Assembly (NCBI RefSeq): GCF_964033635.1
Contig: NZ_OZ035533.1
Span: 6,419,001 to 6,483,000 of the forward strand
Direction of reading: 5' to 3'
Length of the DNA stretch: 64,000 nucleotides
DNA from: Chitinophaga sp. MM2321
Lineage (GTDB): Bacteria > Bacteroidota > Bacteroidia > Chitinophagales > Chitinophagaceae
Positions 1 through 64,000 of this stretch are shown piece after piece. The notes beneath the pieces are model-generated. The model saw only the letters and a program-made list of their open reading frames with translations. It was not told the DNA's origin and made no database searches. Within the stretch, counting starts at the first letter, position 1. Each line of letters opens with the position of its first letter. The position numbers and the translations under genes were made by a program.

Positions 1-549
1 GAGGGCAACTCTTCTGTTTTTAAGACAGAGAACGAAGGGCTGGAGTTAAAGTTCGCAGAGGAGTTCACCAGGTTACAGGGGAAATTTGTTTTCTGTACCG
101 GTAAAGGAGAGCTTATTGAAAACCTGCGCACATTGGCAGAAAAGAAGGAATGGCAGAATGTACTTTGCCAGACCCCGCTGCTGATGAAAACGTTGCATCA
201 AAACGAATTACCTTTTCTGAATCAGGGCGATATGCACCACGCAGATGCCGCCATTACCGATTGTGAATACCTGGTAGCACGTACGGGTACAGCAGTGCTG
301 AGCAGCGCACAACCCAGTGGAAGAGCCTTGCCGGTATATGCCCCCGTTCATATCATCATTGCCTATACACACCAGCTGGTATTTGACCTGAAGGATGCGT
401 TCAGCAAGTTGAAGGATAAATACGGCAACGAATTACCTTCAGCCGTATCCTTTGCAACAGGCCCCAGCCGCACGGCAGATATTGAGAAAACACTGGTGGT
501 AGGGATTCACGGACCCAAAGAAGTATACGTATTTTTAGTAGACGAATAA
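1..549 (+). CDS. LUD-domain protein (LutC/YkgG-like), 5' end outside window
   Basis: The reading frame is open from base 1 to the stop at 547-549, so the gene starts upstream of the window and 182 codons are visible. The segment carries LUD-fold features: TDCEYLVARTGTAVLSS and a C-terminal ATGPSRTADIEKTLVVGIHGP, the substrate/cofactor-pocket signature of LutC/YkgG proteins. Family members work with LutA and LutB in oxidation of L-lactate to pyruvate, but solitary LUD proteins are common in Bacteroidota and their reaction is not proven. A TTG at 133 is an internal codon, not the start, because the preceding codons continue the same fold. A strong hairpin follows the stop. The family call is good; the lactate role is inference. 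Confidence 0.8.
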   Translation, partial: EGNSSVFKTENEGLELKFAEEFTRLQGKFVFCTGKGELIENLRTLAEKKEWQNVLCQTPLLMKTLHQNELPFLNQGDMHHADAAITDCEYLVARTGTAVLSSAQPSGRALPVYAPVHIIIAYTHQLVFDLKDAFSKLKDKYGNELPSAVSFATGPSRTADIEKTLVVGIHGPKEVYVFLVDE

Positions 550-563
550 CATACAGCATTTAT

Positions 564-636
564 GGCTTTTAGTTATCAGCTTTCAGGTGAACAAATGTTG
601 CCTGCTGCCAGCTGACAACTAAAAGCCTTTTATTTA
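564..636 (+). terminator. Long imperfect hairpin with T-rich tail after LUD gene
   Basis: The left arm at 564-581 (GGCTTTTAGTT, one mismatch, TCAGCT) pairs with 610-627 around a 28-base loop and is followed by TTTTATTTATT. It ends the LUD gene transcript and sits before lpxH on the same strand. The arms are longer than a minimal intrinsic terminator, like other hairpins in this window. Confidence 0.65.
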
Positions 637-683
637 TTCAGCTTTTTTGCTGAAAGAATAAAAAAGGCTTCATAATTTTAAGC

Positions 684-1490
684 ATGGACATTCCTTTACC
701 AGCCAGTAAGAAAATATATTTTGCATCCGACTTCCATCTCGGTGCGCCCAATGCTGCCACCAGCAGAGAGCGGGAGAAACTCATCCTGCAATGGCTGGAT
801 CAGGTGGAAAAAGACGCGCAACACATCTTCCTGGTGGGTGATATTTTTGATTTCTGGTTTGAGTATAAACATGTTATTCCCAAAGGCTATACCCGCATCC
901 TGGGCAGGCTTGCAGCCTTAACAGACAAGGGTATCGGGGTTTCCGTATTTATCGGTAACCATGATATGTGGATGAACGGATATTTTGAAGAAGAATTAAA
1001 CATCCCGGTTTACTACGAACCGCAAACCTATACAATAGCCGGTAAGAAATTCTATATAGGTCATGGCGACGGGCTCGGCCCTGGCGATCATGGCTATAAG
1101 TTTTTGAAAAAAGTATTCAGGAATCCTTTTTGCCGCTGGCTCTTTTCCGGTATCCATCCGGTATGGGGCATTTCACTGGCTAATTATTTCAGCCGTAAAA
1201 GCCGCGCTGCAACAGGTCAGGAACTGGAGAAATACCTGGGAGAAGAAGAAGAATGGCTGGCTATTTACAGCAAAGAAATTTTACAGCAGGAACATTTCGA
1301 TTACTTCATTTTTGGCCACCGGCACCTGCCGCTGGATATTAAAGTAGGCAATAACAGCCGTTACATTAACCTGGGCGACTGGCTCAACTATTGCTCCTAC
1401 GCCGTTTATGACGGACAAACAACCGAATTAAAATACTTTACAGCAGCCGGTGAAAAGGCCGCCAGATCAAGCGTCCAGGATCTCATGTAA
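684..1490 (+). CDS. lpxH: UDP-2,3-diacylglucosamine diphosphatase LpxH
   Basis: This calcineurin-like metallophosphoesterase of 268 residues removes UMP from UDP-2,3-diacylglucosamine to give lipid X in lipid A synthesis, acting as a peripheral inner-membrane enzyme. The metal-binding blocks appear in order: SDFHLG near residue 15, GDIFDFWFEY near 53, GNHDMW near 93, HGDG near 129 and FGHRHLP near 213. The YKFLKKVFRNPFCRWLF segment resembles the insertion cap that LpxH uses for acyl chains. Its length is slightly above the gammaproteobacterial enzyme (about 240). The 3' end overlaps the convergent recO gene by 24 bases. Other UDP-diacylglucosamine hydrolases (LpxI, LpxG) are less likely because the LpxH motif set is complete. 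Confidence 0.88.
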   Translation: MDIPLPASKKIYFASDFHLGAPNAATSREREKLILQWLDQVEKDAQHIFLVGDIFDFWFEYKHVIPKGYTRILGRLAALTDKGIGVSVFIGNHDMWMNGYFEEELNIPVYYEPQTYTIAGKKFYIGHGDGLGPGDHGYKFLKKVFRNPFCRWLFSGIHPVWGISLANYFSRKSRAATGQELEKYLGEEEEWLAIYSKEILQQEHFDYFIFGHRHLPLDIKVGNNSRYINLGDWLNYCSYAVYDGQTTELKYFTAAGEKAARSSVQDLM

Positions 1491-2204
1491 GATGGGGGGC
1501 GAATGCATCTCGGTAAAATCAGGCAAATGAAGTCTGAAAAAATCGAGGTATGCATAGAGCAACCTTCTTCTTCTTTCTTTATTCATACTGATCCCGGCGA
1601 GGTGTTGTACTTCACTGCACTGGAATAACTGATCTGTGAGAGAACTGCTTTCAGGATCGAGATGATAGGGATGATGTGGCGGAAGATAAGAGAAGGTACC
1701 TTCCTGTAAATCCAGGTAGGGCGAGTATTCAGAGAAACGGCCATTCAGCCTGAACCCCAGGTGTTCTCCCAATTTCAGCGTAAAATATAGCGGCAGGTTG
1801 GCCGTTACCGCCATGGTGGATACATCCAGCAGTTGCAGGGTGTTTTCCGTAAAGTAGTACAACTCCAGCTGCTGTTCCGGTTGCTTCAGGCACTTTTGCA
1901 GCAATTCTATGAGGTATAGAGCCACGGTGTTTTTTGCCACACTGAAATGCAGCGATGTATAAATATAGCCCAGCTTGAATTCAGAAATGCGTTGCAGATT
2001 TTTTATTTCATTGTGATAAACAACGAGGTCCAGGATGTTTCCCGGTTGTAACAGGTTGCCCCTGGCGGCTTTGGGCTTCTGTGAGCGCACGCCGTTTACG
2101 ATGTAGGATTGTAGCCCGAACAATTCCGTAAAGACGCTAACGATCACGCTTGTGTCGCCATACTTCACTGTACGTATTACGATGCCGCGGGTTTTGTGGA
2201 GCAT
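1467..2204 (-). CDS. recO: DNA repair protein RecO
   Basis: The 245-residue product begins MLHKTRGIVIRTVKYGDTS and continues with FTELFGLQSYIVNGVRS, the N-terminal OB-fold pattern of RecO. The rest is alpha-helical, as in the family. RecO works with RecR (and RecF) to load RecA onto SSB-coated single-stranded DNA during gap repair and recombination. The zinc-finger cysteines found in some RecO proteins are not evident here. The gene is convergent with lpxH, and the last 24 bases of the two reading frames overlap. Its 5' side faces the RND exporter across a 98-base divergent intergenic region. Confidence 0.88.
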   Translation of the reverse strand: MLHKTRGIVIRTVKYGDTSVIVSVFTELFGLQSYIVNGVRSQKPKAARGNLLQPGNILDLVVYHNEIKNLQRISEFKLGYIYTSLHFSVAKNTVALYLIELLQKCLKQPEQQLELYYFTENTLQLLDVSTMAVTANLPLYFTLKLGEHLGFRLNGRFSEYSPYLDLQEGTFSYLPPHHPYHLDPESSSLTDQLFQCSEVQHLAGISMNKERRRRLLYAYLDFFRLHLPDFTEMHSPPILHEILDA

Positions 2205-2267
2205 TTTTGCTGTGCGTGTTTAAGCCTGCAATTTAACCAAATGGGGGATAAGGATGGCTTTTTTAAT

Positions 2268-2275
2268 TACCTTTA
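2268..2275 (+). promoter_or_regulatory. Candidate -7 element (TACCTTTA) for the exporter gene
   Basis: TACCTTTA matches seven of the eight positions of the Bacteroidota -7 consensus TAnnTTTG and lies 27 bases before the start codon at 2303. No convincing -33 TTG is visible at 17-23 bases upstream. Confidence 0.35.
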
Positions 2276-2302
2276 CGCCATTTACCAAATTGAAAAATCC
2301 TT

Positions 2303-4714
2303 ATGTGGCAACGTTTAGCAGGCTTTGTGCTAAAATATAGATTATCGCTTCTTCTACTATTACTCGCCGGCACTGGAGTGATGGCATACTTTGCCAGTAA
2401 GGTACAGATGTCCTACGACTACGTGGCTACCATACCACATGATAATCCTAAGTTTCTTGAATACCAGCGGTTTAAAGAGAAGTTTGGTGGTGATGGAAAC
2501 ATGCTCGTACTGGGTGTTCAGACAGATAGTTTTTTTCAGGCAGATTTTTTCAACGACTATGTAAAGTTGAATCAGGACCTGAAAAAAGTGACTGCAGTAG
2601 AGAATATCCTGAGTGTGCCGATGGCCATTAATCTTATAAAAAATGATAGCACACATAAGCTGGAGGCGGGTTTGCTATTTAAAGGCGGCGTTTCGGATCA
2701 GGCGGAAATAGATAGCCTGGCCAATGTTTTCAGAACGCTGTTGTTTTACAAAGGGCTCCTCTACAATCCGGATACACATGCTTACCTGATGGGCATTTAT
2801 GTGAATAAGGATGTATTTAATTCCTCCCAGCGCACCGCTGTAGTAGCGGAGATTTCGAAGCTCGCAAAAGCATTTGAAGAAAAGCATCATACGGAGGTGC
2901 GAATGAGTGGCTTGCCATTAATTCGTACAGTCATGGCCGTTAAGGTGGCCGACGAACTGAAATTATTTCTCAAAATATCTTTCCTGTTAACCGGATTAAT
3001 ACTGTTTCTGTTCTTCCGTTCTTTCGGAGCGGTACTCATGTCAATGATAGTGGTAGCTATTGGTGTAATATGGTCAGTCGCCACCATTGTGCTGATGGGC
3101 TATAAGATCACGCTGCTAACGGGTTTGATTCCTTCACTGATTGTGGTCATCGGTATTCCGAATTGTGTGTACTTCCTGAGTAAGTATCACACAGAGTATG
3201 CAAAACATGCCAACAAAACGCGGGCACTCATACGCATGATCCAGCGGATGGGGATCGTAACATTGTTTACCAATCTCACGGCAGCCATCGGGTTTGGGGT
3301 ATTCTGTTTTACCAATAGTGCCATCCTGAAAGAGTTTGGCGTAGTAGCAGGGTTGAATATTATGTTCATCTTCCTGATCTCCTTCATCTTCCTGCCTTCC
3401 GTACTCAGTTATTTACCACCGCCTCATAAGCGGCATACCAACTACCTGGAAAGTGGTTTTTTCCGTGGAATGCTGGACTTTATCACTACGCTGGTATTTA
3501 AGCACCGCAAGGGAATCTATGTGGTAAGTGCCGTACTGGTGATCCTGTCTATTGTTGGTATGGGGCGTTTGAAGTCGGTAGGCTTTATGCTGGACGATAT
3601 TCCTAAAACAGATAAGCTTTTTACGGATCTGAAATTTTTTGAGAATAATTTCAAAGGGGTGATGCCCCTGGAGATTGCAGTAGATACGAAGCGAAAGAAC
3701 GGGGTGATTAATCTGCAAACCCTGAACAAGCTGGATGAGCTGACGGCATTGATTTCGGCGCAACCGGATTTTGCCAGACCCTTGTCTGTAGTAGAAGGGA
3801 TCAAGTTTGCGAAGCAGGCTTATTATAATGGTGATAGCTCCAATTATGCGGTGCCTAATCAGTTTGATCTGGGCTTTCTGGCGCCTTATCTGCGCATGAA
3901 AGGCAGTAATAATGCTACCGGCGCCACTTCTACGTTTTCGAAGCTAGTATCGTCTTTTATGGATAGTACGCGGCAGATAGCCCGTGTGAGTGTAAACATG
4001 AAAGATGTGGGATCACAAAAGCTGCCGGTACTGATGGATTCGCTGGAGCCCAAGGTGACCGCTATTTTTGACACGGCTCATTATAAAGTGACCTTTACCG
4101 GTACCAGTATTATATTCCAGGAGGGAACGCGGTTTATTATCAATGGGCTTGCAGAGAGTATCCTGCTGGCTTTTGTGCTGATCATGTTCTGTATGTTGTA
4201 CCTGTTCCGGTCGTGGCGGATGCTGATTATATCGCTGATCCCGAATGTTATTCCGCTGGTAGTAACCGCGGGTGTGATGGGATGGGTAGGTATTGCGCTG
4301 AAGCCGTCTACTGTACTGGTATTCAGTGTGGCATTGGGTATAGCCATTGACGTTACGATCCGTTTCCTGGTGAATTTCAAGCAGGAATTGCCGCAGCATG
4401 ACCTGGATATCTCCGCCACGGTTAAGCAAACGATCCATGAAACGGGGTTAAGTATTATTTATACCTCTATGATCCTGTTTGCCGGGTTTATGATCTTCAG
4501 TTTTTCCGAGTTTGGCGGTACAAAGGCGTTGGGCTGGCTTACCTCTCTGACGCTTGTGGTGGCTATGATCACCAATCTTACCATTCTGCCGGCATTGTTG
4601 TTATGGATGGAAAAGGCGTTGCTGAAAAAGGCGCGGAAGAAGGAACTGTGGAAAACGCTGGATGAGGAGGAAGATATAGCGATGTCCGAGCTGGGAGTAG
4701 ACGATAAAGAATAG
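2303..4714 (+). CDS. RND superfamily (MMPL-type) exporter
   Basis: The 803-residue polytopic inner-membrane protein has two halves of the MMPL/SSD kind. Each half has an N-terminal membrane helix (about 13-32 and 400-418), a large periplasmic domain (about 35-220 and 430-610) and a cluster of five hydrophobic segments. Such proteins export hydrophobic compounds, often lipids, driven by protons. The second half contains GIAIDVTIRF near residue 680, with the acidic residue typical of RND proton relays. The matching position in the first half reads GIPNCVYFLSKY, with no acidic residue. There is no adjacent membrane-fusion or TolC-like gene, so it may be a stand-alone inner-membrane transporter of the HpnN/MmpL type. 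The substrate is unknown. A clear terminator follows. Confidence 0.8.
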   Translation: MWQRLAGFVLKYRLSLLLLLLAGTGVMAYFASKVQMSYDYVATIPHDNPKFLEYQRFKEKFGGDGNMLVLGVQTDSFFQADFFNDYVKLNQDLKKVTAVENILSVPMAINLIKNDSTHKLEAGLLFKGGVSDQAEIDSLANVFRTLLFYKGLLYNPDTHAYLMGIYVNKDVFNSSQRTAVVAEISKLAKAFEEKHHTEVRMSGLPLIRTVMAVKVADELKLFLKISFLLTGLILFLFFRSFGAVLMSMIVVAIGVIWSVATIVLMGYKITLLTGLIPSLIVVIGIPNCVYFLSKYHTEYAKHANKTRALIRMIQRMGIVTLFTNLTAAIGFGVFCFTNSAILKEFGVVAGLNIMFIFLISFIFLPSVLSYLPPPHKRHTNYLESGFFRGMLDFITTLVFKHRKGIYVVSAVLVILSIVGMGRLKSVGFMLDDIPKTDKLFTDLKFFENNFKGVMPLEIAVDTKRKNGVINLQTLNKLDELTALISAQPDFARPLSVVEGIKFAKQAYYNGDSSNYAVPNQFDLGFLAPYLRMKGSNNATGATSTFSKLVSSFMDSTRQIARVSVNMKDVGSQKLPVLMDSLEPKVTAIFDTAHYKVTFTGTSIIFQEGTRFIINGLAESILLAFVLIMFCMLYLFRSWRMLIISLIPNVIPLVVTAGVMGWVGIALKPSTVLVFSVALGIAIDVTIRFLVNFKQELPQHDLDISATVKQTIHETGLSIIYTSMILFAGFMIFSFSEFGGTKALGWLTSLTLVVAMITNLTILPALLLWMEKALLKKARKKELWKTLDEEEDIAMSELGVDDKE

Positions 4715-4746
4715 GGAGCGGATAGCTTGTAATTTATATTTTTTTT

Positions 4747-4774
4747 AAAGGGTGCTAAACGCACCCTTTTTTTT
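4747..4774 (+). terminator. Rho-independent terminator after exporter
   Basis: The stem GGGTGC (4750-4755) and GCACCC (4761-4766) encloses loop TAAAC and is followed by eight T residues. Three A residues in front also pair with the T tract, making it usable in both directions. Confidence 0.85.
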
Positions 4775-4856
4775 AGCTAAAAGAGACAAAAAAACACCCT
4801 GAAATAATCTAGTGGACAGCATTCAAATACCCTTATCACCGTTTGTATAAAAGGGG

Positions 4857-4868
4857 TGGGTATACCCA
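4857..4868. promoter_or_regulatory. 12-bp perfect palindrome TGGGTATACCCA
   Basis: This exact two-fold symmetric site lies 45 bases before the start codon of the transposase-like gene at 4914. It could be an operator bound by that gene's own helix-turn-helix, or a remnant of the terminal inverted repeat of an ancestral insertion sequence. A weaker flanking pair, CTAGTGG (4809-4815) and CCACTAG (4904-4910), brackets the region. No matching inverted repeat was seen on the far side of the gene. Confidence 0.4.
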
Positions 4869-4913
4869 TAAAAAAGTATGAGGTTTATAATGCCATTTTA
4901 ACACCACTAGTTC

Positions 4914-5618
4914 ATGAAAAACAAGTACTTAAAGGGCGCTCATTTATCCGAGCGCAAATTTAAGGAGATCCTGCGGCTGTTTGCCGATGATCTCACTGCG
5001 ACGCAGATAGCGAATATCAGCGGTGTAAGCAGGGTAACGATCAATAGTTATCTGAAGAAGCTAAGACACCAGATAGCCCGCTGCTGCGAGACGCTGCATC
5101 CTGTGCCCGCGCCTGTTATAGCCTATGACAGCCGGCAGGAAAATTCCCAACCAGACCACGGAAGCGACACGCTGGTGGCTGTAAAACCGGAAGTAGAACG
5201 GCTTGTAAAGCCTGTTATTTTCGGGATTTGCAGACTACCGGACCGGTTGTACACCGAGATTTTACCTGACGTAACCCGTTCTATGATCCATGCTGCCACC
5301 AGGGGGCGTTCCGTATTGGAAACCCTGGGAGCCACGGAGCGTTTGCGTGGGTTTAACGGTGTGGTAGATCTGGGACAGTACCGGTTGTACCGGTTGGGTA
5401 GTTCCATTACCGACACGTTAAACGGAAGTCCGCTTATGGACGATGTAGATGCTTTCTGGGCGCTGACAAAGCACAGGCTGGCCAAATTCAAGGGCCTGAA
5501 CCGGAATACGGCATACCTGCATCTGAAGGAGTGCGAGTACAGGTTTAACAACAGGAATGAAGACCTCTACGGGGTATTGCTGGAGTTGTTGAAAACATAT
5601 CCGCTTACCCTTGCCTGA
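4914..5618 (+). CDS. IS1595-like transposase homologue with broken catalytic triad (exapted?)
   Basis: The 234-residue protein can be aligned by eye over its whole length with IS1595-group transposases. It has an N-terminal helix-turn-helix (LTATQIANISGVSRVTINSYL, about residues 28-47), a central segment with FGICRLPDRLYTEILPDV (103-120) and a C-terminal block AFWALTKHRLAKFKGL, then YLHLKECEYRFNNRN (180-215). The DDE catalytic positions are degraded. D72 may survive in IAYDSRQEN. The usual SDGWRGY motif reads ATERLRGF (140-147), so the second aspartate is gone. The usual HINGIExFW reads LMDDVDAFW, so the glutamate is aspartate and the preceding His/Asn are lost. The frame is nevertheless intact and no paired terminal repeats were found. 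The likely role is a DNA-binding protein derived from a transposase; an immobile relic is the alternative. Confidence 0.7.
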   Translation: MKNKYLKGAHLSERKFKEILRLFADDLTATQIANISGVSRVTINSYLKKLRHQIARCCETLHPVPAPVIAYDSRQENSQPDHGSDTLVAVKPEVERLVKPVIFGICRLPDRLYTEILPDVTRSMIHAATRGRSVLETLGATERLRGFNGVVDLGQYRLYRLGSSITDTLNGSPLMDDVDAFWALTKHRLAKFKGLNRNTAYLHLKECEYRFNNRNEDLYGVLLELLKTYPLTLA

Positions 5619-5627
5619 TAAAAATTA

Positions 5628-5650
5628 TTGCCCCACTTTAAGTGGGGCAA
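5628..5650 (+). terminator. GC-rich hairpin after transposase-like gene
   Basis: TTGCCCCAC (5628-5636) and GTGGGGCAA (5642-5650) form a perfect 9-bp stem with a 5-base loop, ten bases after the stop codon. There is no T tract behind it, so it may protect or attenuate the transcript instead of being a classic terminator. Confidence 0.5.
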
Positions 5651-6078
5651 CATTAATCTCGATTTAGATTTTGGTTGATGAGCGCAGGCGGCATTCTTGC
5701 CGCTTGTTTAACCACAAGGAATTACAAGTTATTTATTATTATAATTTGTTAATGAGAAGTTAAAAAAATGTTATCTAAGTGTTATCACCAACTTCCCAAG
5801 TTTAATTTTTTGTTAATAATGGCTATATTTACAGCCTGTTTGAAAATTTGCTAAGGAAACTGCTTGTGAGAAAGAAGTTCACTACTTCTCTTGTCAATTC
5901 TTTAATGGAATCGCAAGGGAGGTCGTTGATTTTTAATTTATGTTATATATACACCAACATTAAAAGTCTCCACTAAACAATTTAATCAACAGATTTAACG
6001 GGAACCAATTGAATTAAGGCTATCGCCTTGATAATGATTATTATTTTTTTTGAAGGTTAAACATTAGGAAACAAAATC
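5651..6078 (+). other. AT-rich intergenic region / probable susC leader
   Basis: The 428 bases contain no plausible gene. A small hairpin GCGGCA-TTCT-TGCCGC lies at 5688-5703, and AGAAGT-TCACT-ACTTCT at 5873-5889. No exact TAnnTTTG box was found, so the promoter of the first susC is not located. AGGAA at 6066-6070 is a possible ribosome-binding site for the start at 6079. Confidence 0.5.
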
Positions 6079-9000
6079 ATGCTTATGAGGAAAGTATTAT
6101 TTCTCCTCTTGTCCGTGCTATGCCTGACGGGACAAGCTTTCGCGCAAAGTCGCACTGTAACGGGGAAAGTTACCGACGGAACCGACGGTTCTCCTATACC
6201 TGGGGTAACAATTCAGATTAAGGGTACTGGCAAAGGAGCTACCACCCAACCCGATGGCCAATTCAGCCTGGAGGCTTCCAGCAACGATGTATTTATCGTG
6301 TCTTTTATCGGCTATGAAAGCCAGGAGGTACCAGTAGGTACCGGCACCAATCTTCATATTAAACTGAAGGTTGATTCCAAAAACCTGGATGAAGTAGTGG
6401 TAACAGGTTACACCATCGAACGGAAAGTAAATTCCACCATTGCTGCTTCTACTATCAATGGTGGCAAAGTAAACAGCATTGCACTGCCGGACGTAAACCA
6501 GATGTTGCAGGGTAATGCGCCTGGTATCTCCGTAGCTACCAACTCCGGTCAGCCTGGTGCAAAAACCGAAGTGCGCGTACGTGGTATCGGTTCCATTTCG
6601 GCGAGCAACAGCCCGCTGTATGTATTGGACGGTGTGATTATGTCTTCCGGTGATTTAACACAGAACACCCAATCGCAGGACATCATATCTAACCTCAACC
6701 CTGCTGACATCGAGAATATCACTATTCTGAAAGATGCCTCTGCTACTGCATTGTATGGTTCCCGTGGGTCCAACGGTGTGGTGGTAATTACCACCAAAAC
6801 CGGTAAAAAAGGTCAGAACAGGATCAACTTCAATGGTAAGTATGGTTTTCAACAACTGGCTAAAGGCATCGATATGATGAATGCTTCCGAGTTGCTGGCT
6901 TACCAGCGCGAAGGCTTGAAGAATGCGGTTGATAAAACTACCGGAGAAAGAAAATATTCTGATGCACAGATCCTGCAATATCGCCCGGATCTCCTGGCTG
7001 ATATTAATACCAACTGGATGGATGAAGCGTTCCGCACTGGTAAAACCCAGGCGTTTGGCATTAATGCCAGCGGCGGTAACGAAAAAACCACGTTCTATGC
7101 ATCCGGTGATTATTTTAAACAGGAAGGTATCCTGATTGGAAGTGATTTCAGTCGTTATGCCGGCCGTTTGAACGTAGATCACAAGTTCAACGATAAGTTT
7201 GATCTGAGTGTAAAAATGAGCGGATCATATACTGATCAGCTTAGTGCAGCTGGTGGTAGTAACTACTCTTCACCATTGTCAGGTGCCATCACACAGGTTC
7301 CCTGGATTCCTGCACGTGATGAAAATGGTACGCCTTACAATGGTTACAAGCCTGGTCAGCCTGGTTCTGATACCTGGGCTGGTTTTCAGGATATTCCACA
7401 GGCATGGCGCCCGACTTTACAGGGTGGTAACTTCCTGAACACAGTTGCGCAGAATTATAGCAAGAGCAATAACACACAAACCATTTTCAATGCGGCGTTA
7501 GGTTATAACATCACCGACGGATTGCGGTTTGTAGTAAAAGGAAATGCTGAGCTGACCGGTATCCGTGAAAAACAATGGTCATCTCCTGATAGCTACGACG
7601 GCCGTAACTACGGTGGTTACCTGTATAATGTAAACAGTAATGTAGCATTGTATACTACGCAGCAATTGCTGACGTATAACTTCAATGTTGGTGCAGATCA
7701 CAGCTTCCGCTTACTGGCGGGTAATGAATATTCTTACCAGAGCCACATATGGTCACTGGGCGCCAAAAATGGTTTCCCCGGTGGTCAGTTACAGGTGCCT
7801 GACGTAGGCGCTAACCTGTTTGACGGCGGTGGTAATGAATCTGCTTACGCCTTCCAGGGTATCCTGGCAAAAGCTGATTACGACTATAAATCAAAATATT
7901 TCCTGAGCGGTAGTTTCAGAAGAGATGGATCATCCCGTTTCCCTAAAGACAACCGTTATGGTAACTTCTATTCTGTAGGCGCTGCGTGGCGTATTACCGA
8001 AGAAGAATTTACCAAATCCCTTTACTGGCTGAATGACCTGAAACTGCGTGCCAGCTATGGTATTATGGGTAATGCGGAAGGACTGGGTAACTATCCTTTC
8101 CAGGCATTATACAGCCTTGCAGGCGCTTACCAGGGAGAAACAGCTGCATTTGCCAATCAGCCGGGTAATCCTATGCTGAGCTGGGAAAAACAGAACCTGT
8201 TTGATGTAGGACTGGATTTCAGCGTGTTTAAAAAACGTGTATACGGTAGCGTAGGTTTCTACGACAAGCGTTCCTCTGCCTTGCTGATGGAGATGCCATT
8301 GTCTATGACCACCGGTTATGAAACCATGAATATGAACGTGGGTCAGATGTTGAACCAGGGCTTCGAAATTACCCTGGGTGCTGTACCGGTAGCCACTAAA
8401 AACTTTACGTGGACAACAGACCTGAACTTTGCCACCCTGCGGAATAAAGTACTGTCACTTGGTGAGCAGCAAACGATCCCTGCTGGCAGCAGACAACGGA
8501 TTGAAGTGGGCAGACCATTTGGTTCCTGGTATATGCCGGTATGGTATGGTGTGAATCCTGAAAATGGTGCAGCACAGTGGGAAGATGCTACGGGCGCGCC
8601 AACGGAAGATATCAACCTGGCGCCCAGAAAATATGTGGGTCAGGCATTGCCAAAGATCACCGGTGGATTTACCAACAAGATAAATTATAAGGAATTTGAC
8701 CTGTCTATGCTGATCACTTTCAGCGCAGGCAACAAAGCATATAACTACAACCGCATGAACCTGGAAAGCGATGGCGCTGTTACCCGCAACCAGGCTAAGG
8801 ATGCATTGGATCACTGGGAGCAGAAAGGTGATATTGCTGACAGACCAAAAGTTGTGTTTGGCGGTAGCGGATCAAACGTTACTTCCAGCCGTTACCTGGA
8901 AGATATTTCCTATGCAAGAATCAGGAACCTGACGCTGGGTTATACTTTGCCAAAAAGTGTGTTAGGTAGTATGAAGATGCAGTCGCTGCGTGTATTTGCA

Positions 9001-9174
9001 CAGGCTGAAAACCTGTTCACGCTGACTGGCTACAAAGGATGGGATCCGGATATCAATACCAATCCGCTGCCTCCTACCAGCACTACTTCTCCTACCAGTG
9101 TGAATGCGGGTCTCGATTTTTATCGTTATCCTACTTCCCGTGTGTTCACTTTTGGTGTAACTGTAGGTCTGTAA
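6079..9174 (+). CDS. SusC/RagA-type TonB-dependent outer-membrane transporter (locus 1)
   Basis: The 1031-residue protein imports a ligand, usually an oligosaccharide or peptide, across the outer membrane using TonB energy. In order it has a signal peptide ending QAFAQ near residue 23, a carboxypeptidase-regulatory-like domain (about 25-100), the TonB-box-like LDEVVVTGY (about 103-111), a plug domain with VRVRGIGSISASNSPLYVLDGV spread over about 165-190, the family signature DASATALYGSRGSNGVVVI, and a 22-strand-type barrel to the end. ATG at 6079 is eight bases behind AGGAA. An ATG two codons later (6085) aligns with the starts of the other two susC genes and is the alternative. susD follows after 37 bases. 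This pair differs from the next two: it lacks the third lipoprotein gene. The substrate is unknown. Confidence 0.93.
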   Translation: MLMRKVLFLLLSVLCLTGQAFAQSRTVTGKVTDGTDGSPIPGVTIQIKGTGKGATTQPDGQFSLEASSNDVFIVSFIGYESQEVPVGTGTNLHIKLKVDSKNLDEVVVTGYTIERKVNSTIAASTINGGKVNSIALPDVNQMLQGNAPGISVATNSGQPGAKTEVRVRGIGSISASNSPLYVLDGVIMSSGDLTQNTQSQDIISNLNPADIENITILKDASATALYGSRGSNGVVVITTKTGKKGQNRINFNGKYGFQQLAKGIDMMNASELLAYQREGLKNAVDKTTGERKYSDAQILQYRPDLLADINTNWMDEAFRTGKTQAFGINASGGNEKTTFYASGDYFKQEGILIGSDFSRYAGRLNVDHKFNDKFDLSVKMSGSYTDQLSAAGGSNYSSPLSGAITQVPWIPARDENGTPYNGYKPGQPGSDTWAGFQDIPQAWRPTLQGGNFLNTVAQNYSKSNNTQTIFNAALGYNITDGLRFVVKGNAELTGIREKQWSSPDSYDGRNYGGYLYNVNSNVALYTTQQLLTYNFNVGADHSFRLLAGNEYSYQSHIWSLGAKNGFPGGQLQVPDVGANLFDGGGNESAYAFQGILAKADYDYKSKYFLSGSFRRDGSSRFPKDNRYGNFYSVGAAWRITEEEFTKSLYWLNDLKLRASYGIMGNAEGLGNYPFQALYSLAGAYQGETAAFANQPGNPMLSWEKQNLFDVGLDFSVFKKRVYGSVGFYDKRSSALLMEMPLSMTTGYETMNMNVGQMLNQGFEITLGAVPVATKNFTWTTDLNFATLRNKVLSLGEQQTIPAGSRQRIEVGRPFGSWYMPVWYGVNPENGAAQWEDATGAPTEDINLAPRKYVGQALPKITGGFTNKINYKEFDLSMLITFSAGNKAYNYNRMNLESDGAVTRNQAKDALDHWEQKGDIADRPKVVFGGSGSNVTSSRYLEDISYARIRNLTLGYTLPKSVLGSMKMQSLRVFAQAENLFTLTGYKGWDPDINTNPLPPTSTTSPTSVNAGLDFYRYPTSRVFTFGVTVGL

Positions 9175-9211
9175 ACGAAGAAGTTTATTTAACAAAAATT
9201 GTAGTTTAATT

Positions 9212-10639
9212 ATGAAATATTCAAAACTTTCTATACTGGCTTTATCTGCGGCCACTTTCATTTCAGCTTGTAATTCCAAGCTGGATCTGAAGCCTGCGGA
9301 TTCGCTGGATGATAATAGTGCAATTACAGAAGGAAATGTGCGGATCCTCGCAAATGGTATGTATGAGCGTGCGCAGGAACTGGAATACTACGGTCGTGAT
9401 TTCATGGTGGTAACAGATGTGGGTGGGAATGATATGAAGATCACGCCATCCAATTCCAACAGGTTTATCTATGAGTTTCAATACATGTATTCTCCGTTGC
9501 TGAGTCCTCAGACCAAAACATGGCAGAATGCATACCGTGTAGCCAACCAGGCAAGCGTGATCATTGATAAGTTGCCTACTACAGAGAATACTGCCGGTGC
9601 TAAAGGAGAAGCATATTTTATGCGTGCCCTCGCACATTTTGATCTGACGAGAAGATATACCAGGCCCTACTCCCTGAACAAAGCGGATGCCGATAAGCCT
9701 AATACAGGCGTGGTGTTGGTGATGGCAGCTATAGATGATCCGGGTAATTACAAACCGGCACGTGCTACACTCAATGCTACTTATGATGCCATTATCAGTG
9801 ATCTGAAAGCAGCACAGCAAACAGCGCCGGACACCAAACCCGGTACTGCCGGCGTGTTCAGGGGATCAAAGGATGCAGCTACTGCATTACTGACACGTGC
9901 TTATCTTTATAAAGAAGACTGGGCAAACGTAATCAAAGAAGCTACTTCCCTGTTGGGTGGTAAGTATCCTTTATGGGATGGCAGTAACTACCTGGCTAAT
10001 TTTACTTCAGATAACGCTACCTCCGAAGATATTTTTGCGCTGCGGTTTCTGGCGCCTGAAAACCGGGGTTCCAACAACTTCGGAAATATCTACCTGCCTG
10101 CCGATGGAAGTGCTACCGGTGGTTACGGAGATATCAGGCTGACGGATGGTTTTATGAATCTGCTGGAAGCCGGTGATACCCGTAAGGCTATCACTCAAAA
10201 CTACGCAGGGAGTAACTACCTGATTAAGTGGATTGGTAACGGACAGGGCCTGACCGGTATGGCGAATGTGAAAGTGCTGAGAATAAGTGAAGTGCTGTTG
10301 AATCGTGCAGAGGCTTATGCGGAGCAGGGTAATTTATCACTGGCAGTAATTGATGTTAATACATTGCGTGCAAAACGTGGACTTGCTGAATTTACAGATG
10401 AGGCGAATGTTAAAGCGGAGATTAAGAAAGAGAGAAGACTGGAGCTGGTAGGTGAAGGTCATGGTATGACGGATATTTTCAGAAAGAATGATAAACGCAG
10501 CATTAAAGATGCAGATGCTATCCTTCCGCAGACACCGGATATTACAACAGATAACTACCGTATTGCTTATCCGATTCCCCAGATAGAAATCGATGCGAAT
10601 GCAAACATCGAGCAGAATCCGGGTTATCAGAAGAACTAA
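9212..10639 (+). CDS. SusD/RagB-type surface lipoprotein (locus 1)
   Basis: The 475-residue lipoprotein forms the ligand-binding lid over its SusC partner at the cell surface. The signal peptide ends in SAC with the lipidated cysteine at residue 20. Helical TPR-like segments follow, for example KTWQNAYRVANQASVIIDKL and GEAYFMRALAHFDLTRRYTR. The RagB/SusD C-terminal block is clear: ISEVLLNRAEAYAEQGN, then KKERRLELVGEGHGMTDIFR and YPIPQIEIDAN ending NPGYQKN. It is transcribed with the upstream susC, and a strong terminator follows. Confidence 0.92.
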   Translation: MKYSKLSILALSAATFISACNSKLDLKPADSLDDNSAITEGNVRILANGMYERAQELEYYGRDFMVVTDVGGNDMKITPSNSNRFIYEFQYMYSPLLSPQTKTWQNAYRVANQASVIIDKLPTTENTAGAKGEAYFMRALAHFDLTRRYTRPYSLNKADADKPNTGVVLVMAAIDDPGNYKPARATLNATYDAIISDLKAAQQTAPDTKPGTAGVFRGSKDAATALLTRAYLYKEDWANVIKEATSLLGGKYPLWDGSNYLANFTSDNATSEDIFALRFLAPENRGSNNFGNIYLPADGSATGGYGDIRLTDGFMNLLEAGDTRKAITQNYAGSNYLIKWIGNGQGLTGMANVKVLRISEVLLNRAEAYAEQGNLSLAVIDVNTLRAKRGLAEFTDEANVKAEIKKERRLELVGEGHGMTDIFRKNDKRSIKDADAILPQTPDITTDNYRIAYPIPQIEIDANANIEQNPGYQKN

Positions 10640-10660
10640 TGCTATAATAATACACAGGAA

Positions 10661-10689
10661 GGGCGTCGTTTTTACGGCGCCCTTTTTTT
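10661..10689 (+). terminator. Rho-independent terminator of susCD locus 1
   Basis: GGGCGTCG (10661-10668) pairs with CGGCGCCC (10675-10682) with one G-T wobble, loop TTTTTA, followed by seven T residues. Confidence 0.85.
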
Positions 10690-10992
10690 GTGTTAATCCT
10701 TTTTGTGTGCGGCGCCGGTATGTTTCCCCATTTGTAAAAAAATTCTTTTATGCACTTTTCTTTGTATTTGCATAAAATAAATGTATTGGGTCTATATCAA
10801 TTTATTCAACATTTCCTAATGTTTGCTTGTTATTTAGCTGTTATTTAACAAATATTTTTATCCCCTCATATAGCAAAATTTATGTAATTATCTGATATTA
10901 TTTTACCCAATATCGATATTATATCTTCTTTTTATCGTAATTTAATAGTGTTAACTACTCTTTTTAGTCAATCAATCTAAACCAAATTGCTT
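10690..10992 (+). other. AT-rich promoter/leader region of susC locus 2
   Basis: About 300 bases of very AT-rich sequence without a credible gene. No exact TAnnTTTG box was recognised. The last ten bases before the start, AAATTGCTTATGA across the start codon, are shared with the third susC. Confidence 0.5.
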
Positions 10993-13900
10993 ATGAAAAA
11001 AGAGCTACTACTATTGCTGTTCGTGTGCAGCAGCGTCCTCAGCGCGGTAGCCCAGACACGAACGATCAGCGGAAAAGTTAGTGATGCAAAAGATGGCTCT
11101 GCTTTACCAGGAGTTACAGTGGTAATCAAGGGTACAACAAAGGGTGTTTTTACATCCGGAGATGGTACTTATAAAGTGACCAACATCGATGCGGGATCTA
11201 CACTCATTTTTTCTTTCGTAGGTTATCTCAATAAGGAGGTAATCGTGGGGGGTAATAATATTATTGATGTATCCATGGAGGCTGATAAAAAACAGCTGGG
11301 AGAAGTGGTGGTAACCGCCGTGGGCTTAAAACGCAATGAAGCTACACTGGGGTATTCGGTCACGTCTGTCAAGCCTGATCAGATCCTTCAAAAATCAGAG
11401 CCGGATATGCTGAAAGGTTTACAAGGCAAAGTAGCCGGTGTAGACATCAGAACTTCACAGGGTACACCCGGCGCTGCTACCCGTATTAATATACGCGGTA
11501 ACACTTCTTTCTTTGGAAACAACGAACCATTGATTGTAGTAGATGGGATTCCTTACAATAATGATCAGATAACTACTTCCAGCCAAACGTCTGGTGGTGG
11601 TGCCTATTCCAGCGGACTTTCTTCACTGGATCCTAATGATATTGCTGCTATGACTGTGCTGAAGGGTGCAGCAGCTGCGGCTTTATATGGATCAAGAGCG
11701 TCCAATGGTGCAGTGATCATTACTACAAAATCGGGAAGTGCTTCTATTGGCAAACGGAAACTGGAAGTAAGCTACTCTACTTCTTACTCGTTTGAAAATG
11801 TGGCAAACCTTCCTAAGTATCAGAATGACTATGGCACAGGAAGTTCATTTACTTACGCGAATGCCAATGGTTCCTGGGGCCCCAGATTCGGCACCCTGGA
11901 TTCCGTGCCTGCATGGCCAGATTATCTGGCTGCTTTTCCTGAATTGTTTCCGTCATCCGGCAACATAAAATATCAACCATACCCAAACAACGTAAAAGAT
12001 CTTTTCAGAACAGGGTTTATCTCTGAAAATTCAGTTGGCGTAAATGGTGGCAATGAAAAGTCAGCATTGAGCGCAACAGCATCTTATCTGAGTCAGGATG
12101 GTTATGTGCCGCATTCCAGTTTCAATAGGGGGAATATGTCTGTGGGCGGTGTTACCAGGTTGGCTAACGGCCTTACTGTAAACGCAAACTTCAGCTACAG
12201 TACCAGTAATCAGGCGGGTAGTATTTTCGGGGAAAACCAGGTATCGGGTGCCGCTTCTTCCTTTGCGCGTAACCTGTTCCTGGGAAGGACCTGGAATATA
12301 GCAGGCTTGCCTTTTGAAGATGCCAGTGGTAAACCGGTTTCCACGAATAACTCGCAGTATGATAACCCGCTCTGGGCTTTTAAACATAATACGGTTACTA
12401 CTGCAACGGACCGTTATGTAGCAGGCTTGAAATTCAATTATGATATCCTGCCTTGGTTTAATGCAAGTTATCAGATAGGAACCAACTCAAATTCCTTCTT
12501 CAGAAAAGAAGTAACAGATATTGGTTCAAGAGGTGCGGAAACGGTAGGACAGATTATTGAACAGAATTACCGGCTTGCGGAAATTGAGTCTAACCTCATC
12601 GCCACCTTTACACCAAAATTATGGAACGAAGATTTTGGTTTCAAAGGGTTGCTTGGTTATAACGTCAATCAACGTACGATGAGATCACAGATCATCTCTG
12701 GAAAAAATATTATCGTACCGGGCACCTATAGCCTGAGCAATACCAAGAGTGTATTGCCTACAGAGGATGTATACGAACAGCGGCGCTTATGGGGTGCGTT
12801 TGCGGAAATAGACCTGGATTATAAAAAGTGGTTGTACCTGATCGTGACAGGTCGTAATGACTGGTCTTCCACACTACCAACAACTAACCGTAGTTACTTT
12901 TATCCCAGTGTAGCTACTTCCTTTATTTTTACCGAGGCGCTGAAGATGAACAGCAGCGTACTTACTTTTGGTAGATTGAGGGCCAGCTGGGCTAAAGTAG
13001 GTAGAGATGCGGACCCTTACCAATTGGCGAACACCTTCAACGTAAATACAGCTTTTCTTGGTCAACCCGGTGTGATGCAGTTACCCACAGGTGGTAATGC
13101 TGCATTGAAACCAGAGTTTACACAGGATTTTGAAGTAGGTACCAGCCTGGAGTTTTTTGACCGGAGAATAGCCCTGGATGTTGCCTGGTATTCCCGTTTG
13201 TCTACAAACCAGATTGCACCACTTACCCTGCCTCCTTCTTCAGGATACGGACAGGTGATCGATAACTATGGTAAACTTACCAATAAGGGTATAGAAGTAG
13301 ATCTGAATGTAATACCGGTTCAGACGAAAGATTTCACGTGGAGTTTGCATTGGGTGTTTACCAAAAACAGAAGTGAGGTGAAAGAGCTGAAGGAAGGTGT
13401 AACCCGTTTGTTGCTGAATGGTGTACTGGATGAAATGAGTCCATACCTGGAAGCAGGCAAGCCTTATGGTTACCTGCGTGGTACTGCAGATGCGCGTGAT
13501 AAAGACGGTGCCCTGTTAATTGATCCTTCCACCGGATTCCTTATCAGGGAGCTGGATCAGCGACAGGTGGGTGATCCGAATCCGGATTTCAAAACAGGGT
13601 TGGGTACTACATTGAGTTATAAAGGAATTTTCCTGAATGCTTTATTTGACCTTACACGCGGCGGTGATATTTATTCCGTTACCACTAGCTCTCTGCTGGG
13701 ACGTGGTGTAACCAAGGATACAAAAGATCGTGAAGGTGTGTTTGTAATTCCCGGTTACTATGGAGATGTAAATTCTCCGGGTACCGCTCTGCTGGATCCG
13801 AAAGGTCAGCGGATTCCGAATCAGACACAGATCAGTTTATTCGAAACATATTTTGGGGAAACATTTGCCATCAACTCGGCAACAGAATGGAATGTGTATG

Positions 13901-14157
13901 ATGCTACCGTATATACTTTACGGGAAGTAACGCTTGGTTATGATTTCCCAAAATCAATGTTTAATAAAACACCGATCGGAGGCCTGACCATTACCTTATC
14001 AGGTCGTAATCTCTGGTATGTCGCACCTAATTTACCGAAGTATAGCAACTTCAATCCTGAAGTGGGCAGCTTTGGTTCTACCAATACACAAGGTATTGAG
14101 TTGTCTGGCGCACCTACTACCCGTCGTTACGGTGTAAACCTGAAAGTGACCTTCTAG
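10993..14157 (+). CDS. SusC-type TonB-dependent transporter (locus 2)
   Basis: ATG at 10993 is chosen over an upstream in-frame TTG at 10987, giving 1054 residues. After the signal peptide (ending AVAQ) come the regulatory-like domain TISGKVSDAKDGSALPGVTV, a TonB-box-like GEVVVTAVGL, a plug with NIRGNTSFFGNNEPLIVVDG, the signature AAALYGSRASNGAVIITTKSG and the beta barrel ending RYGVNLKVTF. It is closely related along its whole length to the locus 3 transporter, while the locus 1 protein is much more distant. Codon third positions differ widely between copies 2 and 3, so the duplication is old and the protein is under selection. It is the first gene of a three-gene operon. Confidence 0.93.
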   Translation: MKKELLLLLFVCSSVLSAVAQTRTISGKVSDAKDGSALPGVTVVIKGTTKGVFTSGDGTYKVTNIDAGSTLIFSFVGYLNKEVIVGGNNIIDVSMEADKKQLGEVVVTAVGLKRNEATLGYSVTSVKPDQILQKSEPDMLKGLQGKVAGVDIRTSQGTPGAATRINIRGNTSFFGNNEPLIVVDGIPYNNDQITTSSQTSGGGAYSSGLSSLDPNDIAAMTVLKGAAAAALYGSRASNGAVIITTKSGSASIGKRKLEVSYSTSYSFENVANLPKYQNDYGTGSSFTYANANGSWGPRFGTLDSVPAWPDYLAAFPELFPSSGNIKYQPYPNNVKDLFRTGFISENSVGVNGGNEKSALSATASYLSQDGYVPHSSFNRGNMSVGGVTRLANGLTVNANFSYSTSNQAGSIFGENQVSGAASSFARNLFLGRTWNIAGLPFEDASGKPVSTNNSQYDNPLWAFKHNTVTTATDRYVAGLKFNYDILPWFNASYQIGTNSNSFFRKEVTDIGSRGAETVGQIIEQNYRLAEIESNLIATFTPKLWNEDFGFKGLLGYNVNQRTMRSQIISGKNIIVPGTYSLSNTKSVLPTEDVYEQRRLWGAFAEIDLDYKKWLYLIVTGRNDWSSTLPTTNRSYFYPSVATSFIFTEALKMNSSVLTFGRLRASWAKVGRDADPYQLANTFNVNTAFLGQPGVMQLPTGGNAALKPEFTQDFEVGTSLEFFDRRIALDVAWYSRLSTNQIAPLTLPPSSGYGQVIDNYGKLTNKGIEVDLNVIPVQTKDFTWSLHWVFTKNRSEVKELKEGVTRLLLNGVLDEMSPYLEAGKPYGYLRGTADARDKDGALLIDPSTGFLIRELDQRQVGDPNPDFKTGLGTTLSYKGIFLNALFDLTRGGDIYSVTTSSLLGRGVTKDTKDREGVFVIPGYYGDVNSPGTALLDPKGQRIPNQTQISLFETYFGETFAINSATEWNVYDATVYTLREVTLGYDFPKSMFNKTPIGGLTITLSGRNLWYVAPNLPKYSNFNPEVGSFGSTNTQGIELSGAPTTRRYGVNLKVTF

Positions 14158-14181
14158 TATTCACGAAAAACAATTGAAGCG

Positions 14182-15903
14182 ATGAAAAGATTAAGCTATA
14201 TTTTTTTAGTCACGGGGGCATTGCTGGTCAGCTGTACTAAAAATTTCCTGGATATAAATACGGATCCTAACAATCCTACGAAGGCTTCACTCAGTCAGTT
14301 GTTGCCTGCATCGGAACAAGGGTTATCCTATGCAATGGGTTTTACCAATGATGCCCGTGGTGCAAGAGGATTAACGGAAGTATTATCTGTATACGTACAC
14401 CAGGTTACCGTGCGTGAATCGCAGGATCAGTACGGTGCCACCGGCAGCCAGTTTGATATCAATAATTCATGGTCTGATTTTTACAGTGCCCAATCCGTTG
14501 CTTCCAGCGCAGATTATATTGGTACGCTGGAAAACCTGGAAGTGTTACTGGCTCAGGCGCAGTCGCAGGAAAACCACATCTACGCCGGAATAGCCAGGAT
14601 ATTGAAGGCATATGGTTACAGCCAGTTTGTGGATGCATTTGCAGATATTCCTTATTCAGAAGCAAACAAGTTTGCTACCGCTGGTATACGTTATCCGAAG
14701 TTTGATAAAGGGCAGGATATTTATCCGCAGTTATTTATTCAGTTGGATAGTGCTATTGCAGATCTCTCTGCTACAAGCGGCAATAGCCTGAAGCCAGGTG
14801 CAGATGATTTATTTTATGGAGGGGATCCTGATCTGTGGATAAAGCTGGCCAATTCCATTAAACTCAAATTATATAATCAGATCAGGCTTACTACAGATGT
14901 TTCTGCCAAAGTAAATGCATTGATTACAGATGGTAATCTGATTAGCAGTGCGGACGAAAGCTTTATGCTGCTATACGGATCCAGTGCATCACCTGACGAC
15001 AGAAACCCCGGCTACAGCGAATATTATGCAACACAGAAATCGCATTACCAGAGTCCCTGGTTTTATGAAATATTAAAGGGATTGAATAAGAAATTGTTTA
15101 CCGGTATCGAAGATCCGCGTATTCCATATTATTTCTTTAATCAGAACGACCCAACAGCAGCGGCACAGAACGGAACCGATTACCGCAATAATGGATTTAT
15201 ATCTATTCTGTTTGGTTCTGTAGGTCCCAACAGGGATAAATCGCAGGATAATAGTATGACGGTATTTGGCATATATCCGGTAGGTGGCCGTTATGATGAT
15301 GGTAAACCCCAGGTTGTAAATGCTGCCAGTGGAACAGGGGCAGCGCCTTTACGATTGCTTACCTACGCAGATGTGCTCTATACCAAAGCTGAGTTAATGA
15401 ATGCCGGTATAGTTGCCGGTGATGCAAAGGCCACCCTGGAAGAAGCATTGAACGAATCATTTGCACAGGTAGATTTTGTGGTAAGCCGTGCTAAAGGGGC
15501 GCAATCAGTACCGGCTATTGTTGGTGCGAAGAGTGATGCTTATATCAACAAGATATTGGCGTATTATGACAGCCGTCCAACCACTGCTGCAAAGCTGGAA
15601 GTAATTATGACAGAAAAATGGATACAGAGTTTCGGATTCAGTGGTGATCAGTATACAGACTATCGTCGTACAGGCTATCCCGTTATATTTAATCCGAATG
15701 ATGCATCACAGGCGCCTGGTGGATTTTTCCAACCACCTATCAATGGTGATCCCAGTATATCCGGTAGCCAGGCTGCTGTTAAGGTAGTGCTGGGAAGAAA
15801 ATATCCTTTGTCATTACCATGGCCTACCAATGAACTGAACGTAAATCCGAATGCGCCACCGCAGAAGGCGCCGGATACTACACCGGTATTTTGGGATAAA
15901 TAA
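14182..15903 (+). CDS. SusD-like surface lipoprotein (locus 2)
   Basis: The 573-residue protein has lipobox LVSC with cysteine 18, followed by TKNFLDINTDPNNPTKASL, the opening typical of the SusD-like_2 branch. Helical repeats such as GIARILKAYGYSQFVDAFAD and the late block TEKWIQSFGFSGDQYTDYRR, then GYPVIF, support the call. It should pair with the transporter encoded 24 bases upstream as the surface-binding lid. The ligand is not predictable, since no enzyme gene lies in the operon. Confidence 0.9.
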   Translation: MKRLSYIFLVTGALLVSCTKNFLDINTDPNNPTKASLSQLLPASEQGLSYAMGFTNDARGARGLTEVLSVYVHQVTVRESQDQYGATGSQFDINNSWSDFYSAQSVASSADYIGTLENLEVLLAQAQSQENHIYAGIARILKAYGYSQFVDAFADIPYSEANKFATAGIRYPKFDKGQDIYPQLFIQLDSAIADLSATSGNSLKPGADDLFYGGDPDLWIKLANSIKLKLYNQIRLTTDVSAKVNALITDGNLISSADESFMLLYGSSASPDDRNPGYSEYYATQKSHYQSPWFYEILKGLNKKLFTGIEDPRIPYYFFNQNDPTAAAQNGTDYRNNGFISILFGSVGPNRDKSQDNSMTVFGIYPVGGRYDDGKPQVVNAASGTGAAPLRLLTYADVLYTKAELMNAGIVAGDAKATLEEALNESFAQVDFVVSRAKGAQSVPAIVGAKSDAYINKILAYYDSRPTTAAKLEVIMTEKWIQSFGFSGDQYTDYRRTGYPVIFNPNDASQAPGGFFQPPINGDPSISGSQAAVKVVLGRKYPLSLPWPTNELNVNPNAPPQKAPDTTPVFWDK

Positions 15904-15935
15904 AAACAGCATCATTGCAATTAAAAAAAGAATGT

Positions 15936-16853
15936 ATGAAGAAATTAACCAGTTTTATCATAATAGTTGCAGGGATATGCGTGTTTTATGCGTGCCGTAA
16001 AAACGATAATCCCAAGCTACCGGAGGGAATAGATCAAGGTTTGTTCCCGCAGTTGGTACAGAGCGATAGCGGAGATGTACTCATCCAGGATGTGTCTAAA
16101 TTTGCATCCAGTTTTTCTGTCGATGTTTATTTCAAAGATGGCCCCAAACCCAAGAAAATGGATATACGGGTTGTGTATAATGATAATTATACCAATGTAA
16201 AAACACTACAGGCGGATGTTACTTCTTTCCCCGCAACGATCAATGTTACAGGGCCGCAACTGGCACAGCTTTTCGGCAAAACCCCGGATCAGGTAGAAGA
16301 CGGTGATTTTTTCACTATCAGACCGGATGTTTATTTAAATGATGGAAAAATATTTGAAGCATTCAAGTATGGTGTTAACGGAACGGATACTTTTAAACTC
16401 GCACCTTATGGCAGCGATGCCATGAATTTTCCTGACGCTAACGTGGATATTATTTATACAAAAGTATGTCCGCTGTATATGAGCAGTTATGCTGCTAAAG
16501 GAAGGCTAACGGTAGTGGATACTGGTTTTGCAGGATCTATTAACGCTGCTTTTGCAAAGTATACCGTTAATGCAGCACTGGATCCCGCAGATAGCACTAC
16601 TTTAATCCTTACCGGATGGGGAGGTGTTGCCGGCGCAGTGGTGAAAATAAAAGCAATACTACGTACACAAGGCGCCACCGTACCTGTGCAGGTATACGCA
16701 CCTACTTACGGCGGATTGCCTTATCATAATTTTGCGGTGCAGGGCAAGGGGGCATTTAATGCCTGCGATACCAGTATTTCATTGCAGATTACCAATACTG
16801 TTGCGGAGGGCAGTTTTGGTGCGACAGGTGTACAAATAAGCGCCGGACAATAA
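15936..16853 (+). CDS. SusCD-associated lipoprotein of unknown fold (locus 2)
   Basis: ATG at 15936 is preferred to the in-frame TTG at 15915, because it gives a proper signal peptide with lipobox FYAC and cysteine at residue 20; the mature part is about 285 residues. I do not recognise a named domain. The protein shares a frame with the third gene of locus 3: CRKNDNPKLPEGI after the lipobox, then YFKDGPKPKKMD, YTNVKTLQAD, a VCPL block and a C-terminal CDTSISLQITN. Position after susD and the surface lipoprotein signal suggest an accessory binding protein of the SusE/SusF kind or a periplasmic-side lipoprotein. This is inference from context. A strong terminator follows. Confidence 0.8.
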   Translation: MKKLTSFIIIVAGICVFYACRKNDNPKLPEGIDQGLFPQLVQSDSGDVLIQDVSKFASSFSVDVYFKDGPKPKKMDIRVVYNDNYTNVKTLQADVTSFPATINVTGPQLAQLFGKTPDQVEDGDFFTIRPDVYLNDGKIFEAFKYGVNGTDTFKLAPYGSDAMNFPDANVDIIYTKVCPLYMSSYAAKGRLTVVDTGFAGSINAAFAKYTVNAALDPADSTTLILTGWGGVAGAVVKIKAILRTQGATVPVQVYAPTYGGLPYHNFAVQGKGAFNACDTSISLQITNTVAEGSFGATGVQISAGQ

Positions 16854-16875
16854 CGGAAGTGAATATATGTTGATG

Positions 16876-16918
16876 AAAAAGAGGAGCTGCCCCGATTGGG
16901 ATAGCTCCTCTTTTTTTT
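16876..16918 (+). terminator. Rho-independent terminator of locus 2 operon
   Basis: GAGGAGCT (16881-16888) pairs with AGCTCCTC (16903-16910), extended by A/T pairs outward, and is followed by eight T residues. Confidence 0.88.
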
Positions 16919-17460
16919 GTGATGGCTATATAAATCAGCATGTAATATATTTATTGTAATGACATGTTAAGTGTCAAACTTATCAAGTTTGCATCATAAT
17001 GAATCGGGAGCATATAAAAATACAACCTTAGTTGTAGTAACAAGTATTTTTAAATTTCCCTATCTTGCAACTGGTTTTAAATAATATTTAACAAATCCAA
17101 ATCTGAGCGAGTAACAAAACCAAAGTCTAAACAACGGAATCTAATACAACAAAATTTTAATACAACAACACTGGTACAACAAATTTTAATACAACGAAAC
17201 TAAACGACGAATTTAAACAACAAATCTAAACAGAGTAAATGTTTGACCCGGCTTGTTAATTGAGTTTTTGCTTACAACAATATGTTATAGTGTATTGCAG
17301 CCTATGCTGAGTGAAAAAATAGATCCTTATGCCTAATCGTATATTTTCTATTTAAACAGTATATGTTCTACCTGTTTGCAATTCTGCTCTTAAGCCAGAC
17401 TACGTTTCTGTGTCCATTATTCAAGGTTAACTGAAATATCTATTCAAATCTAAATTGCTT
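16919..17460 (+). other. Long leader/promoter region before susC locus 3
   Basis: The 540 bases have no credible gene. The middle contains the A/C-rich repeat block annotated separately. TATCTTGC at 17061-17068 resembles a -7 box with one base missing. The start context AAATTGCTTATGA is the same as for the second susC. Confidence 0.45.
17126..17240 (+). repeat. Degenerate A/C-rich tandem repeat, unit about TTAATACAACGAAAT
   Basis: About eight imperfect units of 11-19 bases follow each other, with cores TAAACAACGGAA, TAATACAACAAAAT, TAATACAACAACAC, TACAACAAATT, TAATACAACGAAAC, TAAACGACGAATT, TAAACAACAAATC and TAAACAGAG. The strand read by susC is almost free of G, so an RNA from it would be unstructured. 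It lies 220-335 bases before the third susC start. No similar block precedes the second susC. Confidence 0.7.
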
Positions 17461-20400
17461 ATGAAAAGAGGATTACTCTTATGGCTTCTCATGGCCATCA
17501 GCGTCTTGCATGTATATGCGCAAACGCGAACGATTACGGGCAAGGTTACAGATGCAAAGGATGGTTCACCCCTTCCTGGCGTTACTGTTGTAGCAAAGGG
17601 TTCCGGGAAAGGAGTCCTAACTACTGCAGATGGCACCTTTCAATTCCCCAACGTAAAACAGGGCGCTACGCTGGTATTTTCCTTTGTTGGTTATGTCAGC
17701 AAAGACGTTTACGCCGAATCTACTAACATTAATGTAAGCCTGGACCAGGACAAAAAACAACTCGGGGAAATTGTGGTAACAGCTGCAGGGCTGAAACGCA
17801 ACGAATCATCACTGGGTTATTCTGTGACTACCATTAAGCCGGATGTGATTGTTCAGAAATCTGAGCCCGACATGCTGAAAGGTTTGCAGGGTAAAGTTGC
17901 AGGTGTGGATATCCGCGTTTCGCAGGGTACTCCCGGCGCCGCTACCCGTATCAACATCCGCGGTAATACTTCCTTCTTTGGTAATAACGAACCACTGATC
18001 GTAGTAGATGGGACTCCTTACAATAACGACCAAGTAACTACCTCCAGTCAAACTTCCGGTGGTGGTGCTTACTCCAGTGGTTTATCCTCCCTCGATCCCA
18101 ATGATATTGCTTCCATGACAGTGCTGAAAGGTGCTGCTGCTGCGGCTTTGTATGGTTCCCGTGCATCCAATGGTGCGGTGATCATCACTACTAAATCGGG
18201 TAGCCCTTCTTTATCTAAAAGAAAACTGGAAGTGACCTATAGCTCTTCCCTGGCTTTTGAAAAAGTAGCGAATCTACCTAAATACCAGAACGATTACGGA
18301 ACAGGTAGCAGCTTTGCATATGCAAATGCCAATGGTTCCTGGGGTTCCAAATTCGGCTCTCAGGATTCAGTGCCGGTATGGCCTGATTACCTGGATGCCT
18401 TCCCGGATCTGTTTCCTGCATCCGGCAATATGGCTTACAAAGCAGTGCCGAATAACGTAAAAGATCTGTTCAGAACAGGTATTGTTACTGAAAATTCAGT
18501 GAGCATTAATGGTGGTTCGGAAAAATCTTCTCTCAGTGCTACTGCTTCCTATCTTAACCAGGATGGTTATGTTCCCAATTCATCTTTCAACAGAGCAAAC
18601 ATGGCTGTGGGCGGCATTACCCGCTTAGTCAATGGCTTAACGATGAGTGGAAACTTCAGTTATAGCAAAAGCAATCAACTGGGTAGTATTTTTGGTGAAA
18701 ACCAGGTAGACGGTGCTGCCTCTTCATTTGCACGTAACCTGTTCCTGGGAAGAAACTGGGATATTGCAGGTTTACCATATGAAGATGCTAACGGAAATCC
18801 AATATCTACCAGCGTATCCCAATATGATAACCCGCTTTGGGCATTCAGACACAATACGGTTAATACACAAACTGACCGCTTTGTTGCCAACATGAAACTG
18901 AACTATGACATCAAACCATGGTTTAATGTAAGTTATCAGCTGGGTACAAATACCAATTCATTTTTAAGAAAAGAAGTTGTTGACATAGGTTCCAGGGCAG
19001 CAGAAAATATCGGTCGTGTTGTTCAGCAGAACTATAAATTCACCGAAATTGAATCTAACCTGTTAGGTACTTTTACGCCCAGGATCAATAATGATTTTGG
19101 TCTGCGTTTCACTGTAGGACATAACGTGAACCAACGTGTTACCAACTCACAGATCACTACAGGTAAAGGTATCGTGGTACCGGGCATTTATTCTATGTCT
19201 AATACGGCTACTGTTTTACCAACGGAGGATAACCTGATTCAGCGGAGACTGTGGGGCGTTTTCGGAGATCTGGCGCTTGACTACAAGAAATGGATTTACC
19301 TGGAACTGACCGGCCGTAATGACTGGTCTTCTACCCTGCCATCAAATAACCGCAGCTATTTTTATCCAAGTGTAGCTACCTCTTTCATATTTACAGAAGC
19401 ATTAAATATGCACAGCAATTTCCTGAACTATGGTAAGTTGCGTGCCAGCTGGGCTAAGGTAGGTCGTGATGCATCTCCTTATTCCCTGGGTAATACATTC
19501 ATTGTAAATACACCGTTCCTTGGCAAATCCGGTGCTATACAGGATCCTACAGCAGGTAATCCTAATCTGAAACCGGAGTTTACCCGTGATTATGAAATTG
19601 GTGCCACACTCGAATTTGCTGATCGTCGTGTAACCCTGGATGCTGCCTGGTATAACCGCTTGTCTACAAACCAGATTGCGCCGATTTCAATTGCTCCTTC
19701 TTCCGGTTTTACTGCCGTGTATGATAACTTCGGTTCACTCTCCAACAAAGGTGTGGAAATAGACCTGAATGTTATTCCTGTCAGAACAAAAGATCTGACC
19801 TGGAGCCTGCATGGTATTTTCACCAAAAACAGGAGTGTAGTTGAGTCGCTGTTACCAGGTGTTGACCGGTTGATGCTGGGCGGTGTACTGAATACCATCA
19901 GCCCTTACCTGGAAGCAGGCAAGCCTTACGGCTATCTGCGCGGTACCGTGAATGAAAGAGATAAGAATGGTAACCTGTTAGTTGACCCAAGTACAGGATT
20001 ATTGATTGAAGCGAAGGATCAACAAATGATTGGTGATCCCAATGCAGACTTCAAAGCTGGTCTGAGTACTACTATCAACTATAAAGGTTTCTTCCTGAAT
20101 GCATTGTTTGACCTGACAAGAGGTGGAGATATTTACTCCGTAACAGTTAGCTCTTTACTGGGACGTGGTGTAACAATGGACACCAGGGATCGTGAAAATA
20201 TGTTCATCATTCCGGGATTCTATGGTGATGCAAATACAGGATTGCCAATACTGGATGCGAAAGGAGAACAGGTGCGCAATACTACACAGGTAAGTTTATT
20301 CGAAATGTATTTTGGTAATTCATTCGCTATTAACTCTGCTACAGAGTGGAATGTGTATGATGCAACTGTTTATACTTTCCGTGAGCTGACTATTGGGTAC

Positions 20401-20616
20401 GATTTCCCGAAACAACTGTTTAGCAAAACGCCCATCGGCGGACTGACACTGACACTTACCGGCCGTAACCTTTGGTACCTGGCGCCTAATCTGCCTAAGT
20501 ACACAAACTTTAATCCGGAAGTAGCCAGTTTTGGTAATACAAATGTGCAGGGTATTGAATTGTCCGGAGCGCCGACTACCCGTCGTTTTGGCGTGAACCT
20601 GAAAGCTACCTTTTAA
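17461..20616 (+). CDS. SusC-type TonB-dependent transporter (locus 3)
   Basis: ATG at 17461 gives 1051 residues; the TTG at 17455 in frame is rejected. The domain order equals locus 2: signal peptide ending VYAQ, regulatory-like domain TITGKVTDAKDGSPLPGVTV, GEIVVTAAGLKRNE near the TonB box, plug, signature AAALYGSRASNGAVIITTKSG and barrel ending RFGVNLKATF. The plug is nearly identical to the locus 2 paralogue, whereas barrel segments differ more (for example around TDVSS-type loops and the region after residue 850). That pattern fits two transporters with related but different ligands. It is the first gene of an operon with susD and a lipoprotein. Confidence 0.93.
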   Translation: MKRGLLLWLLMAISVLHVYAQTRTITGKVTDAKDGSPLPGVTVVAKGSGKGVLTTADGTFQFPNVKQGATLVFSFVGYVSKDVYAESTNINVSLDQDKKQLGEIVVTAAGLKRNESSLGYSVTTIKPDVIVQKSEPDMLKGLQGKVAGVDIRVSQGTPGAATRINIRGNTSFFGNNEPLIVVDGTPYNNDQVTTSSQTSGGGAYSSGLSSLDPNDIASMTVLKGAAAAALYGSRASNGAVIITTKSGSPSLSKRKLEVTYSSSLAFEKVANLPKYQNDYGTGSSFAYANANGSWGSKFGSQDSVPVWPDYLDAFPDLFPASGNMAYKAVPNNVKDLFRTGIVTENSVSINGGSEKSSLSATASYLNQDGYVPNSSFNRANMAVGGITRLVNGLTMSGNFSYSKSNQLGSIFGENQVDGAASSFARNLFLGRNWDIAGLPYEDANGNPISTSVSQYDNPLWAFRHNTVNTQTDRFVANMKLNYDIKPWFNVSYQLGTNTNSFLRKEVVDIGSRAAENIGRVVQQNYKFTEIESNLLGTFTPRINNDFGLRFTVGHNVNQRVTNSQITTGKGIVVPGIYSMSNTATVLPTEDNLIQRRLWGVFGDLALDYKKWIYLELTGRNDWSSTLPSNNRSYFYPSVATSFIFTEALNMHSNFLNYGKLRASWAKVGRDASPYSLGNTFIVNTPFLGKSGAIQDPTAGNPNLKPEFTRDYEIGATLEFADRRVTLDAAWYNRLSTNQIAPISIAPSSGFTAVYDNFGSLSNKGVEIDLNVIPVRTKDLTWSLHGIFTKNRSVVESLLPGVDRLMLGGVLNTISPYLEAGKPYGYLRGTVNERDKNGNLLVDPSTGLLIEAKDQQMIGDPNADFKAGLSTTINYKGFFLNALFDLTRGGDIYSVTVSSLLGRGVTMDTRDRENMFIIPGFYGDANTGLPILDAKGEQVRNTTQVSLFEMYFGNSFAINSATEWNVYDATVYTFRELTIGYDFPKQLFSKTPIGGLTLTLTGRNLWYLAPNLPKYTNFNPEVASFGNTNVQGIELSGAPTTRRFGVNLKATF

Positions 20617-20639
20617 TAATCACGAAAACACTTGAACTG

Positions 20640-22379
20640 ATGAAAAGATTAAAATTCAGATATATATTTTTAGGAATGCTGATCGTGGGTACGGGTTGTA
20701 CAAAGGGTTTCCTTGATATTAATAAGGATCCGAACAATCCTGCGAAAGTGTCTTTGTCGCAGTTGTTACCTACTGCTGAGCAGGGGCTGTCTTCCAGCCT
20801 CGGTTTTACAAACGACAATGCCGGTGTGCGCGGTTTAACAGAAGTGTTGGCTGTATATACGCATCAGATGACTGTGCGTGAAGATCCGGACAAGTACAAT
20901 GCAACAGGTACTGACTTCAGTATTGATAATAGCTGGACAAACTTCTGGAGTGGTAACCCCGCCCAGGCGCCCAGCTCCGATGTAATCGGTACTATGCAGA
21001 ACCTGGAAGTGATGATTGCGCAGGCTACTGCCGGCGATAATAAAATTTATGCAGGTATCGGAAAAATACTGAAAGCATATGGTGTAAGCCAGTTTGTGGA
21101 TGCATATGGTGATGTTCCTTATACAGAAGCTACCAAGTTTGGAGAAACCGGTAACAGGTATCCTGCATTTGATAAAGGAAGCGAAGTATATCCGAAATTA
21201 CTGGCGCTGCTGGATGAAGCTATTGCAGATCTGCAGGATAATGGAGCTGCCAACACAGCTGTTCCTGAGGCTGATGATCTTTTCTATGGTGGTAAACCCG
21301 CTTTATGGATTAGTGCAGCAAAAACAATTAAGCTGAAACTGTACAACCAGTTAAGATTAGTGCAGGATGTTTCTGCACCTGTTAATGCACTGATTACCGG
21401 TGGTGGCCTGATAAGTTCTACCGCTAATAGCTTCATGATGAAATATACCAGTGTAAGCTCTCCGGATAGCCGTAACCCCGGTTTTGCTGATTATGTAGCT
21501 ACACAGAAAAGTCACTATCAAAGCCCCTGGTTTTATGAAATCCTGAAAGGATATAACAAACAGATCTTTACAGGTATCGTAGATCCGCGTGTTCCTTATT
21601 ATTTCTTCAATCAGCTGACTCCCGATGGAGCACCGCAGAACGGAACTGAATACCGTGATGGTGGTTTCGTTTCTATTTATTTTGGTTCTACCGGTCCTAA
21701 CCGCGATAAATCCAATGATAAAAGTATGAGCGTAGCCGGTATCTATCCTATAGGCGGCCGTTACGATGATGGCGATGCAGTAGCCGTATCTGCTACAAAT
21801 GCTACCGGAGCTGCACCGTTAAGGTTGTTAACGTATGCGGATCGTTTGTTCATCGAAGCAGAATTGATCAATGCAAAAATTATAGCCGGTGATGCCAAAG
21901 CAAAATTATCTGCAGCTATTGATGCATCTATGGCCCAGGTAGACTATGTAGTAAACCTGGCTAAAGGAGCACAAGCTGTTCCTGCATTAGGCGGAACAGA
22001 CGAAGCGGTTGCTTACCGTGATGCGATATTGCAAGCATATGATCAGGCAGGTACTGATGCACGTAAACTGGAAATTATAATAACTCAAAAGTGGATCCAG
22101 AGCTTTGGCTTTAGCTGTGATCAATACACTGATTACCGTCGTACCGGTTATCCTGTATTGTTTGATCCTGCTAATCCTGTACAGGCACCAGGTGGTTTTG
22201 CCCAACCTCCGATAAACGGAGATCCGATTCATCCGGGCGCTCAGGCTAAAGTGAAGGTAATCAACGGTAAAAAATATCCTTTATCCCTTCCATGGCCGGC
22301 AAGTGAGGCGAATGTGAATCCAAATACACCACCGGCAAAATCTCCGGATGTAGCACCGGTTTTCTGGGATAAAAACTAG
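20640..22379 (+). CDS. SusD-like surface lipoprotein (locus 3)
   Basis: The 579-residue paralogue of the locus 2 SusD has lipobox GTGC with cysteine 20, then TKGFLDINKDPNNPAKVSL. It keeps GIGKILKAYGVSQFVDAYGD and TQKWIQSFGFSCDQYTDYRR. It is encoded 23 bases after its susC. The proposed role is the ligand-binding lid of the SusC-SusD complex on the outer face of the outer membrane. Confidence 0.9.
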   Translation: MKRLKFRYIFLGMLIVGTGCTKGFLDINKDPNNPAKVSLSQLLPTAEQGLSSSLGFTNDNAGVRGLTEVLAVYTHQMTVREDPDKYNATGTDFSIDNSWTNFWSGNPAQAPSSDVIGTMQNLEVMIAQATAGDNKIYAGIGKILKAYGVSQFVDAYGDVPYTEATKFGETGNRYPAFDKGSEVYPKLLALLDEAIADLQDNGAANTAVPEADDLFYGGKPALWISAAKTIKLKLYNQLRLVQDVSAPVNALITGGGLISSTANSFMMKYTSVSSPDSRNPGFADYVATQKSHYQSPWFYEILKGYNKQIFTGIVDPRVPYYFFNQLTPDGAPQNGTEYRDGGFVSIYFGSTGPNRDKSNDKSMSVAGIYPIGGRYDDGDAVAVSATNATGAAPLRLLTYADRLFIEAELINAKIIAGDAKAKLSAAIDASMAQVDYVVNLAKGAQAVPALGGTDEAVAYRDAILQAYDQAGTDARKLEIIITQKWIQSFGFSCDQYTDYRRTGYPVLFDPANPVQAPGGFAQPPINGDPIHPGAQAKVKVINGKKYPLSLPWPASEANVNPNTPPAKSPDVAPVFWDKN

Positions 22380-22407
22380 GTTTTAAGTTATTTAAAAAAG
22401 AAAGTTT

Positions 22408-23307
22408 ATGAAGAGAATATTCAGTTTAATCATATTAACAGGATTGGTAGTCACGTTTTACGCTTGTCGTAAAAATGATAATCCAAAACTTCCTGAAGGT
22501 ATCACCAAAGGGGTACTGCCTCAATTAGTACAGGACGATACCAGGGAAGTACTTATACAGGAAATGGCCGACTTTAACAGTGCGTTCTCTATGGATCTCT
22601 ATTTTAAAGATGGAGAGAAACCAAAAAAGATGGACCTGAAAGTGGCTATGGATGGCGACTATACCAATGTAAAAACCCTGCAGGCAGATATCACCACCTT
22701 CCCTGTAAAACAGGAAGTTACGGGTGTACAACTGGCGCAGCTGTTTGGTATAGCACCGGAAGATGTAACAACCGGTCAGTATTTCGAAATAAGACCCGAT
22801 ATTACACTCCCTGATGGTTCCGTATTACCTGCATTCCAGCAGTTAATAATTGATGGAGTACCTACCAATACTGAACCTTATGGTAGCGATGGATTGAACT
22901 TCCCTGAATCAAATGTAACGATCACCTACAAAAAGGTTTGTCCATTGAAACTGGAAGAATATCTGGGTACAGACAATATCCTGACCGTAGATGATAAGGA
23001 TTTCTATGAAGCCAGTTACCCGGTAACAGTGAAAATTGAAGGAAATACCTGGACATTTAAAGGATGGGTGGAACTGCCGAATGCTGTAGTTACCATGACA
23101 TTAGATCCACGTACATACAAGGTTACCTTTAAGAAACAGATCTATGCGCCTTTGGCTCCGGAGCTTGGCCCTTATCACGACTGGACAATAGAAGGTAAAG
23201 GAGATATCAACCCCTGTGATACTTCCATCACGGTTTCTCTTAACAACTCTGTGAAAGAAGGTGGATTTGGTACTGTCAGTGTCAAGATTTTCAAGAAATC
23301 AAACTAA
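22408..23307 (+). CDS. SusCD-associated lipoprotein of unknown fold (locus 3)
   Basis: The 299-residue lipoprotein has signal peptide and lipobox FYAC with cysteine 20. It is a paralogue of the third gene of locus 2, sharing CRKNDNPKLPEGI, YFKDGEKPKKMDLKV, YTNVKTLQADITTFPV, VCPL and a terminal NPCDTSITVSLNNS. The two copies diverge more in the last 120 residues than in the first 130. I recognise no named family. The context makes it an accessory protein of the SusCD complex; no enzymatic motif is visible. Confidence 0.8.
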   Translation: MKRIFSLIILTGLVVTFYACRKNDNPKLPEGITKGVLPQLVQDDTREVLIQEMADFNSAFSMDLYFKDGEKPKKMDLKVAMDGDYTNVKTLQADITTFPVKQEVTGVQLAQLFGIAPEDVTTGQYFEIRPDITLPDGSVLPAFQQLIIDGVPTNTEPYGSDGLNFPESNVTITYKKVCPLKLEEYLGTDNILTVDDKDFYEASYPVTVKIEGNTWTFKGWVELPNAVVTMTLDPRTYKVTFKKQIYAPLAPELGPYHDWTIEGKGDINPCDTSITVSLNNSVKEGGFGTVSVKIFKKSN

Positions 23308-23352
23308 ACATACGCGTTACTATCGCTAACGATTATACGTAAATAAGAACTG

Positions 23353-23390
23353 AAATGAACCGCCCCGATTTTTATTGGGGCGGTTCATTT
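23353..23390 (+). terminator. Strong hairpin terminator of locus 3 operon
   Basis: A perfect 14-bp stem, AAATGAACCGCCCC (23353-23366) and GGGGCGGTTCATTT (23377-23390), has a 10-base AT loop. The T tail is short (the last three stem bases), so part of the effect may be RNA protection. Confidence 0.75.
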
Positions 23391-23461
23391 ATGCCCCTGT
23401 ATGATAAAGGTATTTTTAGTTATAACACTTTTGTGGGGTGCTGCTTTAATCATTTTGCATA

Positions 23462-23501
23462 AAAAAATCCTCACTGGTATTTTCACCAGTGAGGATTTTT
23501 T
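23462..23501. terminator. Bidirectional terminator between locus 3 and TlpA-like gene
   Basis: A 17-bp perfect stem (arms 23462-23478 and 23485-23501; core TCCTCACTGGT) with a 6-base loop ends in A and T tracts on both sides. It serves the minus-strand TlpA-like gene, which ends at 23528, and backs up the susCD operon. Confidence 0.85.
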
Positions 23502-23527
23502 TTATGTAGATGAATATTTGTTGTGTG

Positions 23528-24691
23528 TTACTTGATCACTTCTTTCAACTTCGCTTCCAGTGCGGGTCCTCTCAGGTTAGCGGCAATAATTTTGCCCTGG
23601 GGATCCAGCAGGTAATTGGTAGGGATAGCGTTGATACCATATAAAGGTACAACCGCAGAATCCCAGAATTTAAGATCACTTACATGACTCCAGGTAAGGC
23701 CATCCTGTTGGATAGCGGCCAACCACTGATCTTTTGTTTTATCCAGTGATACACCCAGGATGGTGAAATTTTTACCCTTGTATTGTTGGTAAGCATTTAC
23801 CACATTAGGATTTTCCTGGCGGCAGGGACCACACCAGCTGGCCCAGAAATCAATCAATACATATTTGCCACGGAAAGATTTCAGGCTGATCATTTTGCCG
23901 GACGGATCAGGCAATGTAAAATCGGGGGCTACTTCACCTACTTTCATAGCAGAAGGTTCCTGACCACCGGCAGCATCGCTGTCCTGTGCGCCGCTGCCCT
24001 GTGCTTTTTCCAGTTCCGCAATTTTTTCGGTCATGCTTTTCACCAGCGTATTCTTTGGAAAGCGGGTAGTAAGACTGGTAATCACTTGCTTGTGTGCCAT
24101 GATTTCCTCTCCGCTTCTTACCTGGCTAACGGCAAACACTGCATTGGCAGGGTTTTTTGTTTTTTCTGCCAGATCAAAAAATCCTTCTTCAAAATCTTTT
24201 TCTTTCTTTTGGAGAGCTGCCAGTTGTGGCTGGAATACGCTGTCTGGTATACCGGCGGTGTGCAGGCTATCCAGTTTACGCATCTCTTCTGTGAGTGCAA
24301 TATTTTTCTGACTGATATCAAGCAGGAACTGTTGTAGTTCAGCAGTGGCTTCTGAGCCGGAAACGGTGAGTTTCTCCAGGTTGTTAGCATCGCCTTCCAG
24401 TTTCATATCACCGGCATCGAGTGCGAGCAGTATGAATTTACCATTCTCAAAACGGATGCGGTACAGCCCTTGCTCGGGTACCATACCTTTCAGTGTAAAG
24501 TTACCGGCGGCATCTTTTACATTGGTAGAGTCTACCACTTTCAAACTTTCCAGGGTCAGCTCTTCCAGTACCACCGGTCCAAGTGGAAGATTTGTAAAAT
24601 GACCTTCTATTTTAAATTCTCCTTTTTCCTGTTGTCCGGCGCATCCTGCCAGAAATGCTCCCACGGATATCCACAATAAGTATTTTTTCAT
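23528..24691 (-). CDS. TlpA-like thioredoxin-family lipoprotein with DUF4369-type N-terminus
   Basis: The 387-residue protein has lipobox LAGC (cysteine 17), an N-terminal beta-rich region with FKIEGHFTNLPLGPVVLEEL and FTLKGMVPEQGLYRIRF typical of DUF4369, a coiled-coil-like helical middle (about 115-235), and a C-terminal thioredoxin domain (about 250-387) with FWASWCGPCRQENP. The redox pair is C287/C290. It is predicted to be a membrane-anchored, periplasm-facing thiol-disulfide reductase of the kind common in Bacteroidota; the target proteins are unknown. gatB lies 66 bases upstream on the same strand. Confidence 0.87.
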   Translation of the reverse strand: MKKYLLWISVGAFLAGCAGQQEKGEFKIEGHFTNLPLGPVVLEELTLESLKVVDSTNVKDAAGNFTLKGMVPEQGLYRIRFENGKFILLALDAGDMKLEGDANNLEKLTVSGSEATAELQQFLLDISQKNIALTEEMRKLDSLHTAGIPDSVFQPQLAALQKKEKDFEEGFFDLAEKTKNPANAVFAVSQVRSGEEIMAHKQVITSLTTRFPKNTLVKSMTEKIAELEKAQGSGAQDSDAAGGQEPSAMKVGEVAPDFTLPDPSGKMISLKSFRGKYVLIDFWASWCGPCRQENPNVVNAYQQYKGKNFTILGVSLDKTKDQWLAAIQQDGLTWSHVSDLKFWDSAVVPLYGINAIPTNYLLDPQGKIIAANLRGPALEAKLKEVIK

Positions 24692-24757
24692 GCTGCTTTT
24701 TTTAATCGTTTTGCTGACCTATGATTGATCAATATAAGTTAAATATTTTCAAGGGTA

Positions 24758-26206
24758 TCAACCTTTGAGTTTTTCTGTCAGCAGCTCGTTGGTGAGTCGT
24801 GGATCTGCTTTTCCTTTCGACAACTTCATTACTTCGCCTACAAACAAGGCCATCAGACCTTTTTTGCCGCCTCTGAAGGCCGCTACTTTGTCAGGATATT
24901 TTGCCAGTACTTCGTCGATGATCGGTGTAATATTATCTGCATTATGATCCTGCAACAGGTTGAGCCGGGTGGCGATGGCCAGCGGGTCTTCCGGTGCATT
25001 GATCATTTCCGGTAAGATCCTGGAGGATGCAATGGAAAAGCTGACTTTCCCGCTATCGGTCAAGCCGATTAAAGCGCCCAGTGCTGTGGGTGTAACCGGA
25101 AATTGTGTGATATCTTTTGCGCCTTCGTTGAGATAAGATTTCACCGGGCCCAGGATCCAGTTGGCCGCTGCCTTGTAATGGGTGGTATTGGCGGTCAGTC
25201 CTTCGAAATAATCAGCGGTGGCTTTATCATCGCAGATAACGCGGGCATCATATTCCGGCAGGCCGTATTCCTGGGTGTACTTACGGATCAGTTCTTCCGG
25301 CAGTGCAGGCAGGGTGGCTTTTATACCGGCAATAAATTCATCCGTCAGCTTGAAAGGTGCGAGGTCTGGCTCCGGGAAGTACCGGTAGTCGTTGGCCTCT
25401 TCTTTTGAGCGCAGCGAAAAAGAGCTGCCGTTGGAGGCGTCAAAGCTACGGGTTTCCTGTACCAGGGTACCACCGGCTTCAATCAGCTCTATCTGTCTTT
25501 TTACTTCATTATCTATAGCCCGCTTTACGTTGCGGATAGAGTTCATATTTTTCACTTCCACTTTGGTGCCCAGGGTGGTAACACCTTTTATGCGCACAGA
25601 AACGTTGGCATCGCAGCGCATGCTGCCTTCTTCCATATTACCATCGCATACGCCCAGGTAGCGCACAAGGCGCCTCATTTCTGTGAGATAGGCATAGGCT
25701 TCATCGCTATTGTGCATATCCGGCTCGCTCACAATTTCCACGAGGGGTACGCCGGCGCGGTTATAATCCACATAGCTGCTGTGCGGATCCTGGTCATGTA
25801 GTAGTTTACCTGCATCTTCTTCCAGGTGGATCCGGTTCAGCTGTACATCCCTGGTACCGGCATCTGTAATAATGCGTACGTAACCACCTTTGCAGATGGG
25901 CGCTGTATGCTGTGATACCTGGTAACCTTTGGGAAGATCCGGGTAGAAGTAATTCTTACGGGCGAAATAATTATCTTTTTCGATCTCACAATGACAAGCC
26001 AGACCGAGTTTGATGGCATATTCGGCTGCTTTCCGGTTCATCCGTGGTAAAGTACCCGGATGTGCCAGCGTAATGGGACTGATATGTGTATTGGGCGCAC
26101 CACCAAAGGTGGCGCTGTCACCACAAAATAATTTACTCTCTGTAAGCAGCTGGGCGTGTACTTCCAGCCCTATCACTGTTTCATATTTGCTATAGATATC
26201 GCTCAT
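24758..26206 (-). CDS. gatB: Asp-tRNA(Asn)/Glu-tRNA(Gln) amidotransferase subunit B
   Basis: The 482-residue protein starts with YETVIGLEVHAQLLTESKLF and contains YFYPDLPKGYQVSQ, RIHLEEDAGKLLHD, DYNRAGVPLVEIVSEPD and EVKNMNSIRNVKRAID, the GatB kinase-like core. The C-terminal YqeY-like tail ends in FVGEVMKLSKGKADPRL. GatB activates the carboxyl of Glu- or Asp-charged tRNA and, with GatA and GatC, converts it to Gln- or Asn-tRNA. Its partner genes are not in this window. A -7 box lies just upstream on the minus strand. Confidence 0.96.
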   Translation of the reverse strand: MSDIYSKYETVIGLEVHAQLLTESKLFCGDSATFGGAPNTHISPITLAHPGTLPRMNRKAAEYAIKLGLACHCEIEKDNYFARKNYFYPDLPKGYQVSQHTAPICKGGYVRIITDAGTRDVQLNRIHLEEDAGKLLHDQDPHSSYVDYNRAGVPLVEIVSEPDMHNSDEAYAYLTEMRRLVRYLGVCDGNMEEGSMRCDANVSVRIKGVTTLGTKVEVKNMNSIRNVKRAIDNEVKRQIELIEAGGTLVQETRSFDASNGSSFSLRSKEEANDYRYFPEPDLAPFKLTDEFIAGIKATLPALPEELIRKYTQEYGLPEYDARVICDDKATADYFEGLTANTTHYKAAANWILGPVKSYLNEGAKDITQFPVTPTALGALIGLTDSGKVSFSIASSRILPEMINAPEDPLAIATRLNLLQDHNADNITPIIDEVLAKYPDKVAAFRGGKKGLMALFVGEVMKLSKGKADPRLTNELLTEKLKG

Positions 26207-26224
26207 ATTCCATACTGATTACCG

Positions 26225-26232
26225 CAAATATA
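26225..26232 (-). promoter_or_regulatory. -7 element TATATTTG for gatB
   Basis: On the minus strand this reads TATATTTG, an exact match to TAnnTTTG, 18 bases before the gatB start. No clear -33 TTG was found. Confidence 0.5.
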
Positions 26233-26317
26233 TTCAAATAATGCCGGGATTCCGGGCTATTTCGTGCCAATAAATTCCTAAATTGTAGTACTTCATCTTT
26301 TTAAAAAATGCTCCCCT

Positions 26318-27700
26318 ATGACCAGCAATGCCCAGGTAAGTCAGCTTTATAAGGCCCAACAGGGCTATTTTGAATCGGGGGTTACGCTTCCTTACGCTTT
26401 CAGAAAAGCGCAGCTGAAGCGGCTGAGAAAAGGTATTGAGAAGTTTGAATCCAGGATTATGGAGGCCCTGCACCAGGATCTTCATAAACACGCGATGGAA
26501 GCGTATGCGAGTGAAATCGGATTTTTATATGAAGAGATAGATTATATGTTGGCCAACCTGAAACAATGGATGGAGCCGGAAATAGTGACCTCTCCTTTTG
26601 TCACCTATCCGAGCAGCAGCCGGGTGTATCGCGAGCCATTGGGCCTGACCCTGATCATTTCCCCCTGGAATTATCCTTTTATGTTGCTGATTAGTCCGCT
26701 GGCAGGTGCTATGGCTGGCGGTAACTGCGCCATTCTGAAACCTTCGGAGCTGGCGCCGCATACGGCGGCGGTTACCGCTGCCATGATAAAAGAGACTTTT
26801 GACCCTGCCTATATCACCGTAGTGGAGGGCGATGGTAGCGAAGCTATTCCCGCACTGATGCAGTTCCGGTTTGATCATGTATTTTTTACAGGTAGTATAG
26901 CAGTAGGTAAGAAGATCATGGAGATGGCCGTACCGCATCTCACCCCTGTTACACTGGAGTTGGGTGGTAAATCGCCCTGCGTAGTAGACGAAAAGGTAAA
27001 TATAACGGTAGCGGCTAAACGTATTATTTGGGGGAAGTTCTGGAATGCAGGGCAAACCTGCGTGGCGCCGGATTACCTCCTGGTACATCATAAGGTGAAA
27101 GATGCACTGGTAGCCGCCCTGAAAGAAACAATTGTTTCCTTTTTCGGGGAAGATCCCGCCGCCAGCAAGGACTACGCCCGTATGATCAATACACGCCGAT
27201 TCGATACGGTGTCTGCTTACCTCGATGAAGGGCAGATCCTGCACGGCGGACAAACCGACCGTGACAACCTGTATATCGCGCCCACCCTGCTGGATGACGT
27301 GGAATGGTCTGATCCGGTAATGCAGGAAGAAATTTTTGGACCGGTTTTACCTATTCTCACCTTTACAGAGCTGCCACAGGCCATCCAGGCTATCAGGCAG
27401 CACCCATACCCATTGGCGTTATATGTCTTCACAAAAAGTAAGAAAACAGAAAAAATGCTGATAGAGCAAGTACGTTTTGGCGGTGGCTGTATCAATAATG
27501 CGCTGGTACATCTTACAAATCCCGAACTACCTTTTGGCGGCGCCGGCTACAGCGGTATGGGCCAATATCATGGCCGTTACAGCTTTGATACTTTTACCCA
27601 TCAGAAAGGTATGCTGAAAACCGGTACCTGGCTGGACGTTCCCGTAAAATATCCCCCCTTCAAGAACAAGCTGAAAATGCTGAAGCTGATAATGAAATGA
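26318..27700 (+). CDS. NAD(P)-dependent aldehyde dehydrogenase (class 3-like)
   Basis: The 460-residue protein has the ALDH core: SPWNYPFMLLISPLAGAMAGGNCAILKPSE for cofactor binding (from about residue 115), FFTGSIAVGKKI, the general base in TLELGGKSP (E214) and the nucleophile in NAGQTCVAPDY (C248). The short length and lack of an N-terminal extension place it with ALDH3-type enzymes such as fatty-aldehyde or coniferyl-aldehyde dehydrogenases. These oxidise medium or long aldehydes to acids. The exact substrate is unknown. The gene is divergent from gatB and convergent with the PDZ gene; a large palindromic element lies between the latter two. Confidence 0.92.
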   Translation: MTSNAQVSQLYKAQQGYFESGVTLPYAFRKAQLKRLRKGIEKFESRIMEALHQDLHKHAMEAYASEIGFLYEEIDYMLANLKQWMEPEIVTSPFVTYPSSSRVYREPLGLTLIISPWNYPFMLLISPLAGAMAGGNCAILKPSELAPHTAAVTAAMIKETFDPAYITVVEGDGSEAIPALMQFRFDHVFFTGSIAVGKKIMEMAVPHLTPVTLELGGKSPCVVDEKVNITVAAKRIIWGKFWNAGQTCVAPDYLLVHHKVKDALVAALKETIVSFFGEDPAASKDYARMINTRRFDTVSAYLDEGQILHGGQTDRDNLYIAPTLLDDVEWSDPVMQEEIFGPVLPILTFTELPQAIQAIRQHPYPLALYVFTKSKKTEKMLIEQVRFGGGCINNALVHLTNPELPFGGAGYSGMGQYHGRYSFDTFTHQKGMLKTGTWLDVPVKYPPFKNKLKMLKLIMK

Positions 27701-27748
27701 TTAATATTTTGGGATTTGATTATTTTTTTATTTAACGCATTGTGCTAT

Positions 27749-27960
27749 TATGCCCCCTCCCAGCCTCCCCCGAAGGGGGAGGGGAAAGGAGACTAGGGCT
27801 TATTTTAACCTTTGATTTACCACCATTTTACGGATAATACGGAGGTGCCTGATGTGATAACATAATATTCTCTACCTGCATTAGATAGCCACTTCAAAAA
27901 CGAAAATAAGCCCTAGTCTCCTTTCTCCTCCCCCTTCGGGGGAGGCTGGGAGGGGGCATA
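27749..27960. repeat. 212-bp palindromic element with 58-bp terminal inverted repeats
   Basis: The left arm 27749-27806 and right arm 27903-27960 match at 57 of 58 positions as inverted repeats, with outer ends TATGCCCCCTCCCAGCC. Each arm contains its own small hairpin TCCCCC-GAA-GGGGGA. The central 96 bases hold no gene. The element fills the gap between two convergent genes and ends four bases before the stop codon of the PDZ gene. It resembles a MITE-like or REP-like intergenic repeat; no clear target-site duplication is visible. Confidence 0.8.
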
Positions 27961-27964
27961 AATA

Positions 27965-28972
27965 TTACAGGTCTGCTTTATTTAATTTCTTCGGTACTGT
28001 TATTTGCAGTGTCTGTTCTTTCCCATTTCGTTTAACCGTTGCCATTATTGTTCCTTTGCTGCGGTTTTCGCGGAAGGCTTTTGCTACATCGTGGGCTGAT
28101 TTGACCGGTGCGCCGGCCATTTCTGTGATAAGATCGTCTACTTTGAAACCGGCCTTTTCCGCGATGGAGGAAGGTTGCATATTAATGATCTGGGCGCCTT
28201 CTCCGTTTTCTGTATCCTGTACCTGGATACCGAGTTTTGCATCCTGATCAGCATTGTCGAACCAGCCGCGGCCAAAGCCTTGCCTGTCGCGCGGCATGGG
28301 AGAAAAGCGGAAAAAATCGTTTCTGCTGCCGGGAGCCGGAAGCATCCGCATGCCGGTACCACCTTCATTTTTCCTTTCACTCAGTGTAAGAGAAACTTTA
28401 CCCTCTTTTTTATTACGTATGTACGTAACCGTTACCTTGTCTCCGGGTTTGTATTCACCGATTTTTTTATACAGTTCTTCGGGTTCATTCACGGTGCTGT
28501 CATCAATTTTGGTGATGATGTCACCAGCGAGGATACCAGCTTTATCTGCCGGGGTGCCCTTTGCCACTGTTTTTACAGTGGTGCCTTTGGCAGCAACCTT
28601 TTCTGTGATCACTCCCAGCACCGCTTTGTTGCCGGGCATGGGTATGGCGTTGTCGTCATTAAAAAGATCAAACCCGCCACGGTCGTCTCCATTTTCAAAG
28701 CTGAAGTTATTGCCGTTAACCGGCGTAATGCTGCGGCGGAAAACAGAGATGTCCGGACTACTGTACTGGTCTGGTTTTTTGCCATCTATCAGCACTTCAC
28801 CATCCTTAATCTCAATGGTTACTTTGCCATCCTTATCACTTTTGTGTTTGATCACAATTTCATCGAACTCGCCCATTTTGTTCTGGGTGGCGTTTTGCGC
28901 CTGCACGGAGCCTATACCCAGGGCCAGGCAACTGAAGCCTGCCAGCGTAAAGGTTTTTAGCAAATTGGTCAT
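27965..28972 (-). CDS. Secreted protein with two PDZ domains
   Basis: The 335-residue product has a signal peptide ending VQAQ near residue 26, a charged beta region (about 30-115) and two PDZ domains. The first is about 117-205 (AVLGVITEK, GTPADKAGILAGDIITKIDD); the second is about 245-330 (KLGIQVQD, PSSIAEKAGFKVDDLITEMAG). There is no trypsin-like protease domain, so it is not a DegP/HtrA enzyme. It probably acts as a periplasmic or envelope adaptor that binds protein C-termini. The operon context gives no partner: it is flanked by long inverted repeats on both sides. Confidence 0.82.
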   Translation of the reverse strand: MTNLLKTFTLAGFSCLALGIGSVQAQNATQNKMGEFDEIVIKHKSDKDGKVTIEIKDGEVLIDGKKPDQYSSPDISVFRRSITPVNGNNFSFENGDDRGGFDLFNDDNAIPMPGNKAVLGVITEKVAAKGTTVKTVAKGTPADKAGILAGDIITKIDDSTVNEPEELYKKIGEYKPGDKVTVTYIRNKKEGKVSLTLSERKNEGGTGMRMLPAPGSRNDFFRFSPMPRDRQGFGRGWFDNADQDAKLGIQVQDTENGEGAQIINMQPSSIAEKAGFKVDDLITEMAGAPVKSAHDVAKAFRENRSKGTIMATVKRNGKEQTLQITVPKKLNKADL

Positions 28973-29013
28973 AAGTCAGCAGTATTTTGTTGATTAAATT
29001 TAATGTAATACTG

Positions 29014-29021
29014 CAAAATTA
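29014..29021 (-). promoter_or_regulatory. -7 element TAATTTTG for the PDZ gene
   Basis: The minus-strand reading TAATTTTG is an exact TAnnTTTG match, 41 bases before the start codon at 28972. The -33 region shows no TTG. Confidence 0.45.
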
Positions 29022-29054
29022 ATGAGAGGAAGGGGTAAGGAAAAGTTAAAATAG

Positions 29055-29190
29055 ACCAGGATTAGCAGGAATAAAAAAGGATTAATAGGATTGAACTGGG
29101 AGATATAAAAGGAGAAAAACAGTTGTTGCTCTTCTCTTTATATCTCCCGGTTCAATCCTATTAATCCTCTTAAATCCTTCTAATCCTGGT
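29055..29190. repeat. Long imperfect inverted repeat with AGGATTA-type outer ends (copy 1)
   Basis: Arms 29055-29110 and 29137-29190 pair with only scattered mismatches around a 26-base loop. The outer end is ACCAGGATTAG and GGATTA/GGATTG units recur about every 10 bases. The right arm runs into alaS: it encodes the last codons (Asn, Gln, Asp) and the TAG stop. A related element with the same ACCAGGATTA ends is at 60601-60745. Confidence 0.8.
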
Positions 29191-31804
29191 TCAGGAGCGA
29201 TTTTACAGCTGCAATTACCTGCTCCAGTTTATCGGTTTCCTGTCCGCCGGCTGTGGCAAAGGATTTTTGTCCGCCGCCGCCACCTTTGATCAGGGGTGCA
29301 ATTTTTTCTTTAATAATCTTTGGTGCTTCCCAGCCTTTTTCTGCCACTAATTTTTCATCAATGGTAAGGGCCACACTGGCTTTTCCGCCGATGTTGGCAA
29401 CGAATAAGAGTACATGGTTAGGAATTTCATTTTTCAACTGGAAGGAGAGTTGTTTCAGTCCTTCCGCATTGCCTACGGTCACTATTTTTCCGAGGAAATT
29501 AACGCCGTTGATATCCTGTGCCTGGTCGCGCAAGCTGGTAGCCAGCTGTCGTACTTTTTCAAGTTCCAGGGCTTCGAGTTGTTTTTCCAGGGATGATTTT
29601 TCCAGCACCAGTGTTTCTATTGCTTTTACCAGCTCCTTGGGATTCTTCAGCGCGGCCTTGATATCTTTCAGTTGTTGCAGTTGCTCATTTACAAATGCTT
29701 CTGCTTTGTTGCCGGTAACGGCTTCAATACGGCGCACACCTGCGGCTACGGCCCCTTCGGAGACAAATTTAAACTGCCCCAGTTCGCCGGTAGCACCAAT
29801 ATGCGTACCGCCACAGAGTTCCACGCTATAATTAGGATCCATGATCACTACACGTACCACATCGCCATATTTTTCGCCAAACAAGGCCATCGCGCCGAGT
29901 TGCAATGCTTCTTCTTTGGGCAGTTCCCGGATTACTACGGGAATGTTCTGCCGGATCTTTTCATTTACAATAGTTTCTACTTGTGCCATTTCTTCGTCTG
30001 TCACCTTTGCAAAGTGAGAGAAATCGAAACGCAGGTTATCTGCATTTACCAGGGAGCCTTTTTGTGCCACATGCGTGCCTAAAACCTGGCGCAGTGCTGC
30101 ATGCAGCAAGTGCGTGGCGGAATGATGACGGGCAATATCGCTGCGCTTATCTTTGGCCACAGCGGCTTTCACCGGAGCAGTAGGATCGGCAGGGAGTTTA
30201 TCGGCGAAGTGAATGGTAAGATTATTTTCTTTTTTGGTATCTGTTACCGTGATCACTTCCCCGCCGAAGTGCAGGGTGCCGGTATCGCCTACCTGTCCGC
30301 CGCTTTCGGCGTAGAAAGGGGTCTGACCCAGTACCAGCTGGAACTGTTCCTTGCCTTTGGCTTTTACTGTACGGTATTTCAGCAGTTTGGTAGTGCCTTC
30401 GAGTTGTTCGTAGCCAATGAATATAGAGCTGGGTGTTTCGTCCAATACGATCCAGTCGCCGGTATCCAGTTCGGTAGCGGCGCGGGAGCGGTCTTTTTGT
30501 TGCTTCATGGCGGCCTCGAAGCCTTTTTTGTCTACACTGAAGTTATTTTCAGCAGCTATCAGGCTGGTGAGGTCGTAGGGAAAACCGTAGGTGTCGTATA
30601 GTTCGAACGCTGTTTTGCCATCAATAGCCTTGGTGGGAGCGTGTTGTATAAAGTCTTCGATCCTGCGGATACCACTGTCCAGGGTGCGGAGGAAGTTGTT
30701 TTCTTCTTCAAATACTACTTTCTTCACAAAGTCCATCTGCTGCTGCAATTCTGGAAATACATGTGAAAACTGGGCGGCGAGTACCGGTACCAGGTCATGC
30801 AACAACGGTTTTTTAACTTCCAGGAAGGAGAAGTAGTAACGTACCGCTCTGCGCAGGATACGGCGGATTACATAGCCGGCGCCGGTGTTGGAAGGCAGTT
30901 GTCCGTCTGCAATCGTGAAGGAAATGGCGCGGATGTGGTCAGCGATCACGCGGAAGGCCACATCTTTCTTGTCGTCTGTACCTGCATACTTTTTACCGGT
31001 TAGGCTTTCCGTGGTATGAATGGTGCCCATGAACAGGTCGGTATCATAATTGGATGTTTTTTCCTGCAGCACCCTGACAAGGCGTTCCAGGCCCATGCCG
31101 GTATCTACGTGTTTGGCTGGTAAAGGCTCCAGTGACCTGTCTTTCAGGCGGTTGAACTGCATGAATACGTTGTTCCAGATTTCAATCACCTGCGGGTGAT
31201 CGGCATTGACCAGGGTGTGGCCGGGTACCAGTTTCTTTTCTGCTTCCGGTCTACAGTCAACATGAATTTCAGAACAGGGTCCGCATGGGCCGGTATCTCC
31301 CATCTCCCAAAAATTATCTTTTTTATTTCCCAACAGAATACGGTCTTCTCCGATATGTTGTTTCCAGAAATTATAGGCTTCTTCGTCTTTTGGCAGGTTT
31401 TCACTCGCATCTCCTTCAAAAACAGTGACATACAACTTGTCTTTCGGGATTTTATAAACTGCTGTGAGCAGTTCCCAGCTCCAGGCGATGGCATCTTTTT
31501 TAAAGTAGTCGCCAAAACTCCAGTTGCCCAGCATCTCGAACATGGTGTGGTGGTAGGTATCGATACCTACTTCTTCCAGGTCGTTGTGCTTGCCGCTTAC
31601 ACGGAGGCACTTTTGCGTATCAACTACCCGGGTATGCGCCGGCACTTTGTTGCCCAGGAAATAATCCTTGAACTGGTTCATGCCCGCGTTGGTGAACATC
31701 AAAGTGGGGTCATTCTTAATAACAATCGGTGCAGAAGGCACGATCTGGTGCCCTTTTGACGCAAAAAAATCCAGGAATTGCTGTCTTATTTCAGATGCTG
31801 TCAT
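29180..31804 (-). CDS. alaS: Alanine--tRNA ligase
   Basis: The 874-residue class II synthetase has the N-terminal aminoacylation domain (IRQQFLDFFASKGHQIVPSA; LMFTNAGMNQFKDYFLG), an editing domain with zinc ligands in RHHSATHLLHAAL (about 562-574) and CGGTHIGATGELG (about 660), and a C-terminal C-Ala domain with a glycine-rich GGGGGQKSFATAGG. It charges tRNA-Ala and clears mischarged Ser/Gly. Its last codons and stop lie in the long inverted repeat. The upstream gap to the divergent M23 gene is 350 bases. Confidence 0.97.
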   Translation of the reverse strand: MTASEIRQQFLDFFASKGHQIVPSAPIVIKNDPTLMFTNAGMNQFKDYFLGNKVPAHTRVVDTQKCLRVSGKHNDLEEVGIDTYHHTMFEMLGNWSFGDYFKKDAIAWSWELLTAVYKIPKDKLYVTVFEGDASENLPKDEEAYNFWKQHIGEDRILLGNKKDNFWEMGDTGPCGPCSEIHVDCRPEAEKKLVPGHTLVNADHPQVIEIWNNVFMQFNRLKDRSLEPLPAKHVDTGMGLERLVRVLQEKTSNYDTDLFMGTIHTTESLTGKKYAGTDDKKDVAFRVIADHIRAISFTIADGQLPSNTGAGYVIRRILRRAVRYYFSFLEVKKPLLHDLVPVLAAQFSHVFPELQQQMDFVKKVVFEEENNFLRTLDSGIRRIEDFIQHAPTKAIDGKTAFELYDTYGFPYDLTSLIAAENNFSVDKKGFEAAMKQQKDRSRAATELDTGDWIVLDETPSSIFIGYEQLEGTTKLLKYRTVKAKGKEQFQLVLGQTPFYAESGGQVGDTGTLHFGGEVITVTDTKKENNLTIHFADKLPADPTAPVKAAVAKDKRSDIARHHSATHLLHAALRQVLGTHVAQKGSLVNADNLRFDFSHFAKVTDEEMAQVETIVNEKIRQNIPVVIRELPKEEALQLGAMALFGEKYGDVVRVVIMDPNYSVELCGGTHIGATGELGQFKFVSEGAVAAGVRRIEAVTGNKAEAFVNEQLQQLKDIKAALKNPKELVKAIETLVLEKSSLEKQLEALELEKVRQLATSLRDQAQDINGVNFLGKIVTVGNAEGLKQLSFQLKNEIPNHVLLFVANIGGKASVALTIDEKLVAEKGWEAPKIIKEKIAPLIKGGGGGQKSFATAGGQETDKLEQVIAAVKSLLNQD

Positions 31805-32154
31805 AAATATTGATACGAGTTAATATGTCTTTTATGTCTTATAATTGCACTGTCGCGTGCGCTTCCTACTTGTTAATCAATGCATTACAAAGTAGTTAGA
31901 AAATGTACATTCAAAAGGTTGATGTTTTAATCTAATTACAGTAGGTTTGTACGCCTTATTTCCCGCCGTGCCACAGGGAGTGCAAAAATATCGAAACCTG
32001 TATGATTATGCAAAACAGGTTGTGTTACCTGGCAAAATAGTTCGTGTAGGGAGAAATAATGCCATATCCTGCATCCAGATGTTTGTATCTCAATGAAATA
32101 AATCGGCTGCTATAGCGTTCACTGCACTATGGCACATAAAGTATACCCAGGTGA
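31805..32154. other. Divergent intergenic region between alaS and M23 peptidase gene
   Basis: No credible gene is present. A minus-strand TATTTTTG at 31983-31990 fits the -7 consensus, but it is 179 bases from alaS. A small inverted repeat AACCTGT (31995-32001) and ACAGGTT (32015-32021) lies beside it. I see nothing decisive. Confidence 0.4.
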
Positions 32155-33126
32155 ATGAAGAAGGTTAAATATTTTTATAATACCCAAACATTAAAGTATG
32201 AGAAGCTCGTAGTGTCCCTACGGGTAAAGATCCTGAGGATTCTCGGGTTTGTGTCGGCGGCTATTGTTACCGGGGCTCTCTTCCTCTCCCTTGCTTACCG
32301 TTTACTCGATTCTCCCAAAGAAAAATCACTGCGTAGTGACCTTGAAGGTATGAAAGAAAAATACGATGCCTTGCAGGGTCGTATGAAAGAAGTGAAAGGC
32401 AAACTGGCCGAACTGGAAGACCGCGATAATGAAATTTACCGGGTAATATTTGAAGCATCCCCTATCCCGGACAGCACCCGGTTGGGTAAAATAAACCGGG
32501 AGGAAGAAGCTACCCAGCTACAATCCTTTGCCAGCAGCGAAATCATCGCCTCTACCGGCATCCTGCTGAAAGAACTGACAAACCGGGTGAAATCACAGGA
32601 AAAATCATATGACGAAATAGATAAGATGGTAAAGAATAAACAGCAGATGCTGGCTTCTATTCCCGCCATCCAACCGGTATCCAATAAAGATCTGAAGCAC
32701 ATCGCTTCCGGCTTTGGCTACCGGATAGATCCGATCTATAAAACGATGAAATACCACGCTGGTCTCGACTTCGCCGCCCCCAGCGGCACCCCTATCTACG
32801 CCACCGGCGATGGTACGGTGGAAGAAGCCAGTCTCAGTGACGTGGGCTATGGTAATCACGTAGTGGTAAGACACGGCTACGGTTACAGAACGCTTTACGG
32901 GCACATGCTACGCATGAAAGTGAAATCCGGACAGTCTGTAAAACGTGGAGATGTACTGGGTTGGGTAGGAAGTACCGGTAAATCTACTGGTCCGCACTGC
33001 CATTATGAAGTTATCAAGAATGGAGAAAAAGTTGATCCGGTATACTTCTTCTTTAACGATCTTACCCCCGAACAATTTGATCGTATGTTGAAAATGGCAA
33101 GATCGGGTAACCAGTCTTTTGATTAA
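32155..33126 (+). CDS. M23-family (LytM-type) peptidoglycan endopeptidase, membrane anchored
   Basis: The 323-residue protein has a short cytoplasmic start, one membrane helix (about 24-46), a coiled-coil stretch (about 55-165) and a C-terminal M23 domain. The zinc-site motifs are intact: YHAGLDFAAPSGTPIYATGD (H and D of HxxxD), then YGHM and GPHCHYEV (HxH). Such enzymes cut peptide cross-links in the cell wall. The layout matches Bacteroidota M23 proteins that act in division or envelope growth. It opens a same-strand cluster with the MerR-like and thioredoxin-fold genes. Confidence 0.9.
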   Translation: MKKVKYFYNTQTLKYEKLVVSLRVKILRILGFVSAAIVTGALFLSLAYRLLDSPKEKSLRSDLEGMKEKYDALQGRMKEVKGKLAELEDRDNEIYRVIFEASPIPDSTRLGKINREEEATQLQSFASSEIIASTGILLKELTNRVKSQEKSYDEIDKMVKNKQQMLASIPAIQPVSNKDLKHIASGFGYRIDPIYKTMKYHAGLDFAAPSGTPIYATGDGTVEEASLSDVGYGNHVVVRHGYGYRTLYGHMLRMKVKSGQSVKRGDVLGWVGSTGKSTGPHCHYEVIKNGEKVDPVYFFFNDLTPEQFDRMLKMARSGNQSFD

Positions 33127-33222
33127 TTAAGTGTTGACCGTCAGATGCTAAAGGGTGGCTATCTAAAAAATGGTTAAATTCATCCTCGTAAAAGGATATT
33201 TGTTTCACCGTTTTTTACCAAC

Positions 33223-33729
33223 ATGCAACAGTTAGACCTCTTTTCTACATCTGGTACTCCTCATCCGGCTCCGGATGCAAAGGAACATCCAAAAAAAGAA
33301 AAGGCGGCAAAAACGGTCGTTAAGGTGCAGCAGCCAGGAAAAAAACGGGGACGTAAATCATTGAAAGAATTATCGGAGGATCCTGACCTGATTATGGAGT
33401 TGGATAAATTAGTACTAGATAAGCAATACTATTCAATCAGTGAAGTAGCAGCCATGTTCAGGGTGAATACTTCCCTGGTTCGCTATTGGGAAAACGAGTT
33501 TGATATACTGCAACCCAAAAAGAACCGCAAAGGAGATCGCCTGTTTCGCCAGGAAGATATACAGCACCTGAAACTGATCTATCATTTGCTACGTGAAAGG
33601 AAGTATACCATTGAAGGCGCCAAGCAAAAACTGAAGGAAGATCACAAACTGGCAGCCCGTAATTTCGAAATGGTACAAGCTTTGCTTAAAGTACGGGGAT
33701 TCTTGACCGAACTTAAAGATCAATTATAA
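33223..33729 (+). CDS. MerR-family transcriptional regulator
   Basis: The 168-residue protein has a basic N-terminal extension with GKKRGRKS, which resembles an AT-hook. A MerR winged-helix follows (about 68-140): YYSISEVAAMFRVNTSLVRY, then WENEF and GDRLFRQEDIQHLKLIYHLL. No cysteine pair for metal sensing is present, so the effector is unknown. This form (MerR helix with a short C-terminus) is widespread in Bacteroidota. The thioredoxin-fold gene follows after 10 bases and is probably co-transcribed. Confidence 0.85.
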   Translation: MQQLDLFSTSGTPHPAPDAKEHPKKEKAAKTVVKVQQPGKKRGRKSLKELSEDPDLIMELDKLVLDKQYYSISEVAAMFRVNTSLVRYWENEFDILQPKKNRKGDRLFRQEDIQHLKLIYHLLRERKYTIEGAKQKLKEDHKLAARNFEMVQALLKVRGFLTELKDQL

Positions 33730-33739
33730 AAACATAAAT

Positions 33740-34249
33740 ATGCGTTTGAAAACATTACTCCTGGGAGGTAGCCTGTTATTGTCTTCCATGGCCTGGGCAC
33801 AGAATGGCAATGATAAAGTGCTTAAAGGAAAAATTGAGATGAAAACCCTCATGCAGGACGAGTCTACCGCCTGGTTTTATAAAGGGGTAAACGGCTATCA
33901 GCCTAATGATAATATGCTTAACTATCTTAAAGCCAATCGCAGCAACTTTAATGTGGTAGTGGTAATGGGCACCTGGGATGAAACCAGTCGTAAAGTAGTA
34001 CCTGAATTGTATAAAGTAATGATCACCGCTGGTAGTCCGGAGGAGCAGGTGCTGATGTTTGGCGCAGATCAGAAAATGCAGACAGATGCCCCGACTGACT
34101 ATAAGGTGAAAAAAGTGCCTACTGTTATCGTATTCAGCGAAGGCAAAGAAATCGGCAGAATCGTTGGCCAACCTAAAGAATCTATCGAAGGTGATTTGTC
34201 CCGTATTTTGCTGAGCAGCAGCAAAAAAGAGAAAGGGAACAAAGAATAA
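33740..34249 (+). CDS. Secreted thioredoxin-fold protein lacking the redox cysteines
   Basis: The 169-residue product has a signal peptide ending AWAQ near residue 21. A thioredoxin-like core follows: VVVVMGTWDETSRKVVPELY (about 72-91) and KVKKVPTVIVFSEGKEIGRI, with the cis-proline before TVIVF. At the place of the WCxxC motif it reads WDETS, so both cysteines are replaced (D80, S83). It therefore cannot be a disulfide oxidoreductase and may be a binding or scaffold protein in the periplasm. It follows the MerR-like gene by 10 bases. Confidence 0.75.
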   Translation: MRLKTLLLGGSLLLSSMAWAQNGNDKVLKGKIEMKTLMQDESTAWFYKGVNGYQPNDNMLNYLKANRSNFNVVVVMGTWDETSRKVVPELYKVMITAGSPEEQVLMFGADQKMQTDAPTDYKVKKVPTVIVFSEGKEIGRIVGQPKESIEGDLSRILLSSSKKEKGNKE

Positions 34250-34270
34250 CGATTTGATATTTTTATAGAT

Positions 34271-34323
34271 GACCGGCGAAGATAAAAACAGGTTTCCTGC
34301 TTTTATCTTCGCCGGTCTTTTTT
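34271..34323. terminator. Bidirectional terminator between thioredoxin-fold gene and mscS
   Basis: A long stem with arms 34271-34292 and 34296-34317 (core GACCGGCGAAGATAAAA, one mismatch, CAGG) has a 3-base loop and six T residues behind it. It separates two convergent genes and touches the last codon of the mscS-like gene. Confidence 0.85.
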
Positions 34324-35425
34324 AGTCTCCTCCCTGGACCAGGGTTACATTGGTAGAGGTGGTCGGCATTTTTACCTCGTTTTCTGCCAGCAGCTGGATC
34401 ACCGCCAGGCTGATGGTTTCCCGCAACGAAGCATACTGATTCCCATCAATGATATAGGTGTTGAAAACGATCTGTATCACGTAGGTATCTTTTGTAAAAT
34501 CATTCAGATTTACGGTAAAGTTTTCCAGTACGTTGGTGTTGCCTTTCAGGAGGGCCCGGATGCCCTGTAGTACCAGGAGCAGTTTATCTGCAGGGGTGTC
34601 TGAACCCAGTTCCAGCTTCATAGCCACCCGTTGCTGGGTGCGGAGAGAGAGGTTGTCCAGGATACTGTCTACCATTTTTTTATTGGGTACCGTTACAAAT
34701 GTTTTTTCCAGCGTGCGGAGACGGGTGCTGCGCAAGCCGATTTTTTCCACGGTACCCTGAAAGGTATCCACCTTAACGCTGTCGCCTACACGAAAAGGCT
34801 TGTCGAAGAAGATGATGAAAGAGCCGATCAGGTTTTCGATACTCTCTTTGGCGGCCAGTGCAAGGGCTGCCGCACCGATACCAAGGCCCGCGATAATTTT
34901 TTCTACCAGCCCGGGGCCGAAAAGAATGCGTATAAAAGCGATGGCGCCCATAATAAATATGATCGCCTTAAAGAAGTCACGAAAGAAAACAATGAATTGG
35001 TTGTCGGTTTTATCCGTCATCAGGTTTGCTTTCTTTCCCAGTACCAGGGCGATGAAATCTATCAGCCGCAGCATGATCCAGATAATACTCATGCTGAAAG
35101 CCAGGCTGAGTAAGGTATTGGTGATGTCATGCAGAGTGGCGCCGTTGTACACCCGGACGTTTAGTACCTGTGGGAAGGTAAAGCGGTCGATGGTCAGCAT
35201 GAAAGTAACCAGCAGCAGGAAGTATTCCAGTGGCCGCAGCAGCAGGTTGGTAAACTCTTTTTCTTCGATGTGAGGCGACCAGTGCTTTACCAGCCGGAAC
35301 AGCAAGGCGGCCATTCCTTTTGATACGAATCTTTTGACAAAAGAAACAAACAGTAATACAGCGATCAGGACCAGGTAGTCTTGTACCGGGTTTTCCAGGA
35401 TCACTTTGTTCAGGAAATCATTCAT
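34322..35425 (-). CDS. MscS-family mechanosensitive channel
   Basis: The 367-residue protein has several membrane helices in the first 190 residues. The MscS pore-lining helix follows: AGLGIGAAALALAAKESIENLIGS, spanning about residues 184-207. Next come the beta domain (PFRVGDSVKVDTFQGTVEKIGLRSTRLRTLEKTFVTVPN, about 216-255) and a C-terminal cytoplasmic domain. It releases solutes upon hypo-osmotic stress. It is encoded 10 bases behind the amidohydrolase gene, probably in one transcript, which seems coincidental in function. Confidence 0.9.
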   Translation of the reverse strand: MNDFLNKVILENPVQDYLVLIAVLLFVSFVKRFVSKGMAALLFRLVKHWSPHIEEKEFTNLLLRPLEYFLLLVTFMLTIDRFTFPQVLNVRVYNGATLHDITNTLLSLAFSMSIIWIMLRLIDFIALVLGKKANLMTDKTDNQFIVFFRDFFKAIIFIMGAIAFIRILFGPGLVEKIIAGLGIGAAALALAAKESIENLIGSFIIFFDKPFRVGDSVKVDTFQGTVEKIGLRSTRLRTLEKTFVTVPNKKMVDSILDNLSLRTQQRVAMKLELGSDTPADKLLLVLQGIRALLKGNTNVLENFTVNLNDFTKDTYVIQIVFNTYIIDGNQYASLRETISLAVIQLLAENEVKMPTTSTNVTLVQGGD

Positions 35426-35435
35426 ATGGGGAGGT

Positions 35436-36581
35436 CTAAATTATTCTTTTGCTTTCTTTGTTAATCAATACTACACCGGGTTTTGTTCCGGTACGGAAAC
35501 TACCGTATTTGTCGTTGATGCCGAGTGCTTTGGCCCCGTTGCTGGTAGCCCACTGTAAAATTTCTTCCAGGGGGATATCCGGATAATGGGCGCGGATCGT
35601 TTTTATTTCTTCCCACACAGACAACTGATGGTTGGATGCCAGGCTATCTGTTCCCAGGGTAATATTACAATTGAATTGCCGGAAGAGTTGAATATCCGGC
35701 AAGCGGTTTTCTATATACAGGTTTGCCTGCGGGCAGAGGCACCACCAGGTTTCTACCGGTTGTTGCAGCGCAAACGCAATATCCTGTCCGGTTGTATACG
35801 TATTATGAACGAGCAGGATTTTATTTTGGGAGAAGACCGGCAGGTAAGCCTCCAGGCTATTGCTACCGGGGGCTTTGAATGCACTGATATCCATGCCGAA
35901 GTGGTGATAGAAATCAAGGAAGTCGCCCGTTTTGCTGGTGTATAGCTCATTTTCGGCCATACATTCCTGGTTATGGATGCTGACCGGCGCATTGCCAGGC
36001 GTACCTGCCAGCAGGCTGAACAGGGGTTTGCTGACAGAATAGGGCGCATGGGGTACGATGGAGGAGTTGTGCAGGGGGCCGTTTATAGCGCGGAACGCTG
36101 CTAAAATATCCATGCTGTAGGTGTAGCGGGCGTTGGCGCCGGCATCTACAAAGCCCATGCATTCAATAAAGGAATGATAGTAAAGGCCGTGTTGTTGCTT
36201 TTGGGGCAGGGTGGCGGTACTGTTGCAGATGTCACCTACTGCGGCGATGCCGCTTTCCCACATGGCCTGTGCGGCCACTGCTATGGCGGCGGATTGCCCG
36301 TCAATGTTGGTGTTGCGGGCTTGCATCACCTGGGTGAGGAAGGCGGGCAGCCCTGTTTTTTCCGGGATCACCCCTTTCATGTGGGATAATTCCAGGTGAC
36401 AATGCGCGTTTATGAATCCGGGGCATAAAATACCATCCAGTTCTGACACATCGGCTCCGGCTTCCTCTTCGGCTACAATGCCCGCCACTACGCCGTTTTC
36501 GTCAATTATAAGCACCTTGCCGGGACCGAGTAACCGCTCCCCGTTGAATATATCCTTTCCTTTTAATTTGATCTGTTTCAA
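35436..36581 (-). CDS. Amidohydrolase / nucleoside-type deaminase (MtaD-like family)
   Basis: The 381-residue protein has the metal-dependent hydrolase pattern: CPGFINAHCHLELSHMKG (HxH, about residue 59), IVPHAPYSVS, SIHNQECMAENELY with a catalytic-type H and E, ILLVHNTYT, and TLGTDSLASNHQLSVWEEI with the metal-binding aspartate. The HLELSHMKG form is typical of MtaD/SAH-deaminase/aminofutalosine-deaminase relatives. It likely deaminates a purine-type substrate; aminofutalosine deaminase (menaquinone route) is possible but no other mqn gene is here. It is the first gene of a pair with mscS. Confidence 0.8.
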   Translation of the reverse strand: MKQIKLKGKDIFNGERLLGPGKVLIIDENGVVAGIVAEEEAGADVSELDGILCPGFINAHCHLELSHMKGVIPEKTGLPAFLTQVMQARNTNIDGQSAAIAVAAQAMWESGIAAVGDICNSTATLPQKQQHGLYYHSFIECMGFVDAGANARYTYSMDILAAFRAINGPLHNSSIVPHAPYSVSKPLFSLLAGTPGNAPVSIHNQECMAENELYTSKTGDFLDFYHHFGMDISAFKAPGSNSLEAYLPVFSQNKILLVHNTYTTGQDIAFALQQPVETWWCLCPQANLYIENRLPDIQLFRQFNCNITLGTDSLASNHQLSVWEEIKTIRAHYPDIPLEEILQWATSNGAKALGINDKYGSFRTGTKPGVVLINKESKRII

Positions 36582-36610
36582 TAACCTGATATTTAATTAA
36601 GTTAATGATT

Positions 36611-36618
36611 TAATTTTG
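36611..36618 (+). promoter_or_regulatory. -7 element TAATTTTG for prfA
   Basis: An exact TAnnTTTG match, 61 bases before the prfA start at 36680. It would give a leader of about 55 bases. Confidence 0.45.
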
Positions 36619-36679
36619 CAACCCGATTGGCGGTATCATCTACCCGGTTGGGAACGATACGCAAAAGTCAAAGATAATT

Positions 36680-37744
36680 ATGATAGACAAACTGGAAGCT
36701 ATAAAAGGCCGTTTTGAACAGGTATCGCTGGCCCTTACCAACCCTGCGGTGGTAAGTGATAACAAAAAGTTTGGCCAGCTTAGCAAAGAATACCGTCAGC
36801 TGGAAAGGATCGTTAAGGCATATGATGCCTACCGCTCCCTGCTGGACAATATCGCATTTAACAAAGAAGTACTGGATAGTGGAGATGATGAAATGCGGGA
36901 ACTGGCAAAAGCTGAAACCGAAGAACTCCAGGAACAGAAGGTGGCGCAGGAAGAAATGATCCGCAACCTCCTGATCCCGAAAGATCCGCAGGATGAAAAG
37001 AATGCGATCCTGGAAATACGCGCCGGTACCGGCGGTGATGAGGCCAGCCTGTTTGCCGGCGACCTGATGCGGATGTACCTGCGTTACTGCGAACTCAAAG
37101 GATGGACGACCAACCTGCTGAACGAGAATGCCGGTTCTGCCGGTGGTTTTAAGGAAGTGGTGCTGGAAGTGAACGGGGAAGATGTATATGGTACGCTGAA
37201 ATTTGAATCAGGCGTACACCGCGTACAGCGTGTACCGGCTACGGAAGGTTCCGGCCGTGTGCATACCTCTGCGGCTACGGTAGCGGTATTGCCCGAAGCG
37301 GAAGAAGTGGATGTGGATGTACGGGAAGCAGATATTAAAATGGATACCTTCCGCTCCTCTGGTGCGGGTGGTCAGCACGTAAACAAAACGGAGTCGGCGG
37401 TAAGGTTAACGCATATTCCTACCGGCGTGGTGGTTGAATGCCAGGAGGGCCGCAGCCAGCACTCCAACCGGGAAATAGCCATGAAGATGTTACGTACACG
37501 GATCTACGAAGCTGCGGTGCGTAAACATGAAGATGCCATTGCTTCTAAGCGTAAAAGCCTTGTATCTACCGGTGACCGCTCTGCTAAAATACGCACCTAT
37601 AACTACCCACAGGGGCGTGTTACAGATCATCGTATCGGCATGACCGTTTACAACCTCGATGCTTTTATGAACGGGGAAATTAAAGATATGGTAGATGCTC
37701 TCCAGTTTGCCGAAAACGCGGAGAAGCTGAAACAAGGCGGCTAA
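36680..37744 (+). CDS. prfA: Peptide chain release factor 1
   Basis: The 354-residue protein has the class I release-factor layout. It contains the tripeptide anticodon PAT in VQRVPATEGSGRVHTSA (about 186-202), which marks RF1 (UAA/UAG) and not RF2. The peptidyl-tRNA hydrolysis motif GGQ lies in SSGAGGQHVNKTESAVRL (about 226-243). The length fits RF1 (about 355-360). It acts on the ribosome to release finished proteins. A 19-bp perfect hairpin follows the stop. Confidence 0.96.
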   Translation: MIDKLEAIKGRFEQVSLALTNPAVVSDNKKFGQLSKEYRQLERIVKAYDAYRSLLDNIAFNKEVLDSGDDEMRELAKAETEELQEQKVAQEEMIRNLLIPKDPQDEKNAILEIRAGTGGDEASLFAGDLMRMYLRYCELKGWTTNLLNENAGSAGGFKEVVLEVNGEDVYGTLKFESGVHRVQRVPATEGSGRVHTSAATVAVLPEAEEVDVDVREADIKMDTFRSSGAGGQHVNKTESAVRLTHIPTGVVVECQEGRSQHSNREIAMKMLRTRIYEAAVRKHEDAIASKRKSLVSTGDRSAKIRTYNYPQGRVTDHRIGMTVYNLDAFMNGEIKDMVDALQFAENAEKLKQGG

Positions 37745-37755
37745 GTTGTCTTTAA

Positions 37756-37801
37756 AATTGATAAGTATGATTAGTCATCCCGCTAATCATACTTATCAAT
37801 T
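37756..37801. repeat. 19-bp perfect inverted repeat after prfA
   Basis: Left arm 37756-37774 (AATTGATAAGTATGATTAG) and right arm 37783-37801 are exact complements around an 8-base loop. No T tract follows, so it is not a typical intrinsic terminator. It is AT-rich, like several of the long hairpins in this window. Confidence 0.75.
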
Positions 37802-37926
37802 AAGTTGCTATGATTTTTTCAGCCGCCACACTTACTTTTCGCAAATTATCCTACATTTAGTTGGCGGTCGCAGCATTTATTCATGTTGCTTCGCGATTCT
37901 TATTCTCCCCTAAAATCCATATTATC

Positions 37927-38511
37927 ATGTTAGAGCAATTAATGGAACTCGTTCGCGAAAATGCGCAGGGCGCGGTTGTAAACAATCCTGATGTCCCGAA
38001 TGAAAAAAATGAAGCGGTAATTGGCGCTGCTACTGAATCTATTGCCAGTGGCATACAGCAGCAGCTGGCCAGTGGCAATGCAAAGGAAGTGCTGGCTTTA
38101 TTAGGTGGCCAGGCTGATGTATCTGCACAGGACAACCCGGTAGTGGGTAATATTTCCAATAACCTGGTAGGTACATTGCTGGAGAAATTCAACCTGGACA
38201 AAGGTACTGCCATGAAACTGGCTAGTACGCTGATACCGGGTGTACTGGGGTCGCTGGTAAGCAAAACCAATGATCCGGCTAACAGCAGCTTTAGTTTGGA
38301 CGGGATCCTTAATTCTTTAACGGGCGGTTCCGCGCAGGGTATCAACCTGCAGGGTGTGCTTGGTAAATTGAAAGGTGGTCTGGATAAGGATGGTGATGGC
38401 GATGTGGATTTTAATGACCTTACAAGTTTGCTGAGCAATGGCGCGCAACAGCAACAACAGGGTAATAGTGGCGGCGGAATTGGTGGCCTCTTGAAGAACC
38501 TTTTGGGCTGA
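37927..38511 (+). CDS. DUF937-like protein with an EF-hand-type loop
   Basis: ATG at 37927 is chosen; the 22 codons upstream in frame start at TTG and look non-coding. The 194-residue protein is rich in Ala, Gly, Asn and Gln. It has helical segments such as NAKEVLALLGGQADVSAQD and GTLLEKFNLDKGTAMKLAST, then IPGVLGSL, a pattern like DUF937. Near residue 154 is a calcium-type loop DKDGDGDVDFNDL, followed by a Gln run and a glycine-rich tail ending GGLLKNLLG. No signal peptide is evident. Function is unknown. Confidence 0.7.
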   Translation: MLEQLMELVRENAQGAVVNNPDVPNEKNEAVIGAATESIASGIQQQLASGNAKEVLALLGGQADVSAQDNPVVGNISNNLVGTLLEKFNLDKGTAMKLASTLIPGVLGSLVSKTNDPANSSFSLDGILNSLTGGSAQGINLQGVLGKLKGGLDKDGDGDVDFNDLTSLLSNGAQQQQQGNSGGGIGGLLKNLLG

Positions 38512-38671
38512 TCTTTGTTTTTTTGTTGTAGTAACGGTTCCCAGCCCACGGGACGGTGTTAAAATTGTATGTGTTTTAATAATTATGTATAAATTTAATT
38601 GCTGTTTTTTTGGTTCCTGTTTACTTATAATAATCAATAAGTTGCGAAACAAAAATGAAACTGGCAAAGTA

Positions 38672-38700
38672 TTTGTTTACCAGTTTTTCAATTACTTTTG
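38672..38700 (+). promoter_or_regulatory. Bacteroidota promoter TTTG-N17-TACTTTTG for OmpA lipoprotein
   Basis: TTTG at 38672-38675 and TACTTTTG at 38693-38700 (exact TAnnTTTG) are 17 bases apart, within the spacing known for this phylum. The inferred transcript start near 38707 supports translation from 38742 instead of the upstream in-frame ATG at 38655. Confidence 0.65.
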
Positions 38701-38741
38701 TCATCCTTATCATAATAACCTTCATGTTTAAAATTACTACG

Positions 38742-39422
38742 ATGAAAAAATTCAATGTTCTGGTAGCTATGGTCTTATCTGTAACCATGTTATTCAGTTG
38801 TAAAACCTGGCAGGGCATGGACAATACAAAGAAAGGTGCTGCGATAGGTGTTGGTGGTGGTGCTGCTGCCGGAGCCGTAATTGGTAAAGTGGCTGGTAAC
38901 ACGGCACTGGGTGCTATCATAGGTGCTGCATTAGGTGGTGCTGGTGGTGCCTTGATCGGTAAAAAGATGGATAAACAGGCGCAGGAAATCAAAACAGAAG
39001 TACCGAATGCTACAGTAGAACGTGTTGGTGAAGGTATCAATGTAACTTTTGACGCTGGCGTACTGTTTGGTTTTGATAAATCTGATCTGTCTGCTGTTGC
39101 CAAGGAGAATATTCAGCAACTGGCCGCTGTATTAAACAAATATCCTGATACATATGTACGTGTAGAAGGTCATACGGATGATAAGGGTACAGATGCTTAC
39201 AACCTTGGTTTATCTGAAAGAAGAACCAACAGTGTAGTAGCTTACCTGAAAGCGCAGGGTGTTGCAGCTAATCGTATCCAGGGTTTCTGGTATGGTAAGA
39301 GTCAGCCTAAAGTGCCGAACGATTCAGAAGCTAACCGTGCTATAAACCGCCGTTGCGAGTTCTCTATCTTTGCAAACGACAAGATGAAGACAGACGCGAA
39401 GAAAGAAGCTGGTCAGCAGTAA
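38742..39422 (+). CDS. OmpA-family lipoprotein with glycine-zipper region
   Basis: Start 38742 gives 226 residues with signal peptide and lipobox LFSC (cysteine 20). A glycine-zipper hydrophobic segment follows (AAIGVGGGAAAGAVIGKVAG and AIIGAALGGAGGALIGKKMD, about 32-75). The C-terminal OmpA peptidoglycan-binding domain carries VRVEGHTDDKGTDAYNLGLS, then ERRTNSV (about 140-165) and NRAINRRCEFSI. It probably links the outer membrane to the peptidoglycan. The longer frame from 38655 adds a second hydrophobic stretch and is rejected because the promoter lies inside it. Confidence 0.9.
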   Translation: MKKFNVLVAMVLSVTMLFSCKTWQGMDNTKKGAAIGVGGGAAAGAVIGKVAGNTALGAIIGAALGGAGGALIGKKMDKQAQEIKTEVPNATVERVGEGINVTFDAGVLFGFDKSDLSAVAKENIQQLAAVLNKYPDTYVRVEGHTDDKGTDAYNLGLSERRTNSVVAYLKAQGVAANRIQGFWYGKSQPKVPNDSEANRAINRRCEFSIFANDKMKTDAKKEAGQQ

Positions 39423-39466
39423 TAAAACAGTAAAAAATAATTATTTCTCATAAGCAGATCTACATT

Positions 39467-39493
39467 CCCCTCTGGTTTCAGGGGGGATTTTTT
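39467..39493 (+). terminator. Rho-independent terminator after OmpA gene
   Basis: CCCCTCTG (39467-39474) pairs with CAGGGGGG (39479-39486) with one T-G wobble, loop GTTT, followed by A and six T residues. The convergent VanZ gene ends at 39492. Confidence 0.75.
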
Positions 39494-39881
39494 ATTTATT
39501 CCGGAAGAATAAGCGGAGTACGATTTTAAATACGATCACACCCGCAATGGCGCCCAATGTATCTGCTAAAACGTCGTACATATCAAAACTGCGGCCTACT
39601 GCCCAGTACTTCTGAATAAATTCGATAGCCAGCCCATAGCTGGCGGCCACCAGCACAAACAGGAATAAGGTAACAGCAGCAATATGTTTCTTCTGCCAGT
39701 AAACGCCCAGGCTTAAAAACAATACGATGCCGCCAAACATGCCGAAATGCACGATCTTATCGAAATGGATCTCGTCAAAAAAAGAGTTGGAGGGAAGATC
39801 TTTACTGGGTAACGTACACAAAACAAGAATCATGATGATCCATACAGTGGCCGGAATATAGTATTTCCAGATTTTCATCAT
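39492..39881 (-). CDS. VanZ-family membrane protein
   Basis: The 129-residue protein has four predicted membrane helices, with loop signatures TLPSKDLP, FDKIVHFGMFGGIVLFL (the conserved D-K-x-x-H-F block of VanZ) and AIEFIQKYWAVGRSFDMYDVLAD (E-x-x-Q and D-x-x-D). Founding members give low teicoplanin resistance, but in Bacteroidota these small proteins have no known task. Minus strand, next to gcvH but separated from it by a terminator. Confidence 0.82.
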   Translation of the reverse strand: MMKIWKYYIPATVWIIMILVLCTLPSKDLPSNSFFDEIHFDKIVHFGMFGGIVLFLSLGVYWQKKHIAAVTLFLFVLVAASYGLAIEFIQKYWAVGRSFDMYDVLADTLGAIAGVIVFKIVLRLFFRNK

Positions 39882-39936
39882 CCTATAAAAAAATTATAAT
39901 AATTATAATACGGGTTTCCTGAAAAGGCACTTAATG

Positions 39937-39982
39937 AAAAGGACAACGGGCTGTTATTGATAACGCAGCCCATTGTCCTTTT
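39937..39982 (-). terminator. Terminator of gcvH (minus strand)
   Basis: Arms 39937-39953 (AAAAGGACAACGGGCTG) and 39966-39982 pair at 16 of 17 positions. The minus-strand reading ends in TTTT. Confidence 0.75.
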
Positions 39983-40009
39983 TGTTATATAAGAATGTTG
40001 ATGGCGTAA

Positions 40010-40390
40010 TTATTCGCCTACCAGTGCCTGGTATGCAGCTGCATCCAGCAGTGCTGCTACATCAGCAGAATTGCTTAAAGTAACCTTCACCATCCAGCCT
40101 TTGCCGTATGGGTCCTGGTTTACCAGCTCGGGAGCTGCTTCCAGTGCAGGGTTAACTTCATTGATGGTGCCGGTAACCGGCATGAAGAGGTCAGATACTG
40201 TTTTAACAGCTTCTACAGTACCAAATACTTCTTCTGCGTTCACTGCTTTACCTACAGTGGTAATATCCACAAAAACGATATCACCTAACTCGCGTTGAGC
40301 AAATTCAGTAATACCAATAGTTGCAATGTTACCCTCTAATAAAACCCATTCGTGATCCTTTGTGTAACGCAGATTTGACGGAAAATTCAT
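40010..40390 (-). CDS. gcvH: Glycine cleavage system H protein
   Basis: The 126-residue protein matches GcvH in length and motifs: [20 protein letters not shown], then LGDIVFVDI, and [19 protein letters not shown] with the lipoyl lysine in AVKTVSD (near residue 63). It carries the aminomethyl group from glycine between the P, T and L proteins. These partner genes are not in the window. It ends with GKGWMVKV, a typical H-protein block. Confidence 0.95.
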
Positions 40391-40467
40391 AACAAGTTTG
40401 ATTTTGAGCCGTAAAAATACGGAAGAAATTACTAATCAGCTTAAAAAAGCCCCATTTCTTTATTTGG

Positions 40468-40809
40468 TTAGGCTTCGTCTGCTTCGTCCGAAAAATAGGC
40501 AATGATATGCTCTTTCAGGAAATGTTCCTGTTCGGTCATTTCCAGTTTTGGAACAGGTTGTAATTCTTTAAAATGAGGCCATCCGTCCTGGTCATAGCCA
40601 TCCAGCTCATAATAGCCGCTCTGGCTCAGGAGGGTACATACCGCTACGTGCATCAGGTCCTGCTTCTGTTCTTTGGTATATTTCTTTTTAAGGTTATTGA
40701 GTTCATTGATACCTATCAGGAAAAGTATAGCTTCCATGTTGGGTTGTTTACCGAATTTTTCGGTGAGCATATCATCTACACGCTTCCAGCGTTGCGCAAA
40801 ATCGTCCAT
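40468..40809 (-). CDS. Conserved small cytosolic protein, function unknown
   Basis: The 113-residue protein is acidic and probably helical, without signal peptide or membrane segment. It has RWKRVDDMLTEKFGKQPNME, AILFLIGINELNNLKKKYTKEQKQD and WPHFKELQPVPKLEMTEQE. I know no named domain; the regular length and clean frame suggest a real gene conserved among relatives. A -7 box precedes it on the minus strand. Confidence 0.75.
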   Translation of the reverse strand: MDDFAQRWKRVDDMLTEKFGKQPNMEAILFLIGINELNNLKKKYTKEQKQDLMHVAVCTLLSQSGYYELDGYDQDGWPHFKELQPVPKLEMTEQEHFLKEHIIAYFSDEADEA

Positions 40810-40864
40810 TTTTTATCTGTTTAATACTTATATCCGTTTAATAATAAAAGCTAATAGTTATCAG

Positions 40865-40872
40865 CAAATGTA
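40865..40872 (-). promoter_or_regulatory. -7 element TACATTTG before the 113-residue gene
   Basis: On the minus strand this reads TACATTTG, an exact TAnnTTTG match, 55 bases before the start codon at 40809. Confidence 0.45.
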
Positions 40873-41059
40873 CGTTATAAGGAAAAATATTATATAAATA
40901 TGCGGTAGCTTTATTAATTTGGGCGTCCACGTTAGGGGTATATACATGTAAAAGAGCCATGGTAGCAAGTTTAACAGCACTTTAACGGGGCATTCACACA
41001 CTGATAAGTTTTATTTGGCAAGAGAATGTTTATTTTAGCACACCTGAAAATCTATTAGC

Positions 41060-42061
41060 ATGGAAAATACATCGTCCGACATCCGGCAACTGAACGAAAA
41101 AATTCACCAGGCAAGTGCTTTTGTGGATCTCCTGAATATGGAGTTGAGTAAAGCAATTGTGGGCCAGCGTTATATGGTGGAAAGACTCCTCATCGGCTTA
41201 CTGGCGCAGGGGCACGTACTCCTGGAAGGTGTACCGGGTCTGGCAAAAACATTGTCTATCAAATCGCTGGCATCAGCGATCAATGCCAAATTCAGCCGCA
41301 TCCAGTTTACACCGGACCTGCTTCCGGCGGATGTGATAGGTACTATGATCTACAATCAGCAGCGTAATGAATTTATGGTGCGCAAAGGTCCCATCTTCGC
41401 CAATTTTATCCTGGCAGATGAAATCAACCGTGCCCCCGCCAAAGTACAGAGCGCCCTGCTGGAAGCCATGCAGGAAAGACAGATCACGATCGGTGATACC
41501 ACTTTCAAACTGGATGATCCTTTCCTGGTACTGGCTACACAAAACCCGATTGAACAGGAAGGTACTTATACCCTGCCTGAAGCACAGGTAGACCGTTTCA
41601 TGCTGAAAGTAGTGATCGGCTATCCTACTAAAGAAGAAGAAGTACATATCATCCGTCAGAACCTGAACCCGGATGCGGCCACACCTATCCGGCCGGTGAT
41701 CCAGCCTGCCGATATTATGGAAGCACGCAAACTGGTAAGGGAAGTGTATATGGATGAGAAGATTGAAAAATATATCATCGATATCGTTTTTGCTACCCGC
41801 AACCCTGAAGATTATAAGCTGCAGAAACTGAAGCCGCTTATTTCATACGGCGGTTCGCCGAGGGCCAGCATCAACCTGGCACTGGCAGCCAAAGCATATG
41901 CTTTTATGAGACGCCGGGGATATGTTATTCCTGAAGATATCCGTAGTATATGCTTCGACGTTATGCGCCACCGTGTAGGGCTGACTTATGAAGCAGAAGC
42001 AGAAAACGTAACAAGTGAAAACATCCTCAGTGAAATACTGAACACGGTAGAAGTGCCATAG
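41060..42061 (+). CDS. MoxR-family AAA+ ATPase of a Bat-type operon
   Basis: The 333-residue protein has Walker A LLEGVPGLAKT (G57-T64), a Walker B FILADEINRAP (D120, E121) and the sensor block LATQNPIEQEGTYTLPEAQVDRF. MoxR ATPases act as chaperones that fold or insert von Willebrand A proteins. Here the VWA protein gene lies three genes on. The four genes 41060-45072 run in one direction with short gaps (71, 24 and 42 bases), and together form a compact Bat-like cluster. Confidence 0.92.
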   Translation: MENTSSDIRQLNEKIHQASAFVDLLNMELSKAIVGQRYMVERLLIGLLAQGHVLLEGVPGLAKTLSIKSLASAINAKFSRIQFTPDLLPADVIGTMIYNQQRNEFMVRKGPIFANFILADEINRAPAKVQSALLEAMQERQITIGDTTFKLDDPFLVLATQNPIEQEGTYTLPEAQVDRFMLKVVIGYPTKEEEVHIIRQNLNPDAATPIRPVIQPADIMEARKLVREVYMDEKIEKYIIDIVFATRNPEDYKLQKLKPLISYGGSPRASINLALAAKAYAFMRRRGYVIPEDIRSICFDVMRHRVGLTYEAEAENVTSENILSEILNTVEVP

Positions 42062-42097
42062 CGCGGATTTTCGCCAAGACATTGCTCTTCGCGCCGG

Positions 42098-42130
42098 TCC
42101 GTTATTCGTAATCCGTTATCCGTAATTATC
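42098..42130 (+). repeat. Short tandem TCCGTTATTCGTAA repeat in the moxR-DUF58 gap
   Basis: TCCGTTATTCGTAA and TCCGTTATCCGTAA follow each other directly before the DUF58 start at 42133. A similar AT-rich block with AATTCGTAATT stands before batA at 44031-44056. The function is unknown; they look like recurrent intergenic words. Confidence 0.5.
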
Positions 42131-42132
42131 AC

Positions 42133-43002
42133 ATGTTAGATACAGCTGAAATATTAAAAAAGGTAAGACAGATAGAGATCAAGACGAAAGGGCTTACCAA
42201 TCATATTTTTGCAGGCGAATACCATAGTGCTTTCAAAGGACGCGGTATGTCGTTTAGTGAAGTAAGGGATTATCATTTCGGAGATGATGTGAGATCTATC
42301 GACTGGAATGTAACGGCGCGTTTCAACCACCCTTTTGTGAAGGTTTTTGAAGAAGAAAGAGAGCTGACGGTAATGCTGCTGGTAGATATGAGTGAAAGCT
42401 CTTCCTTCGGTACCAAAAAACAGGATAAGCGCGACCTGATTACAGAGTTGTGCGCCGTACTTGCTTTTTCGGCTATCAAAAATAATGATAAAGTAGGCGT
42501 GATCTTTTTCAGTGATGGAATGGAGAAATATATTCCGCCAAAAAAAGGTAAATCACATATTCTTTTCATTATCCGTGAACTACTATCGTTTACGCCTAAA
42601 CGAAAAGGAACCAACATTAAAGAAACGTTACGTTTCTTTAATAATGCTACCAAGAAGCGCAGTATCGTTTTTATGCTGAGCGATTTTTTATCCGGCAACT
42701 ACCAGGAAGCACTCAACATCGCTTCCAAAAGACATGATGTGGTGGGCGTTCAGGTATACGACCAGCGGGATAAAGAATTACCAACGGTAGGATTAATACA
42801 GGCGATAGATGCTGAAACCGGCGCTACACAATGGGTAGACACCGCAGACCGCCGGGTAAGACAATATTACGAGCAGCAATTTCAGCAGCATGCACAATAT
42901 TGTAAAAATGCTTTTATGAAAAGTGGTGCAGAACTTGTTACGATACGTACCGATGAAGATTATGTGAAGGTATTGCAAACATTTTTCCTGAACAGGGCAT
43001 AA
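42133..43002 (+). CDS. DUF58-domain protein of Bat operon
   Basis: The 289-residue protein opens with a DUF58 region: YHSAFKGRGMSFSEVRDYHFG, then DDVRSIDWNVTARFNHPFVK and LLVDMSESSSFG (a VWA-like first strand with D-x-S-x-S near 95). The family interacts with MoxR and BatA-type proteins. The gene lies between moxR and the BatD-like gene. No signal peptide; it is expected in the cytosol or at the inner membrane. Confidence 0.9.
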   Translation: MLDTAEILKKVRQIEIKTKGLTNHIFAGEYHSAFKGRGMSFSEVRDYHFGDDVRSIDWNVTARFNHPFVKVFEEERELTVMLLVDMSESSSFGTKKQDKRDLITELCAVLAFSAIKNNDKVGVIFFSDGMEKYIPPKKGKSHILFIIRELLSFTPKRKGTNIKETLRFFNNATKKRSIVFMLSDFLSGNYQEALNIASKRHDVVGVQVYDQRDKELPTVGLIQAIDAETGATQWVDTADRRVRQYYEQQFQQHAQYCKNAFMKSGAELVTIRTDEDYVKVLQTFFLNRA

Positions 43003-43026
43003 GTTATAAAGGAGAGCAAATTAAAC

Positions 43027-44019
43027 ATGTATAAACAGCAAGTTATAAGGCGTATATTTTTATGTTTCTTTGTTGGGTTGTTGTATCCTTTCAGCCTGCT
43101 GGCGCAGCACACGGTAGCTGTGTCTGCCCAGGCGGATACCAGCAGTATCAGGATTGGTGAGCAGATAAAAGTAGAACTGAGTGCCGCTGTTCCGGCCAAA
43201 CAATTCAACAGTGCTGATTTCAGGGTCCTGTTTCCGGTATTGCCTGATTCTATGGACCATTTTGAAGTAGTAGCACGTAGCGCCCTGGATACCACCACAC
43301 TACAGGATCAGAAAATTCTCCGGCAAACATTTACGGTTACCAGCTTTGACTCCGGCCATTGGGAATTTCCTCCCCTGAAATTTGAAGTATATGGCACCGC
43401 CGGCAGCAACAGTTATGATTCTTTGTTCAGCCAGCCGCTGGGAATAGATGTAAACACCGTAGCAGTAGATACCTCCAAAGCATTTAAGCCTATTAAAACG
43501 GTGAAAACAGTGCCCTGGAACATCTGGGATTACTGGATGTATATTGCTATAGGCCTGGCTGTAGTGCTGATAGCCCTGGGGCTTTGGTTGTATTTCCGCA
43601 AGCGACCTAAGAAAGTACCGGTGGCAGTACGGCCATCTGTAACGCCTTATGAACTGGCCATGCAGCAGTTGAAAACATTGAAAGAGGAGAAGTTATGGCA
43701 GCAGGGAGATATCAAACAATACTATACCAGGCTTACTGATATTTTGCGTACCTATTTTGAACACCAGTTTGGCATTGCTGCATTGGAACAAACCAGTGAA
43801 GAGCTGTTGCAGAACATCAAACCGGTGACCAAATTAAATCAGCAGCGGGATAAGCTGCGGGCACTACTGGCGATAGCGGATCTGGCCAAGTTTGCGAAGT
43901 TGCAGCCTACGGCTGATGAGCACGAGGATTGTTTGCATAAGGCAGAAGAGATCCTGGAGTGGACGAAGCCTAAAGTAGAGCCGGTAAATGAAGCAGCAAA
44001 CGAAAAGCCTACCGTATAA
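43027..44019 (+). CDS. BatD-like / DUF4381-like membrane protein
   Basis: The 330-residue protein has a signal peptide ending LLAQ (near residue 26) and a beta-rich extracytoplasmic part (about 27-170) of the oxygen-tolerance BatD style: SIRIGEQIKVELSAAVPAK, then FTVTSFDSGHWEFPPLKFEVYG. A membrane helix follows (about 178-198), then a cytosolic helical tail. It sits between the DUF58 gene and the VWA gene, as BatD-like genes usually do. The overall fold call is moderate, because the motif set is weak. Confidence 0.7.
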   Translation: MYKQQVIRRIFLCFFVGLLYPFSLLAQHTVAVSAQADTSSIRIGEQIKVELSAAVPAKQFNSADFRVLFPVLPDSMDHFEVVARSALDTTTLQDQKILRQTFTVTSFDSGHWEFPPLKFEVYGTAGSNSYDSLFSQPLGIDVNTVAVDTSKAFKPIKTVKTVPWNIWDYWMYIAIGLAVVLIALGLWLYFRKRPKKVPVAVRPSVTPYELAMQQLKTLKEEKLWQQGDIKQYYTRLTDILRTYFEHQFGIAALEQTSEELLQNIKPVTKLNQQRDKLRALLAIADLAKFAKLQPTADEHEDCLHKAEEILEWTKPKVEPVNEAANEKPTV

Positions 44020-44030
44020 TGGTTCTTCGC

Positions 44031-44056
44031 AATTCATCATTTGTAATTCGTAATTG
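44031..44056 (+). repeat. AT-rich TTCGTAATT words before batA
   Basis: AATTCATCATTTGTAATTCG followed by TAATTG precedes the start codon at 44062 by a few bases. It repeats TTCGTAAT words also seen at 42098-42130. Confidence 0.4.
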
Positions 44057-44061
44057 AAATA

Positions 44062-45072
44062 ATGGATTTTTCAACGTGGAAAAATATTGAATTTGCCTAC
44101 CCGGTTTTCTTCTGGCTTTTGCTGCTGATACCGGTGATGATATACTGGCGCCTGGCCCGGCGCAAGCGGCAGCAGGGCGTTATGATGATGTCATCCCTCG
44201 AAGGACTGAAAGGGCTGCCGGTTTCCTGGAAAGTACGTTTCAGGCCAGTGCTGCTGGCGTTGCGACTGCTGGCATTTACAGCATTGGTAACAGCACTTGC
44301 AAGACCACAAACTTCCAATACTTCTGAAAATATAGACAGTGAAGGCATCGATATTGTGATGGCCATAGATATCTCCGGTAGTATGCTGGCAGAGGATCTT
44401 CAGCCGAATCGCATGGAAGCCGCCAAAAAAGTAGCGATGGACTTTGTGGACAAACGTATCAGCGACCGTATCGGGCTGGTAGTGTTTTCCGGCGAAAGCT
44501 TTACACAATGTCCTATCACCACCGATCATGCGGTATTGAAAAATCAGATCATGCAGGTGAAAAGCGGCATGTTACAGGACGGTACCGCCATTGGTATGGG
44601 CCTGGCTACTTCGGTAGATCGCCTGCGCAACAGTCACGTTAAAAGTAAGGTCATCATCCTGCTTACGGATGGTGTAAACAATACAGGGCTTGTAGATCCG
44701 CTCACCGCACTGGAAATAGCCAAAGCATTTAAAATAAGGGTATACACCATCGGGGTAGGAACCATAGGAAAAGCGCCCTTCCCGATGCCTATGTCTGATG
44801 GCAGCGTACAGATGGTGATGCAGGATGTACAGATTGATGAGCCGCTGATGAAAAAGATCTCCAAAGAAACCGGCGGTAAATATTTCCGCGCTACCAGTAC
44901 CGGTGATCTGAAAAATATTTATGGAGAGATTGACCAACTGGAAAAAACCAAAGTGGAGATCACTTCTTATAAACGTTTTGCAGAGCATTTCTTTCCGCTG
45001 GCCATGATTGCACTGGGCTGCATATTGCTGGAAGCGGTATTGCGCTATTCCGTATTCAAAAGCCTGCCATAA
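44062..45072 (+). CDS. BatA-type von Willebrand factor A membrane protein
   Basis: The 336-residue protein has N-terminal membrane helices (about 14-30 and 62-80), a VWA domain with intact metal-ion adhesion site VMAIDISGSMLAEDLQ (D103-x-S105-x-S107), a TDGVNNTG block for the second metal loop and a C-terminal membrane helix (about 312-330). It is expected in the inner membrane with the VWA domain in the periplasm. In classic Bat operons a BatB gene follows; here the next gene is rsgA, so the operon is short. Confidence 0.92.
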   Translation: MDFSTWKNIEFAYPVFFWLLLLIPVMIYWRLARRKRQQGVMMMSSLEGLKGLPVSWKVRFRPVLLALRLLAFTALVTALARPQTSNTSENIDSEGIDIVMAIDISGSMLAEDLQPNRMEAAKKVAMDFVDKRISDRIGLVVFSGESFTQCPITTDHAVLKNQIMQVKSGMLQDGTAIGMGLATSVDRLRNSHVKSKVIILLTDGVNNTGLVDPLTALEIAKAFKIRVYTIGVGTIGKAPFPMPMSDGSVQMVMQDVQIDEPLMKKISKETGGKYFRATSTGDLKNIYGEIDQLEKTKVEITSYKRFAEHFFPLAMIALGCILLEAVLRYSVFKSLP

Positions 45073-45084
45073 TTCCCATTTCAC

Positions 45085-45092
45085 TACCTTTG
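45085..45092 (+). promoter_or_regulatory. -7 element TACCTTTG for rsgA
   Basis: An exact TAnnTTTG match 25 bases before the TTG start of rsgA. It would allow transcription of rsgA independent of the Bat operon. Confidence 0.5.
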
Positions 45093-45117
45093 GGCTTATT
45101 ATAAATAAAAAGGACTA

Positions 45118-46053
45118 TTGCAAGCAACAGTATATAAATCAACGGGTAGCTGGTATGTGGTGAAAACAGCCACGGGTGAAACGTTCCAGGCGCGTATGAA
45201 AGGCGTTTTCAAAATGGATGAATCTATTACCTCTACCAACCCTATTGCGGTAGGCGATGTAGTGGAGATAGAACCCGATGATAGCGACGCCAATGCGAAG
45301 AATGCGATGATAACGGAGATCGGCCCCCGTAAAAACTATATTGTCCGCAGCTCCCCGCACGGGAAAAATAAAAAACATATCGTAGCAGCTAACTTGGATC
45401 AGGCGGTGCTGGTATGCACGGTAAAAGATCCGCGCACTTCACAGGGTTTCATTGACCGCTTTCTGGTTACAGCTGCAGCCTATCATATCCCCGTTATCCT
45501 GGTATTCAATAAAAAAGATATTTACAAAGCCAAAGAGATGGATAAGTACGAAGCCATCGAAGAACTGTATACAGGTATTGGTTACCGGGTGGTGCTGATT
45601 TCCGCTACCACCGGCGATCAGGTAGATGTGGTAAAAGCGATGTTGAAAGATAAAACTACGTTGATGGCCGGCCATTCCGGTGTGGGTAAATCCTCTCTGA
45701 TCAACGACCTGCTGCCTGGCCTGGATCTGAAAACCACGGCTGTAAGCGGCTGGAGTGGCAAGGGTTTGCATACCACCACCTCCGCCGAAATGTACGATCT
45801 GCCTGATGGCGGTTGTTTAATAGATACCCCTGGTGTAAGAGAATTCGGCATCGTAGATATTCCCAAAACGGAGTTGTCTCATTACTTCCTGGAGATGCTG
45901 CCCTACATTCCACAGTGCCAGTTTAATAACTGTATCCATCTCAATGAACCCGGTTGCGCCGTGAAAGTGGCGGTAGAAGCCGGAGAAATAGATGTAGACA
46001 GATATGTAAGCTACGCCACTATCCTGGAAACAATGCGGGAGGAGCTGTACTGA
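45118..46053 (+). CDS. rsgA: Small ribosomal subunit biogenesis GTPase RsgA
   Basis: The 311-residue protein has an N-terminal OB fold (ATVYKSTGSWYVVKTATGE), the circularly permuted GTPase order (NKKD before GHSGVGKSSL before DTPGVREFG) and a C-terminal zinc motif (CQFNNCIHLNEPGC). It checks the maturation of the 30S subunit. The start must be TTG at 45118: an in-frame stop lies four codons upstream and the first in-frame ATG would remove the start of the OB fold. A -7 box lies in front. Confidence 0.94.
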   Translation: MQATVYKSTGSWYVVKTATGETFQARMKGVFKMDESITSTNPIAVGDVVEIEPDDSDANAKNAMITEIGPRKNYIVRSSPHGKNKKHIVAANLDQAVLVCTVKDPRTSQGFIDRFLVTAAAYHIPVILVFNKKDIYKAKEMDKYEAIEELYTGIGYRVVLISATTGDQVDVVKAMLKDKTTLMAGHSGVGKSSLINDLLPGLDLKTTAVSGWSGKGLHTTTSAEMYDLPDGGCLIDTPGVREFGIVDIPKTELSHYFLEMLPYIPQCQFNNCIHLNEPGCAVKVAVEAGEIDVDRYVSYATILETMREELY

Positions 46054-46203
46054 TCAGGCGTGTTTTCCCGGTTTATTGATTTCATCGAATACTTTTTCCG
46101 CCCCCCAGTTACGTTTGGGCAATGGACAACCTTTCTTTTGCGTGCGACAGGCGGGCAAAAGAATAATAGCCAGTAGCAATGCTATCAAGGCGGGTTTGCG
46201 CAT
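46054..46203 (-). CDS. 49-residue mini-lipoprotein B
   Basis: Read on the minus strand, ATG at 46203 opens a 49-codon frame with a signal peptide (MRKPALIALLLAIILLPAC) and lipobox LPAC with cysteine 19. The short mature part begins CRTQKKGCPLPKRNW and ends in a charged tail. The stop codon directly abuts the rsgA stop on the opposite strand. It is a paralogue in layout of the neighbouring 49-residue gene, sharing C-x-x-Q-K-x-G-C-P. I know no family. Confidence 0.7.
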   Translation of the reverse strand: MRKPALIALLLAIILLPACRTQKKGCPLPKRNWGAEKVFDEINKPGKHA

Positions 46204-46212
46204 GATCAGGAT

Positions 46213-46362
46213 TTAAAACAGGCGCATTTGTTTCCCTGCTTTACGGTTCTGCTTTTGCAGGTCTTTTTTATTGTAACTGGTGGCCGGACATCCTGTTTTC
46301 TGCGAAGCGCAGCCGGGAAGCAGGATGCAACCCAAAAGGAGCAGGCAAATAAGTATTTTCAT
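46213..46362 (-). CDS. 49-residue mini-lipoprotein A
   Basis: The minus-strand frame from ATG 46362 has 49 codons: signal peptide MKILICLLLLGCILLPGC, lipobox LPGC with cysteine 18, and a mature part starting CASQKTGCPATSYNKKD. The core C-x-x-Q-K-x-G-C-P is the same as in the next gene, nine bases downstream. The second cysteine may form a disulfide in or between proteins. It lies 44 bases after the gamma-carbonic-anhydrase-like gene on the same strand and may be in its transcript. No known domain. Confidence 0.72.
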   Translation of the reverse strand: MKILICLLLLGCILLPGCASQKTGCPATSYNKKDLQKQNRKAGKQMRLF

Positions 46363-46406
46363 AGGGATATTTGCCTGCAATATAATGTTTTTTTATAACG
46401 TGTGTA

Positions 46407-46940
46407 TTAAGGTTGTTCTACCTTTTCTTCCTGGTACCAGGAAGCGTACATGTTGTAGTTTTTAGAAATGCGGTTGATTTCTCCTTTGATCAGCGCCATA
46501 TCTATATCCTTTACTTTTTTAGCAGGTACACCCGCATAGATAGTACCCGGTTCCACATGTGTTTCACTCAACACCACAGCGCCGGCGGCAATAATACTGT
46601 TGCTGCTGATGTGTGCATTATCCATAATAATAGCACCCATTCCGATCAGTACATCATCATCAATGGTACAACCGTGTAAAATGGCATTGTGGCCTACAGA
46701 CACATTATTCCCTACAATGGTTTTAGATTTCTCATAGGTACAATGGATTACTGCACCATCCTGGATGTTTACATTTTCGCCGAGGCGGATACTGTTTACA
46801 TCTCCGCGCACAACTGCGTTGAACCAGATGGTACAGCCTTTACCCATTATCACATCACCTACAATAGTGGCATTGGGGGCTATAAAACAGTCATCAGCAA
46901 TTTGCGGTGTAAATCCTCTTAATGGTATAATGTTCGGCAT
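46407..46940 (-). CDS. Gamma-carbonic-anhydrase-like hexapeptide protein
   Basis: The 177-residue protein has left-handed beta-helix repeats: APNATIVGDVIMGKGCTIWF, then VVRGDVNSIRLGENVNIQDG and HCTYEKSKTIVGNNVSVGHN. The zinc-ligand histidines occur in AVIHC, VGHNAILHG. This is the YrdA/PaaY type, found widely in bacteria; reaction not certain, although carbonic anhydrase activity is known for close relatives. A -7 box precedes it, and two mini-lipoprotein genes follow. Confidence 0.85.
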   Translation of the reverse strand: MPNIIPLRGFTPQIADDCFIAPNATIVGDVIMGKGCTIWFNAVVRGDVNSIRLGENVNIQDGAVIHCTYEKSKTIVGNNVSVGHNAILHGCTIDDDVLIGMGAIIMDNAHISSNSIIAAGAVVLSETHVEPGTIYAGVPAKKVKDIDMALIKGEINRISKNYNMYASWYQEEKVEQP

Positions 46941-46966
46941 AACAATTTGTTTTAGTGCTTGTCTTA

Positions 46967-46974
46967 CAAATATA
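46967..46974 (-). promoter_or_regulatory. -7 element TATATTTG for gamma-carbonic-anhydrase-like gene
   Basis: The minus-strand reading TATATTTG is an exact TAnnTTTG match, 26 bases before the start at 46940. Confidence 0.5.
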
Positions 46975-47031
46975 ACAATTACTATTTAGCGGTTGTTTTC
47001 TAACTTCGCAAATAACAGCGCAGTAAGTGAT

Positions 47032-48213
47032 ATGAATAACAGGCAACTTTTTTTGCAGCATGTAGCACAAACTTCCGATGCCCCATTGGCACTGGAGATT
47101 GTAAAAGCAGCAGGCATGTATATGTGGGATACATCCGGCAAACAATACCTTGATCTGATAGCCGGTATCAGTGTGTGTAATGTGGGACACTGTCATCCTG
47201 CGGTGGTGAAAGCCATACAGGATCAGGCGCAACAATATATGCACCTGCTCGTGTATGGTGAGTTTGTACAGTCGCCACAGGTGGCCTTTGCCAGCTTGCT
47301 TACCCAGCATCTGCCTGAAAATTTAAATTGTGTATTCTTCACCAACTCCGGTGCTGAAGCGGTAGAAGGGGCCATGAAACTGGCCAAACGCTTTACAGGC
47401 AGAACAGAAATAGCGGCCTTTAACCGCAGTTACCACGGCTCTACACAAGGCGCATTGAGTATCCTGGGTGATGAATACTGGCGTAATGCCTATCGCCCGC
47501 TGTTGCCTGGCATTCAGCACCTGGAATACAACAGCTTTGCATCACTGGAACGGATCACGGAAAACACTGCCGCGGTGATTGCTGAAAGTGTGCAGGCAGA
47601 AGGCGGCGTAAACGTACCACAACGGGAATGGATACACGCACTTCGGGAACGCTGCGCTGCTACAGGCGCCTTACTGGTGCTGGATGAAATTCAGTGCGGC
47701 TTCGGGAGGAACGGCACCCTCTGGGCCTTTGAACAGCTGGGCGTTACACCCGATATACTGCTGCTAGGCAAAGCATTGGGTGGCGGTATGCCATTAGGTG
47801 CTTTCATCTCCTCCCGTGAAACGATGTGGACCCTCACCAATAACCCGGTACTGGGCCATATCACCACCTTTGGCGGACATCCGGTGAATTGCGCTGCCGG
47901 CCTTGCCGGTTTCAAAGCATTGCTGGATGCGCAGTTAATACAGGAAGTAAAGGCAAAGGAACAGGTGTTTTTACAACACCTCAGGCACCCCGCCATAAAA
48001 GCCGTTCGTTCTCTCGGCCTCATGATAGCCGTGGAAATGGAAAGCTTTGCCGCAAATAAAAAAGTGATCGACTATTGTATTGATAAAGGCGTGCTGACAG
48101 ACTGGTTCCTGTTTGCGCCTGAATGTATGCGGATAGCACCACCATTGATTATTACGGAAGAAGAGATCATACATGCCTGCAAAGTGATTTGTGAAGGGCT
48201 GGATAATGCCTGA
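47032..48213 (+). CDS. Class III PLP-dependent aminotransferase (acetylornithine/omega-amino type)
   Basis: ATG at 47032 is preferred over an in-frame TTG at 46993, giving 393 residues. Family motifs: YLDLIAGISVCNVGHCHPAV, FTNSGAEAVEGAMKLAKRFT, the LVLDEIQCGFGRNGTLWAFE block and the PLP lysine in LLLGKALGGGMPLGAF. It transfers an amino group to 2-oxoglutarate or a similar acceptor. Adjacent genes give no pathway hint, and the substrate among acetylornithine, 4-aminobutyrate or related amines cannot be fixed. Confidence 0.88.
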   Translation: MNNRQLFLQHVAQTSDAPLALEIVKAAGMYMWDTSGKQYLDLIAGISVCNVGHCHPAVVKAIQDQAQQYMHLLVYGEFVQSPQVAFASLLTQHLPENLNCVFFTNSGAEAVEGAMKLAKRFTGRTEIAAFNRSYHGSTQGALSILGDEYWRNAYRPLLPGIQHLEYNSFASLERITENTAAVIAESVQAEGGVNVPQREWIHALRERCAATGALLVLDEIQCGFGRNGTLWAFEQLGVTPDILLLGKALGGGMPLGAFISSRETMWTLTNNPVLGHITTFGGHPVNCAAGLAGFKALLDAQLIQEVKAKEQVFLQHLRHPAIKAVRSLGLMIAVEMESFAANKKVIDYCIDKGVLTDWFLFAPECMRIAPPLIITEEEIIHACKVICEGLDNA

Positions 48214-48237
48214 CCTGTCACCTGCGGGTAGCATTTA

Positions 48238-48630
48238 TCAGGAATTGAGGCGGCTCATTTTAAGGACAACCTGTCTGGCAAAAATTTCCAGGATATCATC
48301 TTCCTGAAATTTTATATGATAATAGTATTCACCCAGATCCGTCATTTCATGCAGGTTATTATTTTTTTCAAACCTGCCTCTGAAAAAAAGATCTAAAGTA
48401 TTGCCTCCTGGCGGCTTTCCGGGGTTGAAGACGCAGTTCACAATGGTAGCCTGACTGAAAGTAACAATGATCTTATAGTCATCATTGATAAATCGCATTT
48501 CTACTTTTTTTTCAGCAGCGTTGCAGGATATTTTAATGCATTGATAGTCGTTGTGAAGGTCGTAATATTCGCCATCAATTTCCCCGTTTACCAGGGTTTC
48601 AAATAGTTCGGAATGCGTAATATCTTTCAT
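48238..48630 (-). CDS. Small protein of unknown function coupled to DUF5686 gene
   Basis: The 130-residue protein, starting MKDITHSELFETLVNGEIDG, is probably beta-rich and cytosolic, without signal peptide. Its start codon is two bases after the stop of the DUF5686 gene on the same strand, so translation coupling is likely. I recognise no domain. The C-terminal block EDDILEIFARQVVLKMSRL is the most structured part. Confidence 0.7.
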   Translation of the reverse strand: MKDITHSELFETLVNGEIDGEYYDLHNDYQCIKISCNAAEKKVEMRFINDDYKIIVTFSQATIVNCVFNPGKPPGGNTLDLFFRGRFEKNNNLHEMTDLGEYYYHIKFQEDDILEIFARQVVLKMSRLNS

Positions 48631-48632
48631 AG

Positions 48633-51152
48633 TTAAAACTGAAGCTTAAAGCTGCCAAATACACCGAATCGTTTACTGGCTGCTTCATCGGGCAATGAAC
48701 CCGGTGCTACGCGCCAGATGAAATCCACCCGCAGGAATTTGAAGATATTTTCAATACCGGTACCTACTTCAAGATAAGGATTTCCCTGTAGTGTTTTGAA
48801 AGGATAACCGTTATTCAGGTTGAGCTGTTTGTTGGATTCGGATAAGGAACCAATTACACCTTTGGCCGTCCAGAACTGGCGCCACTTCAGCTTCTTGATC
48901 AACGGGATGTAACCAAAAATACCATTCCCGATGGTGTGTTCCACGTTGAATCCTGCATATTGATCACTGAGGAACTCAAAGCGGTTCATCATATTGAACG
49001 CATACTTATTATAGTAATAAATTTCGTTGCCGGGATGTACTTCCAGCGAAGTATAAGGCACCGTGCCGAAAACTTTTCCACCAAAAACATTATAGTAAAG
49101 TGAACCGAATGGCGGCAGCTTAACGTAGTCGGATACACTGAGTGTCATCCGTTGATACTGCTGTCCGCTATTACCTATTCCGGGTATGCCCAATGCATAT
49201 TTTATTTCTGTGATCGGGTATTTGCTGCCCAGGCTTACACGGTAGTAGTTGCCTTCCAGGAACTGTTCATGAAAAGCATAACGGAGTCTTAACTCTACTT
49301 CCGTTGTGGTGAGCGGATCACGGCCATTTGGCTCTTTGGGGAAGTAGGCTGCTGTAGGCAATGGTTCATAAGGCCGGGCCTTTTTATGGATCAGCGATAC
49401 CTGGTGCGAAAAGCCACTGTAGTATTCTTTAAAAAACTCAACGCGCTTCTCTTCTATCAAAAGAAATTTTTGTGGTACACCACCTTTCCGGATAGCCAGC
49501 GTGAAAATATTATCGGTACCCACTTCATCATAATAGTGCGAGCCATTGTCGAGATCCTTTGTATAGGCGCCATAGACGTACATCCGCGGATGTCTTTTCA
49601 ACAGCCATAAGGCAGACATTTTTCCTTTATACACCTGATCTTTAAAACCATAGGCAAGATAGCCATAGAGATAGAGATCCTTATTGAATTTAGGTGTGGT
49701 GCCGAGGTCGAGCCGCAAACGGAAACCTTCCAGCCTGTTTTGTGAAAACAGGTAATAGTAAGGACCCCACTCTATTGGTCCGAATGGCTTATAGCCGGTG
49801 GCCAGAAACCGGATGGTGTTGGAATATTTCTGGAACAGGGGCATACGTTGCAAGGTATCTATCATCTTATAAATACCTACTTCATTTTTATTCAGGTCTT
49901 CCGGGCGGTTATCATCCCAGAAGGCATCTTTCCGGTCGCGTGCACTATCGAGAACAACTACACTCTCCGGATATTTTTTATCATGGAAGATGTTGGTCGC
50001 GGCGGTATCATTGGTGACGACACTATCATAGCTAGTGGTTTTCCTACCAATGAATTCAAATGTTTTTCCCGGCCTCGGGCTGGGTGCCCAGAAGTCGGCA
50101 ATAAATTTATCTTTATACAGGAACCAGCTGCTATCTTTCAACTGGCGGAACTCCTGTACCATACTGACTTTGTGTATAAAGTTGATATTGGCATCCTTTG
50201 GCACAGATAAAGTAGTTTTCTGCACGGCGTAGGTAGTGTCGTGTACCCACAGGTCGCCAATAAATGTATTCTCTCCTTTTCGTTTAGGCGTAAAGTTTAG
50301 TTTGATGAAACGCTGGCCGCTCACATATTGCGTATCTGCAATTTTATAATCGTAGTAAAAAGCGCCGTTGTGATGAATAGGGCTTACAAACTGTTTATCA
50401 AATACCGGGATGAAATTATCATACACATTTACGTTCTGGTACATCGCACCGAGGAACTTGGTTACGCTTTCATTGTCGATGCCGGAAGTGCGGGCTGCCT
50501 TAATAATTTCTTTTGTTTTGCGCGGATTAGCCTGGTAATAATAATCAGACAGCGATTCGGTGAGGAAGATGGGTAGAAAGGGTTTGTCTTCCGAAGTACT
50601 GTCGATATTATCAAGAATAAAAGCGAATGGTTTGGTGAAGCGGTTCTTTGATAGTTTATCCTTGTTCAGGTTTTTCATATCCAGTTCCAGCTTATTATAC
50701 ACCTCGTATTTATAATTATCGAGACGGTTATAATTATTTTCCGGTTTATGTTTTACGATCTGTTTCAGGAGAATAAGCGCGAAGTTTACGTTGGCTTTTA
50801 TTTCATATGTTTTGAGAGAAACATCGGAGCGGGTAACTTCAAAATCGATGGTTTGTTCTTTCTGTTCCCGGCTGACCGGCATTTTAAGGATGGTATACCC
50901 CATTACCCTTACCAGTATTGAATCTGATGGGATAACATTTAATTCAAACAAGTATTTACCTTCCGCATTGCTCACCATACCTGTTTGCGTACCAACAAAC
51001 TGTAGCGTGGCGAAAGGGATGATTTCCTGAGAGTGGGCGTCCCTTACAACTCCGCTAACCTTATACTGCTGCGCCATCAATCCCGAACAACAAACACTTA
51101 CGCCAATAATTACTGCTAATATTCTTTTCCAACCAAGCATATCTGACAACAA
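48633..51152 (-). CDS. DUF5686 outer-membrane protein with carboxypeptidase-regulatory-like domain
   Basis: The 839-residue product has a signal peptide ending LMAQ (near residue 27), a regulatory-like beta domain (YKVSGVVRDAHSQEIIPFAT, about 30-115), a long middle region of DUF5686 type (ILLKQIVKHKPENNYNRLDN, about 127-146, then YKYEVYNKLELD) and a C-terminal barrel ending in FGSFKLQF, with an aromatic last residue. It is a surface or outer-membrane protein of Bacteroidota; the exact function is unknown. ATG at 51140 is an alternative start with a better signal peptide. Confidence 0.85.
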   Translation of the reverse strand: MLSDMLGWKRILAVIIGVSVCCSGLMAQQYKVSGVVRDAHSQEIIPFATLQFVGTQTGMVSNAEGKYLFELNVIPSDSILVRVMGYTILKMPVSREQKEQTIDFEVTRSDVSLKTYEIKANVNFALILLKQIVKHKPENNYNRLDNYKYEVYNKLELDMKNLNKDKLSKNRFTKPFAFILDNIDSTSEDKPFLPIFLTESLSDYYYQANPRKTKEIIKAARTSGIDNESVTKFLGAMYQNVNVYDNFIPVFDKQFVSPIHHNGAFYYDYKIADTQYVSGQRFIKLNFTPKRKGENTFIGDLWVHDTTYAVQKTTLSVPKDANINFIHKVSMVQEFRQLKDSSWFLYKDKFIADFWAPSPRPGKTFEFIGRKTTSYDSVVTNDTAATNIFHDKKYPESVVVLDSARDRKDAFWDDNRPEDLNKNEVGIYKMIDTLQRMPLFQKYSNTIRFLATGYKPFGPIEWGPYYYLFSQNRLEGFRLRLDLGTTPKFNKDLYLYGYLAYGFKDQVYKGKMSALWLLKRHPRMYVYGAYTKDLDNGSHYYDEVGTDNIFTLAIRKGGVPQKFLLIEEKRVEFFKEYYSGFSHQVSLIHKKARPYEPLPTAAYFPKEPNGRDPLTTTEVELRLRYAFHEQFLEGNYYRVSLGSKYPITEIKYALGIPGIGNSGQQYQRMTLSVSDYVKLPPFGSLYYNVFGGKVFGTVPYTSLEVHPGNEIYYYNKYAFNMMNRFEFLSDQYAGFNVEHTIGNGIFGYIPLIKKLKWRQFWTAKGVIGSLSESNKQLNLNNGYPFKTLQGNPYLEVGTGIENIFKFLRVDFIWRVAPGSLPDEAASKRFGVFGSFKLQF

Positions 51153-51246
51153 TATTAGATTATTTACTGCTAATCTGTATCGAAGGTATCCTATAGGTAA
51201 CGCAGTTATAACAAAAAATTATATTTTAAAATGTGATATTTTTAAG

Positions 51247-51254
51247 TAGCTTTG
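51247..51254 (+). promoter_or_regulatory. -7 element TAGCTTTG for the membrane-protein operon
   Basis: An exact TAnnTTTG match 21 bases before the ATG at 51276. It supports the ATG and rejects the GTG at 51264. Confidence 0.55.
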
Positions 51255-51275
51255 TAGCGCAAAGTGCTTTTTTGT

Positions 51276-51926
51276 ATGACAGACGATCAACAACATCTGC
51301 AAACGTTAAGTGACATCAGGAAATTGATGGAACGTAGCAGCCGCTTTATCTCTCTCAGTGGGCTGAGTGGCATCTCTGCCGGGATCAGTGCGCTGATAGG
51401 TGCTGGTCTGGCGCATACCTGGCTGGTGGACTACTATCACCGGTGGGATGCCAGTGGTGTATATAATGATGCGGACTATGCCTCGCTGAAGTTTCGCCTG
51501 GTTGTACTGGCGCTGTGTGTGCTGGTGGCAGCTTTATGTGGTGGCACCTTTTTTACCTGGCGCAGGGCAAGACGGAATAATCTTCCTATCTGGGATGTTA
51601 CCGCGCGTAAAGTGTTGGTGAACGTAGCTATTCCGCTGGCGGCCGGTGGTGCTTTTATAGCAGGACTGCTATATAATCACCTGGAGTCATTGGTGGCGCC
51701 CAGTTGTCTTGTTTTTTACGGATTGGCGCTGATCAATGGCAGCAAATATACTTTACCGGATGTGCGTTACCTGGGCATACTGGAAGCGTTACTGGGAATC
51801 GTTAACCTGTTCTTTTTGCGGAAGGGCTTGTATTTCTGGGCTGTAGGGTTTGGTTTGCTGCACATTATTTATGGTGCATTGATGTGGTGGAAATATGAAA
51901 GGAAAGGGGGAGCTTTCAATCAATAA
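51276..51926 (+). CDS. Small polytopic membrane protein, function unknown
   Basis: ATG at 51276 gives 216 residues with about six membrane helices, preceded by a short cytoplasmic stretch (HLQTLSDIRKLMERSSRFIS). The helix GLSGISAGISALIGAGLAHTW is glycine rich. No named family recognised. The winged-helix gene starts one base after its stop codon, so the two are translationally coupled and probably functionally linked, with the membrane protein as a possible sensor or partner. Confidence 0.75.
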   Translation: MTDDQQHLQTLSDIRKLMERSSRFISLSGLSGISAGISALIGAGLAHTWLVDYYHRWDASGVYNDADYASLKFRLVVLALCVLVAALCGGTFFTWRRARRNNLPIWDVTARKVLVNVAIPLAAGGAFIAGLLYNHLESLVAPSCLVFYGLALINGSKYTLPDVRYLGILEALLGIVNLFFLRKGLYFWAVGFGLLHIIYGALMWWKYERKGGAFNQ

Positions 51927-51927
51927 C

Positions 51928-52224
51928 ATGAATCCAATCGGTAATTTAAATAAGATTTTTGAAAGCCGTATACGCCTGGGCGTTATGAGCATATTGATGG
52001 TAAACAATGAGATCAATTTTAATGATCTCAAACAAATGTTGGAAGTAACAGATGGAAATCTGGCCTCCCACCTTAATACGCTGGAAGAAAACGGTTATAT
52101 CAAAGTATACAAAGGGTTTATTGGCCGCAAAACCAATACCACCTATGCTATTACGGCTACTGGTGAGAAAGCTTTTAAAGGACATCTTATTGCATTGGAA
52201 AATATGATCAAGTTCACAAAATAA
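51928..52224 (+). CDS. Winged-helix transcriptional regulator (HTH_34-like)
   Basis: The 98-residue protein is a short winged helix: LNKIFESRIRLGVMSILMVN, NDLKQMLEVTDGNLASHLNTLEENGYIKV (recognition helix) and a wing FIGRKTNTTYAIT. It matches the MarR/HTH_34 type of Bacteroidota regulators that sit before CreD-like genes. ATG at 51928 follows the membrane-protein stop by one base; a longer frame from 51895 would overlap it. creD follows 52 bases on. Confidence 0.85.
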   Translation: MNPIGNLNKIFESRIRLGVMSILMVNNEINFNDLKQMLEVTDGNLASHLNTLEENGYIKVYKGFIGRKTNTTYAITATGEKAFKGHLIALENMIKFTK

Positions 52225-52276
52225 TTTTTTTTGTCTTTACACTTTGAAATACAAAGCACTTTTAAATCTTACAACC

Positions 52277-53602
52277 ATGGAACCTTCCACTACTGTTTCT
52301 CCTTCTTTCTTTGACCGACACCTCTACGCCTTGAAAGCCCTATTCATTGTATTTATGGTACTCATATTGCTGATACCCGCCAGTATGATTCAAGACCTTA
52401 TCTGGGAGCGCCAGGAAAGGCAGAAAGAGGTCACCAGCGAAATTACCAGCAGATGGGGGGCAGCGCAGAACATTACCGGCCCGGTACTCGCTATTCCTTA
52501 CACCGTTGCCTCAAAGGGTACTACAGCCTATGTATACCTGCTGCCCGAGCTTCTAAAGATCAATGGTGAATTGTTGCCCCAGAAACTTAAAAGAAGCATT
52601 TTCAATGTGGCGGTATATGACGCCAAAATGCAACTGAGCGGCACTTTCAGCAAAGAAGCCCTGGCGAATATCGATGTTCCGGCGGCCTCGCTCCGATGGG
52701 AGCAGGCCGCTTTGCTCATCGGTATCAGCGATTTGCGTGGTATCGACAACCAGGTACAAATGACCTGGAACGGTAAATCGTATATGTTTAACCCCGGCGT
52801 GGTCAGCACAGACCTGTTTGCCAGCGGCATTCAGACGGCGGTGCCGCTTAATCCCGCCGATACCGCCGCCATGGCTGGTAACTTCACGCTGGAATTGGGT
52901 GTAAAAGGCTCCGAGAGGATCAGCTTCTCTCCTGTAGGTAAAACCACTATGGTGAACATCAATTCCAGTTGGCCCAGCCCCAGCTTCGATGAGGCCTTTC
53001 CGCCCAAAGTACGCCAGGTGGATGACAAAGGATTCAACGCAGCCTGGCAAATACAGCACCTGAACCGCAACTATCCCCAAAGCTGGGCAGGGAACAAATT
53101 CGACATCCATTCCGCCGATTTTGGGATCAAGCTTTTTATGCCCGCGGAAAGCTATCAGCAATCCATGCGCGCAGTTAAGTACGCCATCCTGATCATCGGG
53201 TTAACCTTCTTTATCTTTTATTTTATAGAATTATCACAGCGCCGCGCCATTCATCCATTGCAGTATGCCCTTATCGGGTTAGCCCTTTGTATTTTTTATA
53301 CCCTGCTGATATCCATATCAGAACAACTTAACTTTGTCCTGGCCTATGTTATTTCCAGTGGGCTCACCATCGGCCTGATCACCATATATACCGCCAGCGC
53401 CTATAAAAGCAGCCGTATAGCTGCAGGGATTGGCAGTACTTTGGTACTGTTATATGGATTTATTTATGTGATCATCAGTGCGGAAGACCAGGCGCTGCTA
53501 ATGGGCAGCCTCGGACTCTTCATCATCCTGGCAGTGATCATGTATTTCAGCAGAAAGATCAGGTGGGATAATTTATCACAAACTACAACACCAGTAAACT
53601 AA
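52277..53602 (+). CDS. creD: CreD-family inner-membrane protein
   Basis: ATG at 52277 gives 441 residues. One N-terminal membrane helix (about 20-37) is followed by a large extracytoplasmic domain (about 45-295) and six membrane helices at the C-terminus. DLIWERQERQKEVTSEITSR, then WGAAQNITGPVLAIPY, and PQSWAGNKFD, with FGIKLFMPAESYQQSMRAVKYA, are typical for CreD. In other bacteria CreD affects envelope integrity and colicin or beta-lactam response. The winged-helix gene upstream is the probable regulator. Confidence 0.88.
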   Translation: MEPSTTVSPSFFDRHLYALKALFIVFMVLILLIPASMIQDLIWERQERQKEVTSEITSRWGAAQNITGPVLAIPYTVASKGTTAYVYLLPELLKINGELLPQKLKRSIFNVAVYDAKMQLSGTFSKEALANIDVPAASLRWEQAALLIGISDLRGIDNQVQMTWNGKSYMFNPGVVSTDLFASGIQTAVPLNPADTAAMAGNFTLELGVKGSERISFSPVGKTTMVNINSSWPSPSFDEAFPPKVRQVDDKGFNAAWQIQHLNRNYPQSWAGNKFDIHSADFGIKLFMPAESYQQSMRAVKYAILIIGLTFFIFYFIELSQRRAIHPLQYALIGLALCIFYTLLISISEQLNFVLAYVISSGLTIGLITIYTASAYKSSRIAAGIGSTLVLLYGFIYVIISAEDQALLMGSLGLFIILAVIMYFSRKIRWDNLSQTTTPVN

Positions 53603-53611
53603 GTATCGATC

Positions 53612-53974
53612 ATGGGAAATTCTTATATCAGCAGACGGATAGCCAGTTTCGGATATGCATTCAGCGGCATTGCAGCTTTCCTGCGCAGTGAACCACATGC
53701 ACGCATACACGCAGCAGCCACTTTGTTCGTAGTGGCCGCCGGCTGCTGGTATAAACTTTCCCCTCCCGAATGGATCTGGATCGTCATGACCATCTCCCTC
53801 GTTTGGATCACTGAAATGTTTAATACTGTTGTAGAGAAAATAATGGATCACCTGTCGCCACAACAACATCCAAAAGTAAAATGGATCAAGGATGTTGCGG
53901 CAGGCGCAGTACTGGTGGCAGCTATGGGAGCTGTTATAACGGGCGCGCTGATCTTTATTCCACATATTTGTTAA
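53612..53974 (+). CDS. dgkA: Diacylglycerol/undecaprenol kinase (DgkA family)
   Basis: The 120-residue protein has three membrane helices and the DgkA signature ITEMFNTVVEKIMD (E-x-x-N-T-x-x-E) followed by KDVAAGAVLV. It phosphorylates diacylglycerol or undecaprenol at the inner membrane; Bacteroidota and Gram-positive members with this short sequence often use undecaprenol. It follows creD by nine bases, so it may be in one transcript with it. Confidence 0.88.
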   Translation: MGNSYISRRIASFGYAFSGIAAFLRSEPHARIHAAATLFVVAAGCWYKLSPPEWIWIVMTISLVWITEMFNTVVEKIMDHLSPQQHPKVKWIKDVAAGAVLVAAMGAVITGALIFIPHIC

Positions 53975-54019
53975 CAAGCCTGTGCCATCCCTGTACTATT
54001 TATTAAAAAAAACAGCCGT

Positions 54020-54697
54020 ATGCGATTGAAAAGAACCGTCCGATTATTACAGCTGCGCATCAGCCGCAACCAACAGGAATTTACTTTATATGCTTCTATT
54101 CTGTTTAGCCTGTCATTATTATTGTTTCGTATAGCCCATACCGGTAGCTACCTGCGTGCATCACTTGCGTGGAACCTTTTCCTGGCTTTTATTCCGTTTG
54201 CCATCACCCGCAGAATGGAAAAGCGCCCGCAGGAAATCAGCAACCGGTATAACTGGTACGGCTACTTTATTGTGTGGTTATTGTTCATCCCCAACTCACC
54301 ATATATCCTCACAGACCTGTTCCATCTTTTTGATGGCGGCGTACCTTTATGGTTCGATCTGTTCGTTATTTTCTCTTTCGCCTGGAACGGTATGATGATG
54401 GGATATATATCTATCCGCAGTATGGAAAGGATGTGGAGTACCCGTCATACCCGCTGGCCGGCATGGCTCTTTACTTTTCCGGTAATGTTCCTGTGTGCAA
54501 TGGGCGTGTATATTGGCAGGTACCTGCGGTATAACAGCTGGGATGTGGTAAAAGATCCGTTGACGTTATTGGGAGATGTGGGAGATATTCTGTTGCATCC
54601 CTGGGAAAACCGCAGCGCCTGGGCATTCACGCTGTGTATGGGTATCTTCCTGAGTTTAATGTACCCCCTTGTAAAGAAGCAACAACCTAAGATTTAG
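54020..54697 (+). CDS. DUF1361 membrane protein
   Basis: The 225-residue polytopic protein has about six helices and the DUF1361 signature: FIPNSPYILTDLFHL, then LWFDLFVIFSFAWNGMMMGY and RYLRYNSWDVVKDP. Function unknown. A 37-bp perfect hairpin follows its stop and separates it from the convergent propeller/barrel gene. Confidence 0.83.
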   Translation: MRLKRTVRLLQLRISRNQQEFTLYASILFSLSLLLFRIAHTGSYLRASLAWNLFLAFIPFAITRRMEKRPQEISNRYNWYGYFIVWLLFIPNSPYILTDLFHLFDGGVPLWFDLFVIFSFAWNGMMMGYISIRSMERMWSTRHTRWPAWLFTFPVMFLCAMGVYIGRYLRYNSWDVVKDPLTLLGDVGDILLHPWENRSAWAFTLCMGIFLSLMYPLVKKQQPKI

Positions 54698-54699
54698 AG

Positions 54700-54797
54700 A
54701 TTTATTGATTTACGAATGTAGGAATTTGAAATGCAGTAAAGATTTTCGCGTAAATATCCGCTGCATTTCAAATTCCTACATTCGTAAATCAATAAAT
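54700..54797. repeat. 37-bp perfect inverted repeat between convergent genes
   Basis: Left arm 54700-54736 and right arm 54761-54797 are exact complements (outer end ATTTATTGATTTACGAATG), with a 24-base loop and weaker extension outwards. The right outer side runs to the TAA stop at 54807. GATTT or GAATT words recur every 8-10 bases in the arms. Confidence 0.85.
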
Positions 54798-54806
54798 TCC
54801 TAAATT

Positions 54807-57800
54807 TTAAAAATCTACGCCCATACCAAAATACCAGATGGGGCCACCGCGGAAGAAGCCTACCATAGGCCAGCCTGCATCAGCGCGGAGGAAGTAGCCT
54901 GCAATGGTAGTGCGGGCACCAAAACCATAACCACCTACGAAGGGTCCGAGGAAACCTTCTTTTACGCGGGTAATTACACCCGTACCATCATCATAATTGG
55001 TATAGTTGGCGTCTTTAAAGCTCAGTTTTTCATTCCAGGCCGTGCCTATATCCACGAAGCTGGTTAACTGGAAATTGCGCAGGAATGCGGAGTTGATCGG
55101 CTTATCAATAAAAGTGGCAAACACCGGTAAGCGAAGCTCCGTATTTATCAACATCACATTGTTACCATTTTTCGCATTCTGTTTGTATCCACGGAGGTTT
55201 TCCGCGAGTGTCTGGAACGCATAGTTCGCACTTGTGTTTACCGGGTTGTTCAGGTTGATCTGCGGATTTAACCAGTTGTCAACACCACCCAGGTAGTACA
55301 GCAATTTGCGGGTACCCCAGGACAGATCAGCAGAGAAGCGGGTGGCCCAGATGAAGTTGCGGTATATTTTTTCGTAGTGCCGCACATCAATACCCATATT
55401 ATAGGTAAACCTGCCGTTGGCTGCCGGAGAGCCGCTGTTAAATAATTCATTCAGACCGCCATTCGTCAGCTGGGAATTGATTTCGCCATAAATTTTATAG
55501 CGGGTACCATTCCAGATGTTGATAGCCGGGTTAATGGTATTATCATACACATATTCCAGTCTGCCTAAAATGTAACTTTCTTTATAGTCTTTCGCGTACA
55601 GCGATGGCTTGTCGATTGCCTGGATCACCAGCTTATCGGTACGGTAGCCTAACTGCAAACGCACACTTCTCACCTGGTCAAACGGATAGCGTATTTCACC
55701 CTGGTAAATGTTGGTGATCATTTTTGTAGGGATGATATATAAGCCGTTTGAGTCTACCACGGGGATACCGCTGCTCTTGTCTACCTTGCGGTAGTAAGTG
55801 AGTTTGTAATCAAAACGTTTCTTCAGATAGGAAGCGTTGAAGAAGTATTCAGAGCCCTGCAGGGAAGACGGAATACGGAAACCGCCATTGAACTTAATAT
55901 CTTCAAACAAATCGCTTACGCCTATACGAATTAAACCATTCACCGGATCGGTCAGGCGGATAGGCCCGCTGGGCTGGCCGGTAAAAGGCTGGTATTTATT
56001 GATGAGTACCGAGTTATCCAGTTGCAGGATCAGGTAATCGGACGCAAATTTGAATTTATAAGGGAATAGTTTCGATTTCTTCAGGGTCTGTTCCTTATCT
56101 CTCCTCCCCTCAAATAATGACGAAGATTCCGTTACAGCATGACTGGTATCAGCAGGTTCGTTGCCAAATTCATTCTGGAAGAAGTTAGGATGCGAAGAGG
56201 TATCCCTTGGTATGGTATTATACGTAGGAAGACCTAAACGCAGGCTGTCCGCATGCATCTCTGCCTTTCTGAAATTGGTAGCGCGTGCGGTGATATTCCT
56301 TTTCTTGAGTGCGTTGGTATCTACTTTCAGCTTCATCAGCCGTTTTACGTCTGCATATGCTACCACTTCAGATACTTCTCCCTGCTCGCCGGTAATCCTG
56401 GATTCCTGGATGCCGTAAGGATAGTTGGAGATCGGGAAAGAGTACGTAGAGTCGTTGGTGATAGTGATCGCTTCCACAGAATCCGGTGCGGAGGTACCGT
56501 AAGCAGCCAGGGCTGAATCCAGTTCCTCTTTTTCGGGGTTATGCAGAATTTCCGAACCTACATAGAACAGGGAGTCTATACCTGCACTTTGTGATTTGAA
56601 GAAACCGGCATAACGGTTACGGATACCGTTGGCATCAGAAACAAAGGTAAAGTGGGTGGTATTGTATTGCATGGGCAGTCTGGCGTCTCCGTATTGGAGG
56701 TTGGTCAGCTGGGTGATTTGTTTTTCAGAACTTTTGTTCCAGTTATCTACCATGAAGATGTTGAACGGCCGGCCAGGGAGAGACGTATCGGTACCTCTTC
56801 CTTTTGGTGAGGGCCTGTTGGAAGAGTAGATGATCCCGCTTTTACCCGGGAACGCCGCAAAGGACGGGTCCAGGTCGTCATACACATCGTTGGTGATCTG
56901 GTCTGTTTTGTAGTTGCTGATGCTATAAGTGAAAATATCGGTATGTCCGTTTTTGATGGCCGACAGGAGCAATGTATTTTCTTGTACCGGCATGTATTTG
57001 AAGTCCACGACGCGGTCAAACTGATGCAGATCCTGACGTATAGTCGTGTGCGATATCAGGTCATAGATCATCAGTTTTGTTTTGCCTTCGTGTTCGTACA
57101 CAATGGCGAGGCGGTTGCCTTTTGTGTTCCAGGCCATGAGTGGATAGTTGGGGTCCACCTGGTTGGCCAGTTGTACAACGCCGCTGCGCAGCAACACTTT
57201 AGGCTTGTTCCAGCCCAGCTGGATCTGTACGCGGTACACGCCTTTCCTGAATTGTACGACTGCATAGGAGTTGTTTTTGGGGTTGGCATTGAAGCGATAG
57301 TAGTCGGATTTTCCGATTTCCTGTGCAACAATGGTGCGGCCTTTGGCAGAAGTTTTCCTTCTACGATTATCTTCTGCAAATCTTTTCTGATAAAATAGGA
57401 AGAAGTCCTGGGTAGCTTTTTTAGGGCTTTGATTCAGTACCTGGTCGAAACCTTTTTTAAGACCCCGGTTAATACGGGTGATATACATGAGGTAAGGCAC
57501 GGCGTCCTTTCCATATTTACTTTCCACATAGTACCAGAAAGCCTGGCCTGCCAGGAGCGGGTTTTCATAGGCCAGCTGGTTGAAGTTCCTGTATTTGCCG
57601 GAGAGCAATACCGCTTTCAGTTCCTCATCCTGTTTGGCGGTCCAGTTTTCAGCTGCATAGCCGATGAAGCCGTCGGTAAACCATTTCGGGAAATCTATTA
57701 AGGCAGCATTACCGGCAAATTCGCCGATGTCTTCACCAAATAACAGGGTTTCCAGCAAAATACGGGCGATACCCTGCCGGATCTGCCGGTGCAGGTTTTC

Positions 57801-58196
57801 GTGGTTACCATCAAAATAAACGATCATTTTGTTACCTACCAGTTTGGTAACACCGCCGGTATTCTGCCATTCCACGCCTATACCGATGTTGGATTGCTTC
57901 ATCTCCCCGAAGCTGTTATAGACCACAATATTGATACGCTGACGGGGGTTTGTTTCCATAAACTGCTCTATCGAGGGCAATTCCTTTTCGGCCACCTGGG
58001 CTGCATATTTCCCTAATTCCAGCCCATTCTGGCTAAAATAGGTGTTGAAATGGCGGCTTTGATAGTATCTCCACTTGAAATTTTTGAACTGAACGCGATT
58101 TTGTCCGAATTCGACTGTATTGGTTTGAGCTTGCGAAACTATCGTTCCAAGTAATAGGGCACTGTGGAATAATAACCTGGTAATAAATCTGTTCAT
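54807..58196 (-). CDS. Outer-membrane protein with peptidase-MA-like, TolB-type propeller and Omp85-like barrel parts
   Basis: The 1129-residue protein has a signal peptide ending VSQAQ (near residue 24). An N-terminal domain (about 35-280) resembles gluzincin peptidase-MA proteins, with FPKWFTDGFIGYAAE. An HENLH (132-136) is present, but the slot where the family normally has HExxH reads QGIAR (141-145), so activity is doubtful. Next come beta-propeller blades of PD40/TolB type (about 300-560), such as MAWNTKGNRLAIVYEHEGKT and YDDLDPSFAAFPGKSGIIYS. The last 450 residues form a bacterial-surface-antigen (Omp85-like) barrel ending GPIWYFGMGVDF. It probably works at the outer membrane; it could be a novel secretion or assembly factor. 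Confidence 0.82.
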   Translation of the reverse strand: MNRFITRLLFHSALLLGTIVSQAQTNTVEFGQNRVQFKNFKWRYYQSRHFNTYFSQNGLELGKYAAQVAEKELPSIEQFMETNPRQRINIVVYNSFGEMKQSNIGIGVEWQNTGGVTKLVGNKMIVYFDGNHENLHRQIRQGIARILLETLLFGEDIGEFAGNAALIDFPKWFTDGFIGYAAENWTAKQDEELKAVLLSGKYRNFNQLAYENPLLAGQAFWYYVESKYGKDAVPYLMYITRINRGLKKGFDQVLNQSPKKATQDFFLFYQKRFAEDNRRRKTSAKGRTIVAQEIGKSDYYRFNANPKNNSYAVVQFRKGVYRVQIQLGWNKPKVLLRSGVVQLANQVDPNYPLMAWNTKGNRLAIVYEHEGKTKLMIYDLISHTTIRQDLHQFDRVVDFKYMPVQENTLLLSAIKNGHTDIFTYSISNYKTDQITNDVYDDLDPSFAAFPGKSGIIYSSNRPSPKGRGTDTSLPGRPFNIFMVDNWNKSSEKQITQLTNLQYGDARLPMQYNTTHFTFVSDANGIRNRYAGFFKSQSAGIDSLFYVGSEILHNPEKEELDSALAAYGTSAPDSVEAITITNDSTYSFPISNYPYGIQESRITGEQGEVSEVVAYADVKRLMKLKVDTNALKKRNITARATNFRKAEMHADSLRLGLPTYNTIPRDTSSHPNFFQNEFGNEPADTSHAVTESSSLFEGRRDKEQTLKKSKLFPYKFKFASDYLILQLDNSVLINKYQPFTGQPSGPIRLTDPVNGLIRIGVSDLFEDIKFNGGFRIPSSLQGSEYFFNASYLKKRFDYKLTYYRKVDKSSGIPVVDSNGLYIIPTKMITNIYQGEIRYPFDQVRSVRLQLGYRTDKLVIQAIDKPSLYAKDYKESYILGRLEYVYDNTINPAINIWNGTRYKIYGEINSQLTNGGLNELFNSGSPAANGRFTYNMGIDVRHYEKIYRNFIWATRFSADLSWGTRKLLYYLGGVDNWLNPQINLNNPVNTSANYAFQTLAENLRGYKQNAKNGNNVMLINTELRLPVFATFIDKPINSAFLRNFQLTSFVDIGTAWNEKLSFKDANYTNYDDGTGVITRVKEGFLGPFVGGYGFGARTTIAGYFLRADAGWPMVGFFRGGPIWYFGMGVDF

Positions 58197-58253
58197 ACAG
58201 AAAGTATTGATAATATTGTGATCTGTTTAAAATTAGCTAAAAATCAGGTAACA

Positions 58254-58892
58254 ATGATCGAAATACAACAATTCACTTTTGGTCCTTTGCAGGAAAACAC
58301 CTACCTGCTTATTAACGGAAAAAGGGAATGTATAATTATAGACCCGGGATGTTATTTTCAGGACGAAAGAAAAGAATTATTACAATATATACAAACAGCC
58401 GGGTTAAATGTTATAAGATTATTGAATACGCACTGCCACTTTGATCACATCTTCGGCAATAAACTGGTGTCTGAAACGTATAAGGTACTCCCTGAAATAC
58501 ACGAGGCGGAACAGGGGATCCTGGACCGTTCCCAGCAGGCTGCTGCCACGTATAACATTCCTTTTGACCCTTCACCTATGCCTGGACGTTACCTCGTAGC
58601 GGGTGAAAAGATTCCGTTCGGCGAACATGAACTCGAGGTTTTGCTGACTCCCGGCCATTCTCCGGGCAGTGTTTCTTTCTACTGCGCCGACCAGCTATTC
58701 GTGATTGGCGGCGATGTCCTCTTTTACCAGAGTATAGGCCGTACAGACCTTCCCGGTGGTAACCACGCAACTTTGCTGCGCAGCATCCGTGACCAACTAT
58801 TCGTGTTACCGGATGATGTCAGGGTATTTCCCGGCCACGGACCAGCAACCAGCATCGGCTTTGAAAAGAAAACGAATCCATTTTTAGTGTGA
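58254..58892 (+). CDS. MBL-fold metallohydrolase, glyoxalase II-like
   Basis: ATG at 58254 gives 212 residues (GTG at 58218 is rejected). The metal motifs are complete: THCHFDHIFGN (HxHxDH), TPGHSPGSVSFY and GGDVLFYQSIGRTDLPGG, then FPGHGPATSI. It belongs to the general hydroxyacylglutathione-hydrolase group but lacks the C-terminal helical domain of true glyoxalase II, so the substrate is uncertain. A 30-bp perfect hairpin follows its stop. Confidence 0.88.
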   Translation: MIEIQQFTFGPLQENTYLLINGKRECIIIDPGCYFQDERKELLQYIQTAGLNVIRLLNTHCHFDHIFGNKLVSETYKVLPEIHEAEQGILDRSQQAAATYNIPFDPSPMPGRYLVAGEKIPFGEHELEVLLTPGHSPGSVSFYCADQLFVIGGDVLFYQSIGRTDLPGGNHATLLRSIRDQLFVLPDDVRVFPGHGPATSIGFEKKTNPFLV

Positions 58893-58901
58893 TCCTTTCA
58901 G

Positions 58902-59010
58902 AAAATTTACGGATTTTGGAATTTTGAGATTTCGGGGTTTTGTTTCCAAACGATACTGCATTTGGAAACAAAACCCCGAAATCTCAAAATCCGTAAATCC
59001 GTAAATTTTA
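58902..59010. repeat. Long inverted repeat between MBL and flippase genes
   Basis: The perfect core arms are 58921-58950 and 58961-58990 (core CGGGGTTTTGTTTCC), 30 bp with a 10-base loop. Outer arms AAAATTTACGGATTT also pair with a few mismatches. The right outer end contains the TAA stop of the flippase gene (59008-59010). Confidence 0.85.
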
Positions 59011-60540
59011 TTTTATGTACTTCCCTATGTACGGCAGCCGCGCAAATTCTTTCTTCTCCATCCGGAAAATAAACCAGGCATAAGCCAGGAATAAGCCGGT
59101 AGCTACTGCGAGGGAAGACGGTTTGAGGGCATAGATGTCTTGTGGCGACAGCACCCTGACATTGAGCCAGTTGAATAAAAGATAGATCAGTACTGCCAGC
59201 CCCACATAGGTAATGAGTTTGGGAAGATGATATGGGATGGGATAATGTTTTTGTCCCCATACATAACAGATCACCATTTGTACAAAATAACATACCATGG
59301 TGGCCAGTGCAGCGCCGTAGTAACCCATTAGAGGAATCCACCAGTAATTGAGCCCGAAAGCCAGCACAGCTGTGATGATCGTGATGACGGCGCCTGTTTT
59401 GGTGCGATCCGTTAGCTTAAACCAGATGGTCAGGTTATAGTAGATGCCCAGGAACATGTTGGCCAGCAACAGTACCGGTACAATACGCATCCCCTGGTAA
59501 TAGAAGGGTACGCGGAGGAATATCTTCCATATATTCAGGTACAGGCTTACAAAAAGGAACATGAAACATAGCATGATCACAAAAAGCTTCATGATCCGGG
59601 CGTACATCTTCTGCGGATTCCCGCTTTCGGCCTGTTTAAAAAAGAAAGGTTCGGCCCCTAACCGGAACGCCTGTATGAACATGGTAATCAGGATGGCCAG
59701 TTTATAGTTGGCACTATACAGTGCGATCACCTCCTTTTTGGCTTCCATATCGTTGCCGGGAAGGAACTGGGGTAAAAACCAGGCCCTGTCAAAGGTTTCA
59801 TTGACCATACCGGCCATGCCCACTATAATCAGCGGCAGGGCATAGTGTACCATCTTTTTCCACAGGACGGTATCAAACTTCCATTCAATGGCCCCGATCT
59901 GCGGGAGGAACAGCACCAGGGTAAAGGCGCTGCCCAGCATATTGCTCAGGTATATGTAGCCCGTCTGGTCGCTGCCGTTCTGTAAATCGGGCAACCAGTG
60001 ATGACCGGCTGCATACAGCTTGGGACAGATCACCAGGAAAAAGACGTTGAAGAATATCGTGGTCAGGATGCCCGCTACCCGGATGGCGGCATAGCGTACC
60101 GGTCGGCCTTCCAGCCTGAGCTGGGCAAAGGGGATGGCGGTCAGTGCATCAAAAGCCATCAGCAGGATCACATAAGTATAAAATGTAGGATGCCCGTTCA
60201 ACCCCGCCAGTTCCCCGGCATAGGAATTAATGACCGGCTGTTTTAATAATAATAGCAGAATGGTAATAGAAATAGTGGAAAACAACAGCGAGATGGTGGA
60301 AGTACCCAGCACATGCGCCTTGTTCTCCTTCTTCGCAAACCGGAAGAAAGCAGTTTCCATACCATAGGTCAGCACAATATTGGCAAAAGGGATATAGGCA
60401 TATACGTTAGACATCTCCCCAAAAGATGCCCGCGTAAGAATACCCAGATAAAAAGGCGTAAGGAAATAATTGAGCAACTTGCTCACTATATTACTTAAAC
60501 CGTAGTAAACTGTTTGTCCTGCCAGTTGTTTGATGCTCAA
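59008..60540 (-). CDS. Polysaccharide/lipid-linked oligosaccharide flippase (MOP superfamily)
   Basis: The 510-residue protein has about 14 membrane helices and the MOP/Wzx start GQTVYYGLSNIVSKLLNYFL (about 9-28), then TPFYLGILTRASFGEMSNVY. The YNLTIWFKLTDRTKTGAVIT block (about 391-410) is typical of Wzx-like or MATE-related flippases. It would move a lipid-linked sugar across the inner membrane. No glycosyltransferase is near, so the substrate is unknown. Its stop codon lies at the edge of the hairpin. Confidence 0.85.
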   Translation of the reverse strand: MSIKQLAGQTVYYGLSNIVSKLLNYFLTPFYLGILTRASFGEMSNVYAYIPFANIVLTYGMETAFFRFAKKENKAHVLGTSTISLLFSTISITILLLLLKQPVINSYAGELAGLNGHPTFYTYVILLMAFDALTAIPFAQLRLEGRPVRYAAIRVAGILTTIFFNVFFLVICPKLYAAGHHWLPDLQNGSDQTGYIYLSNMLGSAFTLVLFLPQIGAIEWKFDTVLWKKMVHYALPLIIVGMAGMVNETFDRAWFLPQFLPGNDMEAKKEVIALYSANYKLAILITMFIQAFRLGAEPFFFKQAESGNPQKMYARIMKLFVIMLCFMFLFVSLYLNIWKIFLRVPFYYQGMRIVPVLLLANMFLGIYYNLTIWFKLTDRTKTGAVITIITAVLAFGLNYWWIPLMGYYGAALATMVCYFVQMVICYVWGQKHYPIPYHLPKLITYVGLAVLIYLLFNWLNVRVLSPQDIYALKPSSLAVATGLFLAYAWFIFRMEKKEFARLPYIGKYIK

Positions 60541-60600
60541 TAGCGTATATTTTAGCTGTATGCTGTGTTACTGTATATTTTAATGCAAATTAAACCAAAG

Positions 60601-60745
60601 ACCAGGATTATAGGATGATAAGATTTAAAAGGATGGGTGTTTTGTTGTTTGATTTAAAAAACGAGCTGCGATAGCAGTTGTTGGTGATCATTACAAACAA
60701 CAAAACACCCATCCTTTTAAATCCTGTTAATCCATTAATCCTGGT
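60601..60745. repeat. Long inverted repeat with ACCAGGATTA ends (copy 2)
   Basis: Arms 60601-60651 and 60694-60745 pair; the inner 30 bases are perfect (core GGATGGGTGTTTTGTTG). The loop has a small GCTGC-GATA-GCAG hairpin. The outer end ACCAGGATTA matches copy 1 at 29055-29190. The right arm provides the last six codons (Arg-Pro-Gly-Leu-Met-Asp) and TAA stop of arfB. Confidence 0.82.
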
Positions 60746-61128
60746 CTCCGGTTTTGTTTCTTCTCGGATAGCCGTTTTTTAAACTGGATCCGCTTTTCTA
60801 CCATCGCTTTGGAAGGTTTGGTAGGTACCCGCTTTTTGCGGGGTATTAATGCTTTATTGATAAGATCATTTACTTTATAGATGACTTCATGTTTGTTGCC
60901 CAGCTGTGTGCGGGCTGTTTGCGATTTCACCAGCAGTATTCCTTCCGCATTGATGCGGTTGGAGAGCTTTTCCATCAGCACATTTTTTTGTTCAGGGGTT
61001 AACAGTGCAGAGGCCATGATGTTGAAATAGGCTTCCACCATTGTTTCCACCTTATTCACATTTTGTCCGCCGGCGCCGCCGCTGCGGGCTGTGCGGAATG
61101 TGAGTTCGGAGGTAACATTGATATTCAT
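60727..61128 (-). CDS. arfB: Peptidyl-tRNA hydrolase ArfB (ribosome rescue)
   Basis: The 133-residue protein has the release-factor GGQ motif in ARSGGAGGQNVNKVETMVEA (about 14-33), without the anticodon domain, and a basic C-terminal tail (PRKKRVPTKPSKAMVEKRIQ, about 96-115, then FKKRLSEKKQNRR) that enters the mRNA channel. It frees stalled ribosomes. The C-terminus RPGLMD is encoded by the long inverted repeat. Confidence 0.92.
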   Translation of the reverse strand: MNINVTSELTFRTARSGGAGGQNVNKVETMVEAYFNIMASALLTPEQKNVLMEKLSNRINAEGILLVKSQTARTQLGNKHEVIYKVNDLINKALIPRKKRVPTKPSKAMVEKRIQFKKRLSEKKQNRRPGLMD

Positions 61129-61291
61129 TGTATTGTTATTTTTTATAATATTAATAATGCAAATTGGACAGCAATTTATTAAAATCCGGCCAAACCCACA
61201 CCGATGAACATTTTAATACGGTATAATGACTGTGGTATAAGTCCGGATATCTTTAGGGATTTCATTAATTTTCCGCTGAAAAGATATTTAT

Positions 61292-61744
61292 ATGAGAGCA
61301 GTTATACAGCGTGTTACCCAGGCATCCGTAACCGTAGACGGCGTTATTACCGGCGAAATTCAGCTGGGGCTGCTGGTATTGCTGGGCATTGAAGATGCAG
61401 ATACTCCCGAAGACATCAGCTGGTTGAGCAGCAAGATCGTAAACCTGCGCATCTTCAATGACGATGCGGGCGTAATGAATGTATCACTGAAAGATATCCA
61501 CGGAGAACTGTTACTGGTAAGCCAGTTTACCCTGCACGCTTCTACGAAGAAAGGAAACCGGCCTTCGTATATCCGTGCCAGTAAGCCCGATGTGGCTATT
61601 CCCCTTTATGAAAAAATGATTGTACAGCTGGAACATGATATAGGAACAACCATCCAACGGGGGATTTTTGGGGCAGATATGAAAGTGTCTTTACTCAATG
61701 ATGGGCCGGTGACCATTATTATTGATTCACAAAACAGAGAATAA
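61292..61744 (+). CDS. dtd: D-aminoacyl-tRNA deacylase
   Basis: The 150-residue protein has the DTD motifs: MRAVIQRVTQASVTVDG start, LLVSQFTLHASTKKGNRPSY (SQFTL) and NDGPVTIIID (GPVTI). It hydrolyses D-aminoacyl-tRNA. A near-consensus -7 TATCTTTA lies at 61248-61255. MazG-like gene follows after 50 bases. Confidence 0.95.
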   Translation: MRAVIQRVTQASVTVDGVITGEIQLGLLVLLGIEDADTPEDISWLSSKIVNLRIFNDDAGVMNVSLKDIHGELLLVSQFTLHASTKKGNRPSYIRASKPDVAIPLYEKMIVQLEHDIGTTIQRGIFGADMKVSLLNDGPVTIIIDSQNRE

Positions 61745-61794
61745 GGGGCTGCAATGCGCCCAATCTGTTATCTTTAGTATATAAAAATGAATCC

Positions 61795-62121
61795 ATGACC
61801 ATACAGGAAGCACAGGAAAAGATAGATAACTGGGTTAACACCACCGGGGTGCGGTATTTCAGTGAACTGACCAACATGGCTATTCTCACAGAAGAAGTAG
61901 GAGAAGTGGCCCGTGTAATGGCCCGCCGGTATGGTGATCAGTCTGCCAAAGAAAGCGATAAAAAGAGAGAACTGGCAGATGAACTGGCGGATGTAATGTG
62001 GGTGGTGCTTTGTATCGCAAATCAAACCGGCATTGATATGACGGTGGCGCTGGAGAAAAATTTTGATAAGAAGAATACCCGCGATGCCAACCGGCACGTC
62101 AATAATCCAAAACTAAAATAA
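61795..62121 (+). CDS. MazG-like nucleotide pyrophosphohydrolase
   Basis: The 108-residue protein has the helical MazG core: LTEEVGEVARVMARRYGDQS (E-x-x-E) and ELADELADVMWVVLCIANQ (E-x-x-D). It removes pyrophosphate from (d)NTPs. ATG at 61795 is the only useful start, since an ATG at 61787 runs into a stop. TATCTTTA at 61769-61776 is a near -7 box. Confidence 0.9.
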   Translation: MTIQEAQEKIDNWVNTTGVRYFSELTNMAILTEEVGEVARVMARRYGDQSAKESDKKRELADELADVMWVVLCIANQTGIDMTVALEKNFDKKNTRDANRHVNNPKLK

Positions 62122-62192
62122 CCCTTGTCTCCCCAACACTGCAGTAAAAGGCCGGTGCACGCTTTTTGCTTCCTTTGTTTAAAATAACCGCT

Positions 62193-63137
62193 ATGCAAAA
62201 AACCGGAAAAGTAAAAATTTACTGGCAGGTGCTGAAGCAGTCCGGCAGCGATTTTATGGATGATAAAGTGCTGAAGCTCAGTGCTGCATTGGCCTACTAT
62301 ACTATCTTTTCAGTGGCGCCTATGCTCATTATTATCATTTTTTTATGTGACCTGTTCCTCGGCAAAGAGGCCATAGAAGGCAGTATTTACGGGCAGATCC
62401 AGGGAATGGTAGGCAGTGAGGCCGCAGCGCAGATCCAGGCTATGATCCGCAATGCAACCCTTTCCAACGATATGAACTGGGCCACCATCGTGGGTTTTAT
62501 AACGCTCATCATTGGCGCCACCGGGGTGTTTGCAGAAATACAGGACTCCATTAACTATATCTGGCGGCTGAAATCAAAACCCAAAAAGAATGGGCTGTTA
62601 CGGATGCTGCTGAACCGCCTGCTTTCCTTTTCGCTTGTCATAAGTATGGGTTTTATCCTGTTGGTATCACTGGCTATCAACGGTCTGGTAGAGCTTTTTC
62701 AGGGACTGCTGGTGCAGCTGATCCCAACAAAAGCCACCACCACCATCATCCTGTATGTGGCAGACCTGGTAGTGCCGTTTACCGTTATCACCATCCTTTT
62801 TGCCATCATTTTTAAAGTACTGCCCGATGCGCGTATCAAGTGGAAAGATGTGATGGTGGGCGCTGTTACCACCGCCATCCTGTTTATGCTGGGTAAATTT
62901 GCCATCGGATATTATCTCGGCGCCAGCAAAGTTGGCTCCGCATACGGTGCCGCCGGTTCCATTGTCATCATCCTGCTTTGGGTATACTATTCCGCAGCCA
63001 TCCTGTACTTCGGGGCAGTATTTACCCGCGTATATGTGCAGTACTTCGGAAAAGAAATTTATCCGAATGATTATGCCGTATGGATTAAGCAGATTGAAGT
63101 GCCACATGAGGAAATGGAAAAGCCGGAGGAAGGTTAG
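62193..63137 (+). CDS. YihY/BrkB-family inner-membrane protein
   Basis: ATG at 62193 gives 314 residues; the in-frame TTG at 62166 is less likely. The YihY signature is visible: LKLSAALAYYTIFSVAPMLI, then IIIGATGVFAEIQDSINYIW and GAAGSIVIILLWVYYSAAILY, with YFGAVFTR. Six membrane helices are expected. The role is unknown; older annotation as RNase BN is not supported. TTCCTTTG at 62170-62177 is a near -7 box. Confidence 0.9.
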   Translation: MQKTGKVKIYWQVLKQSGSDFMDDKVLKLSAALAYYTIFSVAPMLIIIIFLCDLFLGKEAIEGSIYGQIQGMVGSEAAAQIQAMIRNATLSNDMNWATIVGFITLIIGATGVFAEIQDSINYIWRLKSKPKKNGLLRMLLNRLLSFSLVISMGFILLVSLAINGLVELFQGLLVQLIPTKATTTIILYVADLVVPFTVITILFAIIFKVLPDARIKWKDVMVGAVTTAILFMLGKFAIGYYLGASKVGSAYGAAGSIVIILLWVYYSAAILYFGAVFTRVYVQYFGKEIYPNDYAVWIKQIEVPHEEMEKPEEG

Positions 63138-63201
63138 TATTTGTTAATCATCTCCCTATAAATATAAAAATAATTACAACCATATTTTCAAAATTGGCAT
63201 T

Positions 63202-63209
63202 TATCTTTG
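63202..63209 (+). promoter_or_regulatory. -7 element TATCTTTG for glycyl-tRNA synthetase
   Basis: An exact TAnnTTTG match ending seven bases before the ATG at 63217, which would give a very short or absent leader. Confidence 0.55.
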
Positions 63210-63216
63210 CGCCACT

Positions 63217-64000
63217 ATGTCTACAGATCAGAATAAATTCCAGGCGATTATATCGCATTGTAAAGAATACGGTTTTGTGTTTCAGTCCAGCGAAATATAC
63301 GACGGACTTAGTGCTGTATACGACTACGGCCAATACGGCGCCGAGCTGAAGAAAAATATCAAGGACTACTGGTGGAAAAGCATGACCCAGCTGCACGAAG
63401 ATATCGTGGGGATCGATGCCGCCATCTTTATGCATCCTACCACCTGGAAGGCATCCGGGCACGTGGATAATTTCAGCGATCCCATGATCGATAACAAGGA
63501 TAGTAATAAACGCTATCGCGTAGATCACCTGATAGAAGGTCATGCCGAAACGCTGTCACCCGAAGCAGGAGAGGCATTGCTCGCACAAATGGACGAGCTG
63601 CTGAAAGAAAATGACTTCGCAGGATTGAAAACACTGATAGAAGAAAATAAAATAAAATGTAGTGTAAGCGGCACCGTTAACTGGACAGAAGTACGTCAGT
63701 TTAACCTGATGTTTTCTACACAGCTGGGCAGTGTGACCGATGAAGCCAGCGAAATATACCTGCGTCCGGAAACCGCACAGGGTATTTTCGTGAACTTCCT
63801 CAACGTGCAGAAAACCGGCAGGATGAAGATCCCCTTTGGTATTGCGCAGATAGGTAAAGCTTTCCGTAATGAAATTGTAGCCCGTCAGTTCATTTTCCGT
63901 ATGCGTGAATTTGAGCAGATGGAGATGCAGTTTTTTATCCGCCCTGGCACACAGAAAGAGTGGTATGAGAAATGGAAAGAAGAGCGTTTGCAGTGGCACC
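63217..64000 (+). CDS. glyS: Glycine--tRNA ligase (3' end outside window)
   Basis: The frame is open from ATG at 63217 to the window edge, 261 codons. It begins MSTDQNKFQAIISHCKEYGF and contains YGQYGAELKKNIKDYWWKSM, IGIDAAIFMHPTTWKASGH-like HPTTWKASGHVDNFSDPMI, YLRPETAQGIFVNFLNVQK and GKAFRNEIVARQFIFRMREF (class II motif 2). This is the dimeric alpha2 (single-chain) GlyRS of the eukaryotic/archaeal type used in Bacteroidota. It charges tRNA-Gly. A -7 box lies directly upstream. Confidence 0.95.
   Translation, partial: MSTDQNKFQAIISHCKEYGFVFQSSEIYDGLSAVYDYGQYGAELKKNIKDYWWKSMTQLHEDIVGIDAAIFMHPTTWKASGHVDNFSDPMIDNKDSNKRYRVDHLIEGHAETLSPEAGEALLAQMDELLKENDFAGLKTLIEENKIKCSVSGTVNWTEVRQFNLMFSTQLGSVTDEASEIYLRPETAQGIFVNFLNVQKTGRMKIPFGIAQIGKAFRNEIVARQFIFRMREFEQMEMQFFIRPGTQKEWYEKWKEERLQWH

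What the first reader, a model, noticed from the sequence alone, without database searches (positions are those of the whole stretch)
4809..5650. Full-length IS1595-like transposase with a destroyed DDE triad and a palindrome in its promoter
The protein keeps the whole IS1595 layout (helix-turn-helix, middle block, C-terminal HLKECEYRFN block), but SDGWRGY is ATERLRGF and HINGIExFW is LMDDVDAFW. The frame is open, no terminal repeats were found, and a 12-bp palindrome TGGGTATACCCA lies 45 bases upstream. This suggests exaptation to a sequence-specific DNA-binding protein, perhaps autoregulated. Family recognition is from memory of IS1595 motifs.
Basis: partly seen in the sequence, partly recalled or inferred. 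Interest (0 to 1): 0.7.

Follow-up and report, generated by a model that had tools for sequence, protein, structure and literature searches.

The report
Domesticated, catalytically dead IS1595 transposase gene
A jumping-gene enzyme that can no longer cut DNA has been kept as an ordinary, single-copy host gene in all 79 genomes examined of one bacterial genus, most likely as a DNA-binding regulator, and it is usually followed by a conserved RNA element that may pair with nutrient-transporter messages.

Summary
The ORF is 4914-5618 (+, 234 aa). It descends from short, IS1016-like IS1595 transposases, but the first Asp block is gone, Asp2 is Glu142 and the Glu is Asp179. It misses the IS1595 cut-off (50 of 75 bits) and PF12762. 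Its AlphaFold model, unlike an intact relative's, matches no transposase, yet keeps a confident helix-turn-helix. 79 of 79 genomes of the genus (Chitinophaga, inferred) have it at one place each, between an MMPL and a SusC gene in 20 of 20 loci read. Median dN/dS is 0.067 (HTH 0.018). Terminal repeats are at chance level in 10 dead loci tested. Dead copies form one clade. Domestication is well supported; a DNA-binding regulator is likeliest, untested.

The palindrome is incidental (2 of 45 genomes); the conserved upstream block is 4869-4913.

New: downstream (5628-5707) lies a structured RNA element with a 19-21-nt core, invariant in most genomes, and a paralogue elsewhere. The core is antisense to SusC translation starts (11 of 38 SusC, 0 of 158 other genes, 0 of 200 shuffled cores; weaker in the own genome, 5 of 27 against 32 of 774). 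It would work like Bacteroides FopS sRNAs.

The parts
4914..5618 (+). CDS of the transposase-derived protein (234 aa)
   Evidence: ORF; NF033547 50 bits, below cut-off; present in 79/79 genomes of the genus; median dN/dS 0.067
4950..5096 (+). helix-turn-helix part (residues 13-61), the most constrained part
   Evidence: AlphaFold helices 13-24, 29-36, 40-61; mean pLDDT 92-96 in the blocks 11-60; dN/dS 0.018 for residues 1-58; LuxR/GerE-type and Tc3 HTH matches, weak
5097..5210 (+). disordered, fast-evolving linker (residues 62-99) where intact relatives have the first catalytic strand VDESYFG
   Evidence: pLDDT under 50 at 67-97; intact model has a strand at 67-75; dN/dS 0.217 for residues 59-99
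5337..5339 (+). codon of Glu142, column of the second catalytic Asp
   Evidence: alignment column: D in 22/22 intact rows, E or D in 16/17 genus rows
5421..5615 (+). conserved C-terminal block (residues 170-234), Asp179 in the column of the catalytic Glu (5448-5450)
   Evidence: 27 of 65 positions invariant in 44 sequences, dN/dS 0.043; E in 22/22 intact rows, D in 16/17 genus rows
4857..4868 (.). 12-bp palindrome TGGGTATACCCA, incidental
   Evidence: inner 10-mer in 2 of 45 genomes; mean column conservation 0.58 against 0.90 for 4869-4903
4869..4913 (+). conserved upstream block with GAGGTTTATAATGCCATTYTAAC at 4880-4902; candidate operator or 5'-UTR element
   Evidence: 64 of 79 genomes at up to 3 mismatches, directly upstream of the gene (checked against the places), plus 2 stray sites, control 0
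4750..4774 (+). intrinsic-terminator-like hairpin and T-run that separates the upstream MMPL gene from this gene
   Evidence: read from sequence
5628..5707 (+). element B: hairpin 1 (5628-5650), core GATTTAGATTTTGGTTGATGA (5661-5681), covarying hairpin 2 (5684-5707) followed by T-rich sequence; sRNA-like 3'-UTR element
   Evidence: behind the gene in 41 of 46 genomes read, exact 19-mer in 35 of these; hairpin 2: 10 pairs, 6 with double changes, none broken, one gap, in 21 chosen sequences; z -6.9 for the region; model R1 matches in 79/79 genomes
5747..5785 (+). four GTTA(A/T) units in 11-bp phase upstream of susC
   Evidence: score 21 of 24, reached by 0 of 100 shuffles
2303..4714 (+). MMPL/RND transporter gene, conserved upstream neighbour
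   Evidence: PF03176 E 8.2e-38; 20/20 loci
6079..9174 (+). SusC-type TonB-dependent transporter gene, conserved type of downstream neighbour
   Evidence: PF07715 and PF13715; SusC-type in 20/20 loci but of several non-orthologous kinds
9212..10639 (+). SusD gene
   Evidence: PF07980 E 5.9e-25
10966..10984 (+). predicted pairing site of the element-B core just before the start of the second susC (10987-14157)
   Evidence: duplex -13.1 kcal/mol, beginning 27 nt before the ATG

Best explanation
A short, IS1016-like IS1595 transposase was domesticated once in the ancestry of the Chitinophagaceae copies. It lost the catalytic triad, two strands of the RNase H-like core (in the predicted model) and recognisable element ends, but kept its N-terminal helix-turn-helix and a conserved C-terminal block. 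It is now a single-copy host gene that most likely makes a DNA-binding transcriptional regulator: the N-terminal HTH reads a specific site, the C-terminal block holds the protein together as a dimer or contacts a partner, and the linker between them is under little constraint. The best candidate site is the conserved block just upstream of its own start codon (4869-4913), so autoregulation is plausible, by that block and not by the palindrome. Shown here by computation: ancestry, loss of catalysis at sequence and predicted-fold level, vertical inheritance in the genus, purifying selection. Inferred: DNA binding, the site, dimerisation and any target besides its own gene.
For: 79/79 genomes have it, one place each; MMPL-gene-SusC order in 20/20 loci fetched. 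No intact relative found in the genome. DDE complete in 0/53 dead rows, 22/22 intact rows. PF12762 is found in intact P0093 and P0102 at E 1.6e-29 and 1.2e-28 but not in this protein at E up to 1. Intact model matches transposases and integrases (16 PDB hits at E up to 0.001, best 2.1e-5); this model has 0 such hits, and its plausible matches are LuxR/GerE-type HTHs. Median dN/dS 0.067, maximum 0.128 in 89 pairs; HTH 0.018. Inverted repeats scoring 14 or more flank 45/53 intact elements and 0/10 dead loci tested. Dead copies are one clade, 100/100. Upstream block at the gene in 64/79 genomes.
Confidence: 0.6

Rival explanations
1. The protein is an immunity factor against IS1595 elements: it keeps the end-binding HTH and occupies the ends of incoming elements or poisons their transposase multimers, without catalysis.
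For: HTH residues K15, L27, Q31, R40, N44 are invariant in both the mixed and the intact alignments. IS1595 matches over the family cut-off occur in 4/39 genomes with the dead gene against 69/205 without (Fisher p 0.0036; counts made by hand).
Against: By genus the association is 4/14 against 42/78, p 0.14, so kinship may explain it. Most of the elements counted have long frames (about 295-405 aa), not the short type that the protein descends from. The recognition helix has changed at several positions. Persistence in every genome of the genus and constraint on the C-terminal block are not specific to this reading.
Confidence: 0.12
2. The protein acts at the RNA level together with the sRNA-like element in its 3' region and with the paralogous sRNA (for example as an RNA-binding partner), to control SusC synthesis.
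For: Element B begins 10 nt after the stop codon in the window and follows the gene in 41/46 genomes read; its core pairs with SusC starts. Some relatives in other genera also precede a SusC gene.
Against: The gene is kept without element B in 5 of 46 genomes. The core was not found around the gene in the loci of other genera, and in 238 family genomes outside the genus it occurs once, with 1 mismatch, in a genome without the gene. No RNA-binding domain was found. Adjacency may only reflect the shared transcript end.
Confidence: 0.1
3. An ordinary transposase that has decayed and is drifting.
For: Catalytic residues, first strand and recognisable element ends are gone.
Against: Open frame in 77 of 79 genomes, the other two being one split frame and one 65%-complete assembly with 2 in-frame TGA; dN/dS 0.067; orthologous position in 20 of 20 loci read.
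Confidence: 0.01
4. A still mobile element that uses other acidic residues for catalysis.
For: The D2 and E columns are acidic in 16/17 and 17/17 genus rows.
Against: One place in every genome, terminal repeats not found, RNase H-like fold not recognised, no conserved acidic residue seen in place of the first Asp.
Confidence: 0.01

Closest known systems
IS1595 family, IS1016 group of insertion sequences (short type, no zinc ribbon)
   Same: Length, N-terminal HTH, C-terminal HLKECEFR block, common ancestry in the tree
   Different: No DDE, no PF12762 match, terminal repeats not found, fixed at one place
TldR, nuclease-dead TnpB repressors (passages read in PMC13418256)
   Same: A transposon-encoded nuclease that lost catalysis, kept nucleic-acid recognition and became a regulator
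   Different: TldR comes from TnpB (IS200/IS605, IS607), is RNA-guided and of RuvC type; here it is a DDE transposase with an HTH and no guide RNA is known
Eukaryotic DDE-transposase-derived regulators such as FHY3/FAR1 (search listing only)
   Same: DDE transposase turned into a transcription factor
   Different: Mutator-type, eukaryotic; not compared by sequence here
FopS sRNAs of Bacteroides thetaiotaomicron (passages read in PMC11697453), for element B and its paralogue
   Same: Paralogous sRNAs that bind near the start codon of susC-type mRNAs; one FopS member is 3'-UTR-derived
   Different: FopS: 14 members, repression shown by experiment, RbpB interacts with them; here 2 strong members per genome, computation only, sequences not compared with FopS

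Membership tests
IS1595 family transposase (NCBIfam NF033547) | profile score over the curated cut-off of 75 bits | tested here: not met
   50 bits; seven other dead relatives 32.6-52.9 bits; intact P0093, P0102, P0121 173-176 bits
IS1595 family transposase | DDE_Tnp_IS1595 domain PF12762 | tested here: not met
   absent from the 17 Pfam matches at E up to 1; intact P0093 and P0102 match at 1.6e-29 and 1.2e-28
IS1595 family transposase | DDE catalytic triad | tested here: not met
   first Asp block absent, Asp2 is Glu142, Glu is Asp179; complete in 0/53 dead and 22/22 intact rows
IS1595 family insertion sequence | terminal inverted repeats around the gene | tested here: not met
   10 dead loci, all of the genus, score 7-13; 45/53 intact elements score 14 or more (49/53 score 11 or more), most with GGGTCATGACTAG-type repeats, a few with other repeats; of 30 mixed pairs 5 score 11 or more and 2 score 19
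IS1595 family insertion sequence | 8-bp target-site duplication | not testable with these tools
   without recognisable ends there is no border at which to look
IS1595 family insertion sequence | mobility: several copies or different places | tested here: not met
   one place per genome in 79/79; same neighbours in 20/20 loci read. In the other genera the gene lies at another, also conserved place
IS1016 group by descent | common ancestry with short, zinc-ribbon-less IS1595 transposases | tested here: met
   short IS and dead rows form a 100/100 clade against 27 long IS1595 rows; dead rows one clade 100/100
DNA-binding transcriptional regulator with an HTH | helix-turn-helix fold | tested here: met
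   three confident helices; several HTH families match below their cut-offs, best 22.9 of 27 bits
DNA-binding transcriptional regulator with an HTH | binds specific DNA and changes transcription | not testable with these tools
   needs DAP-seq, EMSA or a mutant
FopS-like SusC-repressing sRNA (element B and paralogue) | conserved seed antisense to susC translation starts | tested here: met
   by computation: E at or below -12 in 11/38 SusC and 0/158 other genes, 0/200 shuffled cores reach 11 (not independent); own genome, weaker: 5/27 against 32/774
FopS-like SusC-repressing sRNA (element B and paralogue) | expressed as a discrete RNA that represses susC | not testable with these tools
   no expression data
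FopS-like SusC-repressing sRNA (element B and paralogue) | sequence homology with FopS | not tested
   FopS sequences were not at hand; no Rfam family matches at its gathering score

The most novel reading that the evidence does not exclude
The locus is a two-part regulator of outer-membrane nutrient uptake: a DDE transposase turned into a transcription factor, and, in the 3' end of the same transcription unit, an sRNA whose seed silences SusC-type transporter mRNAs, including SusC genes carried next to it, with SusC partners of different kinds exchanged behind a fixed regulatory module. That would be a domesticated IS1595 transposase and a FopS-like sRNA family combined in one core locus of a genus.
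Probability: 0.2. Interest if true: 0.85.

Novelty: new variant of a known kind. Interest (0 to 1): 0.62.

Why it matters
Domesticated DDE transposases are textbook cases in eukaryotes, whereas the bacterial examples known to me come mostly from TnpB and other non-DDE enzymes (recalled). Here is one that is a core gene in all 79 genomes examined of a genus. It has a very large set of homologues for comparison (8000 scored; the 42 aligned all keep the triad), so loss of catalysis, loss of part of the fold and retention of DNA recognition can be followed step by step, and the function can be tested in soil bacteria. The neighbouring RNA element gives a directly testable candidate for a SusC-controlling sRNA family in a second branch of the Bacteroidota; in the passages that I read, the FopS family of Bacteroides is the example.

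Tried and rejected
Palindrome as operator: rejected; 2 of 45 genomes keep the inner 10-mer, 6 genome sites equal the tool's control.

Terminal repeats as remnants in the conserved flanks: looked for and not found. The ends of intact short elements (GGGTCATGACTAG-type, mostly 51-62 bp before the ATG) have no counterpart in the 10 dead loci tested, all of the genus; dead loci of other genera were not tested. A 7-mer CTAGTGG/CCACTAG pair around the upstream region was considered and dropped, because the upstream arm is kept where the other arm is not.

GAGGTT/AACCTC dyad in the upstream block: perfect in some species, imperfect in the window and others; I do not claim it as an operator.

Element B as a coding peptide (DLDFG stop): rejected, because in the paralogue the reading frame before the core differs between species. 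Element B as a known RNA: no Rfam family at its gathering score.

One origin against several: only short IS relatives near P0093, long IS1595 of the family and dead copies were in the trees. Ten long-branch or odd rows (L053, L054, L055, L059, L097-L100, P0088, P0089) were dropped before the second tree; they were in the first, where all 53 dead rows lie on one side of a 100/100 branch. Closer intact relatives, if they exist, could change the picture.

Foldseek and VIA on the window model give only HTH-type or unspecific matches; the fold of residues 100-234 was not searched alone, so I do not call it new.

Direct pairing of the core with the susC next to the gene: weak in the window (-8.7 kcal/mol).

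Literature: IS1595 with Chitinophaga gives 0 papers; IS1595 with domesticat gives 11, none of which, by title and start of abstract, is about a domesticated IS1595 transposase of bacteria; six terms on inactive bacterial transposases gave 0. Absence from print is not claimed beyond these searches, which cover open-licence papers only.

Full report
WHAT IS THERE. The frame 4914-5618 (+) codes for 234 aa. NF033547 (IS1595 transposase) covers residues 10-214 at E 3.4e-13 but with 50 bits against a cut-off of 75. Pfam shows HTH families below their cut-offs and no PF12762 at E up to 1, whereas intact short relatives match PF12762 at 1.6e-29 and 1.2e-28 and NF033547 at 173-176 bits. Seven other dead relatives scored 32.6-52.9 bits.

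HOST. The genus is inferred to be Chitinophaga, because close homologues named Chitinophaga (P0003, P0004) lie on contigs of the same length as contigs of same-genus genomes (4152521 and 1598381).

CATALYTIC SITE. In an alignment of 53 dead and 22 intact rows the triad is complete in 0 of 53 and 22 of 22. In the 17 rows of the genus the D2 column is Glu in 12, Asp in 4 and Ala in 1; the E column is Asp in 16 and Glu in 1. No dead row has Asp in the first column. In the window protein the other two columns are Glu142 and Asp179.

FOLD. The AlphaFold model (91-row alignment; pLDDT 77, pTM 0.76) has three confident N-terminal helices, a stretch of very low confidence (67-97) where an intact relative has its first strand (67-75), and a helix (135-144) in the region where the intact model has the D2 strand (130-134). 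The intact model finds transposases and retroviral integrases (16 PDB hits at E up to 0.001, best 2.1e-5). The window model finds none at that level (171 matches at E up to 10, best E 0.63), and its plausible matches are LuxR/GerE-type HTHs. So the RNase H-like core is no longer recognised, while the HTH is. The two models come from alignments of different depth, which may add to the contrast.

DISTRIBUTION AND SYNTENY. 79 of 79 genomes of the genus have it, each at one place. In one (G027) the frame is split in two, and in one (G065, 65% complete, with broken neighbours too) there are 2 in-frame TGA. In 20 loci picked for diversity out of 79, the gene follows an MMPL gene and precedes a SusC gene in 20 of 20 (Pfam names for the window's neighbours). 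In the family 40 of 244 genomes and 15 of 92 genera match; one of these matches, in G284, looks like a fragment of an intact element by its overlap with a family hit. In 20 loci read from other genera, 17 lie in another conserved place, radC-prs-L25-pth-FAA hydrolase-E1 dehydrogenase (Pfam for one locus; in L099 the E1 gene is missing). In the class, 8 of 396 sampled genomes match, among them G536 of another family, whose copy (L276) also lacks the triad, and G547, whose copy (L277) keeps DESYFG and TDGW but has Lys for the Glu. In its own genome no intact relative was found: the family search gives this gene and one 18-bit match.

ORIGIN. With 27 long IS1595 rows of the family as outgroup, the dead rows (43 after dropping ten long-branch or odd ones) form one clade (100/100), made of the genus (100/93) and the other genera (99/94); dead and short intact rows together are 100/100. 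With all 53 dead rows they lie on one side of a 100/100 branch. One domestication is the simplest reading; the two chromosomal places then need a move or a duplication.

SELECTION. In 89 of 946 possible pairs (those with dS between 0.05 and 1) of 44 sequences the median dN/dS is 0.067, maximum 0.128; by part: residues 1-58 0.018, 59-99 0.217, 100-169 0.058, 170-234 0.043. 78 of 234 positions are invariant (own script, Nei-Gojobori counting).

ENDS. Of 53 intact short elements with both flanks, 45 have inverted repeats scoring 14 or more (49 score 11 or more), most of the type GGGTCATGACTAGTTAAG and mostly 51-62 bp before the start; a few (L210, L215, L225) are repeats of another kind. Ten dead loci of the genus (of 46 genomes with DNA at hand) score 7-13, the 13 being AT-rich. 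Of 30 mixed pairs 25 score 6-9, three 11-12 and two 19; the last probably join related elements. PMC8101967 (passages read) says that IS1016-group elements lack the zinc-finger domain and that IS1595-family members usually have 8-bp duplications; the latter could not be looked for.

UPSTREAM. The palindrome 4857-4868 has mean column conservation 0.58 against 0.90 for 4869-4903 and 0.77 for 4812-4856 in 45 genomes, and GGGTATACCC is kept in 2 of 45. The block GAGGTTTATAATGCCATTCTAAC is found with up to 3 mismatches in 64 of 79 genomes at the gene and at 2 stray sites, with no control hit; 15 genomes have no match at that level.

DOWNSTREAM ELEMENT B. Behind the stop codon lie a hairpin, the core GATTTAGATTTTGGTTGATGA and a second hairpin with a T-rich end (z -6.9). 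The second hairpin has 10 pairs, 6 with changes on both sides, none broken and one gap, in 21 sequences chosen by hand (alignment and structure from one program, so it leans to the structure). The element follows the gene in 41 of 46 genomes read, with the exact 19-mer in 35 and an altered core in six, the core beginning 37 to 355 nt after the last matched codon; 5 related genomes lack it (my count of its list, repeats of a genome removed). The core with up to 2 mismatches occurs in 79 of 79 genomes, control 0. In the family outside the genus it is in 1 of 238 genomes, one site with 1 mismatch. The second copy (own genome 304085-304105, minus strand) sits in an sRNA-like unit with a TTTG/TAAATTTG promoter (promoter type recalled) and a terminator; the neighbours look like a histidine kinase and YqgE (recalled). 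A covariance search finds 3-14 matches per genome at E up to 0.01, own genome 4, the two best being these. No Rfam family reaches its gathering score.

TARGETS. The core pairs with stretches that begin mostly 22-29 nt before SusC starts, for example -23.3 kcal/mol at L074 and -13.1 at window 10966-10984. In 20 genomes including the window (L065 left out as broken), 11 of 38 SusC and 0 of 158 other genes reach -12 kcal/mol, and no shuffled core of 200 reaches 11; at -10 it is 17 of 38 against 16 of 158 (4 of 200 shuffles reach 17), at -14 6 against 0 (0 of 200), at -16 3 against 0 (1 of 200). The SusC-other contrast is -2.62 against -0.42 +/- 0.69, 0 of 200. These SusC include orthologues, and the idea came from an overlapping set, so this is not an independent test of 38 cases. 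In 1.2 Mb of the own genome plus the window the effect is weaker: 5 of 27 SusC against 32 of 774 at -12, p 0.006; one of 60 shuffles has as large a contrast; the per-gene z difference is not significant (p 0.14). The SusC directly behind the gene in the window pairs weakly (-8.7). PMC11697453 (passages read) describes FopS sRNAs of Bacteroides thetaiotaomicron that bind near susC starts and repress translation, one of them 3'-UTR-derived: this would work like that, membership not tested.

IMMUNITY RIVAL. IS1595 matches over the cut-off: 4 of 39 genomes with the dead gene against 69 of 205 without (p 0.0036; G284 moved to the second group as an intact-element fragment); by genus 4 of 14 against 42 of 78 (p 0.14).

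VERDICT. Domestication of a DDE-dead IS1595 transposase: well supported. Regulator function: the likeliest reading, 0.6. The palindrome: incidental. Element B: a good lead for a SusC-controlling sRNA family.

Noticed in passing
window 5628-5707; own genome G000:C1:304050-304105 (L106): A genus-restricted sRNA-like family with two strong members per genome and a 19-21-nt core, invariant in most genomes, that is antisense to SusC translation starts.
   Followed up: partly
window 5747-5785; upstream of the paralogous sRNA in L106-L128: GTTAA units in 11-bp phase, four units before susC in the window and in L077-L080, two units (opposite strand) before most copies of the paralogous sRNA; they recall PhoP-type boxes (recalled, not tested).
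   Followed up: partly
window 6079-9174 and the same place in L061-L080: SusC directly behind the gene is of about eight non-orthologous kinds in 19 loci plus the window (23-42% identity between kinds), as if SusCD pairs were exchanged at one place.
   Followed up: partly
L081-L100: Dead relatives in other genera sit in a second conserved place, radC-prs-L25-pth-FAA hydrolase-E1 dehydrogenase, in 17 of 20 loci.
   Followed up: partly
L276 (G536), another family of the class: A 224-aa relative without the triad outside the family, so the domesticated lineage may be older or transferred; read by eye, not placed in the tree.
   Followed up: no
G306:C1:414952-421972 (L094): A genome with two dead copies 6 kb apart, the first followed by SusC and SusD genes.
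   Followed up: no
G027:C16:637853-638547 (L064): The only otherwise good genome of the genus in which the frame is split in two overlapping pieces; error, decay or frameshift not resolved.
   Followed up: no
G008, G033, P0088-P0090: A fast-evolving sub-lineage of the genus (about 50% identity, long branch) whose E column is Glu in the three rows examined.
   Followed up: no
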